Assembly (NCBI RefSeq): GCF_900110085.1
Contig: NZ_FOCK01000002.1
Span: 186,001 to 250,000 of the forward strand
Direction of reading: 5' to 3'
Length of the DNA: 64,000 nucleotides
Source of the DNA: Prevotella sp. ne3005
GTDB taxonomy: Bacteria; Bacteroidota; Bacteroidia; Bacteroidales; Bacteroidaceae
Positions within the stretch are counted from its first letter, which is position 1, and each line of letters begins with the position of its first letter. This document shows positions 1-64,000 of the stretch, one piece after another. The translations under genes and the position numbers were made by a program. The notes below the pieces were generated by a model that saw only the letters and a program-made list of their open reading frames with translations, was not told the origin of the DNA and searched no databases.

Positions 1-2
1 TC

Positions 3-545
3 AGTGGTTCTTGTGGCCAACCCGTCGACCGTATGGAAGTGAAGATTCTGAGTCGCGACCCTCAGAACATTGCTGGTGAGATTGTAACCAAGGGGACAAA
101 TATGATGACGGGGTATTACCTGAACGAGGAGGCTACCCGCGAGGCTATTGACGAGGAAGGCTGGTATCACACCGGCGACCTTGGCACGATGTCGGAGGAT
201 GGACATATCTTCATCCGTGGACGCCTGAAGAATATGTTATTGGGAGCCAACGGTCAGAACGTGTATCCAGAGGAAATTGAGGACAAGCTTAACACGATGG
301 CAATGGTATCGGAAAGCATCGTGGTACAGAAGGACGACAAGCTCGTGGCACTCGTTTATCCCGACAAGGACGAGGTTGTAAGCTTCAGTCAACAAGAGTT
401 GGAGAACATCATGGAACAGAACCGCAAAGAACTGAACGAGCAATTGCCTGTCTACAGTCGCATCTCGGCGATTATCCTCCACAAAGAGGAGTTTGCCAAG
501 ACGCCTAAAAAAAGTATCAAACGCTACTTATATCAGAATATCTAA
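3..545 (+). CDS. Long-chain acyl-CoA synthetase, C-terminal part (5' end outside window)
   Basis: Partial gene entering from the left edge; the reading frame is open from base 3. It encodes the C-terminal part of an AMP-forming acyl-CoA/acyl-acid ligase (ANL superfamily). Visible are GWYHTGDLG, whose Asp normally contacts the AMP ribose, the hinge segment with GRLKNMLL, and the terminal KTPKKSIKRYLY with the conserved catalytic Lys region. The family activates fatty acids with ATP and transfers them to CoA or a carrier. It is closely similar to the complete gene that starts 6 bases downstream, so the two are tandem paralogues, probably co-transcribed. Substrate unknown. Confidence 0.9.
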   Translation, partial: SGSCGQPVDRMEVKILSRDPQNIAGEIVTKGTNMMTGYYLNEEATREAIDEEGWYHTGDLGTMSEDGHIFIRGRLKNMLLGANGQNVYPEEIEDKLNTMAMVSESIVVQKDDKLVALVYPDKDEVVSFSQQELENIMEQNRKELNEQLPVYSRISAIILHKEEFAKTPKKSIKRYLYQNI

Positions 546-551
546 TCGATT

Positions 552-2213
552 ATGGGACAAATAGGAAGTTTTAATACGCTTATCCAAAAAAGCATTATTG
601 ACAATTGGGACCGCGATGCGCTGACCGATTTCAAGGGCCAGACCCTGCAGTTCCATGATGTAGCTAGAAAGATAGAGAAACTACACATTCTCTTTGAGAA
701 TAGTGGTATCCAGAAAGGTGACAAAATTGCCCTCTGTGGCCGCAACTCCTCTCAGTGGGCTGTAGCCTTTCTCGCTACTCTTACCTATGGGGCCATTGCT
801 GTGCCTATACTCCATGAGTTTAATACGGAACAAATACACAATATCGTAAACCACTCTGAGGCACGACTGCTCTTTGTTGGGGATCATGTGGCTACCATCA
901 TCGACCCTCAGGCTATGCCAACACTCGAGGGTATCATCAACAACCCCGACTACTCACTGATGGTGTCACGTACTGATAAACTGACCTATGCCCGCGAGCA
1001 CCTGAACGAGCTCTACGGCAAGAAGTTTCCGAAGTATTTCCGCAAGGAGCACGTAAACTACTATATCGAGCAGAATCCTGACGAACTGGCAGTTATCAAC
1101 TATACCAGTGGTACAACGGGATTCTCAAAGGGTGTGATGTTGCCATACCGTGCGCTATGGTCGAACTACGATTTTGCGTGCGACGTATTGGGGCAGCGAA
1201 TCAAGGCTGGCGATCCTGTTATCTCGATGCTACCGATGGCTCACATGTATGGAATGGCCTTCGAGTTCATCTTTGAGTTCCTGCATGGTTGTCACGTTTA
1301 CTACCTGAGCCGCATCCCCTCTCCTGCCATCATCGCAGCAGCTTTACAGGAGGTCCGCCCAGTCATCGTGATTGCAGTACCCCTGATCATCGAGAAGATC
1401 ATTCGCAAGAAGGTGTTCCCCAAGATTCAGAACAACCGCATGCGCCTGTTGTTACAGATGCCTGTCATCTCGAAGAAAGTAAGAGAGATGATCTGTCAGG
1501 AAGTGCTCAATGCCTTTGGTGGCAGGATGTACGAGGTGATTATAGGCGGTGCTGCCCTGAACCAGGAAGTGGAGCAGTTCCTCAAGCGCATCGACTTCCC
1601 CTATACAGTCGGTTATGGCGCCACTGAGTGTGCACCTATCATCTGTTACCGCGACTGGCAGACTTTCGCTCCAGGTTCCTGCGGACGTGCTGCCTTGCAT
1701 CAGGAGGTAGAGATTGATTCGCCCGATCCCAGACGTATCCCTGGTGAGATTCTGACAAAGGGTCCGAATGTGATGCTTGGTTACTATAAGAATCCGGAGG
1801 CTACAGCAGAGACCATCGACCGCAACGGCTGGTATCATACGGGCGACCTTGGAACTATGGACGTTGACGGTAACGTCTACATCAACGGCCGCTCAAAGAA
1901 CATGCTGTTAGGTCCTAACGGTCAGAACATCTATCCAGAGGAGATTGAAGACAAGCTAAACTCGATGACGATGGTAATGGAGAGTATCGTGGTTCAAAGA
2001 GATACGAAGCTCGTAGCACTCGTGCATCCCGATATGGACGAAGCAAAGAACTTGGGATTCTCGGAGGATGATCTGACCAACATCATGGAGCAAAACCGCA
2101 ACGGTCTAAACGAGATGCTACCTGCCTACGAGAAAATAAGCGAGATTGTGATTCATAAAGATGAGTTCGAGAAGACCCCAAAGAAGTCAATCAAGCGTTA
2201 TCTCTATCAATAA
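552..2213 (+). CDS. Long-chain fatty-acid-CoA ligase family protein (AMP-binding)
   Basis: A 553-residue AMP-forming ligase. The P-loop-like motif YTSGTTGFSKG is at about residues 184-194, YGATE at about 355-359, GWYHTGDLG at about 427 and the C-terminal KTPKKSIKRYL near 540. These are the core motifs of the ANL family, which adenylates a carboxylate and forms a thioester. There is no signal peptide, so it should be cytoplasmic or peripheral to the inner membrane. It starts 6 bases after the stop of a paralogue, which implies one operon, and ends at a strong hairpin terminator. Acyl chain specificity cannot be read from the sequence; it could load CoA or an acyl carrier protein. Confidence 0.9.
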   Translation: MGQIGSFNTLIQKSIIDNWDRDALTDFKGQTLQFHDVARKIEKLHILFENSGIQKGDKIALCGRNSSQWAVAFLATLTYGAIAVPILHEFNTEQIHNIVNHSEARLLFVGDHVATIIDPQAMPTLEGIINNPDYSLMVSRTDKLTYAREHLNELYGKKFPKYFRKEHVNYYIEQNPDELAVINYTSGTTGFSKGVMLPYRALWSNYDFACDVLGQRIKAGDPVISMLPMAHMYGMAFEFIFEFLHGCHVYYLSRIPSPAIIAAALQEVRPVIVIAVPLIIEKIIRKKVFPKIQNNRMRLLLQMPVISKKVREMICQEVLNAFGGRMYEVIIGGAALNQEVEQFLKRIDFPYTVGYGATECAPIICYRDWQTFAPGSCGRAALHQEVEIDSPDPRRIPGEILTKGPNVMLGYYKNPEATAETIDRNGWYHTGDLGTMDVDGNVYINGRSKNMLLGPNGQNIYPEEIEDKLNSMTMVMESIVVQRDTKLVALVHPDMDEAKNLGFSEDDLTNIMEQNRNGLNEMLPAYEKISEIVIHKDEFEKTPKKSIKRYLYQ

Positions 2214-2220
2214 AAATAGA

Positions 2221-2242
2221 GCCTCCCGTGGGAGGCTTTTTT
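2221..2242. terminator. Bidirectional rho-independent terminator
   Basis: A 7-bp perfect stem (GCCTCCC / GGGAGGC, loop GT) followed by a T run on the plus strand, 7 bases after the acyl-CoA ligase stop. It also abuts the stop of the convergent minus-strand gene, where the A-rich left side supplies a U run, so it probably serves both. Confidence 0.85.
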
Positions 2243-3395
2243 ATTTGTCATATCTGTAATAATACCAATAGGTGCCTCGGTAGTGTTCCTCTACTTTCAC
2301 CTTACGCTCGGTTTTGTGAGGATACTGACGCTCTAGCTGGGACAAGTTCTCGTAGTCCTCATCCATCACGCTGTTATGATAGACAATCACAGGGTGTGAA
2401 CGCAGATGGGTATAGAGGGTGAGTGCCTCCCGATAGTGCTTAGGTAGGCTGTCGTTGATGGTATAGTAACGACATATCTCCTTTGCAAAAGTATCAATCT
2501 GACGATCAATAAGATAACCACAAAGTTGATAGTCGCTAACGACCTGATGATACACAGAATCCTTTCGTTCTACAAGTTGTAGATATCGCATGGGCGCCAT
2601 TCGACCTACCGGACGCGCACCAATGAACTTATAGAGGCTGTCAGCTGGATAGATTGTTAGGTATGAGAGGCTGTCGGTGGGAAGCATCTGACTACTGTTG
2701 CCCGTGATCGGATATTCAAAAAGACGCTCACCGAGAGCTCCCTGTCGCGCAAGGGCATACATGCGCAGCATCAGAAGATGTTCATCGCTCTCGAGTGATT
2801 TGCGGCCAGTCTTTAGTGCTCCTTCCAGATCTCCATCCATCAGACACTGCTCGACTTTCAAACGATAATGGAACACAGCATTCGTATTACCTATCCATGC
2901 GGTACATATCATCAGCAAAGCCAGAGTAAGCATATTGTGCCACATCGTACTCGAGAAGATATGCGCATCATCGGCATCCTCCACCTGCTGCAAAAGACGG
3001 GCTATAAACACATAAAACAGCCATATTATCAGCAAAATCAGAGCCAGCCACCAAGAAGAGGCACAAGAGATATCGCCTCCGCCATCCTGCGTGACATCCG
3101 TAAGCAGGCCCAATAGCAATAACGAAGGACCAAATGTCAACGAATAGGCACGACGATTCAGTTTTGTCAAACGGTAAATGGCCATCTGGAGCAACATGAG
3201 CGCAAAAGTGATGAGGATGGCTCCCACCCAACGGTTATAGTGAGTCAGACCGCCACTGAGCACATGCTGTGCCATTATGAGCAGATCGGGCTGGAAAAAG
3301 AAGAGCCAGCAAAAAGAGAAGACGACAAAAACAATAGCACACATCAGACGAATGCCTGTGGTGCTATTGTTTTTATTCGAACGATTATAATTCAT
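2241..3395 (-). CDS. Multi-spanning membrane protein of unknown function (DUF6057-like)
   Basis: 384 residues. The N-terminal half holds about five hydrophobic segments (roughly residues 15-40, 55-75, 85-100, 115-135 and 150-170). A soluble C-terminal half is rich in Tyr, Leu and charged residues and contains HYREALTLYTHLRSHPVIVY. Its helical, TPR-like texture resembles Bacteroidota proteins annotated DUF6057, but I assign this only by memory of the family. It lies 22 bases downstream of glgB on the same strand and is probably the last gene of the MORN-yhcH-glgB operon. Function unknown. Confidence 0.7.
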   Translation of the reverse strand: MNYNRSNKNNSTTGIRLMCAIVFVVFSFCWLFFFQPDLLIMAQHVLSGGLTHYNRWVGAILITFALMLLQMAIYRLTKLNRRAYSLTFGPSLLLLGLLTDVTQDGGGDISCASSWWLALILLIIWLFYVFIARLLQQVEDADDAHIFSSTMWHNMLTLALLMICTAWIGNTNAVFHYRLKVEQCLMDGDLEGALKTGRKSLESDEHLLMLRMYALARQGALGERLFEYPITGNSSQMLPTDSLSYLTIYPADSLYKFIGARPVGRMAPMRYLQLVERKDSVYHQVVSDYQLCGYLIDRQIDTFAKEICRYYTINDSLPKHYREALTLYTHLRSHPVIVYHNSVMDEDYENLSQLERQYPHKTERKVKVEEHYRGTYWYYYRYDK

Positions 3396-3417
3396 TAAAA
3401 CTTGAACAGTTTATCAA

Positions 3418-5553
3418 TTATATTTTCTTTAAGACAACGGCTGAGCGTGCAGGGATGTAAAGCTTCAGCCATTCTTTATGATCCTGTACATAAAGTGGAT
3501 CGTAGTTCGTGAGGTGCGTCATCGTATCATCAGCAAAACCATTACCACCAAAATCTTTCGAATCAGTATTGAGCATCACCTTATAGCTACCCGTTGGTAC
3601 AAGGAAGCCGTAATCGGTATAGCTACGTGTCGGCGAGAAGTTGAACACGAAGACGAGATCACCACGCATAAAGCACAGCACCTGATCGCCATCGTCATGC
3701 CATATCTCCACCACAGGCTTATCCTGGAAGTTGCGTACACTCTTGATGGTTTTCAGCATCTCACGGTCGAAATCGCCCAACCAGTGATAGCACAGGTCCT
3801 TATTGTCGACGAGATTCCACTGACGACGAGCGTACTTATAGCTCCAGCCGTTACCCTCACGTGGGAAATCAATCCACTCCGGATGACCGAACTCATTTCC
3901 CATGAAGTTCAGGTAACCACCGTTGATAGCTGCAGCAGTCACCAGACGGATCATCTTGTGCAAGGCGATGCCGCGCTGAGCGATATCGTTCACATCCTTC
4001 TTGGCGAAGTGCCAGTACATATCAGCATCAATCAGGCGGAAGATGATGGTCTTATCGCCCACCAATGCTTGGTCGTGACTCTCACAATATGAGATGGTCT
4101 TCTCGTCTGGACGACGATTCTTGACCTCCCAGAAGATTGAGCACACATTTATATCCTCATCGCGAACCTCCTTAATGGTCTTGATCCAATAGTCAGGGAT
4201 GTTCATTGCCATACGGTAGTCGAAGCCGTAGCCACCATCTTCAAATTTTGCTGCGAGTCCAGGCATACCTGACACCTCTTCGGCAATGGTAATAGCTTCC
4301 GGATTCACCTCGTGGATGAGTTTGTTGGCCAGCGTGAGATAGCAGATGGCGTTATCGTCCTCATGACCGTTGAAGTAGTCTCCATAACCACCAAAGGCTT
4401 CACCCAGACCGTGAGAATAATATAACATCGAAGTTACACCGTCAAAGCGGAAGCCATCGAACTTGAACTCCTCAAGCCAGTACTTGCAGTTTGAGAGCAG
4501 GAAGTGGAGCACATCATCCTTACCATAGTCGAAGCAGAGCGAATCCCATGCGGGGTGCTCATGGCGATCACCAGGATAGAAGAACTGGTTAGGATCACCA
4601 GCGAGGTTACCCAGACCTTCCACTTCATTCTTCACAGCGTGAGAGTGTACGATATCCATAATCACAGCCACACCGTTTTTGTGAGCCTCGTCGATGAGAG
4701 CCTTCAGTTCCTCAGGGGTACCGAAGCGCGAGCTGGGGGCAAAGAAAGATGATACGTGGTAACCGAATGATCCATAATAGGGATGCTCCTGAATGGCCAT
4801 TACCTGAATACAGTTGTAGCCGTCCTTAACGATACGTGGCAGTACGTTATCCTTAAATTCAGTGTATGTGCCTACTTTTTCTGCATCCTGGCCCATACCT
4901 ACATGACACTCATAGATGAGCAGCGGGTTCTTCTTGGGCTTGAAGCTTTTCTTCTTCCAGACATAAGGTTTCTCGGGATTCCACACCTGAGCTGAGAATA
5001 TCTTCGTGTTGTCATCCTGAACCACACGCTGGCACCAGGCGGGAATACGCTCACCCTCACCACCGTTCCACTTCACCTTCATCTTGTAGAGCTGGCCGTG
5101 TTTTAAGGCCTTGTCACTGAGTTTTAGCTCCCAGTTACCTGTGCCCTCAATGCGATTGCAGCGATACTTCTCATCTTCCTGCCAGTTATTGAAATCACCA
5201 ATCAGATAGATGTCTGTAGCGTTCGGTGCCCACTCGCGGAACACCCAACCCTTGGCAAGCTTGTGAAGTCCGAAGTACAGATGTCCCGTTGCAAAATCTG
5301 AGAGTGTCTTTTTACCATTCTGTGTCAACTGGTTAATCTTCCACACAGCATGGTCATGACGTCCACGGATGGCACCTTCAAAAGGCTCCAGCCATGAGTC
5401 ATTTCTCACAAGTCCAATATGCTCAGGAACTTGCTGTTCAACAATCTTCTGAGCAGCCACCTTTTTGGCAGCAGTCTTTTTCGCACTCGTTTTCTTTGGG
5501 GCTGCAGGCTTCTTGGATGCAGGCTTCTTTGTCGTTTCTTTTTTCGTTGCCAT
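3418..5553 (-). CDS. glgB: 1,4-alpha-glucan branching enzyme (GH13)
   Basis: 711 residues. It transfers alpha-1,4 glucan segments to alpha-1,6 branch points during glycogen synthesis in the cytoplasm. An N-terminal CBM48-like region (residues about 80-180) precedes the GH13 barrel. Catalytic motifs are DGFRFDGVTSM (nucleophile Asp near 369), the acid Glu in IAEEVSG (near 425) and ESHDQALVG (near 490). The FDGVTSMLY context is like the eukaryotic-type GH13_8 subgroup rather than the E. coli type. The first 40 residues are an unusual Lys/Ala/Pro-rich tail (ATKKETTKKPASKK and similar) that looks like a disordered basic extension. The gene starts 6 bases after yhcH. Confidence 0.95.
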   Translation of the reverse strand: MATKKETTKKPASKKPAAPKKTSAKKTAAKKVAAQKIVEQQVPEHIGLVRNDSWLEPFEGAIRGRHDHAVWKINQLTQNGKKTLSDFATGHLYFGLHKLAKGWVFREWAPNATDIYLIGDFNNWQEDEKYRCNRIEGTGNWELKLSDKALKHGQLYKMKVKWNGGEGERIPAWCQRVVQDDNTKIFSAQVWNPEKPYVWKKKSFKPKKNPLLIYECHVGMGQDAEKVGTYTEFKDNVLPRIVKDGYNCIQVMAIQEHPYYGSFGYHVSSFFAPSSRFGTPEELKALIDEAHKNGVAVIMDIVHSHAVKNEVEGLGNLAGDPNQFFYPGDRHEHPAWDSLCFDYGKDDVLHFLLSNCKYWLEEFKFDGFRFDGVTSMLYYSHGLGEAFGGYGDYFNGHEDDNAICYLTLANKLIHEVNPEAITIAEEVSGMPGLAAKFEDGGYGFDYRMAMNIPDYWIKTIKEVRDEDINVCSIFWEVKNRRPDEKTISYCESHDQALVGDKTIIFRLIDADMYWHFAKKDVNDIAQRGIALHKMIRLVTAAAINGGYLNFMGNEFGHPEWIDFPREGNGWSYKYARRQWNLVDNKDLCYHWLGDFDREMLKTIKSVRNFQDKPVVEIWHDDGDQVLCFMRGDLVFVFNFSPTRSYTDYGFLVPTGSYKVMLNTDSKDFGGNGFADDTMTHLTNYDPLYVQDHKEWLKLYIPARSAVVLKKI

Positions 5554-5559
5554 AAGCTT

Positions 5560-6006
5560 TTATTTCTTAACTTTAAAAATTGCTTTCTTAATCTCGGGCT
5601 CATCGATAATACATGGCGCATGTCCATCCTGCGGGAAGAATATAGCAAATTGTCCAGGATTTACAGTGACATAAGTCTGAGCCTTTGTGTCACCATACTT
5701 TGTAATATCTTTCTCGGCGTTGTAATCAAATGCAGGCAGGTCGCAAAGAGGCGTATAGCCGAAGGTCTCTGCGCAACTGACTGGAATCTGGATGTCGATC
5801 ATCTCAATGTGAGTCTCCAAGAAAGCAGTGTCCTTGGTGCGCTGTTTGGCCACCTGAAGATTCAGGAACAGATCCTTGTCCTTGATGGGATACTTACCAG
5901 CCTCCATCGTCTGGAGGTCGTTAGTCTTCAAAAACTCTAATACATCAGCAAACAACGGGTTCAGTGTCACGTATTTGCCAAAGTTGTCGATAGTGTCAAT
6001 AATCAT
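5560..6006 (-). CDS. YhcH/YjgK/YiaL family beta-barrel protein
   Basis: 148 residues matching the DUF386 (YhcH/YjgK/YiaL) cupin-like family, with the features IDIQIPVSCAETFGY, GQFAIFFPQDGHAPC and a terminal KKAIFKVKK. In this family the conserved His, Glu and FPxDxHxP residues line a metal or sugar pocket, and members occur with sugar-acid or sialic-acid catabolism. Here the gene lies between a MORN-repeat protein and glgB in one operon, which hints at a role in sugar or glycan handling. The exact substrate is unknown. Confidence 0.85.
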   Translation of the reverse strand: MIIDTIDNFGKYVTLNPLFADVLEFLKTNDLQTMEAGKYPIKDKDLFLNLQVAKQRTKDTAFLETHIEMIDIQIPVSCAETFGYTPLCDLPAFDYNAEKDITKYGDTKAQTYVTVNPGQFAIFFPQDGHAPCIIDEPEIKKAIFKVKK

Positions 6007-6036
6007 AATGATATAATTTTTAAGTTGTTGTTCTTT

Positions 6037-7158
6037 TTATCTTGTTTGTCTATGTCCACGGGTGTAGTTTCCCTGGGCCTTGATATTACCATTGCGATCC
6101 TTCTCCACAAAACGGCCGTCACGCACATCGTCAACATAGGTGCCTTCAAAGCGATTACCATCCTTATCTTCTTCGATAGCCGGGCCATTTCGCTTGCCGT
6201 TCTTATACTCACCTTTGAACTTTGAGCCATCAGCAAAACGTACGACACATTCGCCATGAGGATGGCCGTTCTTGAACATACCTTCTACGGTGTCTCCACT
6301 TTTTTTGGTAAGCTTACCACGACCGTCCTGTTTGTCCTGTTTCCACTGTCCTATATAGCTGTCGCCGCTTTTCCATACAAAAGTACCCTGACCATGCTTA
6401 TCGCCATTCTGGAATTGCCCAGTATATTTGTCACCATTGGCATAGCGGAAGATACCAGAGCCCGTACGAGCACCACGCACATAATCGCCTTCATAGACAT
6501 CGCCATTTTGGAACTTATAAATTCCACGCCCATTCATCTCGTCATCGAGCCACTGACCAGTATACACATCACCGTTGGCATATTTGAATGTGCCTTTGCC
6601 TGAGCACATATTGTCTTTCCAATCACCATCGTATGTAGAGCCGTCTCCCCAATCGAAAAAGCCCTTACCGTTCTTCTTGTCATTCAGCCAGTCACCACGA
6701 TAGAAAGCACCGCTAGAGAAAGTGTATATACCTTTGCCCGAGCGTTTATCCTGCTTCCACTCACCGTCGTACTTATCACCGTTGAAATAATACATGATGC
6801 CGTGCCCCTGCTGAAAGTCACGGAACCAAAGGCCCTCATAGCGATTGTTGTTAGAGAAATAATAGGTACCCTTACCATGCTGCTGATCTTGGAACCACTC
6901 ACCTTCATATTTCTCGCCGTCAAAGAATGTATAGATGCCATAGCCCTGACGCTTACCCTTCTGGTACTCGCCCTCATAGACGTTACCATTCTTATAGGTT
7001 ACCTTTCCTTTGCCGTGGGGTTTCCCCTGCATCATCTCACCCTGATATTGTCCACCGTCCTTCGTTGTAGTCGAGCCCAAAGTCATCTTCTGGGCTCCCG
7101 CCGCCAGCGGAACCATGAGTGACATGAGGATTATAATCGTATTTCTTTTAAATTGCAT
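6037..7158 (-). CDS. Secreted MORN-repeat protein
   Basis: 373 residues. The start at 7158 is chosen because a signal peptide follows (MQFKRNTIIILMSLMV, cleavage near AAGAQ) and a good promoter lies 30 bases upstream; a longer frame exists but would run through that promoter. After residue 35 the protein is about fourteen MORN units with an almost exact 23-residue period (YEGEW...G.G.Y.F.NGD.), ending in a basic tail. MORN repeats form an elongated beta sheet used for lipid or protein binding. It is the first gene of an operon with yhcH, glgB and a membrane protein. Probably periplasmic or surface scaffold; ligand unknown. Confidence 0.9.
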   Translation of the reverse strand: MQFKRNTIIILMSLMVPLAAGAQKMTLGSTTTKDGGQYQGEMMQGKPHGKGKVTYKNGNVYEGEYQKGKRQGYGIYTFFDGEKYEGEWFQDQQHGKGTYYFSNNNRYEGLWFRDFQQGHGIMYYFNGDKYDGEWKQDKRSGKGIYTFSSGAFYRGDWLNDKKNGKGFFDWGDGSTYDGDWKDNMCSGKGTFKYANGDVYTGQWLDDEMNGRGIYKFQNGDVYEGDYVRGARTGSGIFRYANGDKYTGQFQNGDKHGQGTFVWKSGDSYIGQWKQDKQDGRGKLTKKSGDTVEGMFKNGHPHGECVVRFADGSKFKGEYKNGKRNGPAIEEDKDGNRFEGTYVDDVRDGRFVEKDRNGNIKAQGNYTRGHRQTR

Positions 7159-7187
7159 GATAGTCTGTATTTTAGTAATTACAACTG

Positions 7188-7218
7188 CAAATGTAGTGCT
7201 TTTTTCCGAGGTAAGCAA
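7188..7218 (-). promoter_or_regulatory. Bacteroidota-type promoter of the MORN-yhcH-glgB operon
   Basis: On the minus strand, -7 box TACATTTG (7188-7195) and -33 box TTTG (7215-7218) with a 19-bp spacer, about 30 bases upstream of the MORN start. This matches the TTTG-N19/20-TAnnTTTG consensus of the primary sigma factor of Bacteroidota. Confidence 0.75.
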
Positions 7219-7269
7219 AATAATACGCAACAATTTTAATAGTTTTCACGTTTAATCGATTTTTTTGAC

Positions 7270-7277
7270 TACCTTTG
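7270..7277 (+). promoter_or_regulatory. -7 box of the kdsB promoter
   Basis: TACCTTTG followed by CA, only 8 bases before the kdsB ATG, so the transcript would have almost no leader. No clear TTTG -33 box is visible; the T-rich stretch around 7243 is the only candidate. Confidence 0.65.
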
Positions 7278-7285
7278 CAGCCGTT

Positions 7286-8026
7286 ATGAAGTTTATGGCC
7301 ATTATCCCTGCCCGATACGCATCGACGCGTTTCCCAGGCAAGCCGCTGGCAGTTCTCGGCGGAAAGACTGTCATCCAAAGAGTGTACGAACAGGTATCGA
7401 GCCTGCTCGACGAAGTATATGTAGCCACCGACGATGAGCATATCTTCCAGGCTGTTGTGGCATTTGGAGGGCGTGCGATTATGACGCGCAGCGACCACAA
7501 GAGCGGCACCGATCGTATCGAGGAGGCTGCAGAGAAAATCGGGGCCGAGGCCGATGTCATTATCAACGTCCAGGGAGACGAGCCTTTCATCCAACCATCT
7601 CAAATCAGGACATTAATGCAGTTGTTTGATGTACCTGAAACTCAGATTGGTACACTCGGGAAACCATTTGAATCCATCGATGCCATCGAGAACCCTAATT
7701 CGCCCAAGATAGTTACTGACAATCGTGGTTTCGCGCTCTATTTCAGTCGCAGTCCAATCCCCTATGTCAGAGGCAAGGAGCGCAACGAATGGCTCGCCTC
7801 CTATCCCTTCCTTAAACACCTCGGCATCTATGCCTATCGTCGTGAAGTACTCCGTGAGGTGACCCAACTGCCTCAGGGCCGACTCGAGAAAGCCGAGAGT
7901 CTTGAGCAGCTTCGCTGGCTAGAAAATGGTTATCGCATCCGCGTAGGCCTTACTGATGTGGAGACCGTCGGCATCGACACCCCAGAGGATCTCAAACGGG
8001 CAGAGCAATTTCTGAAATCCATATAA
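7286..8026 (+). CDS. kdsB: 3-deoxy-manno-octulosonate cytidylyltransferase
   Basis: 246 residues. It activates Kdo with CTP to give CMP-Kdo for lipopolysaccharide inner core synthesis in the cytoplasm. The N-terminal IIPARYASTRFPGKPL is the CTP-binding signature; HKSGTDRIEEA, VQGDEPFI and the C-terminal GIDTPEDLKRAE also match KdsB. The start MKFMAIIPARY agrees with the usual N-terminus of Bacteroidota KdsB, although it leaves a leader of only a few bases after the -7 box. Length is normal. The gene is monocistronic, ending at a bidirectional terminator. Confidence 0.96.
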   Translation: MKFMAIIPARYASTRFPGKPLAVLGGKTVIQRVYEQVSSLLDEVYVATDDEHIFQAVVAFGGRAIMTRSDHKSGTDRIEEAAEKIGAEADVIINVQGDEPFIQPSQIRTLMQLFDVPETQIGTLGKPFESIDAIENPNSPKIVTDNRGFALYFSRSPIPYVRGKERNEWLASYPFLKHLGIYAYRREVLREVTQLPQGRLEKAESLEQLRWLENGYRIRVGLTDVETVGIDTPEDLKRAEQFLKSI

Positions 8027-8027
8027 T

Positions 8028-8057
8028 AATGAAGGGAGCACTTACGCTCCCTTCATT
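8028..8057. terminator. Bidirectional terminator between kdsB and the DnaJ-like gene
   Basis: A 12-bp perfect inverted repeat (arms AATGAAGGGAGC / GCTCCCTTCATT, 6-base loop) just after the kdsB stop. It contains the stop codon of the convergent DnaJ-like gene. A T-rich tail follows on the plus strand. Confidence 0.75.
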
Positions 8058-8743
8058 TGTCTTAACAGCTCCTTCTGACGTTCTGTCAGATTGGTTGGCA
8101 ACTTCACCTGATAGGTAATAATCAGGTCGCCAAAAGTACCATCGCCTCTATCATAGCCCTTACCCCTCAGGCGGACCTTGGTACCTGGCTGTGTTTCAGG
8201 CTTGATTTTCATCTTCACCTTCTGGCCATTTGAGAGCGTTATCATAACTTCACCGCCCAGCATTGCAGTATAAAGGTCAATGCTGACGTTGGCGTTCATC
8301 TCACCCGTACTGGTACGCGCTTGACGACCGAAGCCTGAGCCACCCGAAGAAAAGCCTTGGAAGCCTCCGAATCCGCCCCCTTGGCGACCTTTACGGCCAA
8401 ACAAGCTCTCGAAGAAGTCGCTAAAGCCGCCATTACCGCCACCAAAACCAGAGAAGTCAAAACCGCCAAAGGGATTACCACCAGCCTGGCCGCCACCAAA
8501 GCCGCCAAAAGCATCAGCCTGTTTCCACTGTTCACCATATTGGTCGTACTTCTTACGTTTCTCAGGGTCGCCAATCACGTCATAGGCCTCCTGCAAAGCT
8601 TGGAATTTTGCCTGAGCCTTAGGATCATCGGGATGCAAGTCAGGATGAAACTGCTTTGCCCGCTTCAGGTATGCTTTTTTAACATCCTTCTGCGGTATTG
8701 TCTTTTCAACGCCTAAAATCTTGTAATAGTCAATGAATGCCAT
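8042..8743 (-). CDS. CbpA-like J-domain co-chaperone without zinc finger
   Basis: 233 residues: J domain (residues 1-70, with the HPD triad in KQFHPDLHP that stimulates DnaK ATPase), a long Gly/Phe-rich linker (about 85-145, many GGFGG repeats), then one C-terminal substrate-binding beta domain ([37 protein letters not shown]). There are no CxxCxGxG zinc repeats, so it is a CbpA or class B type rather than DnaJ itself, which is encoded at 41.5 kb. It is shorter than E. coli CbpA (about 306 residues). Role: a specialised partner of DnaK; possible DNA binding is only inferred from CbpA. Confidence 0.85.
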
Positions 8744-8812
8744 ATCTTTTATCCTCCTTTTCTTATGAATACATTTTTTCCACGAATCCTACTGCAAAAA
8801 GTATGCCGAATT

Positions 8813-8843
8813 TTTGGATAAAACATTTTTTTTTGTACCTTTG
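8813..8843 (+). promoter_or_regulatory. Promoter of the 5'-nucleotidase-nudC operon
   Basis: -33 TTTG (8813-8816) and -7 TACCTTTG (8836-8843) with a 19-bp spacer, 26 bases upstream of the ATG. Confidence 0.8.
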
Positions 8844-8869
8844 CAGTCAAAAATCAATGCAAACAGACA

Positions 8870-10636
8870 ATGAGACATCTTTTTATCATATTTATCACCA
8901 TGATAATAACCGCTCTTCCAGCTTCAGGCAAGGGTAACAAAACCATACGCCTGAAAGTGATTGAGACAAGCGACGTTCATGGGCATTTCTTCCCTTGGGA
9001 TTTTATGGAAGGTCGTCCCATCAAAGGAACCCTTGTTCGAGCAAACAGCTATATCACCCGCCAACGCGAGGCTTATGGCAATGATCATCTGCTACTCATC
9101 GACAATGGAGACATTTTGCAAGGTCAGCCCTGTGTCTATTGGTCGAATTACGTGATGCCAGAGGATGAGAACCTAGCTGCACAGGTCATCAACTATATGA
9201 AGTATGACGCTGAAACGGTGGGGAACCACGACATTGAGCCTGGCCATAAGGTCTACGACAAATGGATTCGTGAGGTACGTTGTCCGCTGTTAGGCGCCAA
9301 TATCGTCAAAGAAGAATATAAGAACGGTGAAGCTAATCCCAAAAACGTTTATAGCGGTTTGCACCCTTACTCCGTCCATTATATAGAAGGTGCGAAGATT
9401 GTTGTCCTCGGCATGATCACGCCCGCCATTCCTAACTGGCTTAATAGGTCCATATGGAAAGGTATCGAGTTCGAAGAGATGGTCAGCTGCGCTAAGAAAT
9501 GGGTGAAGTACATTCAGGAAAACGAAAAGCCTGATCTGCTCTTCGGTCTTTTCCACTCAGGATTAAATGGTGGAATTAAGACTGCAGACTATGAGGAGGA
9601 TGCTACCGAGTCCGTTGCGAAGGAGGTTCCAGGCTTCGACATCATTTTCTTTGGTCATGACCACATGATCCACAATCAGTGGGTCACCAACAATGCTGGT
9701 GGACAGGTTCTCTGCATCGATCCCAGTTGCTATGTCCGCAACATTGCCGAGGCAGAGATTACCCTCAGATACAAAAAAGGCAAGCTTGTCGGCAAGGATA
9801 TCAAGGGGACCATTGTCAATGTTGACAATGAGCCCATCGACGAACAGATGCTCAATCATTTCCAGCCCAAAATTGATGAAGTGAAAGCTTATGTCAGTCG
9901 TAAGATTGGCCGCTTTGAGCATTCCGTTTACTCCAGCGATGGGTTCTTCGGGAACTCAGCCTTCACCGACCTCATCCACAACCTGCAACTCCAGATTTCT
10001 GGTGCTGACATTTCGTTCAACGCCCCACTGGCGTTCAATAATGTCATTAAGGCTGGAGAAGTCACACAGGCCGATATGTTCAAACTCTACCGTTTCGAAA
10101 ACCTCATGTTTGTTCTACGTATGACAGGTGAAGAGATCCGCAAGCATCTCGAATTTTCCTACGACATGTGGACCAACACCATGACTTCACCTGAAGATCA
10201 CGCCTTATTACTCAACGACGAATCGAAAGACGATCAGCAGCGTACAGGATTCATGAACTATACCTTCAATTTCGATTCTGCAGCAGGTATCGACTATGAA
10301 GTAGATCTTACCAAACCTAATGGTCAGAAGGTGCACATCCTGAAGATGTCCAACGGACAGCCTTTCGATGAGAAGAAATGGTATAAGGTGGTCATGAACA
10401 GTTATCGTGCCAATGGTGGCGGAGAGTTGCTTACCCGTGGTGCGGGCATTCCTCAGGACTCCCTTGAGAGTCGTGTAATCTTCCATACAGAGATGGATCA
10501 GCGCCACTATCTTACGGAAGAGATTCATAAGATGGGAAGCATCGATCCACAACCCAACCACAACTGGCGCTTCATTCCTGAGGAATGGGCCAAGCCTGCC
10601 CTTGCCCGAGACCGCAAGCAATTATTTGGAAAATGA
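8870..10636 (+). CDS. Secreted 5'-nucleotidase / 2',3'-cyclic phosphodiesterase family metallophosphatase
   Basis: 588 residues. A signal peptide (residues 1-20, FIIFITMIITALPASG) sends it to the periplasm. The calcineurin-like domain has the metal-binding series SDVHGHF, DNGDILQG, GNHDIEPG and FGHDHMIHN. A C-terminal 5'-nucleotidase domain binds the nucleoside (region about residues 330-540, with the FRFENLMFVLRMTGEEI and YRANGGGE elements). The family hydrolyses nucleotides, 2',3'-cyclic nucleotides or UDP-sugars. The stop overlaps the start of the downstream NudC-type gene (ATGA), so the two proteins are translationally coupled and may share a nucleotide-salvage role. Confidence 0.92.
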   Translation: MRHLFIIFITMIITALPASGKGNKTIRLKVIETSDVHGHFFPWDFMEGRPIKGTLVRANSYITRQREAYGNDHLLLIDNGDILQGQPCVYWSNYVMPEDENLAAQVINYMKYDAETVGNHDIEPGHKVYDKWIREVRCPLLGANIVKEEYKNGEANPKNVYSGLHPYSVHYIEGAKIVVLGMITPAIPNWLNRSIWKGIEFEEMVSCAKKWVKYIQENEKPDLLFGLFHSGLNGGIKTADYEEDATESVAKEVPGFDIIFFGHDHMIHNQWVTNNAGGQVLCIDPSCYVRNIAEAEITLRYKKGKLVGKDIKGTIVNVDNEPIDEQMLNHFQPKIDEVKAYVSRKIGRFEHSVYSSDGFFGNSAFTDLIHNLQLQISGADISFNAPLAFNNVIKAGEVTQADMFKLYRFENLMFVLRMTGEEIRKHLEFSYDMWTNTMTSPEDHALLLNDESKDDQQRTGFMNYTFNFDSAAGIDYEVDLTKPNGQKVHILKMSNGQPFDEKKWYKVVMNSYRANGGGELLTRGAGIPQDSLESRVIFHTEMDQRHYLTEEIHKMGSIDPQPNHNWRFIPEEWAKPALARDRKQLFGK

Positions 10637-11406
10637 AGACTTATTATTTCGTATTCTGCAAAGAAGACCTGCTATTAGAGCGTACCGCTGACGGCATCTA
10701 CACCATACCCCTTCAGGAAGAGCCTCCCACGGAAGTTAAGCCTTGGACTCACCAGATGAACATCACCCCGATGCATGATGGCATCCCCGTCATCACCTAC
10801 AGCATTGATGCCCCTGTCGTCGGACATGAGCGCTTTGAGATGTGCGGACTGCGTCAAAGCTATTACAAACTCTCACGCGCCCTCTACCTCAAGGCTGGCA
10901 AGTGCCAAGAATTGCTCTATTGGGACCACAACACCAAGTTCTGTGGCATCTGCGGCGCCCCCATGCGCATGGATACAGACATCTCCAAGAAATGCACCCA
11001 GTGTGGCAAAGAGATATGGCCCCAACTTGCCACCGCTGTCATCGTACTCATCCATAAGGGTGACGAGGTGCTGCTGGTACGCGCCAAGAACTTCAAACGC
11101 GACTTCTTCGGCCTTGTGGCAGGTTTTGTGGAAACTGGTGAGACACTTGAGGAAGCCGTAGCCCGTGAGGCGCTCGAAGAAACGGGTGTCACCATCACCA
11201 ATATCCGCTATTTCGCCTCTCAGCCCTGGCCCTACCCCTGTGGCCTTATGGTGGGCTTCAATGCCGACTATGTTTCTGGCGAGATTCATCTCCAAAAGAG
11301 CGAGATTGCCAAGGGAGGCTGGTTTCGCAAGGACAACCTCCCCAACATCCCCGAGAAGCTCTCCATTGCCCGCATGCTCCTCGATGCTTGGCTTGAAGAA
11401 GAATAA
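10633..11406 (+). CDS. nudC: NADH pyrophosphatase / NAD-cap hydrolase family Nudix protein
   Basis: 257 residues. The start at 10633 (MKTYYFVF) overlaps the upstream stop by four bases and is preferred over a longer frame inside the nucleotidase gene. A zinc ribbon (FCGICGAP ... KCTQCGKE) is followed by the Nudix box GFVETGETLEEAVAREALEE and the NudC signature SQPWPYP. NudC-type enzymes cleave NADH to NMNH and AMP and remove NAD caps from RNA. Cytoplasmic. All catalytic glutamates of the Nudix box are present. Confidence 0.93.
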   Translation: MKTYYFVFCKEDLLLERTADGIYTIPLQEEPPTEVKPWTHQMNITPMHDGIPVITYSIDAPVVGHERFEMCGLRQSYYKLSRALYLKAGKCQELLYWDHNTKFCGICGAPMRMDTDISKKCTQCGKEIWPQLATAVIVLIHKGDEVLLVRAKNFKRDFFGLVAGFVETGETLEEAVAREALEETGVTITNIRYFASQPWPYPCGLMVGFNADYVSGEIHLQKSEIAKGGWFRKDNLPNIPEKLSIARMLLDAWLEEE

Positions 11407-11431
11407 TACTTATCGATAAAATTAAGTAACA

Positions 11432-12355
11432 TTGAAGAGGCTCTGTCATTACATATCTGAGTACATGGGCATACTGGTGTTGGTGGCTGCTTTACTAGCT
11501 CTGGCATTTCCCGATGTACTGAAAGAGATTCGTCCAACGGTAATCAATTACTTGCTGGGAGTGGTCATGTTTGGTATGGGTTTAACCCTTAACCTCCAAG
11601 ATTTCAAGATTGTGTTCAGTCGTCCTAAGGATATTCTTATTGGCTGTCTGGCACAATTCACCATTATGCCTTTATTGGCTTGGTCACTAGCCCGAATCTT
11701 CTCACTCGATGAGGCACTGGCTCTAGGTGTAGTGCTGGTAGGCTGTTGCCCTGGTGGCACAGCTTCCAATGTAATAACCTATCTGGCAAAAGGCGATTTA
11801 GCCCTATCTGTTGGAATGACTGGTGTTTCTACCCTACTCGCCCCGTTCCTGACGCCTCTGCTGACATGGGCTTTGGCAGGAAAAAGCATCAATGTGGATG
11901 TTGCCAGCATGTTCCTGAGTATTCTCTGGGTGGTGATCCTACCTATCATCATGGGGCTCATCGTAAAGGGGCTTTGGCCTAAGTTTACTGAAAAAGCAAC
12001 CGATTATCTGCCAGCCTTTTCTTCAATAGCCATTGCACTGATTGTTGCCATCATCATCGGAGCCAATGCCGACAAATTAATAGCAGGTGGATTCATCATC
12101 GTTTTGGTAGTCATTCTACACAACATCTTTGGCCTGAGTCTTGGTTATCTTATCGGACGGACGCTTAGATTGTCTGAGCCCAAGAAGAGAGCCATATCCA
12201 TCGAGGTCGGCATGCAGAACTCAGGGTTGGCCAGCAGTTTGGCAACCATCCATTTTGCGGTTTATCCTTTGGCCACCATCCCTGGAGCCATCTTCAGCGT
12301 ATGGCACAATCTCTCTGGAGCGGCTGTGGCTTATCTCTATAAGAAGATATCGTAG
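11432..12355 (+). CDS. Bile acid:sodium symporter (SBF) family transporter
   Basis: 307 residues, about nine to ten hydrophobic helices. Family landmarks include the GVVMFGMGLTL helix, VGCCPGGTASNVITYLAKGDLALSV and EVGMQNSGLASSLA near the end. SBF proteins move organic anions such as bile acids, pantoate or 2-oxo acids with sodium. The only start giving a full first helix is TTG at 11432 (KRLCHYISEYMG...); ATG at 11465 is an alternative. It follows nudC by 25 bases and probably shares its transcript. Its 3' end overlaps the convergent phosphoethanolamine transferase by 19 bases. Substrate unknown. Confidence 0.88.
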   Translation: MKRLCHYISEYMGILVLVAALLALAFPDVLKEIRPTVINYLLGVVMFGMGLTLNLQDFKIVFSRPKDILIGCLAQFTIMPLLAWSLARIFSLDEALALGVVLVGCCPGGTASNVITYLAKGDLALSVGMTGVSTLLAPFLTPLLTWALAGKSINVDVASMFLSILWVVILPIIMGLIVKGLWPKFTEKATDYLPAFSSIAIALIVAIIIGANADKLIAGGFIIVLVVILHNIFGLSLGYLIGRTLRLSEPKKRAISIEVGMQNSGLASSLATIHFAVYPLATIPGAIFSVWHNLSGAAVAYLYKKIS

Positions 12356-13917
12356 TCTTTGTTGTAAGCCGGCGACTGTATGGACAGCAGGTTTAGCACG
12401 GAATGGAAGATGTAATGCTGCTCAAGAACTGCGGGCAGTTCACCTTCCTGGGCATCCTGTTTGCCAGATGTGGGTTTGTAGTTTCTGAATCCTTCTGAGG
12501 TCCATACGAGGAAAGGTATTTCATATTGTACCTTGGGTGCCAATTTCATCGGAAGTCCATGCATAAACACCTTGTTCTCGCCGAGAGACTCACCATGGTC
12601 GGAAATAAATATCATAGCACTCTTCCAATCCGTCATAGAGCGCAGGGTATTGATAAGCCCATTCAGCAGGAAGTCGGTGTAACGTATGGTGTTGTCGTAG
12701 GCATTAACCAAGCGCTCAACGTTCTTTTCACCTTCCTCTACGTTTTCTGCCACAGGCTTATACACCTCAAACTCCTTAGGATATTTTTCGGCATAATTAG
12801 GCCCATGACTTGTTCTGGTATGTAATACAATCAGCACCTTGTTCTTTTGACTTGATTCTATACGCTCACGGAGTCCTGCAAATAGAAGGCCATCATAGGC
12901 TTTGTCCACGTCTGGATATTTCTTGGCAAGGTCTTTCTCATTGAGGTATTCATCAATATGTATAGGTGGTTCTCCCCAGTTATAGGTGCGCCACGACACG
13001 TCAACCCCGGTTCTGAAAGCATAGTTAGGCAACAACTCATACAAGTCGCCACTTTCCTGGGGTTCAAGAATGGCTTTGACACCTGCTGTGGTGTAAGTTC
13101 CGCACGAGACAGCCTGATACACCTTCAGCTCTGGTTGTTTCGACAATAGCGGATTGGTGTCACGCTGATAGCCGTAGAGCTGGAAATTAGCTTTTCGTGC
13201 CGACTCTCCGATGACGAGTACAACCACGGTTTTCTCGTTGTCTGTAATCCTGCCATCGGGCAACTTGATTTCCTCTGCCTGTTTGGCAAGGTTCATGCTC
13301 GTCACACGAATCGTATTCACCAGATATGACCAAGGCTGCAATAATCCGCCCAATTCGGTATCATGCTGACCTATCCACAGCACCTGGTTGATATTGGCCA
13401 ATAATACGGCCAAGATAATAGCCAGAGAGCTTCCACAATAGACTGCCATTTTCTTCGCCTTACCGAAAACCACAGGCTGCAATAGGCAATACAAGGCAGG
13501 AAGCACGCACAAGGCAATGATGAAAAGCCACAACGACCAACTAAAGAATCCTGAAGCTTCCGAGTATCTGGTATTGAATACGTTCTTAATGGTCACCTCA
13601 TCTATGATGACACTATAGGTCAGGATGAAATAAACAGCCGTCGCATTGATGACAGAAAGGATGGCAAGGAGGATACGCCCACCCTTCCTCAACAAGAACA
13701 TCACAAGATAAGTCATCATGAAGTTGACCACTAACATGATAACAACCAGCGATGCCATCAGGAATATCTTGCCACCTAAATTTTCATTCGTATTGTTGAT
13801 GACATAATCAAAGAATGGTATGTTGTATAACAACAATGTTGCTATGCTGACAATACATGAAAAAGCAAAAAGCGAAATGGGCTTGCGTAATAGTTTCATC
13901 ATATTATGTAATCTCAT
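12337..13917 (-). CDS. Lipid A phosphoethanolamine transferase family protein (EptA-like)
   Basis: 526 residues. About five N-terminal membrane helices (to about residue 190) are followed by a periplasmic sulfatase-fold domain. Motifs: VIGESARKANF (metal ligand Glu), CGTYTTAGVK (predicted nucleophile Thr), HTRTSHGPNY and SDHGESLGE (zinc ligands). EptA transfers phosphoethanolamine from phosphatidylethanolamine to lipid A. The start overlaps the stop of the PAP2 phosphatase by 4 bases. That pairing fits removal of a lipid A phosphate followed by phosphoethanolamine addition, as in Helicobacter LpxE-EptA; this last point is inference. Confidence 0.88.
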   Translation of the reverse strand: MRLHNMMKLLRKPISLFAFSCIVSIATLLLYNIPFFDYVINNTNENLGGKIFLMASLVVIMLVVNFMMTYLVMFLLRKGGRILLAILSVINATAVYFILTYSVIIDEVTIKNVFNTRYSEASGFFSWSLWLFIIALCVLPALYCLLQPVVFGKAKKMAVYCGSSLAIILAVLLANINQVLWIGQHDTELGGLLQPWSYLVNTIRVTSMNLAKQAEEIKLPDGRITDNEKTVVVLVIGESARKANFQLYGYQRDTNPLLSKQPELKVYQAVSCGTYTTAGVKAILEPQESGDLYELLPNYAFRTGVDVSWRTYNWGEPPIHIDEYLNEKDLAKKYPDVDKAYDGLLFAGLRERIESSQKNKVLIVLHTRTSHGPNYAEKYPKEFEVYKPVAENVEEGEKNVERLVNAYDNTIRYTDFLLNGLINTLRSMTDWKSAMIFISDHGESLGENKVFMHGLPMKLAPKVQYEIPFLVWTSEGFRNYKPTSGKQDAQEGELPAVLEQHYIFHSVLNLLSIQSPAYNKDYDIFL

Positions 13918-14585
13918 TCATTTTTGAGTTTCAGGATTCTGTTCCTACCAAAATAGAAAACCACGAACGGGATGATAAAGCCTATCATGCTGCCCACACA
14001 GACATCCGACAAGAAATGCTGGGAAAGGTAGATACGCGAGTAGCCGCCCAATGCAGCAAGTGCCAGCAGCAACAATGTCGCCAACTGAAACACCATCCAT
14101 GAACGACAATTATCCTGCTTAGCCCTTTGATAATACCAGTAACCCAGAACAACGCAACAGGTAAAAAACATGAAGAATGTAGAGGTATGTCCGGATGGGA
14201 AAGAATTGCTATGATGCAAACTGACGCCGTCAACCAAAGGCAATACCAGATCAGGATAATTCTCAAACACGATGATGGGTCGTGGGGCATGGAAAAGGTG
14301 TTTTAATATCTGTATGATTACAGCGCCAGACAACTCGCACACAAGATAGAAGAGCGTGAATTCTTTCCTCTTCCAAATCAAAGGAAGCAGCGCCAACAGA
14401 TAGAATGGCCACTCCGCCAACATGGAATAATATTTCAAGAACGTATCACAAAACTCTGTATGACAAGAATTTAGCATCAGGTGGAGTTCCACCTTGGGAT
14501 ATGCAAACAGCAATCCTAATACAATCATAAGCAGTACGAGATATGCTATGATATAAACTGAAAGTCCTTTCAACATCTGTTTCAT
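13914..14585 (-). CDS. PAP2-family lipid phosphatase (LpxE/LpxF-like candidate)
   Basis: 223 residues, six predicted membrane helices. The three phosphatase motifs are complete: KHLFHAPRP, PSGHTS and SRIYLSQHFLSDV. The start at 14585 is supported by a promoter box ending five bases upstream; a second Met three codons later (14576) would leave a slightly longer leader. A longer upstream frame runs through the promoter and is rejected. Members dephosphorylate lipid A, undecaprenyl pyrophosphate or phosphatidylglycerol phosphate. Co-translation with the EptA-like gene favours lipid A, but undecaprenyl pyrophosphate is possible. Confidence 0.82.
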   Translation of the reverse strand: MKQMLKGLSVYIIAYLVLLMIVLGLLFAYPKVELHLMLNSCHTEFCDTFLKYYSMLAEWPFYLLALLPLIWKRKEFTLFYLVCELSGAVIIQILKHLFHAPRPIIVFENYPDLVLPLVDGVSLHHSNSFPSGHTSTFFMFFTCCVVLGYWYYQRAKQDNCRSWMVFQLATLLLLALAALGGYSRIYLSQHFLSDVCVGSMIGFIIPFVVFYFGRNRILKLKNE

Positions 14586-14589
14586 GCTG

Positions 14590-14621
14590 CAAAGATAGTG
14601 CTTATTGGGCGAATAACCAAA
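14590..14621 (-). promoter_or_regulatory. Promoter of the PAP2-eptA operon
   Basis: Minus strand -7 box TATCTTTG (14590-14597) and -33 TTTG (14618-14621), 20-bp spacer. The -7 box lies five bases before the chosen start, implying a near-leaderless mRNA. Confidence 0.75.
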
Positions 14622-14693
14622 TTTGTAGCCCATAATCATGAGAAATAATGTTAATATTGGCCACAAAGTTAGCCATAATCGCTCTCTTTTCAT

Positions 14694-14701
14694 TAACTTT
14701 G
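14694..14701 (+). promoter_or_regulatory. -7 box upstream of the GNAT gene
   Basis: TAACTTTG followed by CA, 38 bases upstream of the ATG. No TTTG -33 box seen at the expected distance. Confidence 0.6.
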
Positions 14702-14739
14702 CAAACCATTCAGACAATTAACTATAGCATAACAAGTAT

Positions 14740-15204
14740 ATGGCAATAAGAAGAGCAAACAAAAACGACATTAGGCGTATCATAGAATTACTGCATCAGG
14801 TAGACATGGTTCATCACGTCATCCGCCCAGACCTTTTCAAGCCCAACACCACCAAGTATAATGAGCAAGAGCTGGAAGCCCTCTTAGGCGACGACTCCAA
14901 GCCTGTATTCGTCTTCGAAGACGGAGAAGTGCTGGGTCATGCATTTTGTTTGATAACAGAGGTCAGGGATGACAAACTGCTTCAGGACATCAAGACGCTC
15001 TACATTGATGACATCTGCGTGGATGAAAAAGCGCGTGGCCACCACGTGGGAAAAGCATTATACGAACATGTGCGCGATTATGCCAAGTCGATAGGCTGCA
15101 ACAACATCACCCTTAACGTCTGGGAGGGGAACAACAGTGCCATATCTTTTTACAAAAACATGGGCATGAAAGTTCAGAAAACCACCATGGAAATAAAACT
15201 GTGA
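14740..15204 (+). CDS. GNAT family N-acetyltransferase
   Basis: 154 residues, single GNAT domain. The acetyl-CoA pyrophosphate-binding region appears as DDICVDEKARGHHVGKALYEHV (about residues 89-110), followed by NITLNVWEGNNSAISFYKNMGMK, the typical C-terminal GNAT fold. Acceptor substrate unknown (could be an amine, a ribosomal protein or a small molecule). Single gene. Its last codons overlap the left copy of a 28-bp inverted repeat that bounds the next three-gene cassette. Confidence 0.9.
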   Translation: MAIRRANKNDIRRIIELLHQVDMVHHVIRPDLFKPNTTKYNEQELEALLGDDSKPVFVFEDGEVLGHAFCLITEVRDDKLLQDIKTLYIDDICVDEKARGHHVGKALYEHVRDYAKSIGCNNITLNVWEGNNSAISFYKNMGMKVQKTTMEIKL

Positions 15205-15222
15205 TATTGTGAACTGTGATAA
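15195..15222 (+). repeat. Left copy of 28-bp inverted repeat bounding the primase cassette
   Basis: 28 bases beginning AAAACTGTGATATTGTGA. The reverse complement of 19222-19249 is identical except for one base (27/28). The unit is itself built from TGTGA steps. It spans the stop codon of the GNAT gene. A related direct copy is at 19361. Confidence 0.85.
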
Positions 15223-15265
15223 AGGGATGAGAGGGAGACGCATGCGCCTCCCCCTCTCTCTTCTG

Positions 15266-17524
15266 CTAAGCCGTCTTTGCATGTTTAGCCAGATACAACT
15301 CCGTCTTGCGGTAGACTCCTGTTAGCGGGTCCTGCTGGATATAGCCTCGGCTCTCCCATGTCCAGAGCATCTTATAGGGATCGTGGTCCTTCTTGCCCTG
15401 CTTCAGGCGCACCGACTCTGCATCAACATTGGAAAACTCCGTGGGCAGCATGTCGAGCATGTTTCTGGGGCCTCGGCTTGAACCTACTACCTCGCCAGCC
15501 AACTGCTTGCGCATCTCCTCGCCGAAAAACTCCATCTTGCACCACATGTCGTAGCGGAAAGCCCAGAGGGCAAAGTCCTCAATCTCCTTACTCCAACGGC
15601 CTTCAGCCACATAGAGCACCATAGCGCGCAACCAAGCGACAACTACGGCGCGATGGCTGGTATCCTCGTAGGCCTCATCGTCACACAAACGGGCTGTATC
15701 TACAGCCTCATCGTTCAAGCGTTCTATCAGCTGCTGTGCCTTCTTCAGGTCATAGTTGCCCTTGGCGGCATTCAGACGGTCGATGTAAGGCTTCAGCTTC
15801 GCCATGAACTTCTCATCGTAGAACCCATGCTTGGGTATCTTTCCATCGTTCGTGGGGATGATGGTAGAGAACGAGAGGCGATTGAACGAGCCATCGACAA
15901 GCATCGGTTCATAGAATTTCTGAGCACGATTGATGGTGCTTGAGGCATTCCAGTTCCAGTGCAATCGGAATCGGGCAGTGACCGACTTCTCTCCTACTCG
16001 CTCCTGACCAAACCAGTCGCAGTCGAAAGCTGTCTGGATGATGTTACGCAATCGCATCTTATCCCGTGAGGGGTCGAGCTGATTGAAAAGCTCCACCTCG
16101 TTGAGCAGTGAGTAGATGAAGTGCCCATTGGCATCCTTCCCTTTCTGTGCAAGGGCAGCAGTGGTGATGTCAGACATCAGTTCCTGCACAATCAGGTCGT
16201 CAGGACGGTCAGGCGACTGCTTGTTGGCTCCCTTCTTGGCAATCTCATCCTTATACTCCTGCTCACGCTGACGGTTCACGGCATCACGCTCTGCAATATC
16301 CTTCATGATGCATTCACAGACACGAGGAATACAAGCCTTACCCGTTGATGTCTTGGCCATCGTGTGGTGCATGAAGGTGGCCTCACGATAAGTGTTGTCG
16401 GCATAGAGGAAATGCACATCATAGAGATGTGCCCCCAATGGGGGAAACACGCCCAAGGCAATTGAAGGCCAGAGATTCTCGGGCTCCTTGCTCACCAGCA
16501 GTCTGATGAGCTTGGGCAGCTTCTCAGGCAACTGAGGAGGCAGAGACCCCATCACATCCTTCACAGGAGTCTTGGGCTTTACCTCAGCCATACTCTCTGC
16601 ATAGATACGGCGCAGAGCCTGAGTCATAGGTGCATTGGTCTTGGTGTACTGCTCGTAGAAATCGGCCACCAGTCGCTGGCAATCCGATTCCTGTGAGTAG
16701 TTGGGCATACGGTCTTTCAAAACCTGCATCAGTTCGGACTGGGTCATCAGTCGGCAGATGCCAACGGAGAGCACAGCCACCAGCGAGTTGTGCCAGTTGT
16801 AGACACCCACCACATCGATACTCTCTGGCTTCAGGCCTGCCTCTTTCAGGCAGAGGTCGAAGATGCGCAGATTGCGGGCATGCTGCTCGGGAGTGATGGT
16901 TGCCAGCGGGGTCTTTTCCGATGCCTGAACGGCTTCCTTCTTTGGCTCCACTACCTTCACCTCACGATCCTTCAGCAGCTCCTCTTCATCAAGATAAAGA
17001 AGGTACGCGCGAGGCACGAGGTAAGAACAGCGTGCATAGTCCTTCACAGAACCATCATAGTTCTCATCGCCCAGCTGCTCCGACATCCATTTCTGAGCCT
17101 CTGCCAGAGTCATGCCGGCAGGCATCTCGAAAATGAGTCGCAGGCCCTCGGTAGAAGGTGTCTCGTGGGCCATGACGATGCCCAGTTCACTGATTCGGTC
17201 TTCTATCATCGAATGATAGTAGCCGCGAGGATTCTCGATGTGGTCGATGTCATACATCGAGAGCCCAGAGGGAATGGCTTCTGCATTCTTGCGTTCACCA
17301 TTCTTAAAGATGGCGTGAGGAGTAAGTACCGGAAGTAACTTCTTCTGAGCCTTCTTGTAGTCTTCAAACTCGGTGCGTGTCATCTCGCCCTGCTTCACCT
17401 TCTGGAGTGCCTGGGCAATACGGTCGCACACATTCTTGGTTGTAGCTGAATCGAGTGCTTCGTTCAGCAGAGTGGAAGTGCAAGTCTGAACCTTGCTGAA
17501 GTTGTTGGTTGAATAACCTGTCAT
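15266..17524 (-). CDS. VirE/BT4734-type primase-helicase-like protein
   Basis: 752 residues. The N-terminal third resembles the BT4734/BF3469 (VirE N-terminal) domain: SMYDIDHIENPRGYY carries a D-x-D pair like archaeo-eukaryotic primases, then STEGLRLIFEMP and DGSVKDYARCSYLVP. The C-terminal half (from about residue 330) resembles the DUF3987 ATPase-like domain, with MAKTSTGKAC as a possible Walker A and YSLLNEVELF where a Walker B would be. Such proteins are common on Bacteroidota chromosomes and mobile elements; their role is not established. It is the last gene of a minus-strand cassette bounded by inverted repeats and has its own putative promoter. Confidence 0.75.
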   Translation of the reverse strand: MTGYSTNNFSKVQTCTSTLLNEALDSATTKNVCDRIAQALQKVKQGEMTRTEFEDYKKAQKKLLPVLTPHAIFKNGERKNAEAIPSGLSMYDIDHIENPRGYYHSMIEDRISELGIVMAHETPSTEGLRLIFEMPAGMTLAEAQKWMSEQLGDENYDGSVKDYARCSYLVPRAYLLYLDEEELLKDREVKVVEPKKEAVQASEKTPLATITPEQHARNLRIFDLCLKEAGLKPESIDVVGVYNWHNSLVAVLSVGICRLMTQSELMQVLKDRMPNYSQESDCQRLVADFYEQYTKTNAPMTQALRRIYAESMAEVKPKTPVKDVMGSLPPQLPEKLPKLIRLLVSKEPENLWPSIALGVFPPLGAHLYDVHFLYADNTYREATFMHHTMAKTSTGKACIPRVCECIMKDIAERDAVNRQREQEYKDEIAKKGANKQSPDRPDDLIVQELMSDITTAALAQKGKDANGHFIYSLLNEVELFNQLDPSRDKMRLRNIIQTAFDCDWFGQERVGEKSVTARFRLHWNWNASSTINRAQKFYEPMLVDGSFNRLSFSTIIPTNDGKIPKHGFYDEKFMAKLKPYIDRLNAAKGNYDLKKAQQLIERLNDEAVDTARLCDDEAYEDTSHRAVVVAWLRAMVLYVAEGRWSKEIEDFALWAFRYDMWCKMEFFGEEMRKQLAGEVVGSSRGPRNMLDMLPTEFSNVDAESVRLKQGKKDHDPYKMLWTWESRGYIQQDPLTGVYRKTELYLAKHAKTA

Positions 17525-17634
17525 TGTTTTTTGAATTTAGTAATTAAACTTAATGTTAACCGGCTTCTGTAACCTACGGCCGCTTGGCGACATCAGCTGG
17601 TGCCTCGAAGCTCCTTTGGCCTCGAAAACCACTA

Positions 17635-17666
17635 CAAAATTACTAAATTTTCCAAGGGAATGCAAG
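17635..17666 (-). promoter_or_regulatory. Putative promoter of the primase-like gene
   Basis: Minus strand -7 TAATTTTG (17635-17642) and near-consensus -33 CTTG (17663-17666) with a 20-bp spacer, about 110 bases upstream of the start. The leader includes a GC-rich segment (17575-17625) with two CGAGGC copies, which may fold. Confidence 0.5.
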
Positions 17667-17701
17667 CTTTTTTTGATATAATCGGGGGCTGTTGGGAGTC
17701 A

Positions 17702-17749
17702 GCCGAACGAATGGATAATATTCGGCCGAACGAGCCGAATGGAGCCGAA
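17702..17749. repeat. Iteron-like cluster of four GCCGAA sites
   Basis: GCCGAA begins at 17702, 17725, 17734 and 17744; the second lies in a perfect 10-bp palindrome TTCGGCCGAA (17721-17730). The cluster is upstream of the primase-like gene promoter and just after the stop of the preceding gene. It could be a protein-binding array; function unknown. Confidence 0.5.
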
Positions 17750-17761
17750 TAGACTGAGGGG

Positions 17762-18436
17762 CTATCTGGTGATAAAAGGGGCAAAAACCTTGTAGAAATC
17801 CCTCACCAGCTGCTGCATGTTTTTCACGGTTTGCCTATTGTTGCCATACCTCTCCAGCATGTCGCTATGAGCCCAGATCTGCATGGAGGGCAAGTGGTCG
17901 CCGTCGACAGCCCACTTCTTGTATTCATACGACAGCATATCGGTATAGGGCTTGTAGATACGATTGCCAGGCTCGTCGCGCTTGAGGTCCTTCAGCAGTC
18001 CGGGGAAGAGCGTATTGATATCCACGAAGAAATCCACGTAGCCACCTGCCCTTTCGCGCTCCTTGCAAACAAATCGCCAAGCAGCGTAAATACAAAACCA
18101 CTCCTTCTTGCCATACATGTCAATCTTTGAGAGACAATTGCGCAATGCCTCCTTAAAATCCAAGAGCTGTTGAGGGCTTACCTGATAGAAGAACTTCAGC
18201 TCGGGCAACTCGGGTGTGTCTATCATGGGCAGGCTCTTGGGCTCGCTTTCGGGAGCCTTGGGCATCAGCTGGCGGAAATGGTCGCGTATCTGGTTGATGG
18301 CCTCCATAGCCTGAGCTACAGCGCCATGAACCGCTCCCCACTCCTGAATAAGGGTAATGAGGGGCAGCGCGTCCTTGTAAGTGGGTAACTGCAAGCAGTG
18401 TTCCACCAGATATGACAACTCAATCTTTGGAGTCAT
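17762..18436 (-). CDS. Hypothetical protein, middle gene of the primase cassette
   Basis: 224 residues, soluble, no signal peptide or membrane segment. Mostly helical in appearance, rich in aromatic residues (FFYQVSPQQLLDF, KKEWFCIYAAWRF, MLSYEYKKWAV) and ending DFYKVFAPFITR. I do not recognise the family. It lies 30 bases downstream of another unknown gene on the same strand and upstream of the primase-like gene; all three sit within the inverted-repeat pair. Likely co-transcribed with its upstream neighbour. A DNA-binding or accessory replication role is only a guess from context. Confidence 0.65.
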   Translation of the reverse strand: MTPKIELSYLVEHCLQLPTYKDALPLITLIQEWGAVHGAVAQAMEAINQIRDHFRQLMPKAPESEPKSLPMIDTPELPELKFFYQVSPQQLLDFKEALRNCLSKIDMYGKKEWFCIYAAWRFVCKERERAGGYVDFFVDINTLFPGLLKDLKRDEPGNRIYKPYTDMLSYEYKKWAVDGDHLPSMQIWAHSDMLERYGNNRQTVKNMQQLVRDFYKVFAPFITR

Positions 18437-18466
18437 TCCTTACGCGTGCGTACCTTATTTATAATA

Positions 18467-19126
18467 TTAGAGATGCGGGTTAGCATTCAATTCTGCGATG
18501 ATATGCTGGGCCTCGGGCATGTTGCTGTGGAACACGATGTCGAACTGATGTTCAGAAAACGCCTTGTAGTAGCTACTGCGAGTCTCGCGGATTTTATTCA
18601 GTAAAGCCTGTTCTGAGACACAGCCTTTATGGTCGAAACAGAAGAAGTTATCGCCGCTCTCCACCCCCCAGCTACCATTCTCGGAATGGAATATGGATAT
18701 GGGTATCTTGAACCAGTCTTCGGGTTCGTTAGTGTCAAAGCCTTCGGCATCCTTCTTCATGGGCCATTCGATGGTAATGCCTAGTGCCTTCAAACGTTTA
18801 ACCAACCTTTCGGGATCGCTGGCAAAGGAACTAAAGTCGTACTTGCGCTTGACATCGCTGGATAGCATATAGAAGGCTACAGGGCTTAGTGGATTACTCA
18901 GAATCTCGCAATCCTCCAACGTCACGTCTTCCATCACAACGCCTGCATAGTTGTTATTACCATAATCCACTACGGGGTGACTTATGGTCTTGATGCGCTC
19001 CTCACGTGATCTGGAATCAAACACCTCACGCACTTCTATCAGCGTGGCTATGTGCCTTACCAGGTCACCTTCAATATTGAGCACATTATAAGGTGGTTCA
19101 ATTTTTAAGAGATGTGTTTGTATCAT
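18467..19126 (-). CDS. Hypothetical protein, first gene of the primase cassette
   Basis: 219 residues. The start MIQTHLLKIEPPYNVL at 19126 is chosen because an excellent promoter ends 26 bases upstream, inside a longer frame that is therefore rejected. Acidic, soluble, no signal peptide. Features include YNVLNIEGDLVRHI near the N-terminus, DFSSFASDPERLVKRLKALG in the middle and a C-terminal helix-rich part (SEQALLNKIRETRSSYYKAF). Family not recognised. Its position at the head of a compact cassette with a primase-helicase-like gene suggests a shared process, but nothing in the protein shows which. Confidence 0.65.
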   Translation of the reverse strand: MIQTHLLKIEPPYNVLNIEGDLVRHIATLIEVREVFDSRSREERIKTISHPVVDYGNNNYAGVVMEDVTLEDCEILSNPLSPVAFYMLSSDVKRKYDFSSFASDPERLVKRLKALGITIEWPMKKDAEGFDTNEPEDWFKIPISIFHSENGSWGVESGDNFFCFDHKGCVSEQALLNKIRETRSSYYKAFSEHQFDIVFHSNMPEAQHIIAELNANPHL

Positions 19127-19151
19127 TGTCACCTGATTTTCTTTTCGAGTG

Positions 19152-19183
19152 CAAAGGTACACAATAATTAGTAGACGACCAAA
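19152..19183 (-). promoter_or_regulatory. Promoter of the primase cassette
   Basis: Minus strand -7 TACCTTTG (19152-19159) and -33 TTTG (19180-19183), 20-bp spacer; 26 bases before the first cassette gene. Confidence 0.8.
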
Positions 19184-19221
19184 TTAAATCCGTGTTTTCT
19201 CGCCCCTCGTTTTCCATCACA

Positions 19222-19249
19222 TTATCACAGTTCACAGTATCACAGTTTT
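19222..19249 (-). repeat. Right copy of 28-bp inverted repeat bounding the primase cassette
   Basis: Inverted relative to 15195-15222 with one mismatch (T/C). It lies 96 bases upstream of the first cassette gene and beyond its promoter, so the two copies enclose the whole three-gene unit (about 4.05 kb). Confidence 0.85.
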
Positions 19250-19360
19250 TTTTCTGCCACCCTACCCCCTCTTAAAGCTTTTATAAGTGTTAATAAATAT
19301 AAATATATGTATATATAAATTAAATATCAAGGATTCAAGCACCCTCAACCATCGCCAGAG

Positions 19361-19387
19361 AAACTGTGATATTGTGATTTGTGATTC
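19361..19387 (+). repeat. Third, diverged copy of the TGTGATA-type repeat
   Basis: Begins AAACTGTGATATTGTGA like the left copy and then diverges by a few bases. Same orientation as the left copy, 112 bases outside the right copy. Confidence 0.65.
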
Positions 19388-19460
19388 ACCCTCCTCCGCC
19401 CTAATCGGATAATATTTTACAATCAATACCCCTCAAAACACGCTCAAAAATCCCCTCCCA

Positions 19461-19526
19461 GTAAACCAATCCCTTACTCCGAGTAAACCCAGACTTTACT
19501 TATTATAAAGTCAAACTTTATGACGG
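19461..19526 (-). repeat. Degenerate 22-bp tandem repeat, locus A (3 units)
   Basis: GTAAACC starts at 19461 and again at 19483, exactly 22 apart; a third, weaker unit begins at 19505. On the minus strand the units contain GAGTAAGGGATT and GTAAAGTCTGG, related to the cores seen in the arrays at 30.8 and 61.7 kb. Confidence 0.55.
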
Positions 19527-19729
19527 GCAAAAACAAATGGGTGATTTTAGCGGATTTGAAGAAATCCAAATAGTCATTGACTTTTTGGAAATATTTTTAC
19601 AGCACGCAACAAGTCTGTCTTATTATTCAACTATAGTTTTTCATTTCCATTTATTTCTATGTTGTTTCAAGCAAGGAGTAGACACATTTTTGTGCCTACT
19701 CCCCCTATAGTAATTGGTATAACTCTGAA

Positions 19730-20953
19730 TTATCTATAATTTGAAGTATAAGTATAAGTCCTTCCGTTATATGAATATTCCCAAACAAATGTATAGGATC
19801 TGGAAGTAATATCAATATACGAATTTCTTACAGATACGGACTTCGTCCCCCCTGCTTCCATTGTTCCAAAACCAGTCTCAGTCCCTAATAAAGAACCACC
19901 TTCATATATAGTACATTTGTTTACTGTAACACTTCGTTTACTGCCATTTTTAAGAGTACTACTTACAAAATAACCAGAGAAGGCTCCACTTGGACCTATA
20001 ACAGTTGCATAACCGCTGTTAGTATCTGCACTTATTAACGATTCAATATCAGGTTCTTCTCTATTTGTCTGGACAATCGTTACTTTCTCATAGATATTCC
20101 ATTTCAAATTCCAAAAAGTAACAGTTGTTGTTCTAGCTTCACCCTTTTCGGTAAAAGGTGCCACTTTGATTTTCTGAACGAAAGACCAATCTTGAGTATC
20201 TTCTCGACCTTCACTTTCCACCCAATAGTCATCGTAATCGGTATAAAGTCTTACATTCGAATTAACCTTCACTGCAATTATCCCCCCATCTTCATATAGC
20301 TCCACATAGTTCTTGTCTAAAGTACACCAAGGAGTCAAACTTTGTCGTATTGTAATTTTTGATGAGTCACCAGTCTTATTATTAATTATGAGGACTTCGG
20401 CATTTCTTTCATCACCACTATTATTCTTTTCCGCTTTTAATACTATTGTAGAACTTGTCAAGCCTCTTGTCGTTGATACTGATTGAGTGATCCATGAAGC
20501 ACTCTCGGGTATTTCAACTTTATAACTAACGTTGCTTTGCACTTCAACACTTACTTCGCCCCCTTCTTCTGGGACTGTGAAGGAGTTACCTTTTATTATA
20601 ATTGCATCTTTTTGCTTCTGAACGACCTTGAACGAACGTGTAGCTAATTCATCTTTAATATCACTAATTGTTACAATACAAGAGCGATCATCATAGGTGT
20701 CATTTGCATACACTTTAATTAATATCTTTGACGCATCAAAATCAATTCTTGCATCGCACCAAGACTCATTTGCAGAAACACTATAGTTCTTGAAATCCTC
20801 TCCAGGGAATGACATTGACTGTTCAGCATTATCTGAAGAGAATTCAAGATCATTTATTACCAACTGTGGCAAGCGGCTTTCATACTCATCTTTACTGCAA
20901 GCCGACATTAAAGCCAAAAGTACAAATAATAATATTATTCTTATATCTTTCAT
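19730..20953 (-). CDS. BACON-domain lipoprotein
   Basis: 407 residues. Lipoprotein signal peptide with lipobox LMSAC (Cys near residue 19), so probably anchored to the outer membrane. Two to three BACON-like beta domains follow (residues about 40-115, 118-205, 210-300), each ending in a KVVQKQKD / ITIRQS / VTIVQT strand and showing EEGGEVSVEVQSN. A distinct C-terminal domain (about 310-407) ends in SYNGRTYTYTSNYR. BACON domains usually support carbohydrate or mucin binding. It is a paralogue of the next upstream gene (60-base gap), with a shared architecture up to about residue 300 and different C-termini. Codon use is AT-rich compared with the flanking genes. Confidence 0.85.
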   Translation of the reverse strand: MKDIRIILLFVLLALMSACSKDEYESRLPQLVINDLEFSSDNAEQSMSFPGEDFKNYSVSANESWCDARIDFDASKILIKVYANDTYDDRSCIVTISDIKDELATRSFKVVQKQKDAIIIKGNSFTVPEEGGEVSVEVQSNVSYKVEIPESASWITQSVSTTRGLTSSTIVLKAEKNNSGDERNAEVLIINNKTGDSSKITIRQSLTPWCTLDKNYVELYEDGGIIAVKVNSNVRLYTDYDDYWVESEGREDTQDWSFVQKIKVAPFTEKGEARTTTVTFWNLKWNIYEKVTIVQTNREEPDIESLISADTNSGYATVIGPSGAFSGYFVSSTLKNGSKRSVTVNKCTIYEGGSLLGTETGFGTMEAGGTKSVSVRNSYIDITSRSYTFVWEYSYNGRTYTYTSNYR

Positions 20954-21014
20954 ATCTTATCGCTTAACCGTGATGCGTAGGGCTTACTATAATAAAATGA
21001 TAAACGTTATTTAT

Positions 21015-22547
21015 TCAGTCGCTTATATCTTGAATTGTATATCTGGTTTCTGCCCAGCTACTTTTATAGAACCTTACTTTCTTTGTATAGTATTGCATAT
21101 TTGATTTGTTTATATAAATAATTTTAAGATAGAAAGTGTTATCCAAGAAATAATTCTCCAAATAATCTGTATGATCTTGAATCTTTACAACTTCGTAATC
21201 TACAGAACTTCCACTAGGTAAATTGATACTTTCACTTTTATTATGGAAACTATTTCCAGAACTCGAGTATGCATTCATATTCTTTATTTCTATATTACAT
21301 TTAGAATTATTCGTAATAGAAAAATCAATATAAGATGCAAAACGATCTCCATATACAACACCTGTTCCTATTTCGTATAAAGTTATTTCTTTTGAGATAT
21401 TATTCATATCAACTTCTTTTCTTAGCTCTACTTTTACTGATATTTCATCACTATGGGAACCATCTTTTGTCATAACGGATATCCTTGCACTTCCTTCGCT
21501 TATACCAGTTAGTTTTCCTTTACTATCAACTGTTGCTACAGTTGGGTTCCATGACATCCATGTTACATCCTTTCCTGTTTCATTCACTAATTTTAGATTT
21601 TTCTTCTCACCTACTCCTAAAGTTACATTTTTGTCATCAATATAGAAACGTACTGTTTGTTTCAAGACGACCTTCTTTGATAAGCCCCATTTCGTATTGC
21701 TACATCTAAATGTGATGGTTGTAGATCTACTGCTCGAAATTGGTTCTACATAGAAATTCTGTACAAAGCTGAATCCTTTTTCATCAGTTCTGTCTTGAAT
21801 ATATACCCAGGAATCATCTCGAACAATATCGATATCAGTATTGGTCGAAACTGCAATACTAAATTTACCTCCATTCACATCAAGTAAAATTTCGTCTTTA
21901 TCTATCTCAAGATATGGTGTGAATCCTTGCGATATTGTCACTTGAGTTTTAACACCTGTATCTTTATAAACAAAAGTAACTTTAGCTTCTCTCTCATCTC
22001 CACTTTCATTCTTCGACGCTCTTAGGACTACAGATGAACTAGTTAAGGATCTAGTACTTACCTTTTTAAGCCAATCTGCATCAGATGGTATCTCAACTTC
22101 ATAAGCAACATTGCTCTGAACGTCAATTTTAACTTCGCCTCCATCTTCTGGGATTGTATAGGACTTATTATCTATCAGAATCGCATCATTCTGTTTTTGA
22201 ACCACACTAAATGAAAGAGTTGTTGCATCTTCAGGATCGGTTAATGTAATCGTAGCCTGTCTTTCTTCATAGGTCTCATTTGGTTGTACATTAATAACAA
22301 CTGATGATCCTTGAATGGATGCACTACACCATACAGCGCTACTAGTTATGGTACACTTACTTATATCTTTAGTACCAATACTGACTGTCTTATTATTCGT
22401 ACCAGTCTCAAATGTTTGTTTATCAATAACAATACCCTTTAATGGGCTGGAATAATCTTCTCCACAAGAAACGGTACATGTTATACTTATCACCACAAGG
22501 AATAGTGATAATAGGGAATAGTTTATTGTTTTTATGTTCCTTATCAT
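21015..22547 (-). CDS. BACON and Ig-like (BIG2) domain lipoprotein
   Basis: 510 residues. Lipoprotein signal with Cys near residue 28 (TCTVSCGED). Three BACON-like domains (about 35-115, 118-205, 208-300; FSVVQKQND, VTISQGF, VVLKQTV mark their last strands) are followed by a bacterial Ig-like type 2 domain (about 302-378: VTLGVGEKKNLKL, PTVATVDSKGKLTGISEGSA) and a C-terminal beta-rich domain (about 385-510). It is a paralogue of the downstream gene. The ATG lies about 33 bases after a strongly folded RNA region with a terminator-like end, and no separate promoter is visible, so its transcript may pass through that RNA. Confidence 0.87.
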   Translation of the reverse strand: MIRNIKTINYSLLSLFLVVISITCTVSCGEDYSSPLKGIVIDKQTFETGTNNKTVSIGTKDISKCTITSSAVWCSASIQGSSVVINVQPNETYEERQATITLTDPEDATTLSFSVVQKQNDAILIDNKSYTIPEDGGEVKIDVQSNVAYEVEIPSDADWLKKVSTRSLTSSSVVLRASKNESGDEREAKVTFVYKDTGVKTQVTISQGFTPYLEIDKDEILLDVNGGKFSIAVSTNTDIDIVRDDSWVYIQDRTDEKGFSFVQNFYVEPISSSRSTTITFRCSNTKWGLSKKVVLKQTVRFYIDDKNVTLGVGEKKNLKLVNETGKDVTWMSWNPTVATVDSKGKLTGISEGSARISVMTKDGSHSDEISVKVELRKEVDMNNISKEITLYEIGTGVVYGDRFASYIDFSITNNSKCNIEIKNMNAYSSSGNSFHNKSESINLPSGSSVDYEVVKIQDHTDYLENYFLDNTFYLKIIYINKSNMQYYTKKVRFYKSSWAETRYTIQDISD

Positions 22548-22579
22548 AATTGTTAATAGATGTTTTAGTTTTTAGTATA

Positions 22580-22830
22580 CCAAAAGAAAACGTGGACAAT
22601 TTACTTCGTCTACGTTCCTGAGGTATCGCCAAACACCTAATGTACTTAAACTGGTAAATGCCCACGCCATGCGGCGCGAACTATCTACTTCAGTTCTTGT
22701 ACATTTCCTTGAAATTTTGGCGATTTTCAGGAACAAGAATCAAAAGTGGATGTTCATCCTATATGTCCTTTTTAAAAGTTATCTCAGCCCATAGGCAATT
22801 CCGTTTTGAGGGTTATACATTATTGTAATA
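22580..22830 (-). ncRNA. Highly structured RNA (small RNA or leader) upstream of the BACON genes
   Basis: Read on the minus strand, complementary segments nest in order: 22727-22734 with 22614-22621 (GTTCCTGA), 22716-22724 with 22625-22633 (ATCGCCAAA), 22699-22705 with 22639-22645 (AATGTAC), 22691-22695 with 22649-22653, and a tip hairpin 22663-22678 (CGCGCC-GCAT-GGCGTG). A further hairpin (22590-22597 with 22608-22615, one mismatch) is followed by TTTTCTTTT, like a terminator. A promoter lies just upstream. Together this is a long interrupted hairpin of about 120 bases in a roughly 250-base transcript. Candidates: a 6S-like or Bacteroidales-specific small RNA, or a regulatory leader of the BACON operon. 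I cannot name the family. Confidence 0.75.
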
Positions 22831-22835
22831 GAATG

Positions 22836-22867
22836 CAAATATACAAACTTATTCTGAAACTTCCAAA
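22836..22867 (-). promoter_or_regulatory. Promoter of the structured RNA
   Basis: Minus strand -7 TATATTTG (22836-22843) and -33 TTTG (22864-22867) with a 20-bp spacer; transcription should start near 22830. Confidence 0.75.
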
Positions 22868-22928
22868 TGTTTTGCAATAAAAGTATTTTTCTCTCGATGA
22901 TTTACACCCATAATCTCCCACACTATTC

Positions 22929-22955
22929 TTTCTTGGGGATGCGCTTCGTGGCGGT
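22929..22955 (+). repeat. 27-bp direct repeat, left copy
   Basis: A perfect 27-base match (starts TTTCTTGGGGATGCG, ends GTGGCGGT) to 24478-24504, which is the 3' coding end of preA. This copy is in non-coding sequence upstream of the LruC-type gene. Confidence 0.9.
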
Positions 22956-22961
22956 CAGGCA

Positions 22962-22983
22962 AATAAAACCAGACTTTACTACG
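22962..22983 (-). repeat. Single unit of the 22-bp repeat family
   Basis: On the minus strand it contains GTAGTAAAGTCTGG, closely matching the second unit of locus A (GTAAAGTCTGGG). It lies between the left 27-bp repeat and the LruC promoter. Confidence 0.45.
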
Positions 22984-23072
22984 GACAACGTAAAGGGCTT
23001 GATTTGAATCAATTATTTGGGGGTTATATCTATAAAATGGTATAAAATAATGCCCATGTGCTCCTTTTTTCA

Positions 23073-23080
23073 TACCTTTG
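23073..23080 (+). promoter_or_regulatory. -7 box of the LruC-type lipoprotein gene
   Basis: TACCTTTG followed by CA, 41 bases upstream of the ATG. No TTTG -33 box at the usual distance. Confidence 0.65.
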
Positions 23081-23121
23081 CACGTGAATTATCACATCTT
23101 TAAACTAAATTAAATTCAACA

Positions 23122-24378
23122 ATGAAAAAGATTTTTTCTTTAATGGCTATTGCTGCTGTAGGAGTAACATTTACGGCATGCCACAATAGCTTAGACGATG
23201 AGCGAGCTGCTATTCAGGAGAATGAAATCGCAGCAAAGAAGACTGCTTTCCAGGAAGCATTTACAAAAACTTTCGGAGAGATTAGTGGTAATCAGGATTG
23301 GGGTTTCGGTGAGGATCTTAAGTATCCTACTATCGACATGTCTACTTCCTCCCCTCTTTTCACAGATGAGAACTCAGCTGCCAGAGCTTTGACAAGAGGT
23401 AGTCAGGTTCCTGTAAAATATACCGATTGGAATGAATTGCAGAAAAAGACTGATGCTACAGCATACTACTTCATTCGTATCGACAATACAATCATTGAGA
23501 AAGAGAGAAATAAAGCCAATAGTAACCCAAGTGCTTGGATTGGCATGCCTGCTAATGAGTATTGGCCAAAGACCCCTCAGTATAATGCGGACAGTAATGA
23601 AGGTAAGGTAGATATGGCCAAGATTTATGAGTTAACCGGCAAGAATTTTATTTTTAACGACCTCGGCGTGAATAATGAAGTCCTCCGTCAGGTTCCTTCC
23701 TTCGAGACGGTTATTTCCTGGATTGGTCAGGGCGGTACCGCTAGTGTAAAAGAATATGAGGAAATCCGGGAAGTTTGCAAGAATTTTAAGGATGTTATCT
23801 GGTACGTTGCCAAGTGGCAACAAGGTAATGACAATGTCATCCACGTTGACGGTATCCTGACCGATGTTTCCCGTACCATCATCTGCGAAGATCTGGGTAG
23901 CATTGGTGACTTCGACTATAATGATGCTGTTTTCGATGTTACTATCTATTCGGATGAGGATGGCAATCACGCAAAGATTACCCTTAAAGCTGCCGGTGGT
24001 ACGCTGAAATTGACCGTTGGTAATCATGAGATTCACGAAGAATTGCTCAAGGATGGCAAGACCTATGAGAACGGTTCCTATCCTATGATCAACACTGGTG
24101 CTGGTGTGACAGCAGCTCCAGCAGTATTCACTTACGATTTCCCTGCTGGTGTGACGAACAATTTCATCAATAACATTCCTGTGGTCGTTACCTATAAGGA
24201 TGGATCAACAAAGACACTGGAAGCTACCAAGGGTCAGGCTCCTGAGAAGATTGCCGTTTTGAACGGTTTCGTATGGCCTTCAGAGAAGCAGAACATCAAG
24301 AGTAAATACAGCCACTTCAAAGATTACGTTGAAGACGCTACAGGAGAATGGAATGCACCTAAATGGTACGAGAACTAA
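23122..24378 (+). CDS. LruC/DUF4842-type lipoprotein
   Basis: 418 residues. Lipoprotein signal MKKIFSLMAIAAVGVTFTAC (Cys at 20). The N-terminal part has a motif common in Prevotella surface lipoproteins (KKTAFQEAFTKTFGEIS, NQDWGFGE). The central segment RTIICEDLGSIGDFDYNDAVFDV is the hallmark of LruC/DUF4842 proteins, with an Asp/Asn-rich loop that may bind calcium. The end is beta-rich. Function unknown; probably an exported surface protein. The gene, its promoter and its terminator sit between two copies of a perfect 27-bp repeat, which suggests arrival by recombination at the preA 3' end. Confidence 0.83.
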   Translation: MKKIFSLMAIAAVGVTFTACHNSLDDERAAIQENEIAAKKTAFQEAFTKTFGEISGNQDWGFGEDLKYPTIDMSTSSPLFTDENSAARALTRGSQVPVKYTDWNELQKKTDATAYYFIRIDNTIIEKERNKANSNPSAWIGMPANEYWPKTPQYNADSNEGKVDMAKIYELTGKNFIFNDLGVNNEVLRQVPSFETVISWIGQGGTASVKEYEEIREVCKNFKDVIWYVAKWQQGNDNVIHVDGILTDVSRTIICEDLGSIGDFDYNDAVFDVTIYSDEDGNHAKITLKAAGGTLKLTVGNHEIHEELLKDGKTYENGSYPMINTGAGVTAAPAVFTYDFPAGVTNNFINNIPVVVTYKDGSTKTLEATKGQAPEKIAVLNGFVWPSEKQNIKSKYSHFKDYVEDATGEWNAPKWYEN

Positions 24379-24415
24379 GTAGGCTGATAATAATTGAAGT
24401 ATTATAAATAAAGGA

Positions 24416-24450
24416 CAAGGCTCACAATTTCGGTTGTGAGCCTTGTTTTC
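24416..24450. terminator. Terminator after the LruC-type gene
   Basis: A 12-bp perfect stem (24416-24427 with 24434-24445, CAAGGCTCACAA / TTGTGAGCCTTG), 6-base loop, then TTTT on the plus strand. It lies 18 bases beyond the stop of the convergent preA and may serve it too. Confidence 0.85.
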
Positions 24451-24468
24451 GATAGGAGTGCTTTCACG

Positions 24469-25956
24469 CTATGAATTTTTCTTGGGGATGCGCTTCGTGG
24501 CGGTGATGGCGCCTGTGGGACATACCAGACGGCAGAGGTGACAACCCACGCACTTCGTGCCAACGATACGAGGCTGACGGGTGGCGGCATCGAACTCGAT
24601 GGCCTGATGACCACCATCCATACACGACACATGACAGCGGCCACAGCCGATACAAACCTCACGATCTATCTTCGGATAGATGATGGTGCTGCGGTCGAGG
24701 TCGGTAGGCGTCACGAAATTGGGCAACTCCTCACCCACCAGCTCGGCCAGATGAGCGACGCCACGCTTGGCCATATAACGCTGCAGACCTAATATCAGAT
24801 CGTCGATGGTACGATAGCCATACTGCATGACGGCCGTACATACCTGTACATTGTTACAACCCAGCTGGATAAACTCCAGAGCGTCGCGCCAAGTCTCAAT
24901 ACCTCCGATACCACTCAGCTCCACACGCTTATTGCCTGCTTTGCGCAAGCCGCTCATGATAGGATTCTGAGCAATCTCCATGATATGACGCAGGGCGATA
25001 GGCTTGACGGCACGTCCAGAGAGTCCCGAGATGGTCTTCCTTCCGCTTACCTCTCCGTCGCTGCTCATCGTCACGCTCTTGATGGTGTTGATGGCCGAGA
25101 TGGCATCGGCATTACCGAAATAGGCCGCCATAGCGGGTTGACTGATCTGGGTGATATTGGGTGTCATCTTCGGGATGACGGGAATGGAGACGTTGCGCTT
25201 CACGTAGGCTGTGTAGAAGAGCACCAGCTCCGGGTTCTGTCCCACATCGCTGCCCATACCAGCCAGTCGCATCTGCGGACACGAGAAGTTCAGCTCAACG
25301 GCATCCACATGAGCCGCCTCAGCCATCTTGGCCAGTTCCACCCACTGCTCTTCGGTCTGACCCATGATGGAGGCTATGACCACCTTGTTGGGATAGTTCT
25401 GCTTCAGCCTCCTGAGGATGTCGAAGTCCATATCCACAGGGTTCTCGCTCAACTGCTCCATGTTGCGGAAGCCATAGAAGTCGCCGTGGGTACCATTGTA
25501 GTGGAGCGCATCGAATCGGGGCGACACCTCCTTGATTTCCTGCAGACAGATGGTCTTGTAGAACACACCACCCCATCCCGCATCGAAGGCACGAGCCACC
25601 ATCTCATAGTTGGTGCATACGGCCGAAGAAGCCAGGAAGAAGGGGTTCTCACAGTGAATGCCACAGAAGTCGATGTCCAGCGACGGATAGTTGCTGGCAT
25701 CCACCTCGTCGTTAGGAACGGCATGCAGCATATCCTTGATGCGAATAGGCATACCATAGTGTATACATGCCTTCTCGGCAGCCTCCAGATCTGCGTCGCT
25801 GCAATCCTTCACCCAGCGCAGGGCTGGCTTGCGGTTATCAAAGCGGATGGCGCGTATGGCACGTGCAGGATCACCCGTCTTACAGGCCTTGCTGCAGGGT
25901 GCATCCTGACAAAGCAGACAGCGGCTCGCTTCTTCGTAGATGTTTAGTTGTTTCAT
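24469..25956 (-). CDS. preA: Dihydropyrimidine dehydrogenase PreA-like, with extra N-terminal Cys-rich segment
   Basis: 495 residues. The central FMN barrel (about 90-400) resembles E. coli PreA: PFFLASSAVCTNYEM, ELNFSCPQM with GMGSDVGQNPEL, and IGGIETW. The C-terminal ferredoxin domain has two clusters (CIGCGRCHVSC and CVGCHLCRLVC). The enzyme family reduces uracil and thymine. Unlike E. coli PreA (about 411 residues), an N-terminal segment of roughly 95 residues (RCLLCQDAPCSKACKTGDPARAIRAI) resembles the Cys-rich start of the PreT partner or of DPD domain I. No preT lies in the window. It is the last gene of the phosphatase-STAS operon. Its 3' coding end is the right copy of the 27-bp repeat. 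Confidence 0.85.
   Translation of the reverse strand: MKQLNIYEEASRCLLCQDAPCSKACKTGDPARAIRAIRFDNRKPALRWVKDCSDADLEAAEKACIHYGMPIRIKDMLHAVPNDEVDASNYPSLDIDFCGIHCENPFFLASSAVCTNYEMVARAFDAGWGGVFYKTICLQEIKEVSPRFDALHYNGTHGDFYGFRNMEQLSENPVDMDFDILRRLKQNYPNKVVIASIMGQTEEQWVELAKMAEAAHVDAVELNFSCPQMRLAGMGSDVGQNPELVLFYTAYVKRNVSIPVIPKMTPNITQISQPAMAAYFGNADAISAINTIKSVTMSSDGEVSGRKTISGLSGRAVKPIALRHIMEIAQNPIMSGLRKAGNKRVELSGIGGIETWRDALEFIQLGCNNVQVCTAVMQYGYRTIDDLILGLQRYMAKRGVAHLAELVGEELPNFVTPTDLDRSTIIYPKIDREVCIGCGRCHVSCMDGGHQAIEFDAATRQPRIVGTKCVGCHLCRLVCPTGAITATKRIPKKNS
24478..24504 (+). repeat. 27-bp direct repeat, right copy (within preA 3' end)
   Basis: Encodes the final residues TATKRIPKK of PreA on the minus strand and is identical to 22929-22955. 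Confidence 0.9.
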
Positions 25957-25984
25957 GATTGTTGTTTAGTAGGTAACTCTTGTT

Positions 25985-26287
25985 TTAATCAAACTCGAAG
26001 AGGGTGATAAAGCCCGTCAGCTTGAACACGTTCTTGATGTCGTCGTTCACGCCGTGCATAATCACCTTACTGCCAGTAGCCTTAGCGCCTTTCAGGATGA
26101 CCAGCAGGATGCGCAGGCCACTGGAAGCGATATATTCCAGGTCAGTGCAGTCGATAATGACATCTTTGCCGTCGGAGTGATAAAGCGGTTTCAGCACCTC
26201 TTCAGCCTCCGTAGCTGCCATCGTATCCATTTCTCCTTCCAATGTGGCGACATACTTGCCGTCGATTTCTTCCAATTTCGTATTCAT
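25985..26287 (-). CDS. STAS-domain anti-sigma factor antagonist
   Basis: 100 residues, a single STAS domain of the SpoIIAA/RsbV type. The phosphorylation loop is in CTDLEYIASSGLRILL, where the first or second Ser would be the site for a kinase and for a PP2C phosphatase. It is encoded 26 bases downstream of the SpoIIE-type phosphatase/kinase protein and so is its likely substrate. The final target (a sigma factor or another partner) is not seen in this window. Confidence 0.9.
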   Translation of the reverse strand: MNTKLEEIDGKYVATLEGEMDTMAATEAEEVLKPLYHSDGKDVIIDCTDLEYIASSGLRILLVILKGAKATGSKVIMHGVNDDIKNVFKLTGFITLFEFD

Positions 26288-26313
26288 AATCTTTCTATTT
26301 TGTAAATTAACTT

Positions 26314-28512
26314 TTATCCTTTTAACTTCTTAATCAGCGTCAATACGTTCTGCCCGTCTATACGCTCATAGTTGATGGTGTCCATCAGCTCGCGAACCAG
26401 CAGGATGCCCAGTCCACCTATCTGACGGTCTTCGGCAGAGAGCGATGTATCGGCCTTCTCTTTCGCAGTGGGGTCGAAAGCCACGCCAGAGTCGGTGATG
26501 ACCGTCTTCATAGTCTCACCATCGGACATGACGCGCACCTCGACTTCACCCGTCTGTCCTGCAGGATAGGCATAGTCGATGACATTCACCACAGCCTCCT
26601 CTATGGCCAGACGGAGCCTACGGGCTAGCGATTTCTCTACATTCATTTTCTCCAGCACCGACTTGATGAATATGCTGAACTTCGCCACTTCGTGTACATC
26701 GTTCTTGAGCACGAGCGTCTCTGTCAGCGTACTCTCGTAGCGCTTCGGCGTATAGTGGATCACCAGCATCGTCAGGTCATCGCTCTGCTGGGCTTCGCCA
26801 ACAAACGCATGCACGCTGGCGGTTACGGCTTCGAGCAATTGCTGGGGCTGAAGCTGGCTGTTGGCCGCAAGCGTCTTTTGTATGCGCTCAAGACCATACA
26901 GCTTGTGCTTGATGTCCTTCGCCTCTGTCAGTCCGTCAGTATAAAGGAACAAAGTGGAGTCAGGCTCCAGCTGCGTTTCCTGAACACCATACTTCACGTC
27001 GTCGAACAATCCGACAGGGATGTGGGGCAAGGCATCGACATTCGACAATTTCCCATCCTTCAGGATGATTGGCGCATCGTGGCCAGCATCGCAATAGCGC
27101 AGACGACCTGTTGGCAGGTCGAGCACACCGATAAAGAAGGTGACGAAAATGCAGGCGTCGTTGCCCTCGCAGGAGACCTCATTGACGGATTGCATGATAT
27201 GGGCGGGATTGTTCTCATGAGCCGAGAAGGCACGGAACAACGAATGGATCACGCTCATCACCATCGCCGCTGGTGCTCCCTTGCCACTGACATCGCCAAT
27301 GCAGAAGAACAGCTTCTCATCTCGGATGTAAAAATCATACAGGTCACCACCCACCTCACGGGCAGGCACCAGCGAACCATAGATATTCACATCGTCGTGC
27401 TGCAGATGGCTGGGTGGCAGCATGCTCTGTTGTATCTGGCTGGCCACGTGCAACTCGCTGCCAATACGTTCCTTTTCGGCATTTGCCTTGCGTAAACGTT
27501 CTAAGTTACGTGAGCTACGCCACACAATAAATCCCATCAGTATCAGACCAGCCAGAACGGGCAGCAGGAGGGTTCTGCGTATGATGCTCAGTTTACTGAA
27601 CACCTCGTTGTCGTTCAGGATATTAATCAGAATCCAGTTTGTATGGCCACCCACAGGGTGGTAAAACATGTGATACTTCTCACCTTGCTCATCTTCGATG
27701 GCTACATAACCCGTACTGTCCACATCGGCCCTAACCTGTTGGAGTGCTTTATGGAACATAGCGTTATCCTTGCCTGCCAACAAATGCCCCTTGCCAGTCA
27801 CGACAAAACGCTGAGTGGCCTTATAGAGCTTCCCTTCTTCCACCACTTCCTCAAGCCAGTCAAGCGCTATATCCGCATCCACCACAGCCACAATCTTACC
27901 TTTATTGTCACGGACAGGCACACCATAGGTGGTCACCATCTCCCTGGCGCCCTTATTGTCAAAATAAGGCTCGCACCAATGACCGCCGTTTTTGGCTATC
28001 GGGGCGGTAAAGAATTCCATCTGCGTATAGTCATGCTCTTCCGAACTCAACTGCATGGTCTCAATGCTCCCGTCAGCCCTTCTGACGGAATAGGGCTCAT
28101 ACAAGCGGCCTATCTTCGGAAAGTAGTTAGGAATGAAGGTGACCGTAGCGCCCAGAACGGCAGGGTTGTTCTCCACCAGTCGGTGTGTAATCGAGAACAT
28201 CCACTCAGGCTCATCCAGTCCATCGCTTACCACCCACGACATATTGTCAACAGTCACTTCCACCTTAGCCAGTTGGTTACGGATACAGAGAAAGAGGGCA
28301 TTCATCTCGCGCTCTACCAATCTGTCTACCGTATTGTGGATAATATTCTGCGCTGAGTAGTACAAGACAGCCGATGTCAGCTCCAACAAAAGAGCTGCAC
28401 CAATAATAAGGGACAAGGGTATATTGTGCCTTATGACCTCACTTATCCGATTCCAAACAGACTTTTTCTTCACAAGAATCTTTTGTATTGTTTTAAGCAA
28501 CACAAGGCGCAT
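26314..28512 (-). CDS. Membrane sensor with Cache, SpoIIE (PP2C) phosphatase and HATPase domains
   Basis: 732 residues. One transmembrane helix (about 32-55), a periplasmic Cache-like sensor (about 60-300, with YGVPVRDNKGKIVAVVDADI), a second helix (about 310-330, LLLPVLAGLILMGFIVW), a SpoIIE-type PP2C domain (about 375-575, metal Asp motifs GDLYDF, FCIGDVSGKGAPA, DDLTMLV) and a C-terminal RsbW-like HATPase (about 600-732: EEAVVNVIDYAYP, DSGVAFDP, GGLGILLVREL). It therefore carries both opposing activities of a partner switch. Two STAS proteins are encoded nearby. The ligand sensed is unknown. Confidence 0.92.
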   Translation of the reverse strand: MRLVLLKTIQKILVKKKSVWNRISEVIRHNIPLSLIIGAALLLELTSAVLYYSAQNIIHNTVDRLVEREMNALFLCIRNQLAKVEVTVDNMSWVVSDGLDEPEWMFSITHRLVENNPAVLGATVTFIPNYFPKIGRLYEPYSVRRADGSIETMQLSSEEHDYTQMEFFTAPIAKNGGHWCEPYFDNKGAREMVTTYGVPVRDNKGKIVAVVDADIALDWLEEVVEEGKLYKATQRFVVTGKGHLLAGKDNAMFHKALQQVRADVDSTGYVAIEDEQGEKYHMFYHPVGGHTNWILINILNDNEVFSKLSIIRRTLLLPVLAGLILMGFIVWRSSRNLERLRKANAEKERIGSELHVASQIQQSMLPPSHLQHDDVNIYGSLVPAREVGGDLYDFYIRDEKLFFCIGDVSGKGAPAAMVMSVIHSLFRAFSAHENNPAHIMQSVNEVSCEGNDACIFVTFFIGVLDLPTGRLRYCDAGHDAPIILKDGKLSNVDALPHIPVGLFDDVKYGVQETQLEPDSTLFLYTDGLTEAKDIKHKLYGLERIQKTLAANSQLQPQQLLEAVTASVHAFVGEAQQSDDLTMLVIHYTPKRYESTLTETLVLKNDVHEVAKFSIFIKSVLEKMNVEKSLARRLRLAIEEAVVNVIDYAYPAGQTGEVEVRVMSDGETMKTVITDSGVAFDPTAKEKADTSLSAEDRQIGGLGILLVRELMDTINYERIDGQNVLTLIKKLKG

Positions 28513-28529
28513 TCAACACCTTGACGGAG

Positions 28530-28537
28530 CAAAAGTA
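28530..28537 (-). promoter_or_regulatory. -7 box of the phosphatase-STAS-preA operon
   Basis: Minus strand TACTTTTG, 18 bases upstream of the first gene. No consensus -33 box at the expected distance. Confidence 0.55.
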
Positions 28538-28611
28538 CAAAAAAAGATTCAAAACAACTATTATTTTATGTTAATTAACGATTTAGCAACCCTTATGAAG
28601 CGACTTTTTTG

Positions 28612-28619
28612 TATCTTTG
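28612..28619 (+). promoter_or_regulatory. -7 box of the divergent STAS gene
   Basis: TATCTTTG followed by CA, 34 bases upstream of the ATG at 28654; no TTTG -33 box seen. Confidence 0.6.
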
Positions 28620-28653
28620 CACACAAGTCCATCAATAACTAATTAGAATAATA

Positions 28654-29109
28654 ATGGAAAATGATTTTACTATCAGACTGGAAGGGACTACCCTCTATAT
28701 CTATTTAGGTTATGAACTGACGTCTCAAAATGCCCCAGAGCTGCAAGAGGCTCTGCAACAATATAGGAGTCAGAATATCACGAAAATGGTGTTCGATGCC
28801 ACCGACCTCGTGTATATCTCCAGTCTTGGTCTCCGTGTTGTCACTTATACGTATCGGAAATTTGGCAATTCTCCTAAGATTGAGTTCGTGAACTGCGACA
28901 AAAAGATCCACGAAATCTTTGAAATCACCGGCTTTACCAACCTCATTAATTTCGTGGAGGACAAGGCCAGAAAGGAGCAGTCGGGCGTCACGGATATCAA
29001 ATTGCAGAGAAAGCTTAATCAACTTCACCAACAGCAAATAGACTATTTTGCAGCCAACAATGATGTGGTGATGTACCAGATGAAATTGGGGCAGGAAGAC
29101 GACGACTAA
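28654..29109 (+). CDS. STAS-domain protein with C-terminal extension
   Basis: 151 residues. A STAS domain (1-105) with the loop DATDLVYISSLGLRVV holding the candidate phosphoserine, then a charged helical tail (RKLNQLHQQQIDYFAANN) ending in EDDD. It is divergent from the SpoIIE/HATPase gene, so it is probably a second substrate of the same switch. The acidic tail is unusual for a simple antagonist and could mediate a further interaction. Confidence 0.87.
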   Translation: MENDFTIRLEGTTLYIYLGYELTSQNAPELQEALQQYRSQNITKMVFDATDLVYISSLGLRVVTYTYRKFGNSPKIEFVNCDKKIHEIFEITGFTNLINFVEDKARKEQSGVTDIKLQRKLNQLHQQQIDYFAANNDVVMYQMKLGQEDDD

Positions 29110-29167
29110 ACCCTGACTTTTCGAAGCTACACAAAAAAAGTTAAACAGACACCAAAAACAAAAACCT

Positions 29168-29296
29168 ATGGCAACAAATAATAAATATGTACTAACGATA
29201 GATGGCTATGAATACCGTTTCCAGGAAGAGCAGGAGTTAAACAACAGCAAGTTCAATTTGGAGAAGCTGTCGTATGTCGGACGTCGTTTTAGGTAA
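29168..29296 (+). CDS. Possible small protein (42 residues) between STAS and GDPD genes
   Basis: The open frame starts MATNNKYVLTIDGYEYRFQE, is strongly charged, and ends LEKLSYVGRRFR with a stop at 29294. It begins 58 bases after the STAS stop and overlaps the GDPD lipoprotein start by 23 bases in another frame, so it could couple translation. It might instead be a remnant of a longer gene, because the composition looks like a real protein N-terminus. No family recognised. Confidence 0.45.
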   Translation: MATNNKYVLTIDGYEYRFQEEQELNNSKFNLEKLSYVGRRFR

Positions 29297-30785
29297 AGCA
29301 CTGACGAGGCTGTGGCTGGTGGCAATCGTTCTTGGTTTATCTGCCTGCACAGACAACTCTGACCAGCCTGCGGAGGTGGGTGTCCAGACCATCAGCAACG
29401 AGATGGCAGCCATACGCGACTATGTGCCGCTCTATGCCGTGATGGCCCATCGTGGCTCCACCTATTGGGCGCCTGAAGAGACCGAGAGTGCTTGGAGGTG
29501 GGCACGCGAGATGGGTGCCGACTATCTGGAGTCCGACCTCCAATGCAGCAAGGACGGTGTGATCATTGCCAACCATGATGACAACCTGAAGCGCACCACC
29601 AATGTGGAGGAGCTCTTCGGGGCAGCCATTCCAGCCACCCGCATGCAGTTTTATGAATCCCTGGGGTTTTCGCACGAGGACGCCCTGGAGCAATATCAGC
29701 GCGACGAAGCCTCCTTCCGTCCCTACTACATGCAATCGTATTACTATGCAGAGCTGTTGATGCTGGATGCAGGAAAGTGGTTTGGCGAATCCTTTGCCGC
29801 CTCGCGCAACGGCTATTTTGCCGACGGCAGGCTGCACTATTGCACAGGACAATATGTGTCGGCCCTGCGAGACCAGATAGCCTATGCCAATGGCAGGATG
29901 CTGCAGCGTAAGGATGACGGCGAACGGCAACTGCCCTACAGCATCAAACCCGAATATCAGGGAAAGACGCTGCACGAGATTTGGCAGACCATTGCTGCCA
30001 AAGGCACCTATAAGGATGTCTACATGGATTTCCTGGACTATGACTTCACCAAAGCTTATGTGGACGACCCACAGGACAGCGGCCACCGCCCGGGCATCTA
30101 TATCGAGTTTAAGGAACCGGAAGTGAACCCTGAGAATATGGAGCAGCGTGTCTACGACATTCTGGACCTTGAGGGGTGGAACATCATCACCAAGCCCGCC
30201 ACGGAAACGGCTTTCTATGTCAATGGAAAGGTGAACGTAGGGCGCACGAACGGCAAGGTGATCCTTCAGACCTTCTCGAACGAGGCCCTGAACCGTGCCT
30301 ATGCCATCTTCAAGGGACGCGTGCCGATGTGCTACCTGCTGTGGATCAACGTTCCGCCACTGCCCGGCGACTTTGAGCTGACCACGCCTGAAGGGTTTGC
30401 ACAGGCCATCAAATATGGGCTCGACCACGGGGCGCATATCATAGGACCGTCCATTGCCGGAGAGCCAAACAACTACGACGAGCTCAACGCCCCGTGGCAG
30501 GCACAGCTGACGCGCCGTAGTGGCATGCTCAACCACCCCTACTCTTTCGATACCCAGATGCAGATGGAGAAATACGTGGACACAGCCGAGGGGAGCATCG
30601 CTGCCGACGGATGTTTCACCAACCGTTCCGATCTGACGCTGAAGTATATGATTGACAAGGGGTTACGTGGCCGTTCCGACATCCCCAACCCCTTCCATCC
30701 CGGAAACACCTACGACAACTCCCAGGCTCCCCGCACCGTCCCCGATGCCGTCAAGACCATACAGCGACTGGGCTACACGAGATAG
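29274..30785 (+). CDS. Glycerophosphodiester phosphodiesterase family lipoprotein
   Basis: 503 residues. Signal peptide with lipobox GLSAC (Cys near residue 24). The catalytic motifs of GDPD enzymes are present: MAHRGSTYWAPEETESAW (His and Glu), DYLESDLQCSKDGV and ANHDDNLKRTT. An insertion of roughly 200 residues (about 115-290) separates the N-terminal motifs from the rest of the barrel (YIEFKEPEVNPENME), so it is longer than simple GDPDs of 250-300 residues. It probably hydrolyses deacylated phospholipids or a related phosphodiester at the cell surface. Its start overlaps a small ORF. Confidence 0.87.
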   Translation: MSDVVLGKALTRLWLVAIVLGLSACTDNSDQPAEVGVQTISNEMAAIRDYVPLYAVMAHRGSTYWAPEETESAWRWAREMGADYLESDLQCSKDGVIIANHDDNLKRTTNVEELFGAAIPATRMQFYESLGFSHEDALEQYQRDEASFRPYYMQSYYYAELLMLDAGKWFGESFAASRNGYFADGRLHYCTGQYVSALRDQIAYANGRMLQRKDDGERQLPYSIKPEYQGKTLHEIWQTIAAKGTYKDVYMDFLDYDFTKAYVDDPQDSGHRPGIYIEFKEPEVNPENMEQRVYDILDLEGWNIITKPATETAFYVNGKVNVGRTNGKVILQTFSNEALNRAYAIFKGRVPMCYLLWINVPPLPGDFELTTPEGFAQAIKYGLDHGAHIIGPSIAGEPNNYDELNAPWQAQLTRRSGMLNHPYSFDTQMQMEKYVDTAEGSIAADGCFTNRSDLTLKYMIDKGLRGRSDIPNPFHPGNTYDNSQAPRTVPDAVKTIQRLGYTR

Positions 30786-30988
30786 AAGAAAATCCCCGAA
30801 ACCACCAACGGTCCCGGGGAAATTCTTTACTTGGGTTGTTCAGATAGTCTCTACGCGCCATCCAGATAGTCTCTTACTCGTGTTCAGATAATCCCTTATA
30901 GGGTATAGAGATAGTCTGAATGAGTGGTTCAAGACGTCTGGACGAGCCTTAGATGACATCCCTTTTCCATAGTTACACGTTTTTACGT
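30786..30988. other. Intergenic region with a weak hairpin and the 22-bp array
   Basis: After the GDPD stop there is a weak hairpin (TCCCCG ... CGGGGA, 30793-30820), followed by the five-unit 22-bp-period repeat. No gene is seen. Confidence 0.6.
30842..30951 (-). repeat. Degenerate 22-bp tandem repeat, locus B (about 5 units)
   Basis: AGATAGTCTCT begins at 30842 and 30864; AGATAATCCCT at 30886; AGATAGTCTGA at 30909; a weaker unit starts at 30931. The spacings are 22, 22, 23 and 22. On the minus strand each of the first four units ends in ACTATCT or ATTATCT. The same core occurs at 61.8 kb. Confidence 0.8.
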
Positions 30989-31027
30989 AAAGACCGCTGA
31001 CTCTTAACGAATCAGCGGTCTTTTTCT
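30989..31027. terminator. Terminator after tRNA-Pro
   Basis: A 12-bp inverted repeat (30989-31000 with 31012-31023, AAAGACCGCTGA / TCAGCGGTCTTT) with an 11-base loop. T-rich tracts flank it on both strands. On the minus strand it follows the tRNA by about 10 bases. Confidence 0.8.
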
Positions 31028-31033
31028 TTGAAG

Positions 31034-31106
31034 TCGGGGCGACAGGACTCGAACCTGCGACAGCCTGGTCCCAAACCAGGAACGCTACCAACTGCGCTAC
31101 GCCCCG
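31034..31106 (-). tRNA. tRNA-Pro (UGG)
   Basis: 73 bases on the minus strand: acceptor CGGGGCG / CGCCCCG plus discriminator A, a D arm with AGTTGGTA, anticodon stem CCTGG / CCAGG around loop TTTGGGA (anticodon TGG), and a T arm GCAGG-TTCGAGT-CCTGT. No encoded CCA. Confidence 0.97.
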
Positions 31107-31118
31107 TTTTTGCGGGTG

Positions 31119-31126
31119 CAAAGGTA
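31119..31126 (-). promoter_or_regulatory. -7 box of tRNA-Pro
   Basis: Minus strand TACCTTTG, 12 bases upstream of the mature tRNA 5' end. Confidence 0.7.
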
Positions 31127-31134
31127 CTAATAAT

Positions 31135-31215
31135 TATTGAAGATTGAAGATTGAAAATTGAAAAAAGTGCAATTCTTTATATTTATTAACACATCTCAAT
31201 CTTCAATCTTCAATA
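31135..31215. repeat. 20-bp perfect inverted repeat with 41-base loop
   Basis: The arm at 31135-31154 (TATTGAAGATTGAAG...) is the exact reverse complement of 31196-31215. It consists of ATTGAAG-type steps. It lies just beyond the stop of the serine palmitoyltransferase gene and upstream of tRNA-Pro. A similar ATTGAAAATTGAA run occurs before hisG (about 63160-63178). Confidence 0.65.
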
Positions 31216-31220
31216 TTCAA

Positions 31221-32408
31221 TTACTTAATGATACCCTGTTCTACGAAAATCTTCTTCAGAGCAACCACCGAGCGGTCTACCTGCTCATGGGTATGGGTGG
31301 CCATGAGAGCGTAACGCACGAGGGTATCCTGAGGAGCACATGCAGGCGGGATGACGGGGTTGATGAACACACCGGCCTTGAAGGCGAGGGAGGTCACAAG
31401 GAACGTCTTGTCCACATCGCGCACATAGAGCGGAATGATGGGACTCTCGGTGTCGCCAATCTCGAAGCCTTCTTCACGGAAACGCTTCAGGGCATAGTTG
31501 GTGACATCCCAAAGGGCAGCAATGCGCTCGGGCTCTTTCTGGATGATATGGAGAGCCTCCATGGCTGCCGCAGTGGCAGCGGGCGTGTTGGATGCCGAGA
31601 AGATATAGGTGCGGCAGGTGTGACGCAGGAAGTTGATGGTATCCCAGTCGGAGGCAATGAAACCACCGATGGAGGCCAGCGACTTGGAGAAGGTTCCCAT
31701 GATGAGGTCGATCTCGTCGGTGAGTCCGAAGTGATCGCAGACGCCCCTACCCTGCTTACCGAAGACACCGATACCATGGGCCTCGTCGACCATGATGGAG
31801 CAGTTGTACTTGTGCTTGAGCTCTACGATCTCGGGAAGCTTGGCCAAATCGCCTTCCATGGAGAAGACACCATCGACGACGATAAGCTTGATGGCCTCGT
31901 AAGGAAGCTTCTGGAGCACGCGCTCAAGATCTTCCATATCGTTGTGCTTGTAGTGGAGCTGCTTGGCAAACGAAAGACGACGACCGTCCACAATACTGGC
32001 GTGGTCGCGATCGTCGCAGATGATATAGTCGTCCTTGCCTACTACCATGGCCAATACGCCCTGGTTGACGGAGAATCCCGTAGAGAAGCAGAGGCAGTCT
32101 TCCTTGCCGATAAACTCTGAGATCTCCTTTTCAAGCTGCACGTGCAGGTCGAGCGTTCCGTTGAGGAAGCGGCTGCCGGCACATCCGGAGCCATACTTGT
32201 CGAGTGCAGCCTTTGCGGCATCGATGATGCGCTGGTCGCCCGTTAAGCCTGTATAGGCGTTAGAACCGAACATGAGCACTTTGTGACCGCCCATTTCCAC
32301 TTCCGTTCCCTGCTTTCCTTCAATAGCACGGAAATAGGGATATACGTCAGCCTCCATGAATTTCTGCGGCTCACGATAATGCGAATATTTCTCTTGTAAC
32401 TGTCCCAT
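31221..32408 (-). CDS. Serine palmitoyltransferase / alpha-oxoamine synthase family
   Basis: 395 residues, PLP-dependent fold type I. The PLP lysine is in GTFSKSLASIGG, with upstream motifs DEAHGIGVFG, HASIVDGRRLS and GSGCAGSRFLNGT. The family condenses an amino acid with an acyl-CoA. In Bacteroidota the chromosomal homologue that is not next to a threonine dehydrogenase is normally serine palmitoyltransferase, the first step of sphingolipid synthesis; glycine C-acetyltransferase is the alternative. Context (a divergent lipid kinase) favours the sphingolipid role. Cytoplasmic or membrane-associated. Confidence 0.85.
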   Translation of the reverse strand: MGQLQEKYSHYREPQKFMEADVYPYFRAIEGKQGTEVEMGGHKVLMFGSNAYTGLTGDQRIIDAAKAALDKYGSGCAGSRFLNGTLDLHVQLEKEISEFIGKEDCLCFSTGFSVNQGVLAMVVGKDDYIICDDRDHASIVDGRRLSFAKQLHYKHNDMEDLERVLQKLPYEAIKLIVVDGVFSMEGDLAKLPEIVELKHKYNCSIMVDEAHGIGVFGKQGRGVCDHFGLTDEIDLIMGTFSKSLASIGGFIASDWDTINFLRHTCRTYIFSASNTPAATAAAMEALHIIQKEPERIAALWDVTNYALKRFREEGFEIGDTESPIIPLYVRDVDKTFLVTSLAFKAGVFINPVIPPACAPQDTLVRYALMATHTHEQVDRSVVALKKIFVEQGIIK

Positions 32409-32446
32409 TCCTTATAGGTATGTTCTTTATTTTTATTTTCAGGCTG

Positions 32447-32454
32447 CAAAGTTA
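32447..32454 (-). promoter_or_regulatory. -7 box of the serine palmitoyltransferase gene
   Basis: Minus strand TAACTTTG, 38 bases upstream of the start. No -33 match at 19-20 bp. Confidence 0.6.
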
Positions 32455-32548
32455 CACATTTTTTGGCAAATCGTGCAAGTTTTTATTAATAAATGTCGCT
32501 TTTTGGTATTTTTATTTCATTTATAACTGATTTTTCAGGCAATTTTTG

Positions 32549-32556
32549 TATTTTTG
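32549..32556 (+). promoter_or_regulatory. -7 box of the lipid kinase gene
   Basis: TATTTTTG followed by CA, 10 bases before the ATG at 32567. This position rejects the longer frame that starts inside the box. Confidence 0.6.
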
Positions 32557-32566
32557 CACTCAGATT

Positions 32567-33604
32567 ATGATGGAAAAGAAGAAAATCACATTTATACTGA
32601 ACCCCATTTCCGGCACCCACTCAAAAGAGGAGATACCGAATCTGATTGAACAGACGCTCGATCAGGAGCTCTATGACTATACCATCCGATTCACGGAGTA
32701 TGCGGGACATGCCGCAGAGATAGCCAAGGAGTGTGTGGAGCTGGAGGAAGATGTGGTAGTGGCCGTGGGCGGCGACGGCACCGTGAATGAGGTGGCCCGC
32801 TCGCTCGTACACACCCAGACGGCGCTGGCCATCATCCCCTGCGGCTCGGGCAACGGACTGGCGCGCCACCTCTGCCTGCCCCTCGATGTGAAGAAGGCCA
32901 TCGGCATCATCAACAGCTATAATGTGGAGACGTTCGACTACGGCGTGATCAACGGTATGCCTTTCTTCTGCACCTGTGGTATGGGCTTCGATGCGTTTAT
33001 CTCGCTGAAGTTTGCCGAGGCAGGCAAGCGCGGCCCCATCACCTACGCAGAGAATGTGCTGAAGGAAGGACTGAACTACAAGCCCGAGACTTATGAGGTG
33101 GAGGACGAGACAGGGGCCAAGCGCTATAAGGCTTTCCTCATTGCCTGTGCCAACGCCTCGCAATACGGCAATAATGCCTACATCGCACCAGGTGCCACGA
33201 TGAAGGACGGTGAGATGGACGTGATCATCATGGAGCCCTTTACAGCCCTCGATGCACCACAGATAGCCGCCGACCTCTTTATGAAGACCCTCGGCAACAA
33301 CTCAAAGATCAAGACTTTCCGCACCAAGAGCCTCCATATACACCGCAACGAACCGGGTGCCATCCATTATGACGGCGACCCCATCATGACCGATGCCGAC
33401 ATCGACGTTCACATGGAGCCGGGCGGCATACGCATCCTGGCCAATCCGAAGGTGGAAGAGGATAATGGGCAGCCCAACCCCGTGCTCAACGCTTTCAGCG
33501 ACCTCTTTAATAATATAAATAATGTACGTGAGGACATCGAGAAGCGCGGCAAGCGGATCCAGCGCGTGAACAAGGTGTTGCTTCGTAAGCTTACGAAACT
33601 ATAG
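32567..33604 (+). CDS. Diacylglycerol kinase family (DAGK-cat) lipid kinase
   Basis: 345 residues starting MMEKKKITFILNPISG. The catalytic motif is VVAVGGDGTVNEVARSL, followed by AIIPCGSGNGLARHLCLP, both diagnostic for DgkB/YegS/sphingosine-kinase type enzymes. The C-terminal beta sandwich carries HYDGDPIMTDADIDV. It phosphorylates a lipid hydroxyl (diacylglycerol, ceramide or sphingoid base). It is divergent from serine palmitoyltransferase with about 160 bases between, suggesting a sphingolipid substrate; that is inference. A small Cys-rich membrane protein gene follows after 15 bases. Confidence 0.88.
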   Translation: MMEKKKITFILNPISGTHSKEEIPNLIEQTLDQELYDYTIRFTEYAGHAAEIAKECVELEEDVVVAVGGDGTVNEVARSLVHTQTALAIIPCGSGNGLARHLCLPLDVKKAIGIINSYNVETFDYGVINGMPFFCTCGMGFDAFISLKFAEAGKRGPITYAENVLKEGLNYKPETYEVEDETGAKRYKAFLIACANASQYGNNAYIAPGATMKDGEMDVIIMEPFTALDAPQIAADLFMKTLGNNSKIKTFRTKSLHIHRNEPGAIHYDGDPIMTDADIDVHMEPGGIRILANPKVEEDNGQPNPVLNAFSDLFNNINNVREDIEKRGKRIQRVNKVLLRKLTKL

Positions 33605-33619
33605 TGGTAAGTGGGCGCG

Positions 33620-33799
33620 ATGTGGCAGATTGTGGTTGTCGGAATCGTATTGACAGGGGCCGTGGGCTATGCTGCACGCCGCGTCTATATCAGCTTCAAG
33701 AAGGCCAATGATCCTTGTTACGGCTGCACCGGATGCGCCTTGAAAGACATAAAAGACAAGAAAAATTGCGAAAAAGGGCATTACGGCCATAAAAAGTAG
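33620..33799 (+). CDS. Small Cys-rich single-pass membrane protein (FeoB-associated type)
   Basis: 59 residues: one membrane helix (MWQIVVVGIVLTGAVGYAA), a basic stretch, then DPCYGCTGCALKDIKDKKNC with four Cys. This matches the FeoB-associated Cys-rich membrane protein family by pattern, although no feoB is nearby. The ATG at 33620 is preferred to a GTG three codons upstream. It lies 15 bases after the lipid kinase stop and is probably co-transcribed. Confidence 0.72.
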   Translation: MWQIVVVGIVLTGAVGYAARRVYISFKKANDPCYGCTGCALKDIKDKKNCEKGHYGHKK

Positions 33800-33807
33800 C
33801 CGAAAAA

Positions 33808-33839
33808 TTTGGCAGTATCAATAAAAATGGCTACCTTTG
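33808..33839 (+). promoter_or_regulatory. Promoter of tRNA-Cys
   Basis: -33 TTTG (33808-33811) and -7 TACCTTTG (33832-33839), 20-bp spacer, ending 17 bases before the tRNA. Confidence 0.82.
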
Positions 33840-33856
33840 CACCCGCATTTGCAAAC

Positions 33857-33928
33857 GGTGCGTTGGATGAGTGGCTTAGTCTACGGTCTGCAAAACCGTC
33901 CACGGCGGTTCGAATCCGCCACGCACCT
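33857..33928 (+). tRNA. tRNA-Cys (GCA)
   Basis: 72 bases: acceptor GGTGCGT / ACGCACC, anticodon stem ACGGT / ACCGT around loop CTGCAAA (anticodon GCA), T arm GGCGG-TTCGAAT-CCGCC, discriminator T (U73, as expected for tRNA-Cys). No encoded CCA. Confidence 0.96.
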
Positions 33929-33939
33929 CGAAGCAAAGT

Positions 33940-33978
33940 AATCCCCGTCAGATGATTCTGGCGGGGATTGTTTGTTTT
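33940..33978 (+). terminator. Terminator after tRNA-Cys
   Basis: Inverted repeat AATCCCCG ... CGGGGATT (33940-33969) followed by GTTTGTTTTTTA on the plus strand. It also abuts the stop of the convergent YkvA gene. Confidence 0.75.
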
Positions 33979-34374
33979 TTATTCTTCAGAGTCGAAGAGA
34001 TTCTGGATTTCACTGATCTCTTCTTCATCAAACCACTTCGAGAGCTTTGCACGGGCCTGCTCCACAATCTCGGGGTCGATGCCCGTCCATACCTTCTTGA
34101 GCACAAAGAGCAGCACGGCGAGGTCGTCGGTGAGTCCGGCAATGGGAATAGCATCGGGAATCACGTCGAGCGGACTGATCATGTAGCCGAGCGCTCCGAT
34201 GATAATGGCCTTGTCGCTCTTGCTCACCTTGTCGCTCTGCAGCGTGTAATAGAGGATGAGGGCAGCATACACTAACTTGGCTCCGGCTCGCTTGGCGATG
34301 CGGGAGATCTTCTCAGCAAATTCTGACTGGGAGAATTTGTTGGCATAACTCATAAAATCGGGTAATTCCATCAT
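33979..34374 (-). CDS. YkvA family (DUF1232) membrane protein
   Basis: 131 residues. The DUF1232 signature is clear in the middle: AIIIGALGYMISPLDVIPDAIPIAGLTDDLAVL (about residues 68-100), containing D-x-x-PD. A hydrophobic segment spans this region, so it probably sits in the inner membrane. An acidic tail (DEEEISEIQNLFDSEE) ends the protein. Function unknown. It lies 8 bases downstream of the DUF1460 gene and is probably the last gene of a DUF4421-DUF1460-ykvA operon. Confidence 0.88.
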   Translation of the reverse strand: MMELPDFMSYANKFSQSEFAEKISRIAKRAGAKLVYAALILYYTLQSDKVSKSDKAIIIGALGYMISPLDVIPDAIPIAGLTDDLAVLLFVLKKVWTGIDPEIVEQARAKLSKWFDEEEISEIQNLFDSEE

Positions 34375-34382
34375 GTTACTGT

Positions 34383-35249
34383 TTATTTGTTGATTCTAAT
34401 GATTCTGATACCGGTGTGAGAGGGGTGCTTCTGCAGATACTGATAGAGCGTCATGGGCTCGAGCACCACCTTCTTATGCAGTTGCGAGGCATTCAACAGG
34501 TGAAGCCCATCGTTTTTCCATACCGCAAAGCCGAGGTGCGCGATGTCGAGCCCAGGCTTTTTGCAGGTGATGGCGATGATGTCGCCGTCGTTGACGGCCT
34601 TGCGCAGCTGCTGGCTGTTGCCAACGGCCGATTTGGGAATATAGCGAAACTGCTGGCCAGACACCTTTTGTTCCATCTTGCGGATATCGCCAACAAACTC
34701 CGGATGCTTCTTCAAAGCCTCGTAGCTCTTCGGGTGCTGGCTCATATAGTTGACACTGACTTGCTGAAGGGCGGTAAAGGGCGGATTCGGAGCCTGTATC
34801 TCATGGACGATGCCCGCCTTGGTGTTCTCGGTGATCCACTCGGTGAAATAATGGATGCGGCTGGTATAGCCCCGGATGAGCCCCCCACGATAACGCATAT
34901 CCACGAGGGCATGCTTGAAGGCATAGTAGCTGAGATTATGCCGCTGGACACAGAGCGTGAGGGCCATCACATTCTCCACCAACGTAGTGCAGTCGAGCTG
35001 ACGCGTGTTGACCACCAGGCATTCAGGGTCGTTGCCCTCGAGGGTAGCTGCCACGTATGGACGCCCGATAAACTTCTTGGCAAAGAAGAGCGGCAGGTTG
35101 GCGGATGCCGGCAACTGGCTGGCTTCGTGCAACAGCTGGCACACCGTGATACTGTCGGTGGTCAATTCCTTGACCTGTTTCCTTGCCGATACAGCCATCG
35201 GCCAAAGCAGCAGGATCAATATCGGGTATATCGATAAACGTCTCATCAT
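34383..35249 (-). CDS. DUF1460 family secreted amidase-like protein
   Basis: 288 residues with a signal peptide (LSIYPILILLLWPMAVSA, cleavage near residue 22). The NlpC/P60-like catalytic residues fit DUF1460: Cys in TRQLDCTTLVENV and His in LDIAHLGFAVW. Family members act as N-acetylmuramoyl-L-alanine amidases on anhydro-muropeptides in Bacteroides, so peptidoglycan recycling in the periplasm is likely. The start overlaps the stop of the DUF4421 gene by 4 bases (translational coupling). Confidence 0.88.
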   Translation of the reverse strand: MMRRLSIYPILILLLWPMAVSARKQVKELTTDSITVCQLLHEASQLPASANLPLFFAKKFIGRPYVAATLEGNDPECLVVNTRQLDCTTLVENVMALTLCVQRHNLSYYAFKHALVDMRYRGGLIRGYTSRIHYFTEWITENTKAGIVHEIQAPNPPFTALQQVSVNYMSQHPKSYEALKKHPEFVGDIRKMEQKVSGQQFRYIPKSAVGNSQQLRKAVNDGDIIAITCKKPGLDIAHLGFAVWKNDGLHLLNASQLHKKVVLEPMTLYQYLQKHPSHTGIRIIRINK

Positions 35250-36331
35250 ACTTTCTTTTTCTTCTTATATTTTGACTTCAGCACAAAATTGTAACCTATA
35301 TATGCATTGAACGAGCCGAAGATATTGTTAGCCTTAAAGCGCGATGTCCGGTAGTTGTTTGACCGGAGGATGGCACTAGCACCCACATACCAGCGGGTGT
35401 TATTATAGACCAGTCCGAAGCGCCAGATACCATCAAGGTTCACCTTCGAGAAATCGAATCCCTGCTTCTCATCAGCCACCTTACCGTAGCTCGTCTTGTA
35501 AGACAATGCCAACTGAGCGCTGGCACAGAAAAGCCAGTTCTTGGCAAACACCCAGTTGTAGGCATAGCCGCCAGAGATCATGAAATCGTTGTACTGGATA
35601 TCCTTGAACATCATGCCGCTGTCAAGTTCCAGCTCCTGCGTGCCCATACGGTTTTGCAGCGCCTGCTCGAGCTCATCGTAGTCCATATCGAGCGTGTTGT
35701 GCGTATAGCCCGCCCCTGCGAGCCACGAGCCACAGCTTATCTTCTGGCAGGTGGACTGGCTGAAGGCTGCCGGATAGGAGAAGCGACCATGGTTGAAGAT
35801 ATAGTAGGCACTGACACCCGTTATCCCCACATCGATGCCACCGAACGGCATTCCCTCAAACAATTCGCCATCGACGCCATAGCCCAACTTCACATCGCGT
35901 ATCTTATAATCATCGCCCGAACGCCTATAAAAGATATCGATACCTACCTGCGAGGAATAGATGCTCAGATCGAGCTGATTCTTCAGGCCGTTGTGGCCAA
36001 AACCGATGTTCTTAATATCAAAGGTGTAGCCTAAGAAGAACCATCGCCAGCCGAAATAGGGACCTACCTTGGTAAGGCCATCGGGTGCGAGCCGGATAGA
36101 CTGGCCGTTGCTGCTCAACTCAAAGCTCTCGTAGGTGCGGGTCACCTGTCCCATCACGGTAAACTCATAGTGCTGCGGTTCGATGTACTCGTCTTCCAAG
36201 CGGTCAAAGCCTCGGATGGTCTGGCGGATGACACCCATGTCGTGGGATTTATCCGTGTGCAGCGAATCCTGAGCAACCGCAGTTGCAAAACCCAGCATCG
36301 CCGTCAGTATTATCACCACCCACTTCATCAC
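35246..36331 (-). CDS. DUF4421 family outer membrane protein
   Basis: 361 residues with a signal peptide (VVIILTAMLGFATAVAQ). The mature protein shows alternating amphipathic strands ending in aromatic residues (YFGWRWFFLGYTFDIKN, LDLSIYSSQVGIDIFYRR, IFGSFNAYIGYNFVLK), typical of a beta barrel, and a Lys-rich end after the last strand. It matches the Bacteroidota DUF4421 pattern as I know it; function unknown. It is coupled to the DUF1460 gene by a 4-base overlap and follows the Gfo/Idh gene by 7 bases. Confidence 0.82.
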   Translation of the reverse strand: MMKWVVIILTAMLGFATAVAQDSLHTDKSHDMGVIRQTIRGFDRLEDEYIEPQHYEFTVMGQVTRTYESFELSSNGQSIRLAPDGLTKVGPYFGWRWFFLGYTFDIKNIGFGHNGLKNQLDLSIYSSQVGIDIFYRRSGDDYKIRDVKLGYGVDGELFEGMPFGGIDVGITGVSAYYIFNHGRFSYPAAFSQSTCQKISCGSWLAGAGYTHNTLDMDYDELEQALQNRMGTQELELDSGMMFKDIQYNDFMISGGYAYNWVFAKNWLFCASAQLALSYKTSYGKVADEKQGFDFSKVNLDGIWRFGLVYNNTRWYVGASAILRSNNYRTSRFKANNIFGSFNAYIGYNFVLKSKYKKKKKV

Positions 36332-36338
36332 CCAGACA

Positions 36339-37331
36339 TCAGAATTTACCCAAGATACGATCCATCACCCAGTTCACAGGCGTTGCCGATATACTGGTAC
36401 ATGTACAGACCGCCAACCCCTGCAGATGCTCTATCACATTCTTAATGAGCGGATACTGCACATAAGGCGGGTTGGGCACCGTGATGCTCTCATCGCCCTC
36501 GCTGGTCTGCAGGCGGATAGGGTTATAATCAAACACCGAGAAGCTCACCTGCCCCTCTGTTCCAATGATTTCAATACAGTCTTCACGGGCACTCTCGTGA
36601 GCCACATAGCACCATGAGCCGCTTCCCGGCAGCCCATTCTCAAACCGGAAGCAGGCGCTCACCGAGTCTTCAGCATCATAGAAGCCACCACGATTGGCGC
36701 AGATGCCACGGGCTTCAAGGATCACGCCAAACATATCCTGAAGCAAGTCGAGCTGATGGGGAGCCATATCGTAGAAATAGCCGCCACCCGCAATCTCGGG
36801 TTGCAGACGCCAAGGCAGCGGTGTATGGTTGCTGATGGCATCGGCATCAGTCTGGCGCAGCGGCTCGGTATAGCGTATCTGTACATTGAGAATCTTACCG
36901 ATGCGGCCACTCGACACAATATCCTTCACCTTTTGGAAATAAGGCAGATAGCGGCGGTAGTAGGCCACAAAGCAAGGGATGCCCGTCTGCTCGGAGATAC
37001 GATTGATGCGGGCACAGTCTTCATAGCTGGCTGCCAAAGGCTTCTCCACATAGACCGGTTTACCAGCCTTCATGGCCATGATGGCATAAGTGGCGTGGCT
37101 CGATGGCGGCGTGGCTACATAGACAGCATTCACGTCAGGATCATCGATCAGCTCCTGGGCATCGGTATACCATTTACGGATGCCGTGGGTCACAGCATAG
37201 GTGCGCGCATGCTGTTCCGTACGGCTCATCACAGCCACCACGCTGGAGCCCTCAACCTCGCTAAAGGCAGGTCCGCTTTTCTTCTCTGTCACTTCACCGC
37301 AGCCGATGAATCCCCACTTCAATCGTTTCAT
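36339..37331 (-). CDS. Gfo/Idh/MocA family NAD(P)-dependent oxidoreductase
   Basis: 330 residues. The Rossmann motif is at the N-terminus (WGFIGCGEVTEKKSGPAF), and the conserved catalytic segment is VYVEKPLAASYEDC (EKP lysine). A C-terminal alpha/beta domain carries GGGYFYDMAPHQLDLL with the active-site Asp/His. Such enzymes oxidise or reduce sugars and inositols. The start at 37331 is chosen because the promoter box lies 18 bases upstream, inside a longer frame. First gene of the operon that continues into DUF4421. Substrate unknown. Confidence 0.92.
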   Translation of the reverse strand: MKRLKWGFIGCGEVTEKKSGPAFSEVEGSSVVAVMSRTEQHARTYAVTHGIRKWYTDAQELIDDPDVNAVYVATPPSSHATYAIMAMKAGKPVYVEKPLAASYEDCARINRISEQTGIPCFVAYYRRYLPYFQKVKDIVSSGRIGKILNVQIRYTEPLRQTDADAISNHTPLPWRLQPEIAGGGYFYDMAPHQLDLLQDMFGVILEARGICANRGGFYDAEDSVSACFRFENGLPGSGSWCYVAHESAREDCIEIIGTEGQVSFSVFDYNPIRLQTSEGDESITVPNPPYVQYPLIKNVIEHLQGLAVCTCTSISATPVNWVMDRILGKF

Positions 37332-37349
37332 TATGATATGTTTTGGCTG

Positions 37350-37357
37350 CAAAGATA
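37350..37357 (-). promoter_or_regulatory. -7 box of the Gfo/Idh operon
   Basis: Minus strand TATCTTTG; the adjacent sequence has repeated ATTATGCATTA, and no -33 match is seen. Confidence 0.6.
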
Positions 37358-37400
37358 CGAAATATTATGCATTATGCATTAATATTTATGATTTATTTTG

Positions 37401-37408
37401 TAACTTTG
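37401..37408 (+). promoter_or_regulatory. -7 box of the membrane protein-hisB operon
   Basis: TAACTTTG followed by CA, 21 bases upstream of the ATG at 37430. Confidence 0.65.
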
Positions 37409-37429
37409 CACCGAAAATCAAGTCAGACA

Positions 37430-38044
37430 ATGGAAAAAAACAACGAAAATACCCTTCAGAAGATACGTAGCGGCCGCGCTTGCATCAGCGACGGCTACCA
37501 GTGGTTCAGTGCCCGATTCCGTCGTATCTTCCGCCTTACATGGCCCGCAGCACTCGTATTTGCAGTCATCAGCGCAGTAGCCTCAGCACTGCCAGTATTG
37601 GTATCCCCTGCCTTTGTATGGCCAGCCATCGGACTTTGGATTGTGGCAGTCATCTTATTCCTAGCCTATACTTCCAGAAGGCTCCGAAAACATCTGCTCG
37701 AACCAACAGGCCCCATTCCCTTTAGTGCCCGCATGCGCCATCTGGGACTGACCGTGCTGGTAACGATCGTCTGTCTGATAGCCGTCATCGTGCTGACGCT
37801 CATCACATCGTTGCCCATGGTTATTATGATGGCAGCCAACTGGGAGTCGCAGATTGGTGTGCTGATGGGCGACCCTGCAGGCATGCCCGATTACGTGAAA
37901 TGGCTCTCTATCGGCGCCTTTCTCATAGCAGGTTTCTTGCAGGCCTATGTCTGGATGACCATCATAGCACCCCTCTACATGGCCAACATTACCATCGCCC
38001 TCAGAGAGAAGGAAAGGAAAGAACTAAACATTGAAAAAATATGA
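37430..38044 (+). CDS. Four-helix membrane protein of unknown function
   Basis: 204 residues starting [12 protein letters not shown]. Hydrophobic segments at about 38-60, 63-85, 103-128 and 160-185, with basic loops ([16 protein letters not shown]). Family not recognised. The stop overlaps the hisB start (ATGA), so the two are translated together, but there is no evident link to histidine synthesis. A longer upstream frame is rejected because it runs through the -7 box. Confidence 0.75.
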
Positions 38045-39117
38045 AGAAACGAATACTATTCATCGACCGCGACGGCACCCTGATTGAGGAGCCTGCAGAC
38101 GAGCAGATCGACAGCTTTGAGAAGCTGAAGTTTGTCAAGGGCATGTTCCGCAACCTCGCTTTCATCCGTGAGAAACTTGACTTTGATTTTGTGATGGTCA
38201 GCAATCAGGATGGCCTCGGTACCGATGCCTTTCCAGAGGACACTTTCTGGCCTGTCCACAACTTCATTCTCCAGACGCTCGCAGGCGAAGGCATCACCTT
38301 CGATGAAATACTGATCGACCCTCACTTTCCTGAAGACAATGCCCCAACACGCAAGCCTAACACGGGACTGGTAGAGAAATATATCCAAGATACCGAGCAC
38401 TATGACATCGAAAATTCATTCGTCATCGGCGACCGCGAGACAGACCGAACCTTTGCTCAAAACATCGGTTGTAAATCTCTGATTCTGAGCGACGAAAATA
38501 TGTCTTGGGAAAAGATCTCTGAGATCCTGTTTGCAGGAGAGAGAATCGCAGAAGTAAAGCGTACCACCAAGGAGACCGACATCCATATCAAGGTGAATCT
38601 CGATGGTACTGGCAAGTGCGACATTTCTACCGGACTGGGGTTCTTTGACCACATGCTGGAGCAGATTGGCAAGCACGGCATGATAGACCTGACAATCCAC
38701 ACGAAGGGCGATTTGGAGGTTGACGAACACCACACGATTGAGGACACGGCCATCGCTCTTGGAGAGTGTATACTGAATGCTCTCGGCTCAAAACGCGGAA
38801 TCGAGCGCTATGGATATTCATTGCCCATGGACGATTGTCTGTGCAGCGTTGCCCTCGACTTCGGAGGCCGTCCATGGCTAGTATGGGATGCCGAGTTCAA
38901 ACGTGAGAAAATCGGCGAGATGCCAACCGAAATGTTCTTACATTTCTTCAAAAGCCTCAGCGATGCGGCAAAGATGAATCTGAACATCAAGGCAGAGGGG
39001 CAGAACGAGCACCACAAGATAGAAGGAATCTTCAAGGCACTGGCCCGCAGTTTGAAAATGGCAGTCAAGCGCGACATCTACCATTATGAGCTACCTTCGA
39101 CCAAGGGGATGCTTTAA
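38041..39117 (+). CDS. hisB: Bifunctional histidinol-phosphatase / imidazoleglycerol-phosphate dehydratase
   Basis: 358 residues. The N-terminal HAD phosphatase (to about 165) has [12 protein letters not shown] and FVIGDRETD. The C-terminal IGP dehydratase (about 170-358) has [38 protein letters not shown] and [16 protein letters not shown]. It catalyses steps 6 and 8 of histidine synthesis. Length matches the enterobacterial fusion. It is 25 kb from hisG and is the only other his gene in the window, so the pathway is not in one operon here. Confidence 0.96.
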
Positions 39118-39128
39118 TCGGACGAAAA

Positions 39129-39160
39129 TTTGGAAGTTTCAATTAATTTTCGTACCTTTG
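39129..39160 (+). promoter_or_regulatory. Promoter of the ABC-F gene
   Basis: -33 TTTG (39129-39132) and -7 TACCTTTG (39153-39160) with a 20-bp spacer, 34 bases upstream of the ATG. Confidence 0.8.
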
Positions 39161-39188
39161 CAGCCCAATTATTATAAATAAGGTATAG

Positions 39189-40808
<1,620 letters not shown>

Positions 40809-40868
40809 AAAAGATTTCGGCACGGAATTTGCATAGACGTTTGCAGAAACATTTAAAACCATGCTATT

Positions 40869-41432
40869 ATGACAGAAAAAGATATCAACATTGAAGACGA
40901 GGAGACTTTGGAAGAGGCTCCGGTAGAAGAAGCAGCAGTAGAGAGTGAAGAGGCAAAGGCAGAAGAGCCCGCTGAAGAAAAAGACCCACTGGAGAAAGCT
41001 CAGGCAGAGATTGAAGAGCTGAAGACACAACTGCTCTACAAAGCGGCCGAGTTTGATAACTACCGCAAGCGCACTTTGAAGGAGCGTGCAGAACTTATCC
41101 TAAACGGCGGCGAGAAGGTCATCACTGCCATCCTGCCTATCCTTGACGATATGGAGCGCGCCATCGAGAACGGTGAGAAAACCGATGATCCCGAGGTGCT
41201 CCGTGAGGGTATGACACTCATTCACCAGAAGTTTATGAAGACACTGGAGAGCCAAGGTGTGACAAAGATTGAGGCCAACAATGCCGACTTTGACACCGAT
41301 CTGCATGAGGCCGTAGCCATGGTTCCTGGTATGGGCGACGACAAGAAAGGCAAGGTCATCGATTGTCTCCAGCAAGGTTACAAACTAAACGACAAGGTCA
41401 TCCGCCATGCAAAGGTTGCTGTCGGGCAGTAA
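40869..41432 (+). CDS. grpE: Nucleotide exchange factor GrpE
   Basis: 187 residues. An acidic disordered N-terminus (about 1-40, Glu-rich), a long coiled coil (about 40-95) and the C-terminal beta domain with VTKIEANNADFDTDLHEAV and VIDCLQQGYKLNDKVIRHAKV. It releases ADP from DnaK. Followed by dnaJ after 36 bases; dnaK is elsewhere. Confidence 0.96.
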   Translation: MTEKDINIEDEETLEEAPVEEAAVESEEAKAEEPAEEKDPLEKAQAEIEELKTQLLYKAAEFDNYRKRTLKERAELILNGGEKVITAILPILDDMERAIENGEKTDDPEVLREGMTLIHQKFMKTLESQGVTKIEANNADFDTDLHEAVAMVPGMGDDKKGKVIDCLQQGYKLNDKVIRHAKVAVGQ

Positions 41433-41468
41433 TCAAATCGTATTTTCAAAAAAACGCATATAATCCGA

Positions 41469-42629
41469 ATGGCACAGAAAAGAGACTACTATGAGGTATT
41501 AGGCGTCGCAAAAGGCGCAACAGAAGACGAGATCAAGAAGGCGTATCGTAAGATTGCCATCAAATATCACCCCGACCGCAACCCTGGTGACAAAGAGGCA
41601 GAGGAGAAGTTCAAAGAGGCTGCCGAAGCCTATAATGTTCTCCACGACCCGAAAACCCGTCAGCAATATGACCAGTTTGGCTTCGACGGACCAGGCATGG
41701 GTGGCGGTTTCGATTTCAGCGGCTTTGGCGGGGCATCCATGAACATGGACGACATCTTCTCGATGTTCGGCGACATCTTCGGAGGCCACGGCTTTGGAGG
41801 CTTCGGTGGCGGTTCACGCCGTCAGCAGCAACACCGTGGTACCGACCTGCGCTTAAAGGTAAAGTTGACATTGGAGGAAATCAATACGGGAGTCACCAAG
41901 AAGTTCAAGGTAAGAAAAGATGTTCCATGTCCACATTGCAGCGGTTCTGGTGCAGAGAAAGGCAGTGGTAAGGAGACCTGCCAGACTTGTCATGGTAGCG
42001 GTGTCATCACCCACACCACTCAGAGCATCTTCGGTATGATGCAGCAACAGAGCGTTTGTCCTGTCTGCGGAGGATCGGGCGAGGTGATCAAGAATAAGTG
42101 TACCCACTGTGGTGGCACAGGCATCGAAAAAGGCGAAGAGGTTGTAGAAATTACGATTCCCGCCGGTGTAGCTGCAGGTATGGTGGTCAATGTGCCTGGC
42201 AAAGGTAATGCCGGCAAGAACAACGGCGTGAATGGCGATATTCAGGTATTTATTGATGAAGAGCCCCACGAGACCTTCGTACGCGACGGCAATGATCTGA
42301 TTTACAACCTGCTTCTTGACTTCCCCACAGCGGCTTTAGGAGGTGATATTGAGATTCCTACTATCGAGGGCACCAAGTTGAAGGTAAAGCTTGACAATGG
42401 TACCCAGCCAGGAAAGACCCTTCGTCTCAGAGGTAAAGGCTTGCCCGTCGTACAGGGATATGGCAGCGGCAAGGGCGATTTGGTAGTTAACATCAGCGTC
42501 TATATCCCCAAGACCCTCAGCCGTGAGGAAAAGCAGACCATTGAGCAATTCCGCAACAGCGACAACTTCAAGGGGGACAAGCAGACACGCGATTCCATTT
42601 TCCAGAAATTCAAGAATTACTTTAATTAA
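41469..42629 (+). CDS. dnaJ: Chaperone protein DnaJ
   Basis: 386 residues. J domain (1-70, with HPDRNPGD), a Gly/Phe-rich segment (about 75-115), zinc centre with four repeats ([32 protein letters not shown]), and two C-terminal peptide-binding domains. Canonical class A DnaJ working with DnaK and GrpE. A second, zinc-less J protein is encoded at 8.0 kb. Confidence 0.98.
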
Positions 42630-42645
42630 TATATATAAATAAGGT

Positions 42646-43959
42646 ATGACATATCAGGAAACGTGTGAATATCTCTACCACCAGATGCCGATGTTTGAGC
42701 GTCAAGGGGCTGACGGTTATAAAGAAGGGCTAAGCAATAGCATCACCCTCGATCAGCATTTCGGCCGCCCCCACAGCAAATATCGCACCATACATGTTGC
42801 CGGCACTAACGGCAAAGGATCATGTGCTCACACGCTTTCCGCCATCCTTCAGTCTTGTGGATATAAAGTGGGACTTTATACATCGCCCCATCTTGTAGAC
42901 TTTAGCGAACGTATCCGTATCAACGGACGACCGATTGAAGAAGAATATGTTGTAAACTTCGTGGAACAGGAGAAACCATTCTTTGCTCCTCTGCAGCCAT
43001 CTTTTTTTGAGGTCACTACAGCCATGGCCTTCAAATACTTTGCGGACAAGCAAGTGGATATTGCCGTTATAGAGGTTGGCATGGGCGGCCGTCTAGACTG
43101 TACGAACATCATCATGCCAATCTTATCGGTCATCACCAACATCAGTATGGACCACACGCAATTCCTTGGCAATTCACTCGAACTCATTGCCATAGAAAAA
43201 TCTGGAATCATCAAGCAGGGCATCCCTGTAGTCGTTGGAGAGACCGCGCCAGAGACACGTCCTGTTTTTGAGGCAATGGCTTCATCACTGAAAGCTCCCA
43301 TCACATTTGCAGAAGAACAGCAGGAGATTATATCCGTCAGCCAGAAACACAATCGGATTGAATACAACACGAAGAGCTTTGGTATTCTGGCTGGTGAGTT
43401 GAAAGGCAATTATCAGGAGAAAAATACCAATACCATTCTTTGTGCTGTAAAACAACTGGAAAAGCTTGGATATATGAACAAAGTCAATTGTCCAGCAAAT
43501 ACCGTCTGCACCAACAGAGAAGTCAGGGAAGGTTTTAAGAACGTTTGTTCACTCACAGGATTGAAAGGCCGTTGGCAGGTCATCAGTGAGGCACCCTTGA
43601 CTGTCTGTGATACAGGACACAATGTAGCCGGATGGGAATATCTGAGCAAACAGATTAGCGAAGTCCCTTGTGAACACAAGCATATTATCTTCGGCATGGT
43701 AGAGGATAAGGACGTGGAGGGTGTGATCTCCCTGCTGCCGAAAGATGCCACATACTACTTCACAAAAGCTGATAATAAGCGGGCCTTGTCGGAGAATATT
43801 CTGAAACTCTATGCTCAGGGTGCAGGCCTTAAAGGCGAGAGCTATCCAGATGTTATGAATGCCTGGGAGGCAGCCAAGAAACAGACGGCAAATAATGACT
43901 TTGTGTTTATTGGAGGTAGCAGTTATTTGGTTGCAGACTTCCTCAAAAACTGCATTTAG
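42646..43959 (+). CDS. folC: Folylpolyglutamate synthase / dihydrofolate synthase
   Basis: 437 residues. Mur-ligase-type ATP-binding loop GTNGKGSCAHTLSAIL near residue 50, the SPHLVDFSERIRING motif, and VGMGGRLDCTNI with ISMDHTQFLG. The C-terminal domain has VCDTGHNVAGW and FVFIGGSSYLVADFL. Adds glutamate to dihydropteroate and folates. It starts 16 bases after dnaJ and may be co-transcribed with it. Confidence 0.95.
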   Translation: MTYQETCEYLYHQMPMFERQGADGYKEGLSNSITLDQHFGRPHSKYRTIHVAGTNGKGSCAHTLSAILQSCGYKVGLYTSPHLVDFSERIRINGRPIEEEYVVNFVEQEKPFFAPLQPSFFEVTTAMAFKYFADKQVDIAVIEVGMGGRLDCTNIIMPILSVITNISMDHTQFLGNSLELIAIEKSGIIKQGIPVVVGETAPETRPVFEAMASSLKAPITFAEEQQEIISVSQKHNRIEYNTKSFGILAGELKGNYQEKNTNTILCAVKQLEKLGYMNKVNCPANTVCTNREVREGFKNVCSLTGLKGRWQVISEAPLTVCDTGHNVAGWEYLSKQISEVPCEHKHIIFGMVEDKDVEGVISLLPKDATYYFTKADNKRALSENILKLYAQGAGLKGESYPDVMNAWEAAKKQTANNDFVFIGGSSYLVADFLKNCI

Positions 43960-44023
43960 GCTTTTTTAATACAACAAAAACATTTTTTTCGTTGAATCCT
44001 TCGTCATTTTGAGATTTTTTGTG

Positions 44024-44031
44024 TTACTTTG
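44024..44031 (+). promoter_or_regulatory. Probable -7 box of the galactose operon
   Basis: TTACTTTG followed by CA (one mismatch to TAnnTTTG), 41 bases upstream of galM. A TTTG at 44008-44011 is only 12 bases away, so the -33 element is unclear. Confidence 0.45.
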
Positions 44032-44072
44032 CAGAAAATATTAGTAATTGTAACTAAAAACATATTTTCAAT

Positions 44073-45164
44073 ATGGCGAACACAACAGAAACAGCGAATC
44101 TGTGTGGTCTGAAGCGGGAGAACTTCCAGGCCACCATCAATGGTAAGAAAACAGACCTGTACATCCTCAGGAATCGTAAGGGTTATGAAGTGGCAATCTC
44201 AAATTATGGAGGTGCCATTTGTGCAATTATGGTCCCCGATAAGGATGGCAAAGTAGCTAACGTCATTCAAGGACATGACAGCATTAAGCAGCTCACCAGC
44301 GGTAACGAGCCCTACCTCTCGACCCTTATTGGCCGATGGGGCAACCGTATCTGCAAGGGACAGTTTACGCTTAATGGCAAAGAATACCAGTTGGCTCTCA
44401 ACGACGGTCCCAACCACCTTCATGGCGGTGCTGTAGGCTTCAATGCCAAGGTATGGGATGCTCGTCAGATGGGACCTCGCTCACTGGCCTTGCATCGTAT
44501 TTCATCATATGGTGAGGAAGGTTATACCGGTGAGCTCGACGTTACAGTAGAATTCACATTCACCGACCTCAATGAACTAGTGATTGAGTATTTGGCCACC
44601 ACCAACAAGAAGACGATTGTCAACCTGACACATCACGCTTTCTTCTCACTGGCTGGTACTGCTGATCCCACCCCAACCATCGAGGATCAAATCTGCGAAA
44701 TCAATGCCGACTTCTATCTGCCAACCGACGCTACTGCCATCCCAACTGGTGAGATTCTAAAGGTTGAGGGGACTCCATTCGATTTCCGTACTCCGAAAAC
44801 CTTCGGACAGGACATCAATGCTGACCATGAGCAGATTAAATTTGGTAAAGGCTTCGATCATAACTACGTACTCAACAAGCGCGAGGAAGGTGAACTGAGC
44901 TTTGCTGCCAGAATCACCGAACCTAAGAGTGGACGTACACTGGAGTGCTATACCACAGAGCCAGGAATGCAGCTCTATACAGCTAACTACGCTAGCGGAT
45001 ACAAGGGTGCTAATGGTTGTACATTCCCATTCCGTTCTGCCGTATGTCTGGAGACCCAGCACTTCCCCGACACACCGAATCGCCCGTACTTCCCCAGCGT
45101 TGTACTGCGTCCCGGTCAGACTTATAAGCACAAGACCATCTACCGCTTCGGTGTTGTTGAGTAA
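44073..45164 (+). CDS. galM: Aldose 1-epimerase (mutarotase), cytoplasmic
   Basis: 363 residues, no signal peptide. Family landmarks are NYGGAICAIMVPDKDG, IGRWGNRICKGQF, NGPNHLHGG (as DGPNHLHGGAVGFN), the catalytic His in VNLTHHAFFSLAG and PFRSAVCLETQHFPD with the catalytic Glu. Interconverts alpha and beta anomers of galactose or other aldoses. First of three genes (galM, MFS transporter, galK) with gaps of 28 and 32 bases, clearly one operon for galactose. Confidence 0.94.
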   Translation: MANTTETANLCGLKRENFQATINGKKTDLYILRNRKGYEVAISNYGGAICAIMVPDKDGKVANVIQGHDSIKQLTSGNEPYLSTLIGRWGNRICKGQFTLNGKEYQLALNDGPNHLHGGAVGFNAKVWDARQMGPRSLALHRISSYGEEGYTGELDVTVEFTFTDLNELVIEYLATTNKKTIVNLTHHAFFSLAGTADPTPTIEDQICEINADFYLPTDATAIPTGEILKVEGTPFDFRTPKTFGQDINADHEQIKFGKGFDHNYVLNKREEGELSFAARITEPKSGRTLECYTTEPGMQLYTANYASGYKGANGCTFPFRSAVCLETQHFPDTPNRPYFPSVVLRPGQTYKHKTIYRFGVVE

Positions 45165-45192
45165 ACCGTAAACTTATAACGCAAACTCTTTT

Positions 45193-46470
45193 ATGACTGA
45201 GACAAAGAACAATGGCAAACTGATTGCCATCATCACGATGTGTTTCATCTTCGCGATGATTAGCTTTGTGACGAATATGGGAGCCCCATTTGGAAACATT
45301 TGGGGCTTCGAGTATCCCTTTGCCAAGGCTTGGGGTAACCTGATGAACTTCGCTGCCTACCTCTTTATGGGAATCCCAGCAGGTAAGATGCTCGTCAAGT
45401 TTGGATACAAGAAGACCGCCCTCATCGCTCTGATTGTGGGTATTGTCGGTTTGGTTTTCCAGTATCTCTCAAGTCTGGTAGGTGCAGGTACTTATGTGTT
45501 CACATATGATAGTATCCCCGTAGCCCTCAACCTCATTATCTATCTTTTGGGTGCCTTCATCTGCGGATTCTGTGTCTGCATGCTCAACACGGTGGTGAAC
45601 CCGATGCTGAACCTCCTCGGAGGCGGTGGCAACAAGGGTAACCAGCTGATTCAGGTGGGTGGTACACTGAACTCTCTGACTGGCACACTTACCCCGCTGC
45701 TGGCAGGTATTCTCGTAGGCACCGTGACTAAGGACACCAGTATGAGTGACGTTGCTCCCCTGCTGTTCATCGGCATGGCCGTATTCGCCATCTCTTTCGT
45801 TATTATCAGCCGAGTCACCATTCCCGAGCCCACACTAGGTAAGGTTCAGCCGAAGTATGAACGCAGTCCACTGGCCTTCCGCCACTGTCTGCTTGGCGTT
45901 GTTGCCATCTTCTTCTATGTAGGTATCGAGATTGGCATTCCCATGGAGTTGAATTTCTATGTAACCGATCTTGGCTTTGAGGGTGCTGCAGCCGTCGGCG
46001 GTACACTTGCCGCTGCTTATTGGCTTCTGATGATGATTGGGCGTGCTTGTTCGAGCGCTATCTCAGGCAAGGTATCAACCAAGCTCCAGCTGTCTACGGT
46101 TAGTGCTGTGGCTATCATCCTGTTGCTTATTGCAATCTTCATGCCCGAGAGTGTCACCATCAGTTTCAGCGGCCATGACGTTCCTGCCAAGGCATTCCTG
46201 ATTCCTGCTTGCGGACTTTGCACCTCTATCATGTGGGGAGGAATCTTCAACCTCTCTGTTGAGGGTCTCGGCAAATATACAGAGGCAGCATCTGGCATCT
46301 TCATGACAATGGTGGTTGGCGGTGGCATCATGCCGCTTATTCAGGAGGCTATGGCCAAGTCGGCTGGCCCCATCTTCAGCTATTGGCTTGTTATCGCCAT
46401 GTTGGCCTACATTCTCTTCTATGCCCTCATCGGCTGTAAGAATGTGAACACCGACATCAAAGTAGACTAA
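45193..46470 (+). CDS. MFS sugar transporter of the galactose operon
   Basis: 425 residues with about twelve membrane helices. The loop after helix 2 is GIPAGKMLVKFGYKK, an MFS A-like motif; a second-half loop contains SAISGKVSTKLQL. It resembles Bacteroidota MFS sugar:cation symporters of the FucP/GluP type. Its place between galM and galK makes galactose (or glucose/galactose) the likely substrate. Confidence 0.85.
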   Translation: MTETKNNGKLIAIITMCFIFAMISFVTNMGAPFGNIWGFEYPFAKAWGNLMNFAAYLFMGIPAGKMLVKFGYKKTALIALIVGIVGLVFQYLSSLVGAGTYVFTYDSIPVALNLIIYLLGAFICGFCVCMLNTVVNPMLNLLGGGGNKGNQLIQVGGTLNSLTGTLTPLLAGILVGTVTKDTSMSDVAPLLFIGMAVFAISFVIISRVTIPEPTLGKVQPKYERSPLAFRHCLLGVVAIFFYVGIEIGIPMELNFYVTDLGFEGAAAVGGTLAAAYWLLMMIGRACSSAISGKVSTKLQLSTVSAVAIILLLIAIFMPESVTISFSGHDVPAKAFLIPACGLCTSIMWGGIFNLSVEGLGKYTEAASGIFMTMVVGGGIMPLIQEAMAKSAGPIFSYWLVIAMLAYILFYALIGCKNVNTDIKVD

Positions 46471-46502
46471 ATCACTAATCAATTTCATAAACGATTATTA
46501 AT

Positions 46503-47669
46503 ATGATGGATATCGAATTTGTAAGAAGCCGTTTCATCAAGCACTTTGATGGCAAGACCGGCAATGTATATGCTTCTCCTGGACGTATCAACCTCATCGG
46601 TGAGCACACTGATTATAATGGAGGCTTTGTATTCCCTGGCGCAGTAGACAAGGGTATCATGGCTGAGATGCGTGCCAATGGTACAGAAGATACCGTTATG
46701 GCCTATGCCATCGACCTGAAAGACCGCGTAGACTTCAAGCTCTCCGACCCTAATGGTCCTCGTGCTTCTTGGGCACGATACATCTATGGTATCTCTTTGG
46801 AGATGAAGAAGTTGGGCATACCTGTTAAAGGTTTTAACATCGCCTTTGCTGGTGATGTTCCCCTTGGTGCAGGCATGTCTTCTTCTGCTGCTATGGAGAG
46901 CTGCTTCGCCTGTGGCCTGAACGACATCTTCGGTGAGAATAAAGTATCTCAATGGGATATGGTCCTGGCAGGTCAAGCCACCGAGCACAATTATTGTGGT
47001 GTTAACTGTGGCATCATGGACCAGTTCGCTTCTGTCTTTGGAAAGGCTGGCTGCCTGATGCGTCTTGACTGCCGCAGTCGTGAGTTCGAGTATTTCCCCT
47101 TTAAGCCAGACGGTTATCGTCTCGTACTGCTTGATTCCGTGGTTAAGCACCAACTGGCGGGTTCACCTTATAACGACCGTCGCAATTCATGCGAGAATGT
47201 TGTTAAGCACATTGCCGCCAAGCATCCGGAAGGTAAGTTTGAGACCCTTCGTGACTGCACATGGGAACAACTCGACGAGGTTCGCGCTGAAGTGGGTGAA
47301 GAAGATTACAAGCGTGCTAAGTTCGTGCTTGGTGAAAAGGATCGCGTATTGGCCGTATGTGATGCCCTAAACGAAGGCGATTACGAGAAAGTTGGTGAAA
47401 TGATGTACAAGACCCACGAAGGACTGTCAAAAGATTATGAGGTTAGTTGTGAAGAACTTGACTATCTGAATGATCTTGCCAAGGAGAATGGTGTAACGGG
47501 CAGCCGTATTATGGGCGGTGGTTTCGGTGGTTGCACCATCAACCTTGTACGTAATGATCTCTACAAGCATTTCATCGAAGACGCCAAGACTAAATTCGCA
47601 GCCAAATATGGTCACGAGCCAAAGGTATACGATGTTGTCATCGGTGATGGTTCACGTAGGATTTGCTAA
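46503..47669 (+). CDS. galK: Galactokinase
   Basis: 388 residues of the GHMP kinase family. The signature SPGRINLIGEHTDYNGG is near residue 30, the ATP-binding VPLGAGMSSSAAMESC near 120 and the C-terminal motif IMGGGFGGCTINLV near 335. Phosphorylates galactose at C1. No galT or galE is present in the window, so the rest of the Leloir route must be elsewhere. Two ATG codons are adjacent at the start; either is possible. A strong terminator follows. Confidence 0.96.
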   Translation: MMDIEFVRSRFIKHFDGKTGNVYASPGRINLIGEHTDYNGGFVFPGAVDKGIMAEMRANGTEDTVMAYAIDLKDRVDFKLSDPNGPRASWARYIYGISLEMKKLGIPVKGFNIAFAGDVPLGAGMSSSAAMESCFACGLNDIFGENKVSQWDMVLAGQATEHNYCGVNCGIMDQFASVFGKAGCLMRLDCRSREFEYFPFKPDGYRLVLLDSVVKHQLAGSPYNDRRNSCENVVKHIAAKHPEGKFETLRDCTWEQLDEVRAEVGEEDYKRAKFVLGEKDRVLAVCDALNEGDYEKVGEMMYKTHEGLSKDYEVSCEELDYLNDLAKENGVTGSRIMGGGFGGCTINLVRNDLYKHFIEDAKTKFAAKYGHEPKVYDVVIGDGSRRIC

Positions 47670-47680
47670 CTCCGAAATGC

Positions 47681-47706
47681 TATAAACACACTATTTTGTG
47701 TTTATA
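47681..47706. other. 10-bp perfect hairpin after galK
   Basis: TATAAACACA (47681-47690) and TGTGTTTATA (47697-47706), 6-base loop. It is AT-rich with no T run, so it may be an mRNA-stabilising stem or a palindromic operator rather than a terminator. Confidence 0.55.
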
Positions 47707-47717
47707 AAGGTTAAATT

Positions 47718-47760
47718 TGTGCGGTAAGGTGTAAATATTACACTTTACCGCACATTTTTA
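47718..47760 (+). terminator. Strong terminator after galK
   Basis: A 17-bp stem (47718-47734 with 47738-47754, one G-U pair, loop ATA) beginning TGTGCGGTAA and followed by TTTTTA. Confidence 0.85.
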
Positions 47761-47794
47761 TATCCTTTTTCATTGTCAGTTCAAAAAATAATTG

Positions 47795-47802
47795 TAATTT
47801 TA
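47795..47802 (+). promoter_or_regulatory. Weak -7 box of the arabinose operon
   Basis: TAATTTTA (one mismatch to TAnnTTTG) with ATTG about 19 bases upstream, 53 bases before the ATG of the epimerase lipoprotein. A weak promoter fits regulated expression, but no operator was identified. Confidence 0.4.
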
Positions 47803-47855
47803 CACCCAAAAAGAAAAGATAACATAATTATATACAAACTTAAAACCGATTTAAA

Positions 47856-49037
47856 ATGAGAACATTCAAAGCAACATTGATGGGTATTGGCGTGGCTACG
47901 CTGATGCTCTCTGCTTGTGCTGGTAGCCAGCAGGCTCCACAACTCACGGTATCGGGTCTCGACCCTGCCAAGTTTGACACCACCATTCAGGCAAAGCCCG
48001 TAAAGCTCTACACACTAAAGAATGCCAACGGCATGGAAGTGTGTATTACGAACTATGGCGGCCGCATCGTATCGCTCTGCGTGCCTGACAAGGATGGTAA
48101 CCCTACAGATGTTGTACTTGGCTTTGACAACATTGCCCAATATGCCGACACAATCAACACCCCCTCGGACTATGGTTCCAGCGTAGGCCGTTATGCCAAC
48201 CGTATCAAGGATGGTATGTTTATTCTTAATGGTGACACCATCCAGCTGAAGAAAAATGACGGTCCTAACTGTCTGCATGGCGGTGGCAACACCGGTTGGA
48301 TGCATCAGGTATACGATGCAGAGCAAATTGGTGACTCCATCTTAAAGCTGACCATCGTGGCTGCAGAAGGTGAGAACGGTTTCCCCGGAAAGGTGATGGC
48401 CATCACTACCTATAAGGTAACTGCCGATAATATCCTCGATATGACTTGGGAGGCAGAGACTGACAAACCAACCATCATCAATCAAACCAATCACAACTAC
48501 TATAACCTGAGCGGCGACTTCACACAGCCAGGCTATGATCAGGTTCTCTATGTAAATGCAGACAATTTCACCCCCAGTGACAAGCTTTATATTCCGACAG
48601 GTGAAATCAAGTCTGTTGAGGGCACCCCTATGGACTTCCGTACACCACACGCCATCGGCGACAGTATCCAGTCTGAGTTCGATCAGATTCAGAATGCTAC
48701 AGGCTACGATCATAATTTCTGCCTGAATACGTTTAAGGACGGGAAGGGTGACGACACACAGGTTTGCGCAAGTCTCTACTCTCCCAAGACAGGTATTTTC
48801 ATGGAGATGTTCACCAACGAACCTGGTGTTCAGGTATATAGTGGAAACTTCCAGGGTGTTGGTGCTGACAAGGACATCGCCCGTAAGCATGGCATTACGT
48901 ATCCCAAACACGTGAGCGTATGTCTTGAGAGCCAGAAGTATCCAGACTCTCCCAACCATCCCGACTGGATACTGCCTACGCTAAATCCAGGCGAGAAATA
49001 CTATAGCCACGCAGCATATAAATTCTCAATCAAATAA
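47856..49037 (+). CDS. Aldose 1-epimerase lipoprotein
   Basis: 393 residues. Lipoprotein signal ending LMLSAC (Cys near 21), so it acts outside the cytoplasm. Epimerase motifs: NYGGRIVSLCVPDKDG, VGRYANRIKDGMF, DGPNCLHGGGNTGW, the catalytic His in INQTNHNYYNLSG and VCLESQKYPDSPNHPDW. A periplasmic mutarotase would speed conversion of sugars released by surface glycosidases before import. It starts a seven-gene run with a sodium sugar transporter, araR, araD, araA, araB and abfA. Confidence 0.93.
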   Translation: MRTFKATLMGIGVATLMLSACAGSQQAPQLTVSGLDPAKFDTTIQAKPVKLYTLKNANGMEVCITNYGGRIVSLCVPDKDGNPTDVVLGFDNIAQYADTINTPSDYGSSVGRYANRIKDGMFILNGDTIQLKKNDGPNCLHGGGNTGWMHQVYDAEQIGDSILKLTIVAAEGENGFPGKVMAITTYKVTADNILDMTWEAETDKPTIINQTNHNYYNLSGDFTQPGYDQVLYVNADNFTPSDKLYIPTGEIKSVEGTPMDFRTPHAIGDSIQSEFDQIQNATGYDHNFCLNTFKDGKGDDTQVCASLYSPKTGIFMEMFTNEPGVQVYSGNFQGVGADKDIARKHGITYPKHVSVCLESQKYPDSPNHPDWILPTLNPGEKYYSHAAYKFSIK

Positions 49038-49059
49038 TTACTAATTAAAGACTAAATCA

Positions 49060-50805
49060 ATGAATTGGAGTTCAAATGAATTTATCTGGCTCGACTGGGT
49101 AGTCCTTGTCGTTGGCCTGTTAGGAGTGGTGGCTGCAGTATGGTATGCCATCTGGAAAGACAAAAAAGCCCAGAAGGGTGAAGACTCTTCGGCTTATCTT
49201 TTTGGTAAGGGTGAGCCTTGGTATGTAATCGGTATGGCTATCTTCGCTGCCAACATCGGATCTGAGCACCTCGTAGGTCTTGCCGGTACAGGCGCCAAGG
49301 ATGGTGTGGGTATGGCCCACTGGGAGATGCAGGGATGGATGATTCTGATTCTTGGATGGCTCTTCGTACCTTTCTATCAGTTGCTTATCAACAAAATGGG
49401 TAAGATTATCACAATGCCCGATTTCCTAAAGTTCCGTTACACACAGCGTACAGGTTCCTGGCTCTCCATCATCACTTTGGTTGCCTATGTACTGACTAAG
49501 GTATCAGTAACAGCTTTTACGGGTGGTATTTTCTTCAAGTATCTCCTCGGTATTCCATTCTGGTATGGCGCTATTGGACTGATTGCCATTACAGCCGTTT
49601 TCACCGTATTCGGTGGCATGAAGGGTGTGATGACACTGTCATCCATTCAGACACCTATTCTTATTATAGGTTCGTTCCTCGTACTATTTCTTGGTCTCTC
49701 TGCCCTCGGTGACGGCAGCATCACTCAAGGTTGGTCAAATATGATGGCAGCATGTAACGCCGCACATGATGGATTTGGAACCACACATATGTTCCATACA
49801 GATCCAGGCGACCCGATGTATCCTCAGTTCCCTGGCTACGTAGTGTTCCTCGGAGCCTCGATCATTGGTTTCTGGTACTGGTGTACTGACCAGCATATCG
49901 TTCAGCGTGTACTCGGACAGGTTCCTGGTGAAGACAATAAGGTGGTGATGGCTCGCGCACGCCGTGGTACCATTGCTGCAGGTTTCTTCAAACTACTCCC
50001 CTGCTTCATGTTCCTGATTCCCGGTATGATTGCATATGCCCTCTCACTGAAGACCGGCAGCGGTATCGAGATGGACATCTATAACCATGAGTCTACCGAT
50101 GGTGCTTTCGCTATGATGGTGAAGAACATCCTGCCTGCCGGTATCAAAGGTATCGTGACGATTGGTTTCGTTTGCGCTCTGGTGGCTTCTCTGGCAGCAT
50201 TCTTCAACTCTTGCGCTACTCTTTTCACTGAAGACTTCTACAAGCCGATGAAGAAAGGCATGAGCGAGGCTCATTATGTATTTGTAGGCCGTATGGCTAC
50301 AGTTGTCGTTGTACTCCTCGGCCTGGCTTGGATGCCAATCATGATGAACATGGGCAACCTCTACAGCTATCTGCAGGATATACAGTCGCTGATTGCTCCG
50401 GCTATGGTGGCAGTATTCACGCTGGGTATCTTCTCCAAGAAGATTACACCAAAGGCTGGTGAATGGGGACTCATCGGTGGATTCCTCATCGGTATGATTC
50501 GCCTCGTTACAAATGTTATCACTGACTCAGGTAAGGCTACTATGGATGGTGCCTTCTGGGATGCCACCTCATGGTTCTGGCAGACCAACTGGCTCATCTT
50601 CGAGTGCTGGCTCCTTGTATTCATCATCATCCTTATGGTTGTTGTCAGCTGCTTTACCCCCGCACCTTCGAAAGAACAAGTTGACGCTATCACCTTTACA
50701 CCAGAATTCAAGAAGAGCATTCGTGAGAGCTGGGGTGTATGGGATATCATCGGCACGTTAGTGGTTGTAGGTCTTGTCAGCTGCTTCTATGCTTATTTCT
50801 GGTAA
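49060..50805 (+). CDS. Sodium:solute symporter (SSS/SGLT family), probable arabinose importer
   Basis: 581 residues, about fourteen membrane helices. SSS features include AANIGSEHLVGLAGTGA in helix 2-3, FGGMKGVMTLSSIQTPILI, YWCTDQHIVQRVLG and ALVASLAAFFNSCATLFTEDFYKP with the conserved sodium-site Ser. It resembles vertebrate-SGLT-like sugar transporters. In the middle of the arabinose operon it most likely imports L-arabinose with sodium; substrate by context only. Confidence 0.9.
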   Translation: MNWSSNEFIWLDWVVLVVGLLGVVAAVWYAIWKDKKAQKGEDSSAYLFGKGEPWYVIGMAIFAANIGSEHLVGLAGTGAKDGVGMAHWEMQGWMILILGWLFVPFYQLLINKMGKIITMPDFLKFRYTQRTGSWLSIITLVAYVLTKVSVTAFTGGIFFKYLLGIPFWYGAIGLIAITAVFTVFGGMKGVMTLSSIQTPILIIGSFLVLFLGLSALGDGSITQGWSNMMAACNAAHDGFGTTHMFHTDPGDPMYPQFPGYVVFLGASIIGFWYWCTDQHIVQRVLGQVPGEDNKVVMARARRGTIAAGFFKLLPCFMFLIPGMIAYALSLKTGSGIEMDIYNHESTDGAFAMMVKNILPAGIKGIVTIGFVCALVASLAAFFNSCATLFTEDFYKPMKKGMSEAHYVFVGRMATVVVVLLGLAWMPIMMNMGNLYSYLQDIQSLIAPAMVAVFTLGIFSKKITPKAGEWGLIGGFLIGMIRLVTNVITDSGKATMDGAFWDATSWFWQTNWLIFECWLLVFIIILMVVVSCFTPAPSKEQVDAITFTPEFKKSIRESWGVWDIIGTLVVVGLVSCFYAYFW

Positions 50806-50829
50806 GAATCATCAAATTAAGATACAAAG

Positions 50830-51507
50830 ATGACAAAATTTTATGGTGAACATTCCAAAGTCTGGTTGTCGGTAGACTGTATCATCTTCGGTTTTGATGA
50901 AGGAAAGCTGAAGATCCTTATCGGTAGACGTAAGATGGATCCTGGTCGTGGCGAATGGAGCCTCTACGGAGGCTTCGTCGCCAGCGACGAAAGCGTCGAT
51001 GACGCCGCTACCCGTACCCTATACGAGCTTACCGGACTTCGGAATCTATTTATGCGCCAGGTAGGGGCATTTGGCAATGTTGACCGTGACCCTGGTGAGC
51101 GCGTAGTCTCTATCGCCTACTATGCCCTTATCAATGTCAAGGACTACGACGATGACCTTCGCATCAAGCACGGTGTTGAATGGATGGACATCAACGATAT
51201 TCCACAACTCTACTCCGACCACAACGAGATGGTCCGAAAGGCCCGCAAGATGATGAAGCAAAAGCTGTCACAGGAGCCTGTAGGTTTCCGTCTGCTTCCC
51301 AGTCTGTTTACCCTCACTCAGCTCCAGCGACTCTATGAGGCTGTAAACGGCGAAGAGCTCGACAAGCGTAACTTCCGCAAGCGCATCAAGGACATGGATT
51401 TCATCGAAAAGACAGATCTTATTGATAAAACCGGTTCCAAGCGCGGTGCCTATCTCTATCGTTTTAACAAACGAGCATATAACGAAGACCCCAACTTTAA
51501 ACTGTAA
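50830..51507 (+). CDS. araR: NrtR-type Nudix-HTH transcriptional regulator (probable AraR)
   Basis: 225 residues. N-terminal Nudix-like domain (1-140) and C-terminal winged helix (about 150-225, [32 protein letters not shown]). In the Nudix box [23 protein letters not shown] the catalytic REUxEE pattern is broken (RTLYEL), as in regulators that only bind ligand. A regulator of this type controls L-arabinose use in Bacteroides thetaiotaomicron (AraR), and the gene order here matches that setting. Probable repressor relieved by arabinose; that is transferred from the known family. Confidence 0.88.
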
Positions 51508-51512
51508 AAGCA

Positions 51513-52223
51513 ATGTTAGAAGAACTCAAAGAAAAAGTATTCAAAGCAAACCTCGATCTCGTGAAGCAGAATCTGGTCATCTTCACATGGGGTAATGTCA
51601 GCGGTATTGACCGTGAACGCGGATTGGTAGTCATCAAACCCTCCGGCGTAGACTACGATGTGATGAAAGCATCCGATATGGTGGTTGTTGACCTCAATAC
51701 CGGAAAAGTTGTCGAAGGTGACTTGAATCCTTCATCCGACACCCCCACACACCTTGTATTATATAAAGCCTTCCCCAATATTCAGGGGGTGGTACACACC
51801 CACTCTACTTATGCCACAGCATTCGCTCAAGCTGGTCGTGACATCCCTAATATCGGAACCACTCATGCAGACTACTTCTACAAGGACATCCCTTGTACCC
51901 GTGATATGACAGAAGCAGAAGTAAAGGGCAACTACGAGTTGGAGACTGGCAATGTCATCGTCGACGAGATTCTGAACATCCGTAAGATCAACCCTGACCA
52001 TACGCCTGCCGTGTTGGTCAAGAATCACGGTCCATTCTCTTGGGGAACCTCTCCCGACAATGCCGTCTATAATGCCAAGGTGATGGAGCAGTGTGCCAAG
52101 ATGGCGTTCGTAGCTTTCTCGGTGAATCCGAACCTCACCATGAATCCGCTGCTTGTCGAAAAGCACTACATGCGCAAGCATGGGCCAAACGCCTATTATG
52201 GACAGAAAGGACAGAAACATTAA
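51513..52223 (+). CDS. araD: L-ribulose-5-phosphate 4-epimerase
   Basis: 236 residues, class II aldolase/epimerase fold. Motifs: [57 protein letters not shown] (metal His pair HTH) and [10 protein letters not shown]. Converts L-ribulose-5-phosphate to D-xylulose-5-phosphate, the last step of arabinose entry. It starts 5 bases after araR. Confidence 0.96.
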
Positions 52224-52254
52224 TTAAAAACATATCATTAATAAACTTACAAAT

Positions 52255-53796
52255 ATGATTAAAGCATTTGATAATTTCGAGATTTGGTGGGTAACTGGTG
52301 CACAGCTCCTGTATGGAGGAGATGCAGTGGTTGCAGTTGACGGACACTCAAAGGAGATGGTAGCCGGACTTAACGAGAGCGGCAATATCCCCGTGAAGAT
52401 TGTATACAAGGGCACAGCCAACAGTTCTAAGGAAGTAGAGCAGATCATGTTGGCAGCCAACAACGATGAGAAGTGCGTAGGTATCATCACTTGGATGCAC
52501 ACCTTCTCACCTGCCAAGATGTGGATCAAGGGTCTGCAGCAGTTGCAGAAGCCTATGCTTCACTTCCACACACAGTATAACGCAGAGATTCCCTGGGCAA
52601 CGATGGACATGGACTTCATGAACCTGAATCAGAGTGCTCACGGTGACATCGAGTTCGGACACATCTGCACTCGTATGCGTGTGGCCCGCAAGGTGGTTTG
52701 CGGCTACTGGAAGGATGAGGCAGCCCAGAAGCAGATTGCCGTTTGGGCCCGCGTAGCTGCTGGTGTTGCTGATGCTCACAACGTGCGCTGTCTGATGTTC
52801 GGTATGAACATGAACAACGTAGCCGTTACTGATGGCGACCGCGTAGAGTTCGAGCTGCGTCTGGGCTATCATGTTGACTATTACCCCGTATCTTCCCTGA
52901 TGGAATACTTCAAGAAGGTGACCGATAAGGAGGCCGACGAACTCGTAGAGGAATACAAGAAACTCTACACCATCAAGATCGATGAGAGTGGCGAAGAGGT
53001 TTACTGGGAGAAGGTGAAGAATGCTGCCAAGGCAGAGATTGCCCTCCGTCGCGTACTGAAGGATGAGGGTGCAACAGCCTTTACCACCAACTTCGACGAC
53101 CTGGGCGATGCCGATATCGATGCTCCCGACTTCTGTGGTTTCGACCAGATTCCGGGTCTCGCTTCACAGCGCCTGATGGAAGAGGGATATGGCTTCGGTG
53201 CCGAAGGCGACTGGAAGACAGCCTGTCTGTATCGCACACTGTGGGTTATCCAGCAAGGTATGCCTACTGGCTGTTCATTCCTCGAGGACTACACGCTGAA
53301 CTTCGCCGGCGACCGCTCATCTTGCCTGCAGAGCCACATGCTCGAGGTTTGTCCGCTCATTGCTGTCGACAAGCCCAAACTCGAGGTTCACTTCCTCGGC
53401 ATCGGTATCCGCAAGCAGCAGACGGCCCGTCTGGTATTCACCTCTAAGACTGGTCGTGGTATCAAGGCTACAGTCGTTGACCTTGGCAATCGCTTCCGCC
53501 TGATTTCTCAGGAGGTTGAGTGCATCGAGCCGAAGCCCATGCCAAATCTTCCTGTTGCTTCTGCCCTGTGGATTCCACAGCCAACCTTCGAGATTGGCGC
53601 TGCAGCCTGGATCCTGGCTGGCGGTACTCACCATAGCGCTTTCTCTTACGACATCAATGAGGAATACTGGGAGGACTTTGCTGAGATGCTGGGTATCGAG
53701 TATGTGAAGATTAACAAGCAGACCAACATCGCCGACTTCAAGCAGACCCTCCGTAACAACGAGGTTTACTTCATGTTGAACAAAGCACTTAAATAA
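52255..53796 (+). CDS. araA: L-arabinose isomerase
   Basis: 513 residues. Family segments: FWWVTGAQLLYG variant (EIWWVTGAQLLYG), IITWMHTFSPAKMWIKG, LHFHTQYNAEIPW and GVFEIGAA-like FEIGAAAWILAGGTHHSAFSYD near the C-terminus, holding metal-binding His. Converts L-arabinose to L-ribulose. Length is as expected (about 500). Nine bases separate it from the kinase start. Confidence 0.97.
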   Translation: MIKAFDNFEIWWVTGAQLLYGGDAVVAVDGHSKEMVAGLNESGNIPVKIVYKGTANSSKEVEQIMLAANNDEKCVGIITWMHTFSPAKMWIKGLQQLQKPMLHFHTQYNAEIPWATMDMDFMNLNQSAHGDIEFGHICTRMRVARKVVCGYWKDEAAQKQIAVWARVAAGVADAHNVRCLMFGMNMNNVAVTDGDRVEFELRLGYHVDYYPVSSLMEYFKKVTDKEADELVEEYKKLYTIKIDESGEEVYWEKVKNAAKAEIALRRVLKDEGATAFTTNFDDLGDADIDAPDFCGFDQIPGLASQRLMEEGYGFGAEGDWKTACLYRTLWVIQQGMPTGCSFLEDYTLNFAGDRSSCLQSHMLEVCPLIAVDKPKLEVHFLGIGIRKQQTARLVFTSKTGRGIKATVVDLGNRFRLISQEVECIEPKPMPNLPVASALWIPQPTFEIGAAAWILAGGTHHSAFSYDINEEYWEDFAEMLGIEYVKINKQTNIADFKQTLRNNEVYFMLNKALK

Positions 53797-53805
53797 TTGA
53801 TAATT

Positions 53806-55392
53806 ATGAATGCTAAGCAAACTATAGAAGCAGGTAAGGCCATTCTCGGTATCGAGTTTGGCTCTACCCGCATCAAGGCTGTCCTCATCGACGAGGACAA
53901 TAAGCCCATTGCACAGGGCTCACACGAGTGGGAAAATCAGTTGGTAGATGGTCTATGGACCTACTCTACCGAGGCTATCTGGTACGGACTTCAGGACTGC
54001 TACGCCGAACTGCGCAAGGATGTACAAAAGCAGTACGACTGCGAGATCGAAGCCCTCGCTGCCATCGGCTTCAGTGCTATGATGCATGGCTATATGGCCT
54101 TCAACGAGAAGCAGGAGATCCTCGTGCCTTTCCGCACCTGGCGTAACACCAACACAGGCAAGGCAGCAGCCGAGCTTTCTAAGCTCTTCAACTACAATAT
54201 CCCCCTGCGCTGGAGTATCTCTCACCTCTACGAGGCTATCCTCGACAACGAGGAGCACGTCAGCGATATCAAGTATCTCACCACACTGGCAGGCTATGTT
54301 CACTGGCAGGTAACTGGTCAGTTCGTATTAGGTGTAGGCGATGCATCAGGTATGATCCCTGTTGACCCCGCCACCAAGACCTACGATGCAACGATGGTCA
54401 AGAAGTTCGACGAGCTCATCGCTCCGAAGGGATTCTCATGGAAGTTGCTCGACATTCTGCCTAAGTCTCTGAACGCAGGTGAGAATGCAGGTTTCCTGAC
54501 ACCTGAGGGTGCCAAGAAGCTCGATGTCAGCGGTCACCTGAAGGCAGGCATTCCCGTATGTCCTCCTGAGGGCGACGCAGGTACCGGCATGGTGGCAACC
54601 AACGCTGTCAAGCAGCGCACAGGTAACGTCAGCGCCGGCACATCTTCATTCTCAATGATTGTGCTCGAGAAGCCGCTGTCGAAGCCTTATGAGATGATTG
54701 ACATGGTGACCACACCCGACGGCTCACTGGTAGCGATGGTTCACTGCAACAACTGCACCAGCGACATCAACGCCTGGGTAGGTCTGTTCAAGGAGTATCA
54801 GCAGTTGTTGGGTATCAAGGTTGATATGAACGAACTCTATGGCAAGCTCTTCAACAAAGCCCTCGAAGGCGACACTGACTGCGGTGGACTGATGGCCTAC
54901 AATTACGTGTCGGGTGAGCCTGTGACCGGTCTTGCCGAGGGTCGTCCGTTGTTCATTCGCTCTGCCAACGACAAGTTCAACCTCGCCAACTTCATGCGTG
55001 CCCACCTCTATGGTGCCATCGGCGTGCTGAAGATTGGTAACGATATCCTGTTCAAGGAGGAGAAGATCAGCGTTGACCGCATCACCGGCCACGGTGGTTA
55101 CTTCAAGACCCCCGGTGTTGGTCAGCGCATGCTGGCTGCTGCCCTTAACTCACCTATCTCTGTCATGGAGACCGCTGGTGAAGGTGGCGCTTGGGGTATC
55201 GCCCTTCTGGCCGGATACCTTATTAATAATAATGGTAAGAACTTGGCCGACTATCTTGAGGATGTGGTCTTCGCTGGCAACACAGGTATCTCCATCGCTC
55301 CTACTGCTGAGGACGTGGCAGGTTTCGAGAAGTATATCGAGAACTACAAGCGCTGCCTCCCCGTCGAGCAGGCTGCTGTGGACAATAAGTAA
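53806..55392 (+). CDS. araB: FGGY-family ribulokinase (arabinose operon)
   Basis: 528 residues from the ATG at 53806 (MNAKQTIEAGKAILG); a TTG three codons earlier directly follows the araA stop and is less likely. The FGGY kinase pattern is GIEFGSTRIKAVLID (phosphate loop), followed by the Gly-rich TGNVSAGTSSFSMIV and GHGGYFKTPGVGQRMLAAAL. The sequence looks closer to the xylulokinase-like branch than to E. coli AraB, but the context of araA and araD indicates L-ribulose as substrate. Confidence 0.88.
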   Translation: MNAKQTIEAGKAILGIEFGSTRIKAVLIDEDNKPIAQGSHEWENQLVDGLWTYSTEAIWYGLQDCYAELRKDVQKQYDCEIEALAAIGFSAMMHGYMAFNEKQEILVPFRTWRNTNTGKAAAELSKLFNYNIPLRWSISHLYEAILDNEEHVSDIKYLTTLAGYVHWQVTGQFVLGVGDASGMIPVDPATKTYDATMVKKFDELIAPKGFSWKLLDILPKSLNAGENAGFLTPEGAKKLDVSGHLKAGIPVCPPEGDAGTGMVATNAVKQRTGNVSAGTSSFSMIVLEKPLSKPYEMIDMVTTPDGSLVAMVHCNNCTSDINAWVGLFKEYQQLLGIKVDMNELYGKLFNKALEGDTDCGGLMAYNYVSGEPVTGLAEGRPLFIRSANDKFNLANFMRAHLYGAIGVLKIGNDILFKEEKISVDRITGHGGYFKTPGVGQRMLAAALNSPISVMETAGEGGAWGIALLAGYLINNNGKNLADYLEDVVFAGNTGISIAPTAEDVAGFEKYIENYKRCLPVEQAAVDNK

Positions 55393-55409
55393 CACAAACA
55401 GACTAAGAC

Positions 55410-57002
55410 ATGAAAAAAGTAATTCTTTCCGCAACTATCGCATTGGCCTTTGCCGCATCGGCATCAGCCGCTGACGTAGTGAAGGCAACGGTTCATACCG
55501 ATCAGGCTGGAGCCAAGATCAACAAAGAGATTTACGGACAGTTCTCTGAGCACCTCGGCAGCTGTATCTACGGTGGTCTTTGGGTGGGCGAGAATTCCCA
55601 GATTCCTAATATCAACGGTTACCGCAAGGATGTCTTCGAGGCCCTCAAGGCCTTGAAGGTACCCGTGCTCCGCTGGCCTGGTGGCTGCTTCGCCGACGAC
55701 TATCACTGGATGGACGGTATCGGTCCTAAGGATCAGCGTCCCTCTCTGCGCAACAATAACTGGGGCGGCACCATCGAGGACAACTCTTTCGGTACCCACG
55801 AGTTCCTGAATCTCTGTGAGATGCTGGGCTGCGAGCCTTACATCAGTGGAAACGTTGGTTCTGGTACGGTGAAGGAGATGGCCCAGTGGGTGGAGTATAT
55901 GACCAGCGACGGCGATACCCCTATGGCCCGTCTGCGTCGGGCCAATGGCCGTGACAAGGCATGGAAGGTAAAGTACTTCGGTATCGGCAATGAGGCATGG
56001 GGATGTGGTGGAAACATGACTCCCGAATACTACTCCAACGAGTACCGTAAGTTCAACACCTACCTTCGTGATCAGGGCAAGAACCGCCTCTATCGTATTG
56101 CCTCTGGTGCCTCTGACTATGATTACAACTGGACCAAGGTGCTGATGGAGAACATCGGACGCCAGATGCAGGGTATCTCCCTCCACTACTACACCTGCTC
56201 CGGTTGGAACGGGCCTAAGGGCTCTGCCATCAACTTCGACAACGACCAGTACTACTGGGCTTTGGGCAAGTGCCTGGAGATTGAGGAGGTGATCAAGAAG
56301 CATAAGGCCATCATGGACGAGAAAGATCCTCAGAACAAGATTGGTCTGCTCGTTGATGAATGGGGAACCTGGTGGGACGAAGAGCCCGGAACCATTCCCG
56401 GACACCTCTATCAGCAGAACGCGCTCCGCGATGCTTTCGTAGCCTCACTCAGCCTCAACGTGTTCCACAAATACACTGACCGTGTGAAGATGGCCAACAT
56501 CGCACAGATTGTCAACGTGCTCCAGTCCATGATCCTCACCGATCAGGAAGGCACGGGCCACATGGTGCTCACCCCGACCTATCATGTGTTCGAGATGTAC
56601 ACTCCGTTCCAGGAGGCAACCTATCTGCCCGTAGATCTCGAGAGCGAAGTAATGGCCGTTAGCAAGGGCTATTACAAGGAGAAGAAGGAAGCCAAGGACG
56701 AAGGCTATCGTCCCTGCCCGATGCTCTCTGCCTCTGCAGCAAAGACTCAGGATGGCAGCATCGTCCTGGCTATCACCAATGTTGCTCTCGACAAGGATCA
56801 GACCATCGACTTCAACTTCGCCGGTTTCAATGCCAAGCAGGTGTCAGGCCGCATCCTCACCTCGAAGAACGTGGCCGACTACAATGACTTCCAGCATCCC
56901 GACGTCGTGTCTCCTAAGGCATACAAAGACGCTACGCTGAAGAAAGGCGTGCTCACCGTCAAGGTGCCCGCCAAGTCAATCATCGTACTGACTCTCAAAT
57001 AA
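55410..57002 (+). CDS. abfA: Alpha-L-arabinofuranosidase, GH51, exported
   Basis: 530 residues. Signal peptide [22 protein letters not shown]51 features: [37 protein letters not shown], acid/base Glu in [15 protein letters not shown] (near residue 196) and nucleophile Glu in [11 protein letters not shown] (near 315). Hydrolyses terminal arabinofuranosides from arabinan or arabinoxylan, supplying the sugar for the upstream genes of the same operon. Last gene, followed by a bidirectional terminator. Confidence 0.96.
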
Positions 57003-57025
57003 TCAGTCATTCCTCAAAACAAAAT

Positions 57026-57050
57026 GTCCCGCCGATTGGCGGGACTTTTG
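57026..57050. terminator. Bidirectional terminator after abfA
   Basis: An 8-bp stem GTCCCGCC / GGCGGGAC with loop GATT, followed by TTTTGTTTT on the plus strand; the minus strand also has a T-rich tail, for the convergent phosphatase. Confidence 0.85.
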
Positions 57051-57058
57051 TTTTATTA

Positions 57059-58321
57059 TTACTTGATCTCATCACAACGATTCTGATAGAACTGTTTGAA
57101 GTCCGACCATTTATAATAAGGATAGCAATCCGTCGGTACTGGAAGTTTGGCCTCCAGACCATTGAAGAGCATCTTCACCAACACGTCGTCGGCACCCTTC
57201 TCACCACGATAGAACACCAATTGGATGTTTGAGGCCTTACAAGTCTGCCAATTCTGGTAGATGTTCTTCACCTCGTTAGGATCCTCCGGATCGGTATCGG
57301 CACCGTTGATACCCATCAGCACCGTCAGCGGTCCTATACAGGTATCGTGACCAAAGCGCAGGTCGGCAATATGGTCGCTTGTGCCGTTGATGACAGCATC
57401 GGCCTTAGCAAGGATATCTCTCAGAATAGGAATCATGTCATACCTCGGACCGAACACCCAGCTATAGCTGCCTAAGTTGGTCATCTCCCAACGGTCGGCA
57501 ATCTCCTGATCAGTAATAATGTTACCCATCATACCGTCGTGGCCGATGCTGGGCAGTGAAGTGTAGAGGTTGATCAGGTTGCTGGCCACATGATGCATGT
57601 TGCCGGGAAGTCCCTCTGTCGTCTTAAAGACTCTTGCCAATACTTTCTCCCCCAGATGGTCTTCATAGTGGAACTGGTCGCGATGACTCTCCCACTTCGG
57701 AGTCGACTTCGGATAGTCACGACGCTTCGGGTTCTGACGGTCGGTAGGCACGACACCGTCCAATGTGAAGCGCGATGACTGCTCACGTACCTCGATGGCA
57801 GGGTTACACTGCACCAGCTCCTGACAAAAGGCCGACATGCTGAGCACGCAACGGCCCGTCAGCGACGAAATGGCCAATACATTGCCGCCCTTCTCAAACA
57901 CCTCGGGGAAGTTATTATACATCGTACGGGCTATCTTCTGATGCTGTTCCCAGCCTAACTGCGTCAGTTCACTCACACCCGTCTTCAACTCATCCTTTGC
58001 AGCCATGAACTTTTCATAGAATCCCTCACCCTCAGGGGTCAGCACCTGCATCTTGTGTGCTTTCGAGAGTAGGCTGTCCAGTTCCTGATAAAGGAAGGCG
58101 TTCCAATAATAGCGTGAGCCATGACGCGCATAATGGCTGATATAGAAGGGCCTATATCCATCCGGTGCCTTTGTCAAGTCAACGATGTAATGCGGATAAG
58201 GATAATCATTACCATACGCCTTTCTCGGATCAGCCTTCAGCTGGTCAAGAGCGTTTCCGTTCTGTGCACTCACATTTATGGCTAAAGCCATAAAAGACAA
58301 CAATAATAGCAATTTCCTCAT
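57059..58321 (-). CDS. Exported histidine acid phosphatase (phytase/MINPP-like)
   Basis: 420 residues. Signal peptide (LLLLLSFMALAINVSAQ). The catalytic phosphohistidine motif is YISHYARHGSRYYWNAF (RHGxR near residue 66) and the proton donor His-Asp is in LRFGHDTCIGPLTVLMG (near 325). These define branch 2 histidine phosphatases, which include phytases and multiple inositol polyphosphate phosphatases of gut Bacteroidota. Probable role: release of phosphate from phytate in the periplasm or in vesicles. Single gene with its own promoter, divergent from tkt. Confidence 0.88.
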   Translation of the reverse strand: MRKLLLLLSFMALAINVSAQNGNALDQLKADPRKAYGNDYPYPHYIVDLTKAPDGYRPFYISHYARHGSRYYWNAFLYQELDSLLSKAHKMQVLTPEGEGFYEKFMAAKDELKTGVSELTQLGWEQHQKIARTMYNNFPEVFEKGGNVLAISSLTGRCVLSMSAFCQELVQCNPAIEVREQSSRFTLDGVVPTDRQNPKRRDYPKSTPKWESHRDQFHYEDHLGEKVLARVFKTTEGLPGNMHHVASNLINLYTSLPSIGHDGMMGNIITDQEIADRWEMTNLGSYSWVFGPRYDMIPILRDILAKADAVINGTSDHIADLRFGHDTCIGPLTVLMGINGADTDPEDPNEVKNIYQNWQTCKASNIQLVFYRGEKGADDVLVKMLFNGLEAKLPVPTDCYPYYKWSDFKQFYQNRCDEIK

Positions 58322-58351
58322 AAGTTAGTTATTTTAATGGTTTTTACGATG

Positions 58352-58359
58352 CAAAAATA
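58352..58359 (-). promoter_or_regulatory. -7 box of the acid phosphatase gene
   Basis: Minus strand TATTTTTG, 30 bases upstream of the start. Confidence 0.55.
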
Positions 58360-58401
58360 CAAAATATTTATGAAACTCATGATAGTTTCCGATATTTTTT
58401 G

Positions 58402-58409
58402 TAACTTTG
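58402..58409 (+). promoter_or_regulatory. -7 box of the tkt-rpiB operon
   Basis: TAACTTTG followed by CA, 37 bases upstream of tkt. No -33 match at 19-20 bp. Confidence 0.65.
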
Positions 58410-58446
58410 CAAGCAAATTAACATTTTACCAAATTAATTATTCATT

Positions 58447-60459
58447 ATGAACGACAACAAAGTTATGAACATGGCAGCGGATAATATCCGTATCCTGGCT
58501 GCTTCAATGGTTGAAAAGGCAAAGTCGGGTCACCCCGGCGGTGCTATGGGTGGTGCTGATTTCATCAACACGCTGTACAGCGAGTTTCTGGTGTATGACC
58601 CCGAGAATCCCGCATGGGAGGGTCGCGACCGTTTCTTCCTCGATCCCGGTCACATGGCTCCGATGCTCTACAGCCAGCTGGCCCTTATCGGCAAGTACAC
58701 CCTCGAGGATCTGAAGAACCTGCGCCAGTGGGGCTCAGTGACTCCCGGTCACCCCGAGCGTGAGATTGCACGCGGCATCGAGAACACCTCTGGTCCTCTC
58801 GGTCAGGGTCATTGCTTCGCCGTTGGTGCCGCCATCGCCGCCAAGTTCCTGAAGGCTCGTCTGGGCGACGTGATGAACCAGACCATCTACGCTTATATCT
58901 CTGACGGTGGTGTACAGGAGGAGATCTCTCAGGGCGCAGGCCGTATCGCCGGTAACCTTGGTCTCGACAACCTGATTATGTTCTACGACGCCAACGATAT
59001 TCAGCTCTCTACCCGCACAGAGGTGGTTACTTGCGAGGACACCGCCAAGAAGTACGAGGCATGGGGCTGGTTCGTCCAGAAGATCGACGGTAACGATGTC
59101 GACCAGATCCGTGAGGCCATCAAGAAGGCTCAGGCCGAGAAGGATCGTCCAAGCCTGATTATCGGTCACTGTGTGATGGGTAAGGGTGCCCGCAAGGCCG
59201 ACAACAGCTCTTACGAGAGCAACTGCGCTACCCACGGTGCTCCTCTCGGTGGCGATGCTTACATCAACACCATGAAGAATCTGGGTGCCGACCCCGAGAA
59301 TCCGTTCCAGATTTTCCCCGAGGTACAGGCTCTCTATGCTAAGCGTGCCGAGGAGCTGAAGAAGATCTGCGCTGAGCGCTATGCAGCCAAAGCAGAGTGG
59401 GCCAAGGCTAATCCTGAGAAGGCTGCCCAGCTCGAGGAGTGGTTCAGCGGCAAGGCTCCGAAGATCGACTGGAGCAAGGTTGAGCAGAAGGCTGGCAGCG
59501 CTACCCGTAGCGCCTCTGCAGCTGTTCTGGGTCAGCTGGCTGAGCAGGTGCCCAACATGATCTGCGCATCTGCCGACCTGTCTAACTCTGATAACACCAA
59601 CGGGTTCCTGAAGAAGACTCACGACCTCGTTCGTGGTGACTTCTCTGGTGCCTTCTTCGAGGCTGGTGTGGCTGAGCTCACCATGGCTTGCTGCTGTATC
59701 GGTATGGCTCTGCACGGTGGTGTCATCCCCGCATGCGGTACCTTCTTCGTATTCTCTGACTATATGAAGCCCGCCGTTCGTATGGCTGCCCTGATGGAGC
59801 TCCCCGTGAAGTTCATCTGGACGCACGATGCCTTCCGTGTTGGTGAGGATGGTCCTACCCACGAGCCTGTAGAGCAGGAGGCACAGATCCGTCTGATGGA
59901 GAAGCTGAAGAACCATCACGGCAAGAACTCCGTACTCGTGGTTCGTCCTGCCGACGCCGAGGAGACGACCGTCTGCTGGCGCATGGCTATGGAGAACATC
60001 GACACCCCGACGGCTCTCATCTTCTCTCGTCAGAACATCGAGATGCTGCCCGAGGGCAACGACTATACTCAGGCCACGAAGGGTGCCTACGTTGTAGCTG
60101 GCTCTGATGAGGACTACGATGTCATCCTGCTCGCCTCCGGTTCAGAGGTTTCTACCCTTGAGGCAGGTGCCAAGCTGCTCGCTGCCGACGGCATCAAGAC
60201 CCGCGTGGTCAGCGTTCCTTCTGAGGGTCTCTTCCGCTCACAGCCGAAGGAGTACCAGCAGAGCGTACTGCCCGCAGGCAAGAAGAAGTTCGGTTTGACC
60301 GCTGGTCTGCCCGTCAACCTCGAGGGTCTCGTAGGTGCCGACGGTTGCGTATGGGGTCTCGAGAGCTTCGGTTTCTCTGCTCCTTACAAGGTGCTCGACG
60401 AGAAGCTCGGCTTCACCGGTCAGAATGTTTACGAACAGGTTAAGAAACTCCTTGCATAA
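58447..60459 (+). CDS. tkt: Transketolase
   Basis: 670 residues. The TPP-binding region reads YISDGGVQEEISQGAGRIAGN with FYDANDI; the N-terminal KSGHPGGAMGGAD and HGGVIPACGTFFVF with FIWTHDAFRVGEDGPTH are also diagnostic. Transfers two-carbon units between pentose and hexose phosphates, so it receives xylulose-5-phosphate from the arabinose route. Its stop and the rpiB start share one base (TAATG). Codon choice looks strongly biased, as in highly expressed genes. Confidence 0.97.
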   Translation: MNDNKVMNMAADNIRILAASMVEKAKSGHPGGAMGGADFINTLYSEFLVYDPENPAWEGRDRFFLDPGHMAPMLYSQLALIGKYTLEDLKNLRQWGSVTPGHPEREIARGIENTSGPLGQGHCFAVGAAIAAKFLKARLGDVMNQTIYAYISDGGVQEEISQGAGRIAGNLGLDNLIMFYDANDIQLSTRTEVVTCEDTAKKYEAWGWFVQKIDGNDVDQIREAIKKAQAEKDRPSLIIGHCVMGKGARKADNSSYESNCATHGAPLGGDAYINTMKNLGADPENPFQIFPEVQALYAKRAEELKKICAERYAAKAEWAKANPEKAAQLEEWFSGKAPKIDWSKVEQKAGSATRSASAAVLGQLAEQVPNMICASADLSNSDNTNGFLKKTHDLVRGDFSGAFFEAGVAELTMACCCIGMALHGGVIPACGTFFVFSDYMKPAVRMAALMELPVKFIWTHDAFRVGEDGPTHEPVEQEAQIRLMEKLKNHHGKNSVLVVRPADAEETTVCWRMAMENIDTPTALIFSRQNIEMLPEGNDYTQATKGAYVVAGSDEDYDVILLASGSEVSTLEAGAKLLAADGIKTRVVSVPSEGLFRSQPKEYQQSVLPAGKKKFGLTAGLPVNLEGLVGADGCVWGLESFGFSAPYKVLDEKLGFTGQNVYEQVKKLLA

Positions 60460-60899
60460 TGGAAGTCAAGACAGTAGGCATAGCCAGCGACCACGCTGGC
60501 TTTGCCTTAAAACAGTTCGTTAAGAAGTACCTGGAAGAGAAGGGCTACGAGTATAAGGACTACGGCACCTATACTGAGGACTCTTGCGACTACTCCGACT
60601 TCGGTCATGCGCTGGCCGAGGGTATCGAGAAGGGCGAGGTATTCCCCGGCATCGCCATCTGCGGCAGTGGTGAGGGCATCAACATGACGCTCAACAAGCA
60701 CCAGTCGATCCGCGCCGGCCTCTGCTGGATTCCTGAGATTGCCCACCTCATCCGTCAGCACAACAATGCCAACGTGCTGGTTATGCCCGGCCGCTTCATC
60801 TCTGAAGATACCGCCCGCCAGATTATGGACGAGTACTTCACTACTGAGTTCGAAGGTGGCCGCCATCAGAAACGTATTGACAAAATTCCTTGCAAATAA
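60459..60899 (+). CDS. rpiB: Ribose-5-phosphate isomerase B
   Basis: 146 residues of the RpiB/LacAB family. Motifs: ASDHAGFALKQFVKKYLEE, DYSDFGHALAEGIEKG, ICGSGEGINMTLNKHQSIRAG (catalytic Cys) and HNNANVLVMPGRFIS. Interconverts ribulose-5-phosphate and ribose-5-phosphate. Translationally coupled to tkt. Confidence 0.95.
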   Translation: MEVKTVGIASDHAGFALKQFVKKYLEEKGYEYKDYGTYTEDSCDYSDFGHALAEGIEKGEVFPGIAICGSGEGINMTLNKHQSIRAGLCWIPEIAHLIRQHNNANVLVMPGRFISEDTARQIMDEYFTTEFEGGRHQKRIDKIPCK

Positions 60900-60929
60900 A
60901 TAATCCCCGCCATCCGGCGGGGATTATTT
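60898..60929. terminator. Bidirectional terminator after rpiB
   Basis: A 14-bp perfect stem (60898-60911 with 60916-60929, AAATAATCCCCGCC / GGCGGGGATTATTT), loop ATCC, with T-rich flanks on both strands. It also ends the convergent lipoprotein gene. Confidence 0.9.
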
Positions 60930-61440
60930 ATTTTATCTTAAAGTTATCCACCCATTCCCTCAAGGGATCCACTGCCTCATCGTGATCGGGCGAATACCTC
61001 AGCATGATGGTCACCACCCTCGTCGAGTCATCGTCGATCACCTTCCCATAGTAGTCCCAGTTCTCGTCGGCACCTGTCAGGATGCTGTAGTCATCGCCCA
61101 CCTCCACCAGGTCGGCCCCCATGCCCATCATCTGCTGTCCGGCGCTGTAGTTCATGCCCATCAGCGAGTCCACAATTACCGAGATAGAGATGTCGTCGCG
61201 TATAAACACCTCTTGACACGTCTCCCCCGGCAATGCCTGATGGTAGAGAAACGAGGGATAGTTGATCTCCATGCCCAGCTTGTCGCTGTGGAACCTTGTC
61301 AGCTCCCACTGACCCAGACTGATAGTCAGGCTGTCGTCGCTTGTCAGCTCCGACACATACCCTTTTGGCTGCTGTTCGCTACTACCGCAAGCCGCCAGCC
61401 ACAGGCATATTCCGACCACAAAACCCACTTTAAATCTCAT
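60928..61440 (-). CDS. Lipoprotein of unknown function
   Basis: 170 residues starting MRFKVGFVVGICLWLAAC, with the lipobox Cys at 18. The start at 61440 is chosen because a good promoter lies upstream inside a longer frame. The mature part is acidic and has SLGQWELTRFHSDKLGMEINYPSFLYHQALPGE and ILTGADENWDYYGKVIDDD, a pattern suggesting a small alpha/beta domain. Family not recognised. It forms a single-gene unit. Confidence 0.78.
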   Translation of the reverse strand: MRFKVGFVVGICLWLAACGSSEQQPKGYVSELTSDDSLTISLGQWELTRFHSDKLGMEINYPSFLYHQALPGETCQEVFIRDDISISVIVDSLMGMNYSAGQQMMGMGADLVEVGDDYSILTGADENWDYYGKVIDDDSTRVVTIMLRYSPDHDEAVDPLREWVDNFKIK

Positions 61441-61484
61441 CTCCAGATAGTTGGTTTGGTTTAAGTTACTCTCTATTGCGGGGG

Positions 61485-61515
61485 CAAAGTTAATCATTAA
61501 TAAGCGAACCGCAAA
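61485..61515 (-). promoter_or_regulatory. Promoter of the lipoprotein gene
   Basis: Minus strand -7 TAACTTTG (61485-61492) and -33 TTTG (61512-61515), 19-bp spacer, 44 bases upstream of the start. Confidence 0.8.
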
Positions 61516-61976
61516 ATTTATTAAGAAATTTTTAATAATCTATCTTTATCTTGATTATTATTGACAAACCGACTCATGAGAATCGCATCCTAGAGCCCAA
61601 GCCATCGCAAGGCCGAAACGACGCGAGTTTTGAACCGTTTTGGTAAACATCTGATACTGTGACTGTTACGTATTATGCATCAAGGAGGGGTCATCTTTGG
61701 GTCGTCCAAATAGGGTCTTTCACCCGTCGAAACGGCATCTTTCGCTCATCCAAACGTTATCTTTCACTATATAGGAGATATTCCTTTGACTCGTAAAGAC
61801 TATCCTAACCACCCGAAAGGACTATCCTAACTGGTAGTTTATCGTAATATAACTACTAGTTAGTCGTAATGTAAGTCCCAATCACCTCTAAACAGACTTC
61901 CCGTTTCCCTAAAAGGAGCAAGCTGAAAGTGTTAAATTTTGGCATATTTTATTTACAATCCGTCAGAATCGCGATT
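61516..61976. other. Intergenic region dominated by the 22-bp array
   Basis: No credible gene. A sequence like the primase-cassette repeat (CTGATACTGTGACTGT, about 61651-61666) precedes the 22-bp-period array at 61691-61888. The rest is unremarkable. Confidence 0.6.
61691..61888 (+). repeat. Degenerate 22-bp tandem repeat, locus C (about 9 units)
   Basis: Cut into 22-base blocks from 61691, neighbours align without gaps: TCTTT at the same place in the first four blocks with AAACG ending blocks 2 and 3, GACTATCC spaced exactly 22 apart (61798 and 61820), then TCGTAA at 61842 and 61864. Blocks drift in sequence while the period holds. The unit ending GACTATCC matches the minus-strand unit of locus B (both contain AACCAC and GACTATC). 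Confidence 0.8.
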
Positions 61977-63104
61977 TTAGATGTCGTACTTATTCTTGCG
62001 TTTGTCAGCCTTACGGGGCTTCGAGGAATGGAAGCCCATGTGGGGGGACTTGACTCCTTGATAACCGGCATGGCGCTGACGGATACGGGATACATAGTCG
62101 ACAGTCTCGGAACCACGCATATAGCCGTGCTTCACAATGGGGTCGTTGTAATACTGGGGCGAGGCGAGCTTCAGCACATAAGGCGACACGTCGGCCCAGC
62201 GGTGGGGATTCTTTCCGTCACGACGGGCCAGAGCCATCGCGTCACGGATATGGTGGGCACCGCCGTTATAGCTGGCAAGCACGAAGTTTGTGCGCTCAAA
62301 GTGTTCACGGATATCAGAGAAGGAACGCTCGAGTTCAGCGATGTACTTGACGGCAGCAGCAATGTTAGCCTCTGGCTCATAGAGCTTGCTGCGGGCGAGG
62401 CCGAGGTGATCGGCCGTACCTGGCATGATCTGCATAAGGCCTTTGGCACCGGCAAAGGAAACAGCCTTGGGGTCGAAAGTGGACTCCTGATAGCACTGGG
62501 CAGCAAGCAGGCGCCAGTCCCAACGGATTTCACGGCTATAGGTCATAAAGAGTTGGTCGTAATGGGAGATGATGCCGCCCTTGGCGTCGAGCATAGGAGA
62601 GAAGATACGGCGACGCACTTTCTTCGTGGTAAGCATGGCAGTCTCTTCCGCCTTGACTTCGGCGATGAGATGAGGACGATACCAGGACTCGAGGGTGGCG
62701 GCAAGGTCGGGCTTCTGGCGATCAGCCTCTATATGGCCGGGTGTAGGCCAGGCGATGAGATCGGCCTCGCAGGAGTCGAGGCGATGGACGAGCTCAAGAC
62801 TATCGCGGCAGACATCGACACGAAGGTGACAGCCCAGAGAGTCGGCGAAGCGCTGACAGATCAGATACTGGGTGCCGAGCGACTTGCCGTGGTAGTCGTA
62901 GTAGGTATCGGGGCCGCTGACGGTAGCCAGAATGAGTTCACCACTGGTTTGTATGTCGCGGAGGTCGAAGTTTTCAGCACGCTCTGGCACCGTATCGTTG
63001 ATGACGCCCCAAGGTACTACGAGTGGTTCCTGTTTCTTCTGAGAACAAGATGAAAGCAGCAGGATAGCCACCAAGAAGTACAAGTATTTATTCAGAATCT
63101 GCAC
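61977..63104 (-). CDS. MltF-like membrane-bound lytic transglycosylase
   Basis: 375 residues. The start is GTG at 63104, since a stop precedes it in frame and it gives a complete lipoprotein signal (YFLVAILLLSSC, Cys near 20). Residues about 50-190 resemble a periplasmic solute-binding domain (SGELILATVSGPDTYYDYHG), and about 200-345 form an SLT lysozyme-like domain with catalytic Glu in CYQESTFDPKAVS, then GAKGLMQIMPGTA and VLASYNGGAHHI. It cleaves peptidoglycan glycan strands with formation of anhydro-muramic ends. A basic tail (KPRKADKRKNK) ends the protein. Confidence 0.93.
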   Translation of the reverse strand: MQILNKYLYFLVAILLLSSCSQKKQEPLVVPWGVINDTVPERAENFDLRDIQTSGELILATVSGPDTYYDYHGKSLGTQYLICQRFADSLGCHLRVDVCRDSLELVHRLDSCEADLIAWPTPGHIEADRQKPDLAATLESWYRPHLIAEVKAEETAMLTTKKVRRRIFSPMLDAKGGIISHYDQLFMTYSREIRWDWRLLAAQCYQESTFDPKAVSFAGAKGLMQIMPGTADHLGLARSKLYEPEANIAAAVKYIAELERSFSDIREHFERTNFVLASYNGGAHHIRDAMALARRDGKNPHRWADVSPYVLKLASPQYYNDPIVKHGYMRGSETVDYVSRIRQRHAGYQGVKSPHMGFHSSKPRKADKRKNKYDI

Positions 63105-63135
63105 GATTTATGAGTCGTAACATCAAAATTCGGTG

Positions 63136-63143
63136 CAAAGATA
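63136..63143 (-). promoter_or_regulatory. -7 box of the lytic transglycosylase gene
   Basis: Minus strand TATCTTTG, 31 bases upstream of the GTG start. Confidence 0.6.
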
Positions 63144-63187
63144 CAAATAAAATGAATATTGAGAATTGAAAATTGAAAAATAATTTG

Positions 63188-63195
63188 TAATTTTG
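63188..63195 (+). promoter_or_regulatory. -7 box of hisG
   Basis: TAATTTTG followed by CA, 35 bases upstream of the ATG. Confidence 0.6.
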
Positions 63196-63230
63196 CAGCC
63201 GAATTACAGTGAAATATAGACTTTAACGTT

Positions 63231-64000
63231 ATGTTACGTATTGCAGTACAATCAAAAGGACGACTTTTCGACGACACGATGAACCTTCTCAGCGAGGCTG
63301 ACATCAAGGTGAGCGCGTCGAAGCGTACACTGTTGGTACAGTCGTCAAACTTCCCGCTGGAGGTACTTTACCTCCGCGATGATGATATCCCCCAGAGTGT
63401 AGCCAGTGGTGTGGCCGACATCGGCGTGGTGGGCGAAAACGAGTTTGTGGAGCGCGGTGAGGATGCCGACATCATCTCGCGCCTCGGATTCTCGAAGTGC
63501 CGCCTGTCGCTGGCCATCCCCAAAGAGATAGACTATCAGGGCGTGGAGTGGTTTAACGGCAAGAAGATTGCCACCAGCTACCCCGGCATTCTGAAGCATT
63601 TCCTCGATGAGAAAGGTATCAAGGCAGAGATTCATGTCATCACGGGCTCGGTAGAGATCAGCCCGGGCATCGGACTGGCCGACGGTATCTTCGATATCGT
63701 CAGCAGTGGTTCGACGCTGGTAAGCAACAATCTCCGTGAAGTGGAGGTGGTGATGAAGAGTGAGGCTCTGCTCATCGGCAACAAGCAGCTGAGCGCAGAG
63801 AAGCGGGAGATCCTGGAGCAGATGCTGTTCCGCTTCAAGGCCGTGAAAGATGCCGAAGATAAGAAATATGTACGCATGAACGCACCGAAGGCCCGACTGC
63901 AGGAGATCATCAACGTATTGCCGGGTCTGAAAAGCCCTACCATCATCCCACTGGCCGACAAGGAGTGGTGCTCTGTTCACACGGTGCTCGACCAGAAGCA
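63231..64000 (+). CDS. hisG: ATP phosphoribosyltransferase, long form (3' end outside window)
   Basis: The frame is open from ATG at 63231 to the right edge (256 codons seen). Starts MLRIAVQSKGRLFDDTMNLL; shows GVADIGVVGENEF, the PRPP-binding region ITGSVEISPGIGLADGIFDIVSSGSTL, and continues into the C-terminal regulatory domain (KYVRMNAPKARLQEIINVLPG), so it is the long HisG type inhibited by histidine without HisZ. First step of histidine synthesis. Downstream his genes would lie beyond the window. Confidence 0.96.
   Translation, partial: MLRIAVQSKGRLFDDTMNLLSEADIKVSASKRTLLVQSSNFPLEVLYLRDDDIPQSVASGVADIGVVGENEFVERGEDADIISRLGFSKCRLSLAIPKEIDYQGVEWFNGKKIATSYPGILKHFLDEKGIKAEIHVITGSVEISPGIGLADGIFDIVSSGSTLVSNNLREVEVVMKSEALLIGNKQLSAEKREILEQMLFRFKAVKDAEDKKYVRMNAPKARLQEIINVLPGLKSPTIIPLADKEWCSVHTVLDQK

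What the first reader, a model, noticed from the sequence alone, without database searches (positions are those of the whole stretch)
22580..22867. Long folded RNA with its own promoter and terminator-like end
On the minus strand five complementary segment pairs nest perfectly into one interrupted hairpin of about 120 bases, after a consensus promoter and before a second hairpin with a U run. It ends 33 bases before the BACON lipoprotein gene. Either it is a stand-alone small RNA (shape and promoter recall 6S RNA or the Bacteroidales-1 class) or an attenuator leader that sets expression of the surface lipoproteins.
Basis: partly seen in the sequence, partly recalled or inferred. Interest (0 to 1): 0.8.

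Follow-up and report, generated by a model that had tools for sequence, protein, structure and literature searches.

The report
Attenuator leader RNA of surface-protein genes
Upstream of a surface-lipoprotein gene in a Prevotella-type bacterium sits an RNA switch that is absent from the Rfam library, has relatives in many sampled Bacteroidetes genomes, looks built to decide whether transcription stops early or runs on into the gene, and in Prevotella-type copies begins with an open reading frame only one to three codons long.

Summary
The minus-strand RNA (window ~22831-22582) folds far better than shuffles, and its nested helices show many compensatory changes in relatives. It is not 6S/Bacteroidales-1: no Rfam family reaches its cut-off, the genome has a separate Bacteroidales-1 gene, and the RNA is multi-copy. 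Relatives were found in 79 of 120 sampled genomes of the genus, 107 of 295 of the order, 32 of 296 of the phylum (own genome included in each). The best reading is a transcription-attenuator leader. Four strands form three successive, mutually exclusive hairpins (1:2, 2:3, 3:4); 3:4 ends in a U run, 34 nt before the lipoprotein start. About half of the copies have a -7 promoter motif upstream, few have one between U run and gene, and most precede co-directional genes that begin like secreted proteins. In Prevotella-type copies a minimal ORF (ATG, 0-2 codons, stop) precedes the switch in 110 of 118 copies. Energy favours the antiterminated form, so what permits termination, and the signal, are unknown. 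No transcript data were available.

The parts
22836..22867 (-). promoter: TTTG (22864-22867), 20 nt, TATATTTG (22836-22843); start of RNA expected near 22831 (inferred)
   Evidence: sequence; consensus TTTG/TAnnTTTG as quoted in PMC7366714 (passages); TAnnTTTG within 120 nt upstream of the core in 17 of 40, 35 of 78, 20 of 31 and 23 of 29 copies (no shuffle control run)
22784..22792 (-). minimal ORF ATG GGC TGA
   Evidence: sequence; ATG plus 0-2 codons plus stop in 38 of 40 and 72 of 78 Prevotella-type copies
22733..22756 (-). strand 1 of the attenuator (pairs with strand 2)
   Evidence: fold of 22673-22763, -21.5 kcal/mol, z -2.8, 2 of 200 shuffles as good; 1:2 partner-swap z 6.4, 7.9, 4.4, 6.3 in A1, A8, A2, A3
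22727..22734 (-). H1 5' segment (GUUCCUGA), pairs with 22614-22621
22716..22724 (-). H2 5' segment (AUCGCCAAA), pairs with 22625-22633
22699..22705 (-). H3 5' segment, pairs with 22639-22645
22673..22699 (-). strand 2 (pairs with strand 1 or with strand 3)
22648..22668 (-). strand 3 (pairs with strand 2 = antiterminator, or with strand 4 = terminator)
   Evidence: 2:3 fold -24.5 kcal/mol, z -5.7; 3:4 fold -29 kcal/mol, z -4.5; 0 of 200 shuffles as good for either
22639..22645 (-). H3 3' segment
22622..22637 (-). small hairpin GGUG..UACC that carries the H2 3' segment (22625-22633)
   Evidence: alignment; swap z 4.5 in A1
22614..22621 (-). H1 3' segment (UCAGGAAC)
   Evidence: 3:4 partner-swap z 5.7, 2.2, 6.1, 9.0 in A1, A8, A2, A3
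22582..22590 (-). U run (UUUUCUUUU)
   Evidence: sequence; six or more T in the last 9 nt in 40 of 40, 77 of 78, 29 of 31, 25 of 29 copies (the model used to find copies itself favours T there)
21015..22547 (-). gene behind the leader: BACON / Big_2 protein with lipoprotein-like start, 510 aa
   Evidence: Pfam BACON 6.9e-17, Big_2 4.2e-10

Best explanation
A transcription-attenuator leader RNA. Transcription starts at the -33/-7 promoter, passes a minimal ORF and then makes four strands. Strand 1 can pair with 2, 2 with 3, and 3 with 4; strand 4 is followed by a U run. If 1:2 holds, 3 is free to pair with 4 and RNA polymerase should stop 34 nt short of the lipoprotein start. If 2:3 forms, backed by helices H1-H3 between the loop of 1:2 and the loop of 3:4, no terminator can form and the gene is transcribed. 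Shown by sequence: the three exclusive pairings, their covariation, the U run, the promoter motif and gene placement. Inferred: actual termination, which state is the default, and the signal. The same leader sits before many, mostly secreted-type, proteins, so it probably sets a shared control of surface genes.
For: Covariation by swapping partners between copies, sets A1/A8/A2/A3 (n 42/77/31/29): 1:2 z 6.4/7.9/4.4/6.3; 3:4 z 5.7/2.2/6.1/9.0; 2:3 z 1.0/1.2/6.0/7.6, with its core B5:B3 2.6/3.5/7.9/7.1; control pairings 1:3 and 2:4 between -2.7 and 1.8. Divergent copies L101, L113, L115 keep 11-bp 3:4 stems with other letters. H1, H2, H3 z 9 to 22 in all four sets. Isolated hairpins average -18.5 to -22.2 (1..2), -20.0 to -21.0 (2..3) and -29.5 to -32.0 kcal/mol (3..4) by set (window values). 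U run in nearly all copies. Next ORF co-directional in 36 of 40, 66 of 73, 26 of 30, 25 of 28 copies (5, 1 and 1 copies of the last three sets dropped for lack of 3' sequence); start 25-75 nt after the U run in 30 of 36, 51 of 66, 16 of 26, 5 of 25; TAnnTTTG in the 60 nt after the U run in only 2 of 40, 2 of 78, 1 of 31, 0 of 29. Signal-peptide-like start by a home-made rule in 28 of 36, 57 of 66, 19 of 26, 14 of 25 next ORFs against 10 of 57, 104 of 279, 9 of 26, 7 of 28 other ORFs of 100 aa or more in the same loci.
Against: No transcript or termination data. The minimum-energy fold of the finished leader is the 2:3 form; forcing the core of 3:4 costs on average 10.7, 10.4, 15.0 and 7.7 kcal/mol, and by minimum energy 2:3 pairing (5 or more pairs) is present as soon as strand 3 is made, in 40 of 40, 76 of 76, 31 of 31 and 29 of 29 copies, with 5 or more 1:2 pairs left in 16, 25, 22 and 15 of them; so a terminated state needs slow refolding or a factor. 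In A8 the short 3:4 core does not covary (z -0.8) and the longer 3:4 is reached by some swaps (z 2.2); 2:3 as a whole is also reached by swaps in A1 and A8. A8 was gathered with an exact pattern that fixes part of strands 2 and 3, which hides variation there. In non-Bacteroidales copies the next gene often starts further away (median gap 159 nt). Some next genes are not secreted (EcoRI-type methylase; others by eye).
Confidence: 0.78

Rival explanations
1. A stand-alone small RNA (6S-like or of unknown role) with its own promoter and terminator, whose place before a gene is secondary.
For: Own promoter motif and U run; complex fold. In non-Bacteroidales copies the promoter motif peaks 10-20 nt before the core and the next gene is often further away (median 159 nt).
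Against: No match at Rfam cut-offs; separate Bacteroidales-1 gene in the genome; up to 8 matches per genome with only 8 to 22 candidates scored; co-directional neighbour at short distance and few -7 motifs in the gap; leader plus gene apparently duplicated as a unit in L116 (by eye).
Confidence: 0.08
2. A leader that works on translation or mRNA stability rather than on termination: the structure or the ribosome on the minimal ORF protects the 5' end or hides the start region, and the U run is incidental.
For: Minigenes in leaders are known to act on translation and stability (PMC8708949, passages seen). A GGACU-type segment past the U run can pair with strand 4 in part of the copies (swap z 2.5 in A8, where some swaps score higher, 4.9 in A2, 2.9 in A3), so structure may continue past the U run. 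Energy favours the non-terminated form.
Against: Covarying 3:4 stem directly before a U run in nearly all copies. The window copy lacks the GGACU segment (sequence).
Confidence: 0.1
3. A mobile DNA element or recombination site (integron attC-like or other repeat) that scatters accessory genes, with folding of DNA rather than RNA.
For: Multi-copy, often behind a toxin-antitoxin-type gene and before an accessory gene, sometimes near contig ends, one tandem pair.
Against: Promoter motif at a preferred distance upstream, in-frame minimal ORF, U run, strand-specific layout. Window copy not found by BLAST in plasmids or phages; one exact pattern not found in viral contigs.
Confidence: 0.04

Closest known systems
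Leader-peptide transcription attenuators (trp type, 1:2 / 2:3 / 3:4)
   Same: Four strands, exclusive hairpins, terminator with U run, short ORF upstream (layout recalled; a three-hairpin attenuator of ilvBNC seen only in the search listing, PMC11857589)
   Different: The ORF has only 1-3 codons, no fixed regulatory codon, and in the window ends 27 nt before strand 1; genes are mostly surface-type proteins; the two loops pair with each other through H1-H3; one family stands before many unrelated genes
Bacteroidales-1 RNA (RF01693; its likeness to 6S is recalled)
   Same: Long interrupted hairpin, own promoter, same order of bacteria (recalled)
   Different: No covariance match; a match to RF01693 sits elsewhere in this genome
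Leader minigenes of E. coli (two-codon minigenes in axe-txe and LEE1; six-codon in LEE4)
   Same: Start codon, one or few codons, stop, upstream of the main gene (PMC8708949, passages)
   Different: In the passages seen they are single cases not tied to a covarying attenuator or shared by a family of leaders
AUGUAA start-stop of Arabidopsis NIP5;1
   Same: Start codon followed at once by stop in a 5' leader, ribosome stalls there (PMC11915504, abstract and passages)
   Different: Plant mRNA, boron-dependent decay; no attenuator

Membership tests
Bacteroidales-1 RNA (RF01693) / 6S RNA | match to the family's covariance model | tested here: not met
   no match at gathering score in the window except two tRNAs; up to E 10 at the locus only four sub-threshold matches, SNORD18, PCGEM1, snR56 and DUF2815; the genome's Bacteroidales-1 match is at C10:312964-313147
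Bacteroidales-1 RNA (RF01693) / 6S RNA | usually one copy per genome (recalled) | tested here: not met
   5 matches to R1 in own genome at E 0.01, 3 strong and 2 weak
transcription attenuator | mutually exclusive antiterminator and terminator stems | tested here: met
   (sequence and folding level only)
transcription attenuator | terminator stem followed by U run, upstream of the gene and downstream of the promoter | tested here: met
transcription attenuator | regulated termination in vitro or in vivo | not testable with these tools
   no transcript data held
leader-peptide (ribosome-mediated) attenuator | short leader ORF | tested here: met
   110 of 118 Prevotella-type copies; only 16 of 30 and 3 of 30 in the other two sets
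leader-peptide (ribosome-mediated) attenuator | regulatory codons overlapping strand 1 so that a stalled ribosome masks it | tested here: not met
   46 different minimal ORFs, all three stops; in the window the stop ends at 22784 and strand 1 starts at 22756
riboswitch | conserved ligand-binding core unrelated to pairing | tested here: inconclusive
   H2 and loop letters vary together with their partners; no ligand can be tested
integron attC site | core sites and hairpin layout of attC | not tested
   compared with the layout from memory only
any Rfam 15 family | score above gathering cut-off | tested here: not met
   window and 20 of the relative loci: only tRNAs

The most novel reading that the evidence does not exclude
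A Bacteroidota-wide attenuator class in which, in the Prevotella-type branch, a ribosome that initiates on a start-stop ORF of 1-3 codons is the sensor: since neither the second codon nor the stop is fixed, it would read general translation state rather than an amino acid, and use it to switch many surface-protein genes together.
Probability: 0.3. Interest if true: 0.92.

Novelty: new variant of a known kind. Interest (0 to 1): 0.77.

Why it matters
If true, many surface and secreted proteins of Bacteroidota share one RNA switch that Rfam does not hold, which would explain part of how these bacteria turn surface proteins on and off without a dedicated regulator at each locus. The minimal ORF makes a clean, testable case of regulation by ribosome initiation and termination alone. 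The family can be modelled and used to predict regulons at once.

Tried and rejected
6S/Bacteroidales-1: rejected. Local pairing X:Y (5' GUUUC with a nearby GAAAC) as a general alternative: supported only in the two Prevotella-type sets (z 7.2, 5.0), not elsewhere (z -1.0, -0.6), so not used. Pairing P0 (UCUUG/CAAGA) is part of 1:2; it crosses H1-H3, so it is either a pseudoknot or the other state (z 2.4, 2.1, 5.2, 9.1). Pairing 1:4, present in many of the minimum-energy folds printed, does not covary (z 1.4, -4.5, 0.1, -0.1) and is taken as incidental. Integron attC: compared from memory only. A first count of the minimal ORF with a cruder choice of ATG gave 34 of 39 and 64 of 74; the rule was then changed, after seeing those misses, to the ATG best preceded by GCCT, a rule that does not use the stop. 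A forced-fold script failed to force the pairs; repeated properly. The script picked a wrong helix in two sets; repeated. The BLAST count of genomes (37 of 100) includes hits to the promoter stretch only and is not used as prevalence. Paper searches listed no earlier description of this RNA that I could recognise; only titles, abstract starts and the passages were seen, and only open-licence PMC papers are held.

Rows dropped and overlaps: one of 43 aligned copies (L021, insertion) left out of A1; three truncated matches (L151, L186, L208) left out of the 81, and a second copy in L184 out of the swap tests (77). L025/L059 and L029/L064 are the same genomic copies in two sets; L017 and L189 look like the same locus, so the sets overlap slightly. 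L056 and L057, weak copies of the window's own genome, were counted in the non-Prevotella sets. Protein scans took part of what I had: 37 of 39 next ORFs in the A1 set, 39 of 49 in the other sets, 31 of the 58 same-strand upstream ORFs, all from the A1 set, and 21 of the 39 opposite-strand upstream ORFs. Swap tests do not correct for relatedness between copies.

Full report
What is there. On the minus strand, a promoter motif of the Bacteroides type (TTTG, 20 nt, TATATTTG; consensus seen in passages of PMC7366714) is followed by a minimal ORF ATG GGC TGA (22784-22792), then a highly structured stretch (22768-22582) ending in a U run, and after 34 nt the start of a 510-aa BACON/Big_2 gene with a lipoprotein-like start. 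The core folds at -61 kcal/mol, z -7.5. No Rfam family reaches its cut-off there; at E up to 10 four chance-like matches appear, the best SNORD18 with E 0.16.

Relatives. BLAST in whole genomes found 3 copies in the own genome and many in the genus. 43 copies were aligned, 42 kept (A1). RNAalifold gives 37 pairs, 21 with double-sided changes. A covariance model R1 finds 5 matches in the own genome, 3 strong and 2 weak; matches in 79 of 120 genomes of the genus (E 1e-4); in 107 of 295 of the order, 75 of 184 genera (E 1e-3); and in 32 of 296 of the phylum sample, 16 of 140 genera, four of the genomes outside the class (E 1e-4). Each tally includes the own genome. Only 8 to 22 candidates per genome were scored in these three searches, so copy numbers are lower bounds. 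The window copy had no BLAST match in plasmids or phages, and the pattern none in viral contigs. A gathering-score Rfam scan of 20 relative loci found one tRNA only.

The nested form. On A1 95.3% of cells pair, with 207 double-change cells against a mean of 60 in shuffles, and sliding the partner destroys it. On A3 (29 copies, other classes; aligned to the model, which leans towards its structure) 94.7% pair, with 33 of 35 pairs changed on both sides at least once. Swapping partners between copies gives z of 9 to 22 for H1, H2 and H3 in all four sets.

The switch. Strand 4, just before the U run, is complementary to the 3' arm of the apical hairpin. 3:4 covaries (z 5.7, 2.2, 6.1, 9.0 in A1, A8, A2, A3). 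Its short core alone gives 4.9, -0.8, 5.2, 6.1, pooled 10.9 over 179 copies; A8, which shows least, was gathered with a pattern that fixes part of strands 2 and 3. In copies where strand 3 reads GGGGUGU-like instead of GGCGUGGGC, strand 4 has changed to match over 11 bp (L101, L113, L115). Strand 1 covaries with strand 2 (z 6.4, 7.9, 4.4, 6.3). 2:3 covaries outside Prevotella (z 6.0, 7.6) and hardly inside (1.0, 1.2), where it hardly varies; its core B5:B3 gives 2.6, 3.5, 7.9, 7.1. Control pairings 1:3 and 2:4 lie between -2.7 and 1.8, 1:4 between -4.5 and 1.4. These tests do not correct for relatedness. The three hairpins taken alone are of like strength: window -21.5, -24.5, -29 kcal/mol, z -2.8, -5.7, -4.5. 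By minimum energy of growing pieces 1:2 forms first and gives way, wholly or in part, to 2:3 when strand 3 is out; with all present the minimum-energy form is 2:3 plus H1-H3, and forcing the core of 3:4 costs 7.7 to 15 kcal/mol on average. This speaks for read-through at equilibrium; termination would need kinetic trapping of 1:2 or a factor. H1-H3 join the loop of 1:2 to the loop of 3:4, so they could exist as loop-loop pairing in one state and as a continuous hairpin in the other; this is inference.

Placement. TAnnTTTG occurs within 120 nt upstream of the core in 17 of 40, 35 of 78, 20 of 31 and 23 of 29 copies, and in the 60 nt after the U run in 2, 2, 1 and 0; no shuffle control was run for this. 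The next ORF is co-directional in 36 of 40, 66 of 73, 26 of 30 and 25 of 28; its start lies 25-75 nt after the U run in 30 of 36, 51 of 66, 16 of 26 and 5 of 25. By a simple rule of my own 28 of 36, 57 of 66, 19 of 26 and 14 of 25 of these ORFs begin like secreted proteins, more than other ORFs in the same loci (10 of 57, 104 of 279, 9 of 26, 7 of 28). Pfam in 37 of the 39 next proteins of the A1 set: LRR_5 (BspA type) in 13, BACON in 3; in 39 of 49 of the other sets: TonB plug in 9, Por_Secre_tail in 3, but also one EcoRI-type methylase. In one contig leader and gene look duplicated together (L116, by eye).

The minimal ORF. In Prevotella-type copies an ATG followed by 0, 1 or 2 codons and a stop precedes the core: 38 of 40 and 72 of 78 copies; 46 different ORFs over all sets; stops TAA, TAG and TGA. 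Other frames have a stop within four codons in 10 and 13 of 39, and 8 and 19 of 75; shuffles 0.32 and 0.29. After removing copies with similar 5' regions, 72 of 76 with an ATG (80 copies) have a stop within three codons, against 8 and 13 in the other frames and 71 of 648 ATGs further upstream. In other Bacteroidales it is seen in 16 of 30 and in other classes in 3 of 30, where the promoter motif peaks directly before the core. So the minimal ORF is not needed for the switch as such. Its stop is 27 nt from strand 1 in the window, so a ribosome sitting on it should not cover strand 1 (footprint size recalled); how it would act is open. The conserved ATG could in part be kept for pairing with a later CAUA (seen by eye, not tested), but that would not explain the in-frame stop.

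Verdict. A transcription-attenuator leader, new as a family with respect to Rfam 15, with a minimal ORF in one branch. Termination, default state and signal are inferred, not shown.

Noticed in passing
upstream of the leader in e.g. L004, L033, L034, L036, L039, L045, L050: In Prevotella-type copies the leader often follows at short distance a toxin-antitoxin-type gene in the same direction: among 31 upstream proteins scanned HepT-like 4, nucleotidyltransferase 4, PIN 2, HEPN 2, DUF2442 2, YoeB, RelE and Zeta 1 each (which locus has which is by eye). Why is unexplained.
   Followed up: partly
L087-L110 (other classes): A small divergent helix-turn-helix gene lies about 100 nt upstream of the leader in many copies (HTH_3 in 10 of 21 proteins scanned); downstream are TonB receptors or sigma factors in several.
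   Followed up: partly
G000:C10:159021-159209 (L056, L127): A weak copy in the own genome precedes an EcoRI-type methylase gene (order of genes); its 3:4 stem uses other letters, GCATGGACG/CGTCCATGT.
   Followed up: partly
past the U run in part of L058-L086 and L145-L215: A GGACU-type segment complementary to strand 4, mostly about 17-27 nt past the U run, lies before the next gene in part of the copies but not in the window copy.
   Followed up: partly
G000:C10:74509-74690 (L042, L125): The second strong copy in the own genome precedes a gene like the window lipoprotein (both read ...CGEDYSSPLKG..., by eye), 134 kb away.
   Followed up: no
window 25985-28512: SpoIIE phosphatase with sensor and HATPase domains (26314-28512) next to a STAS-domain gene (25985-26287): looks like a partner-switching pair.
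   Followed up: no
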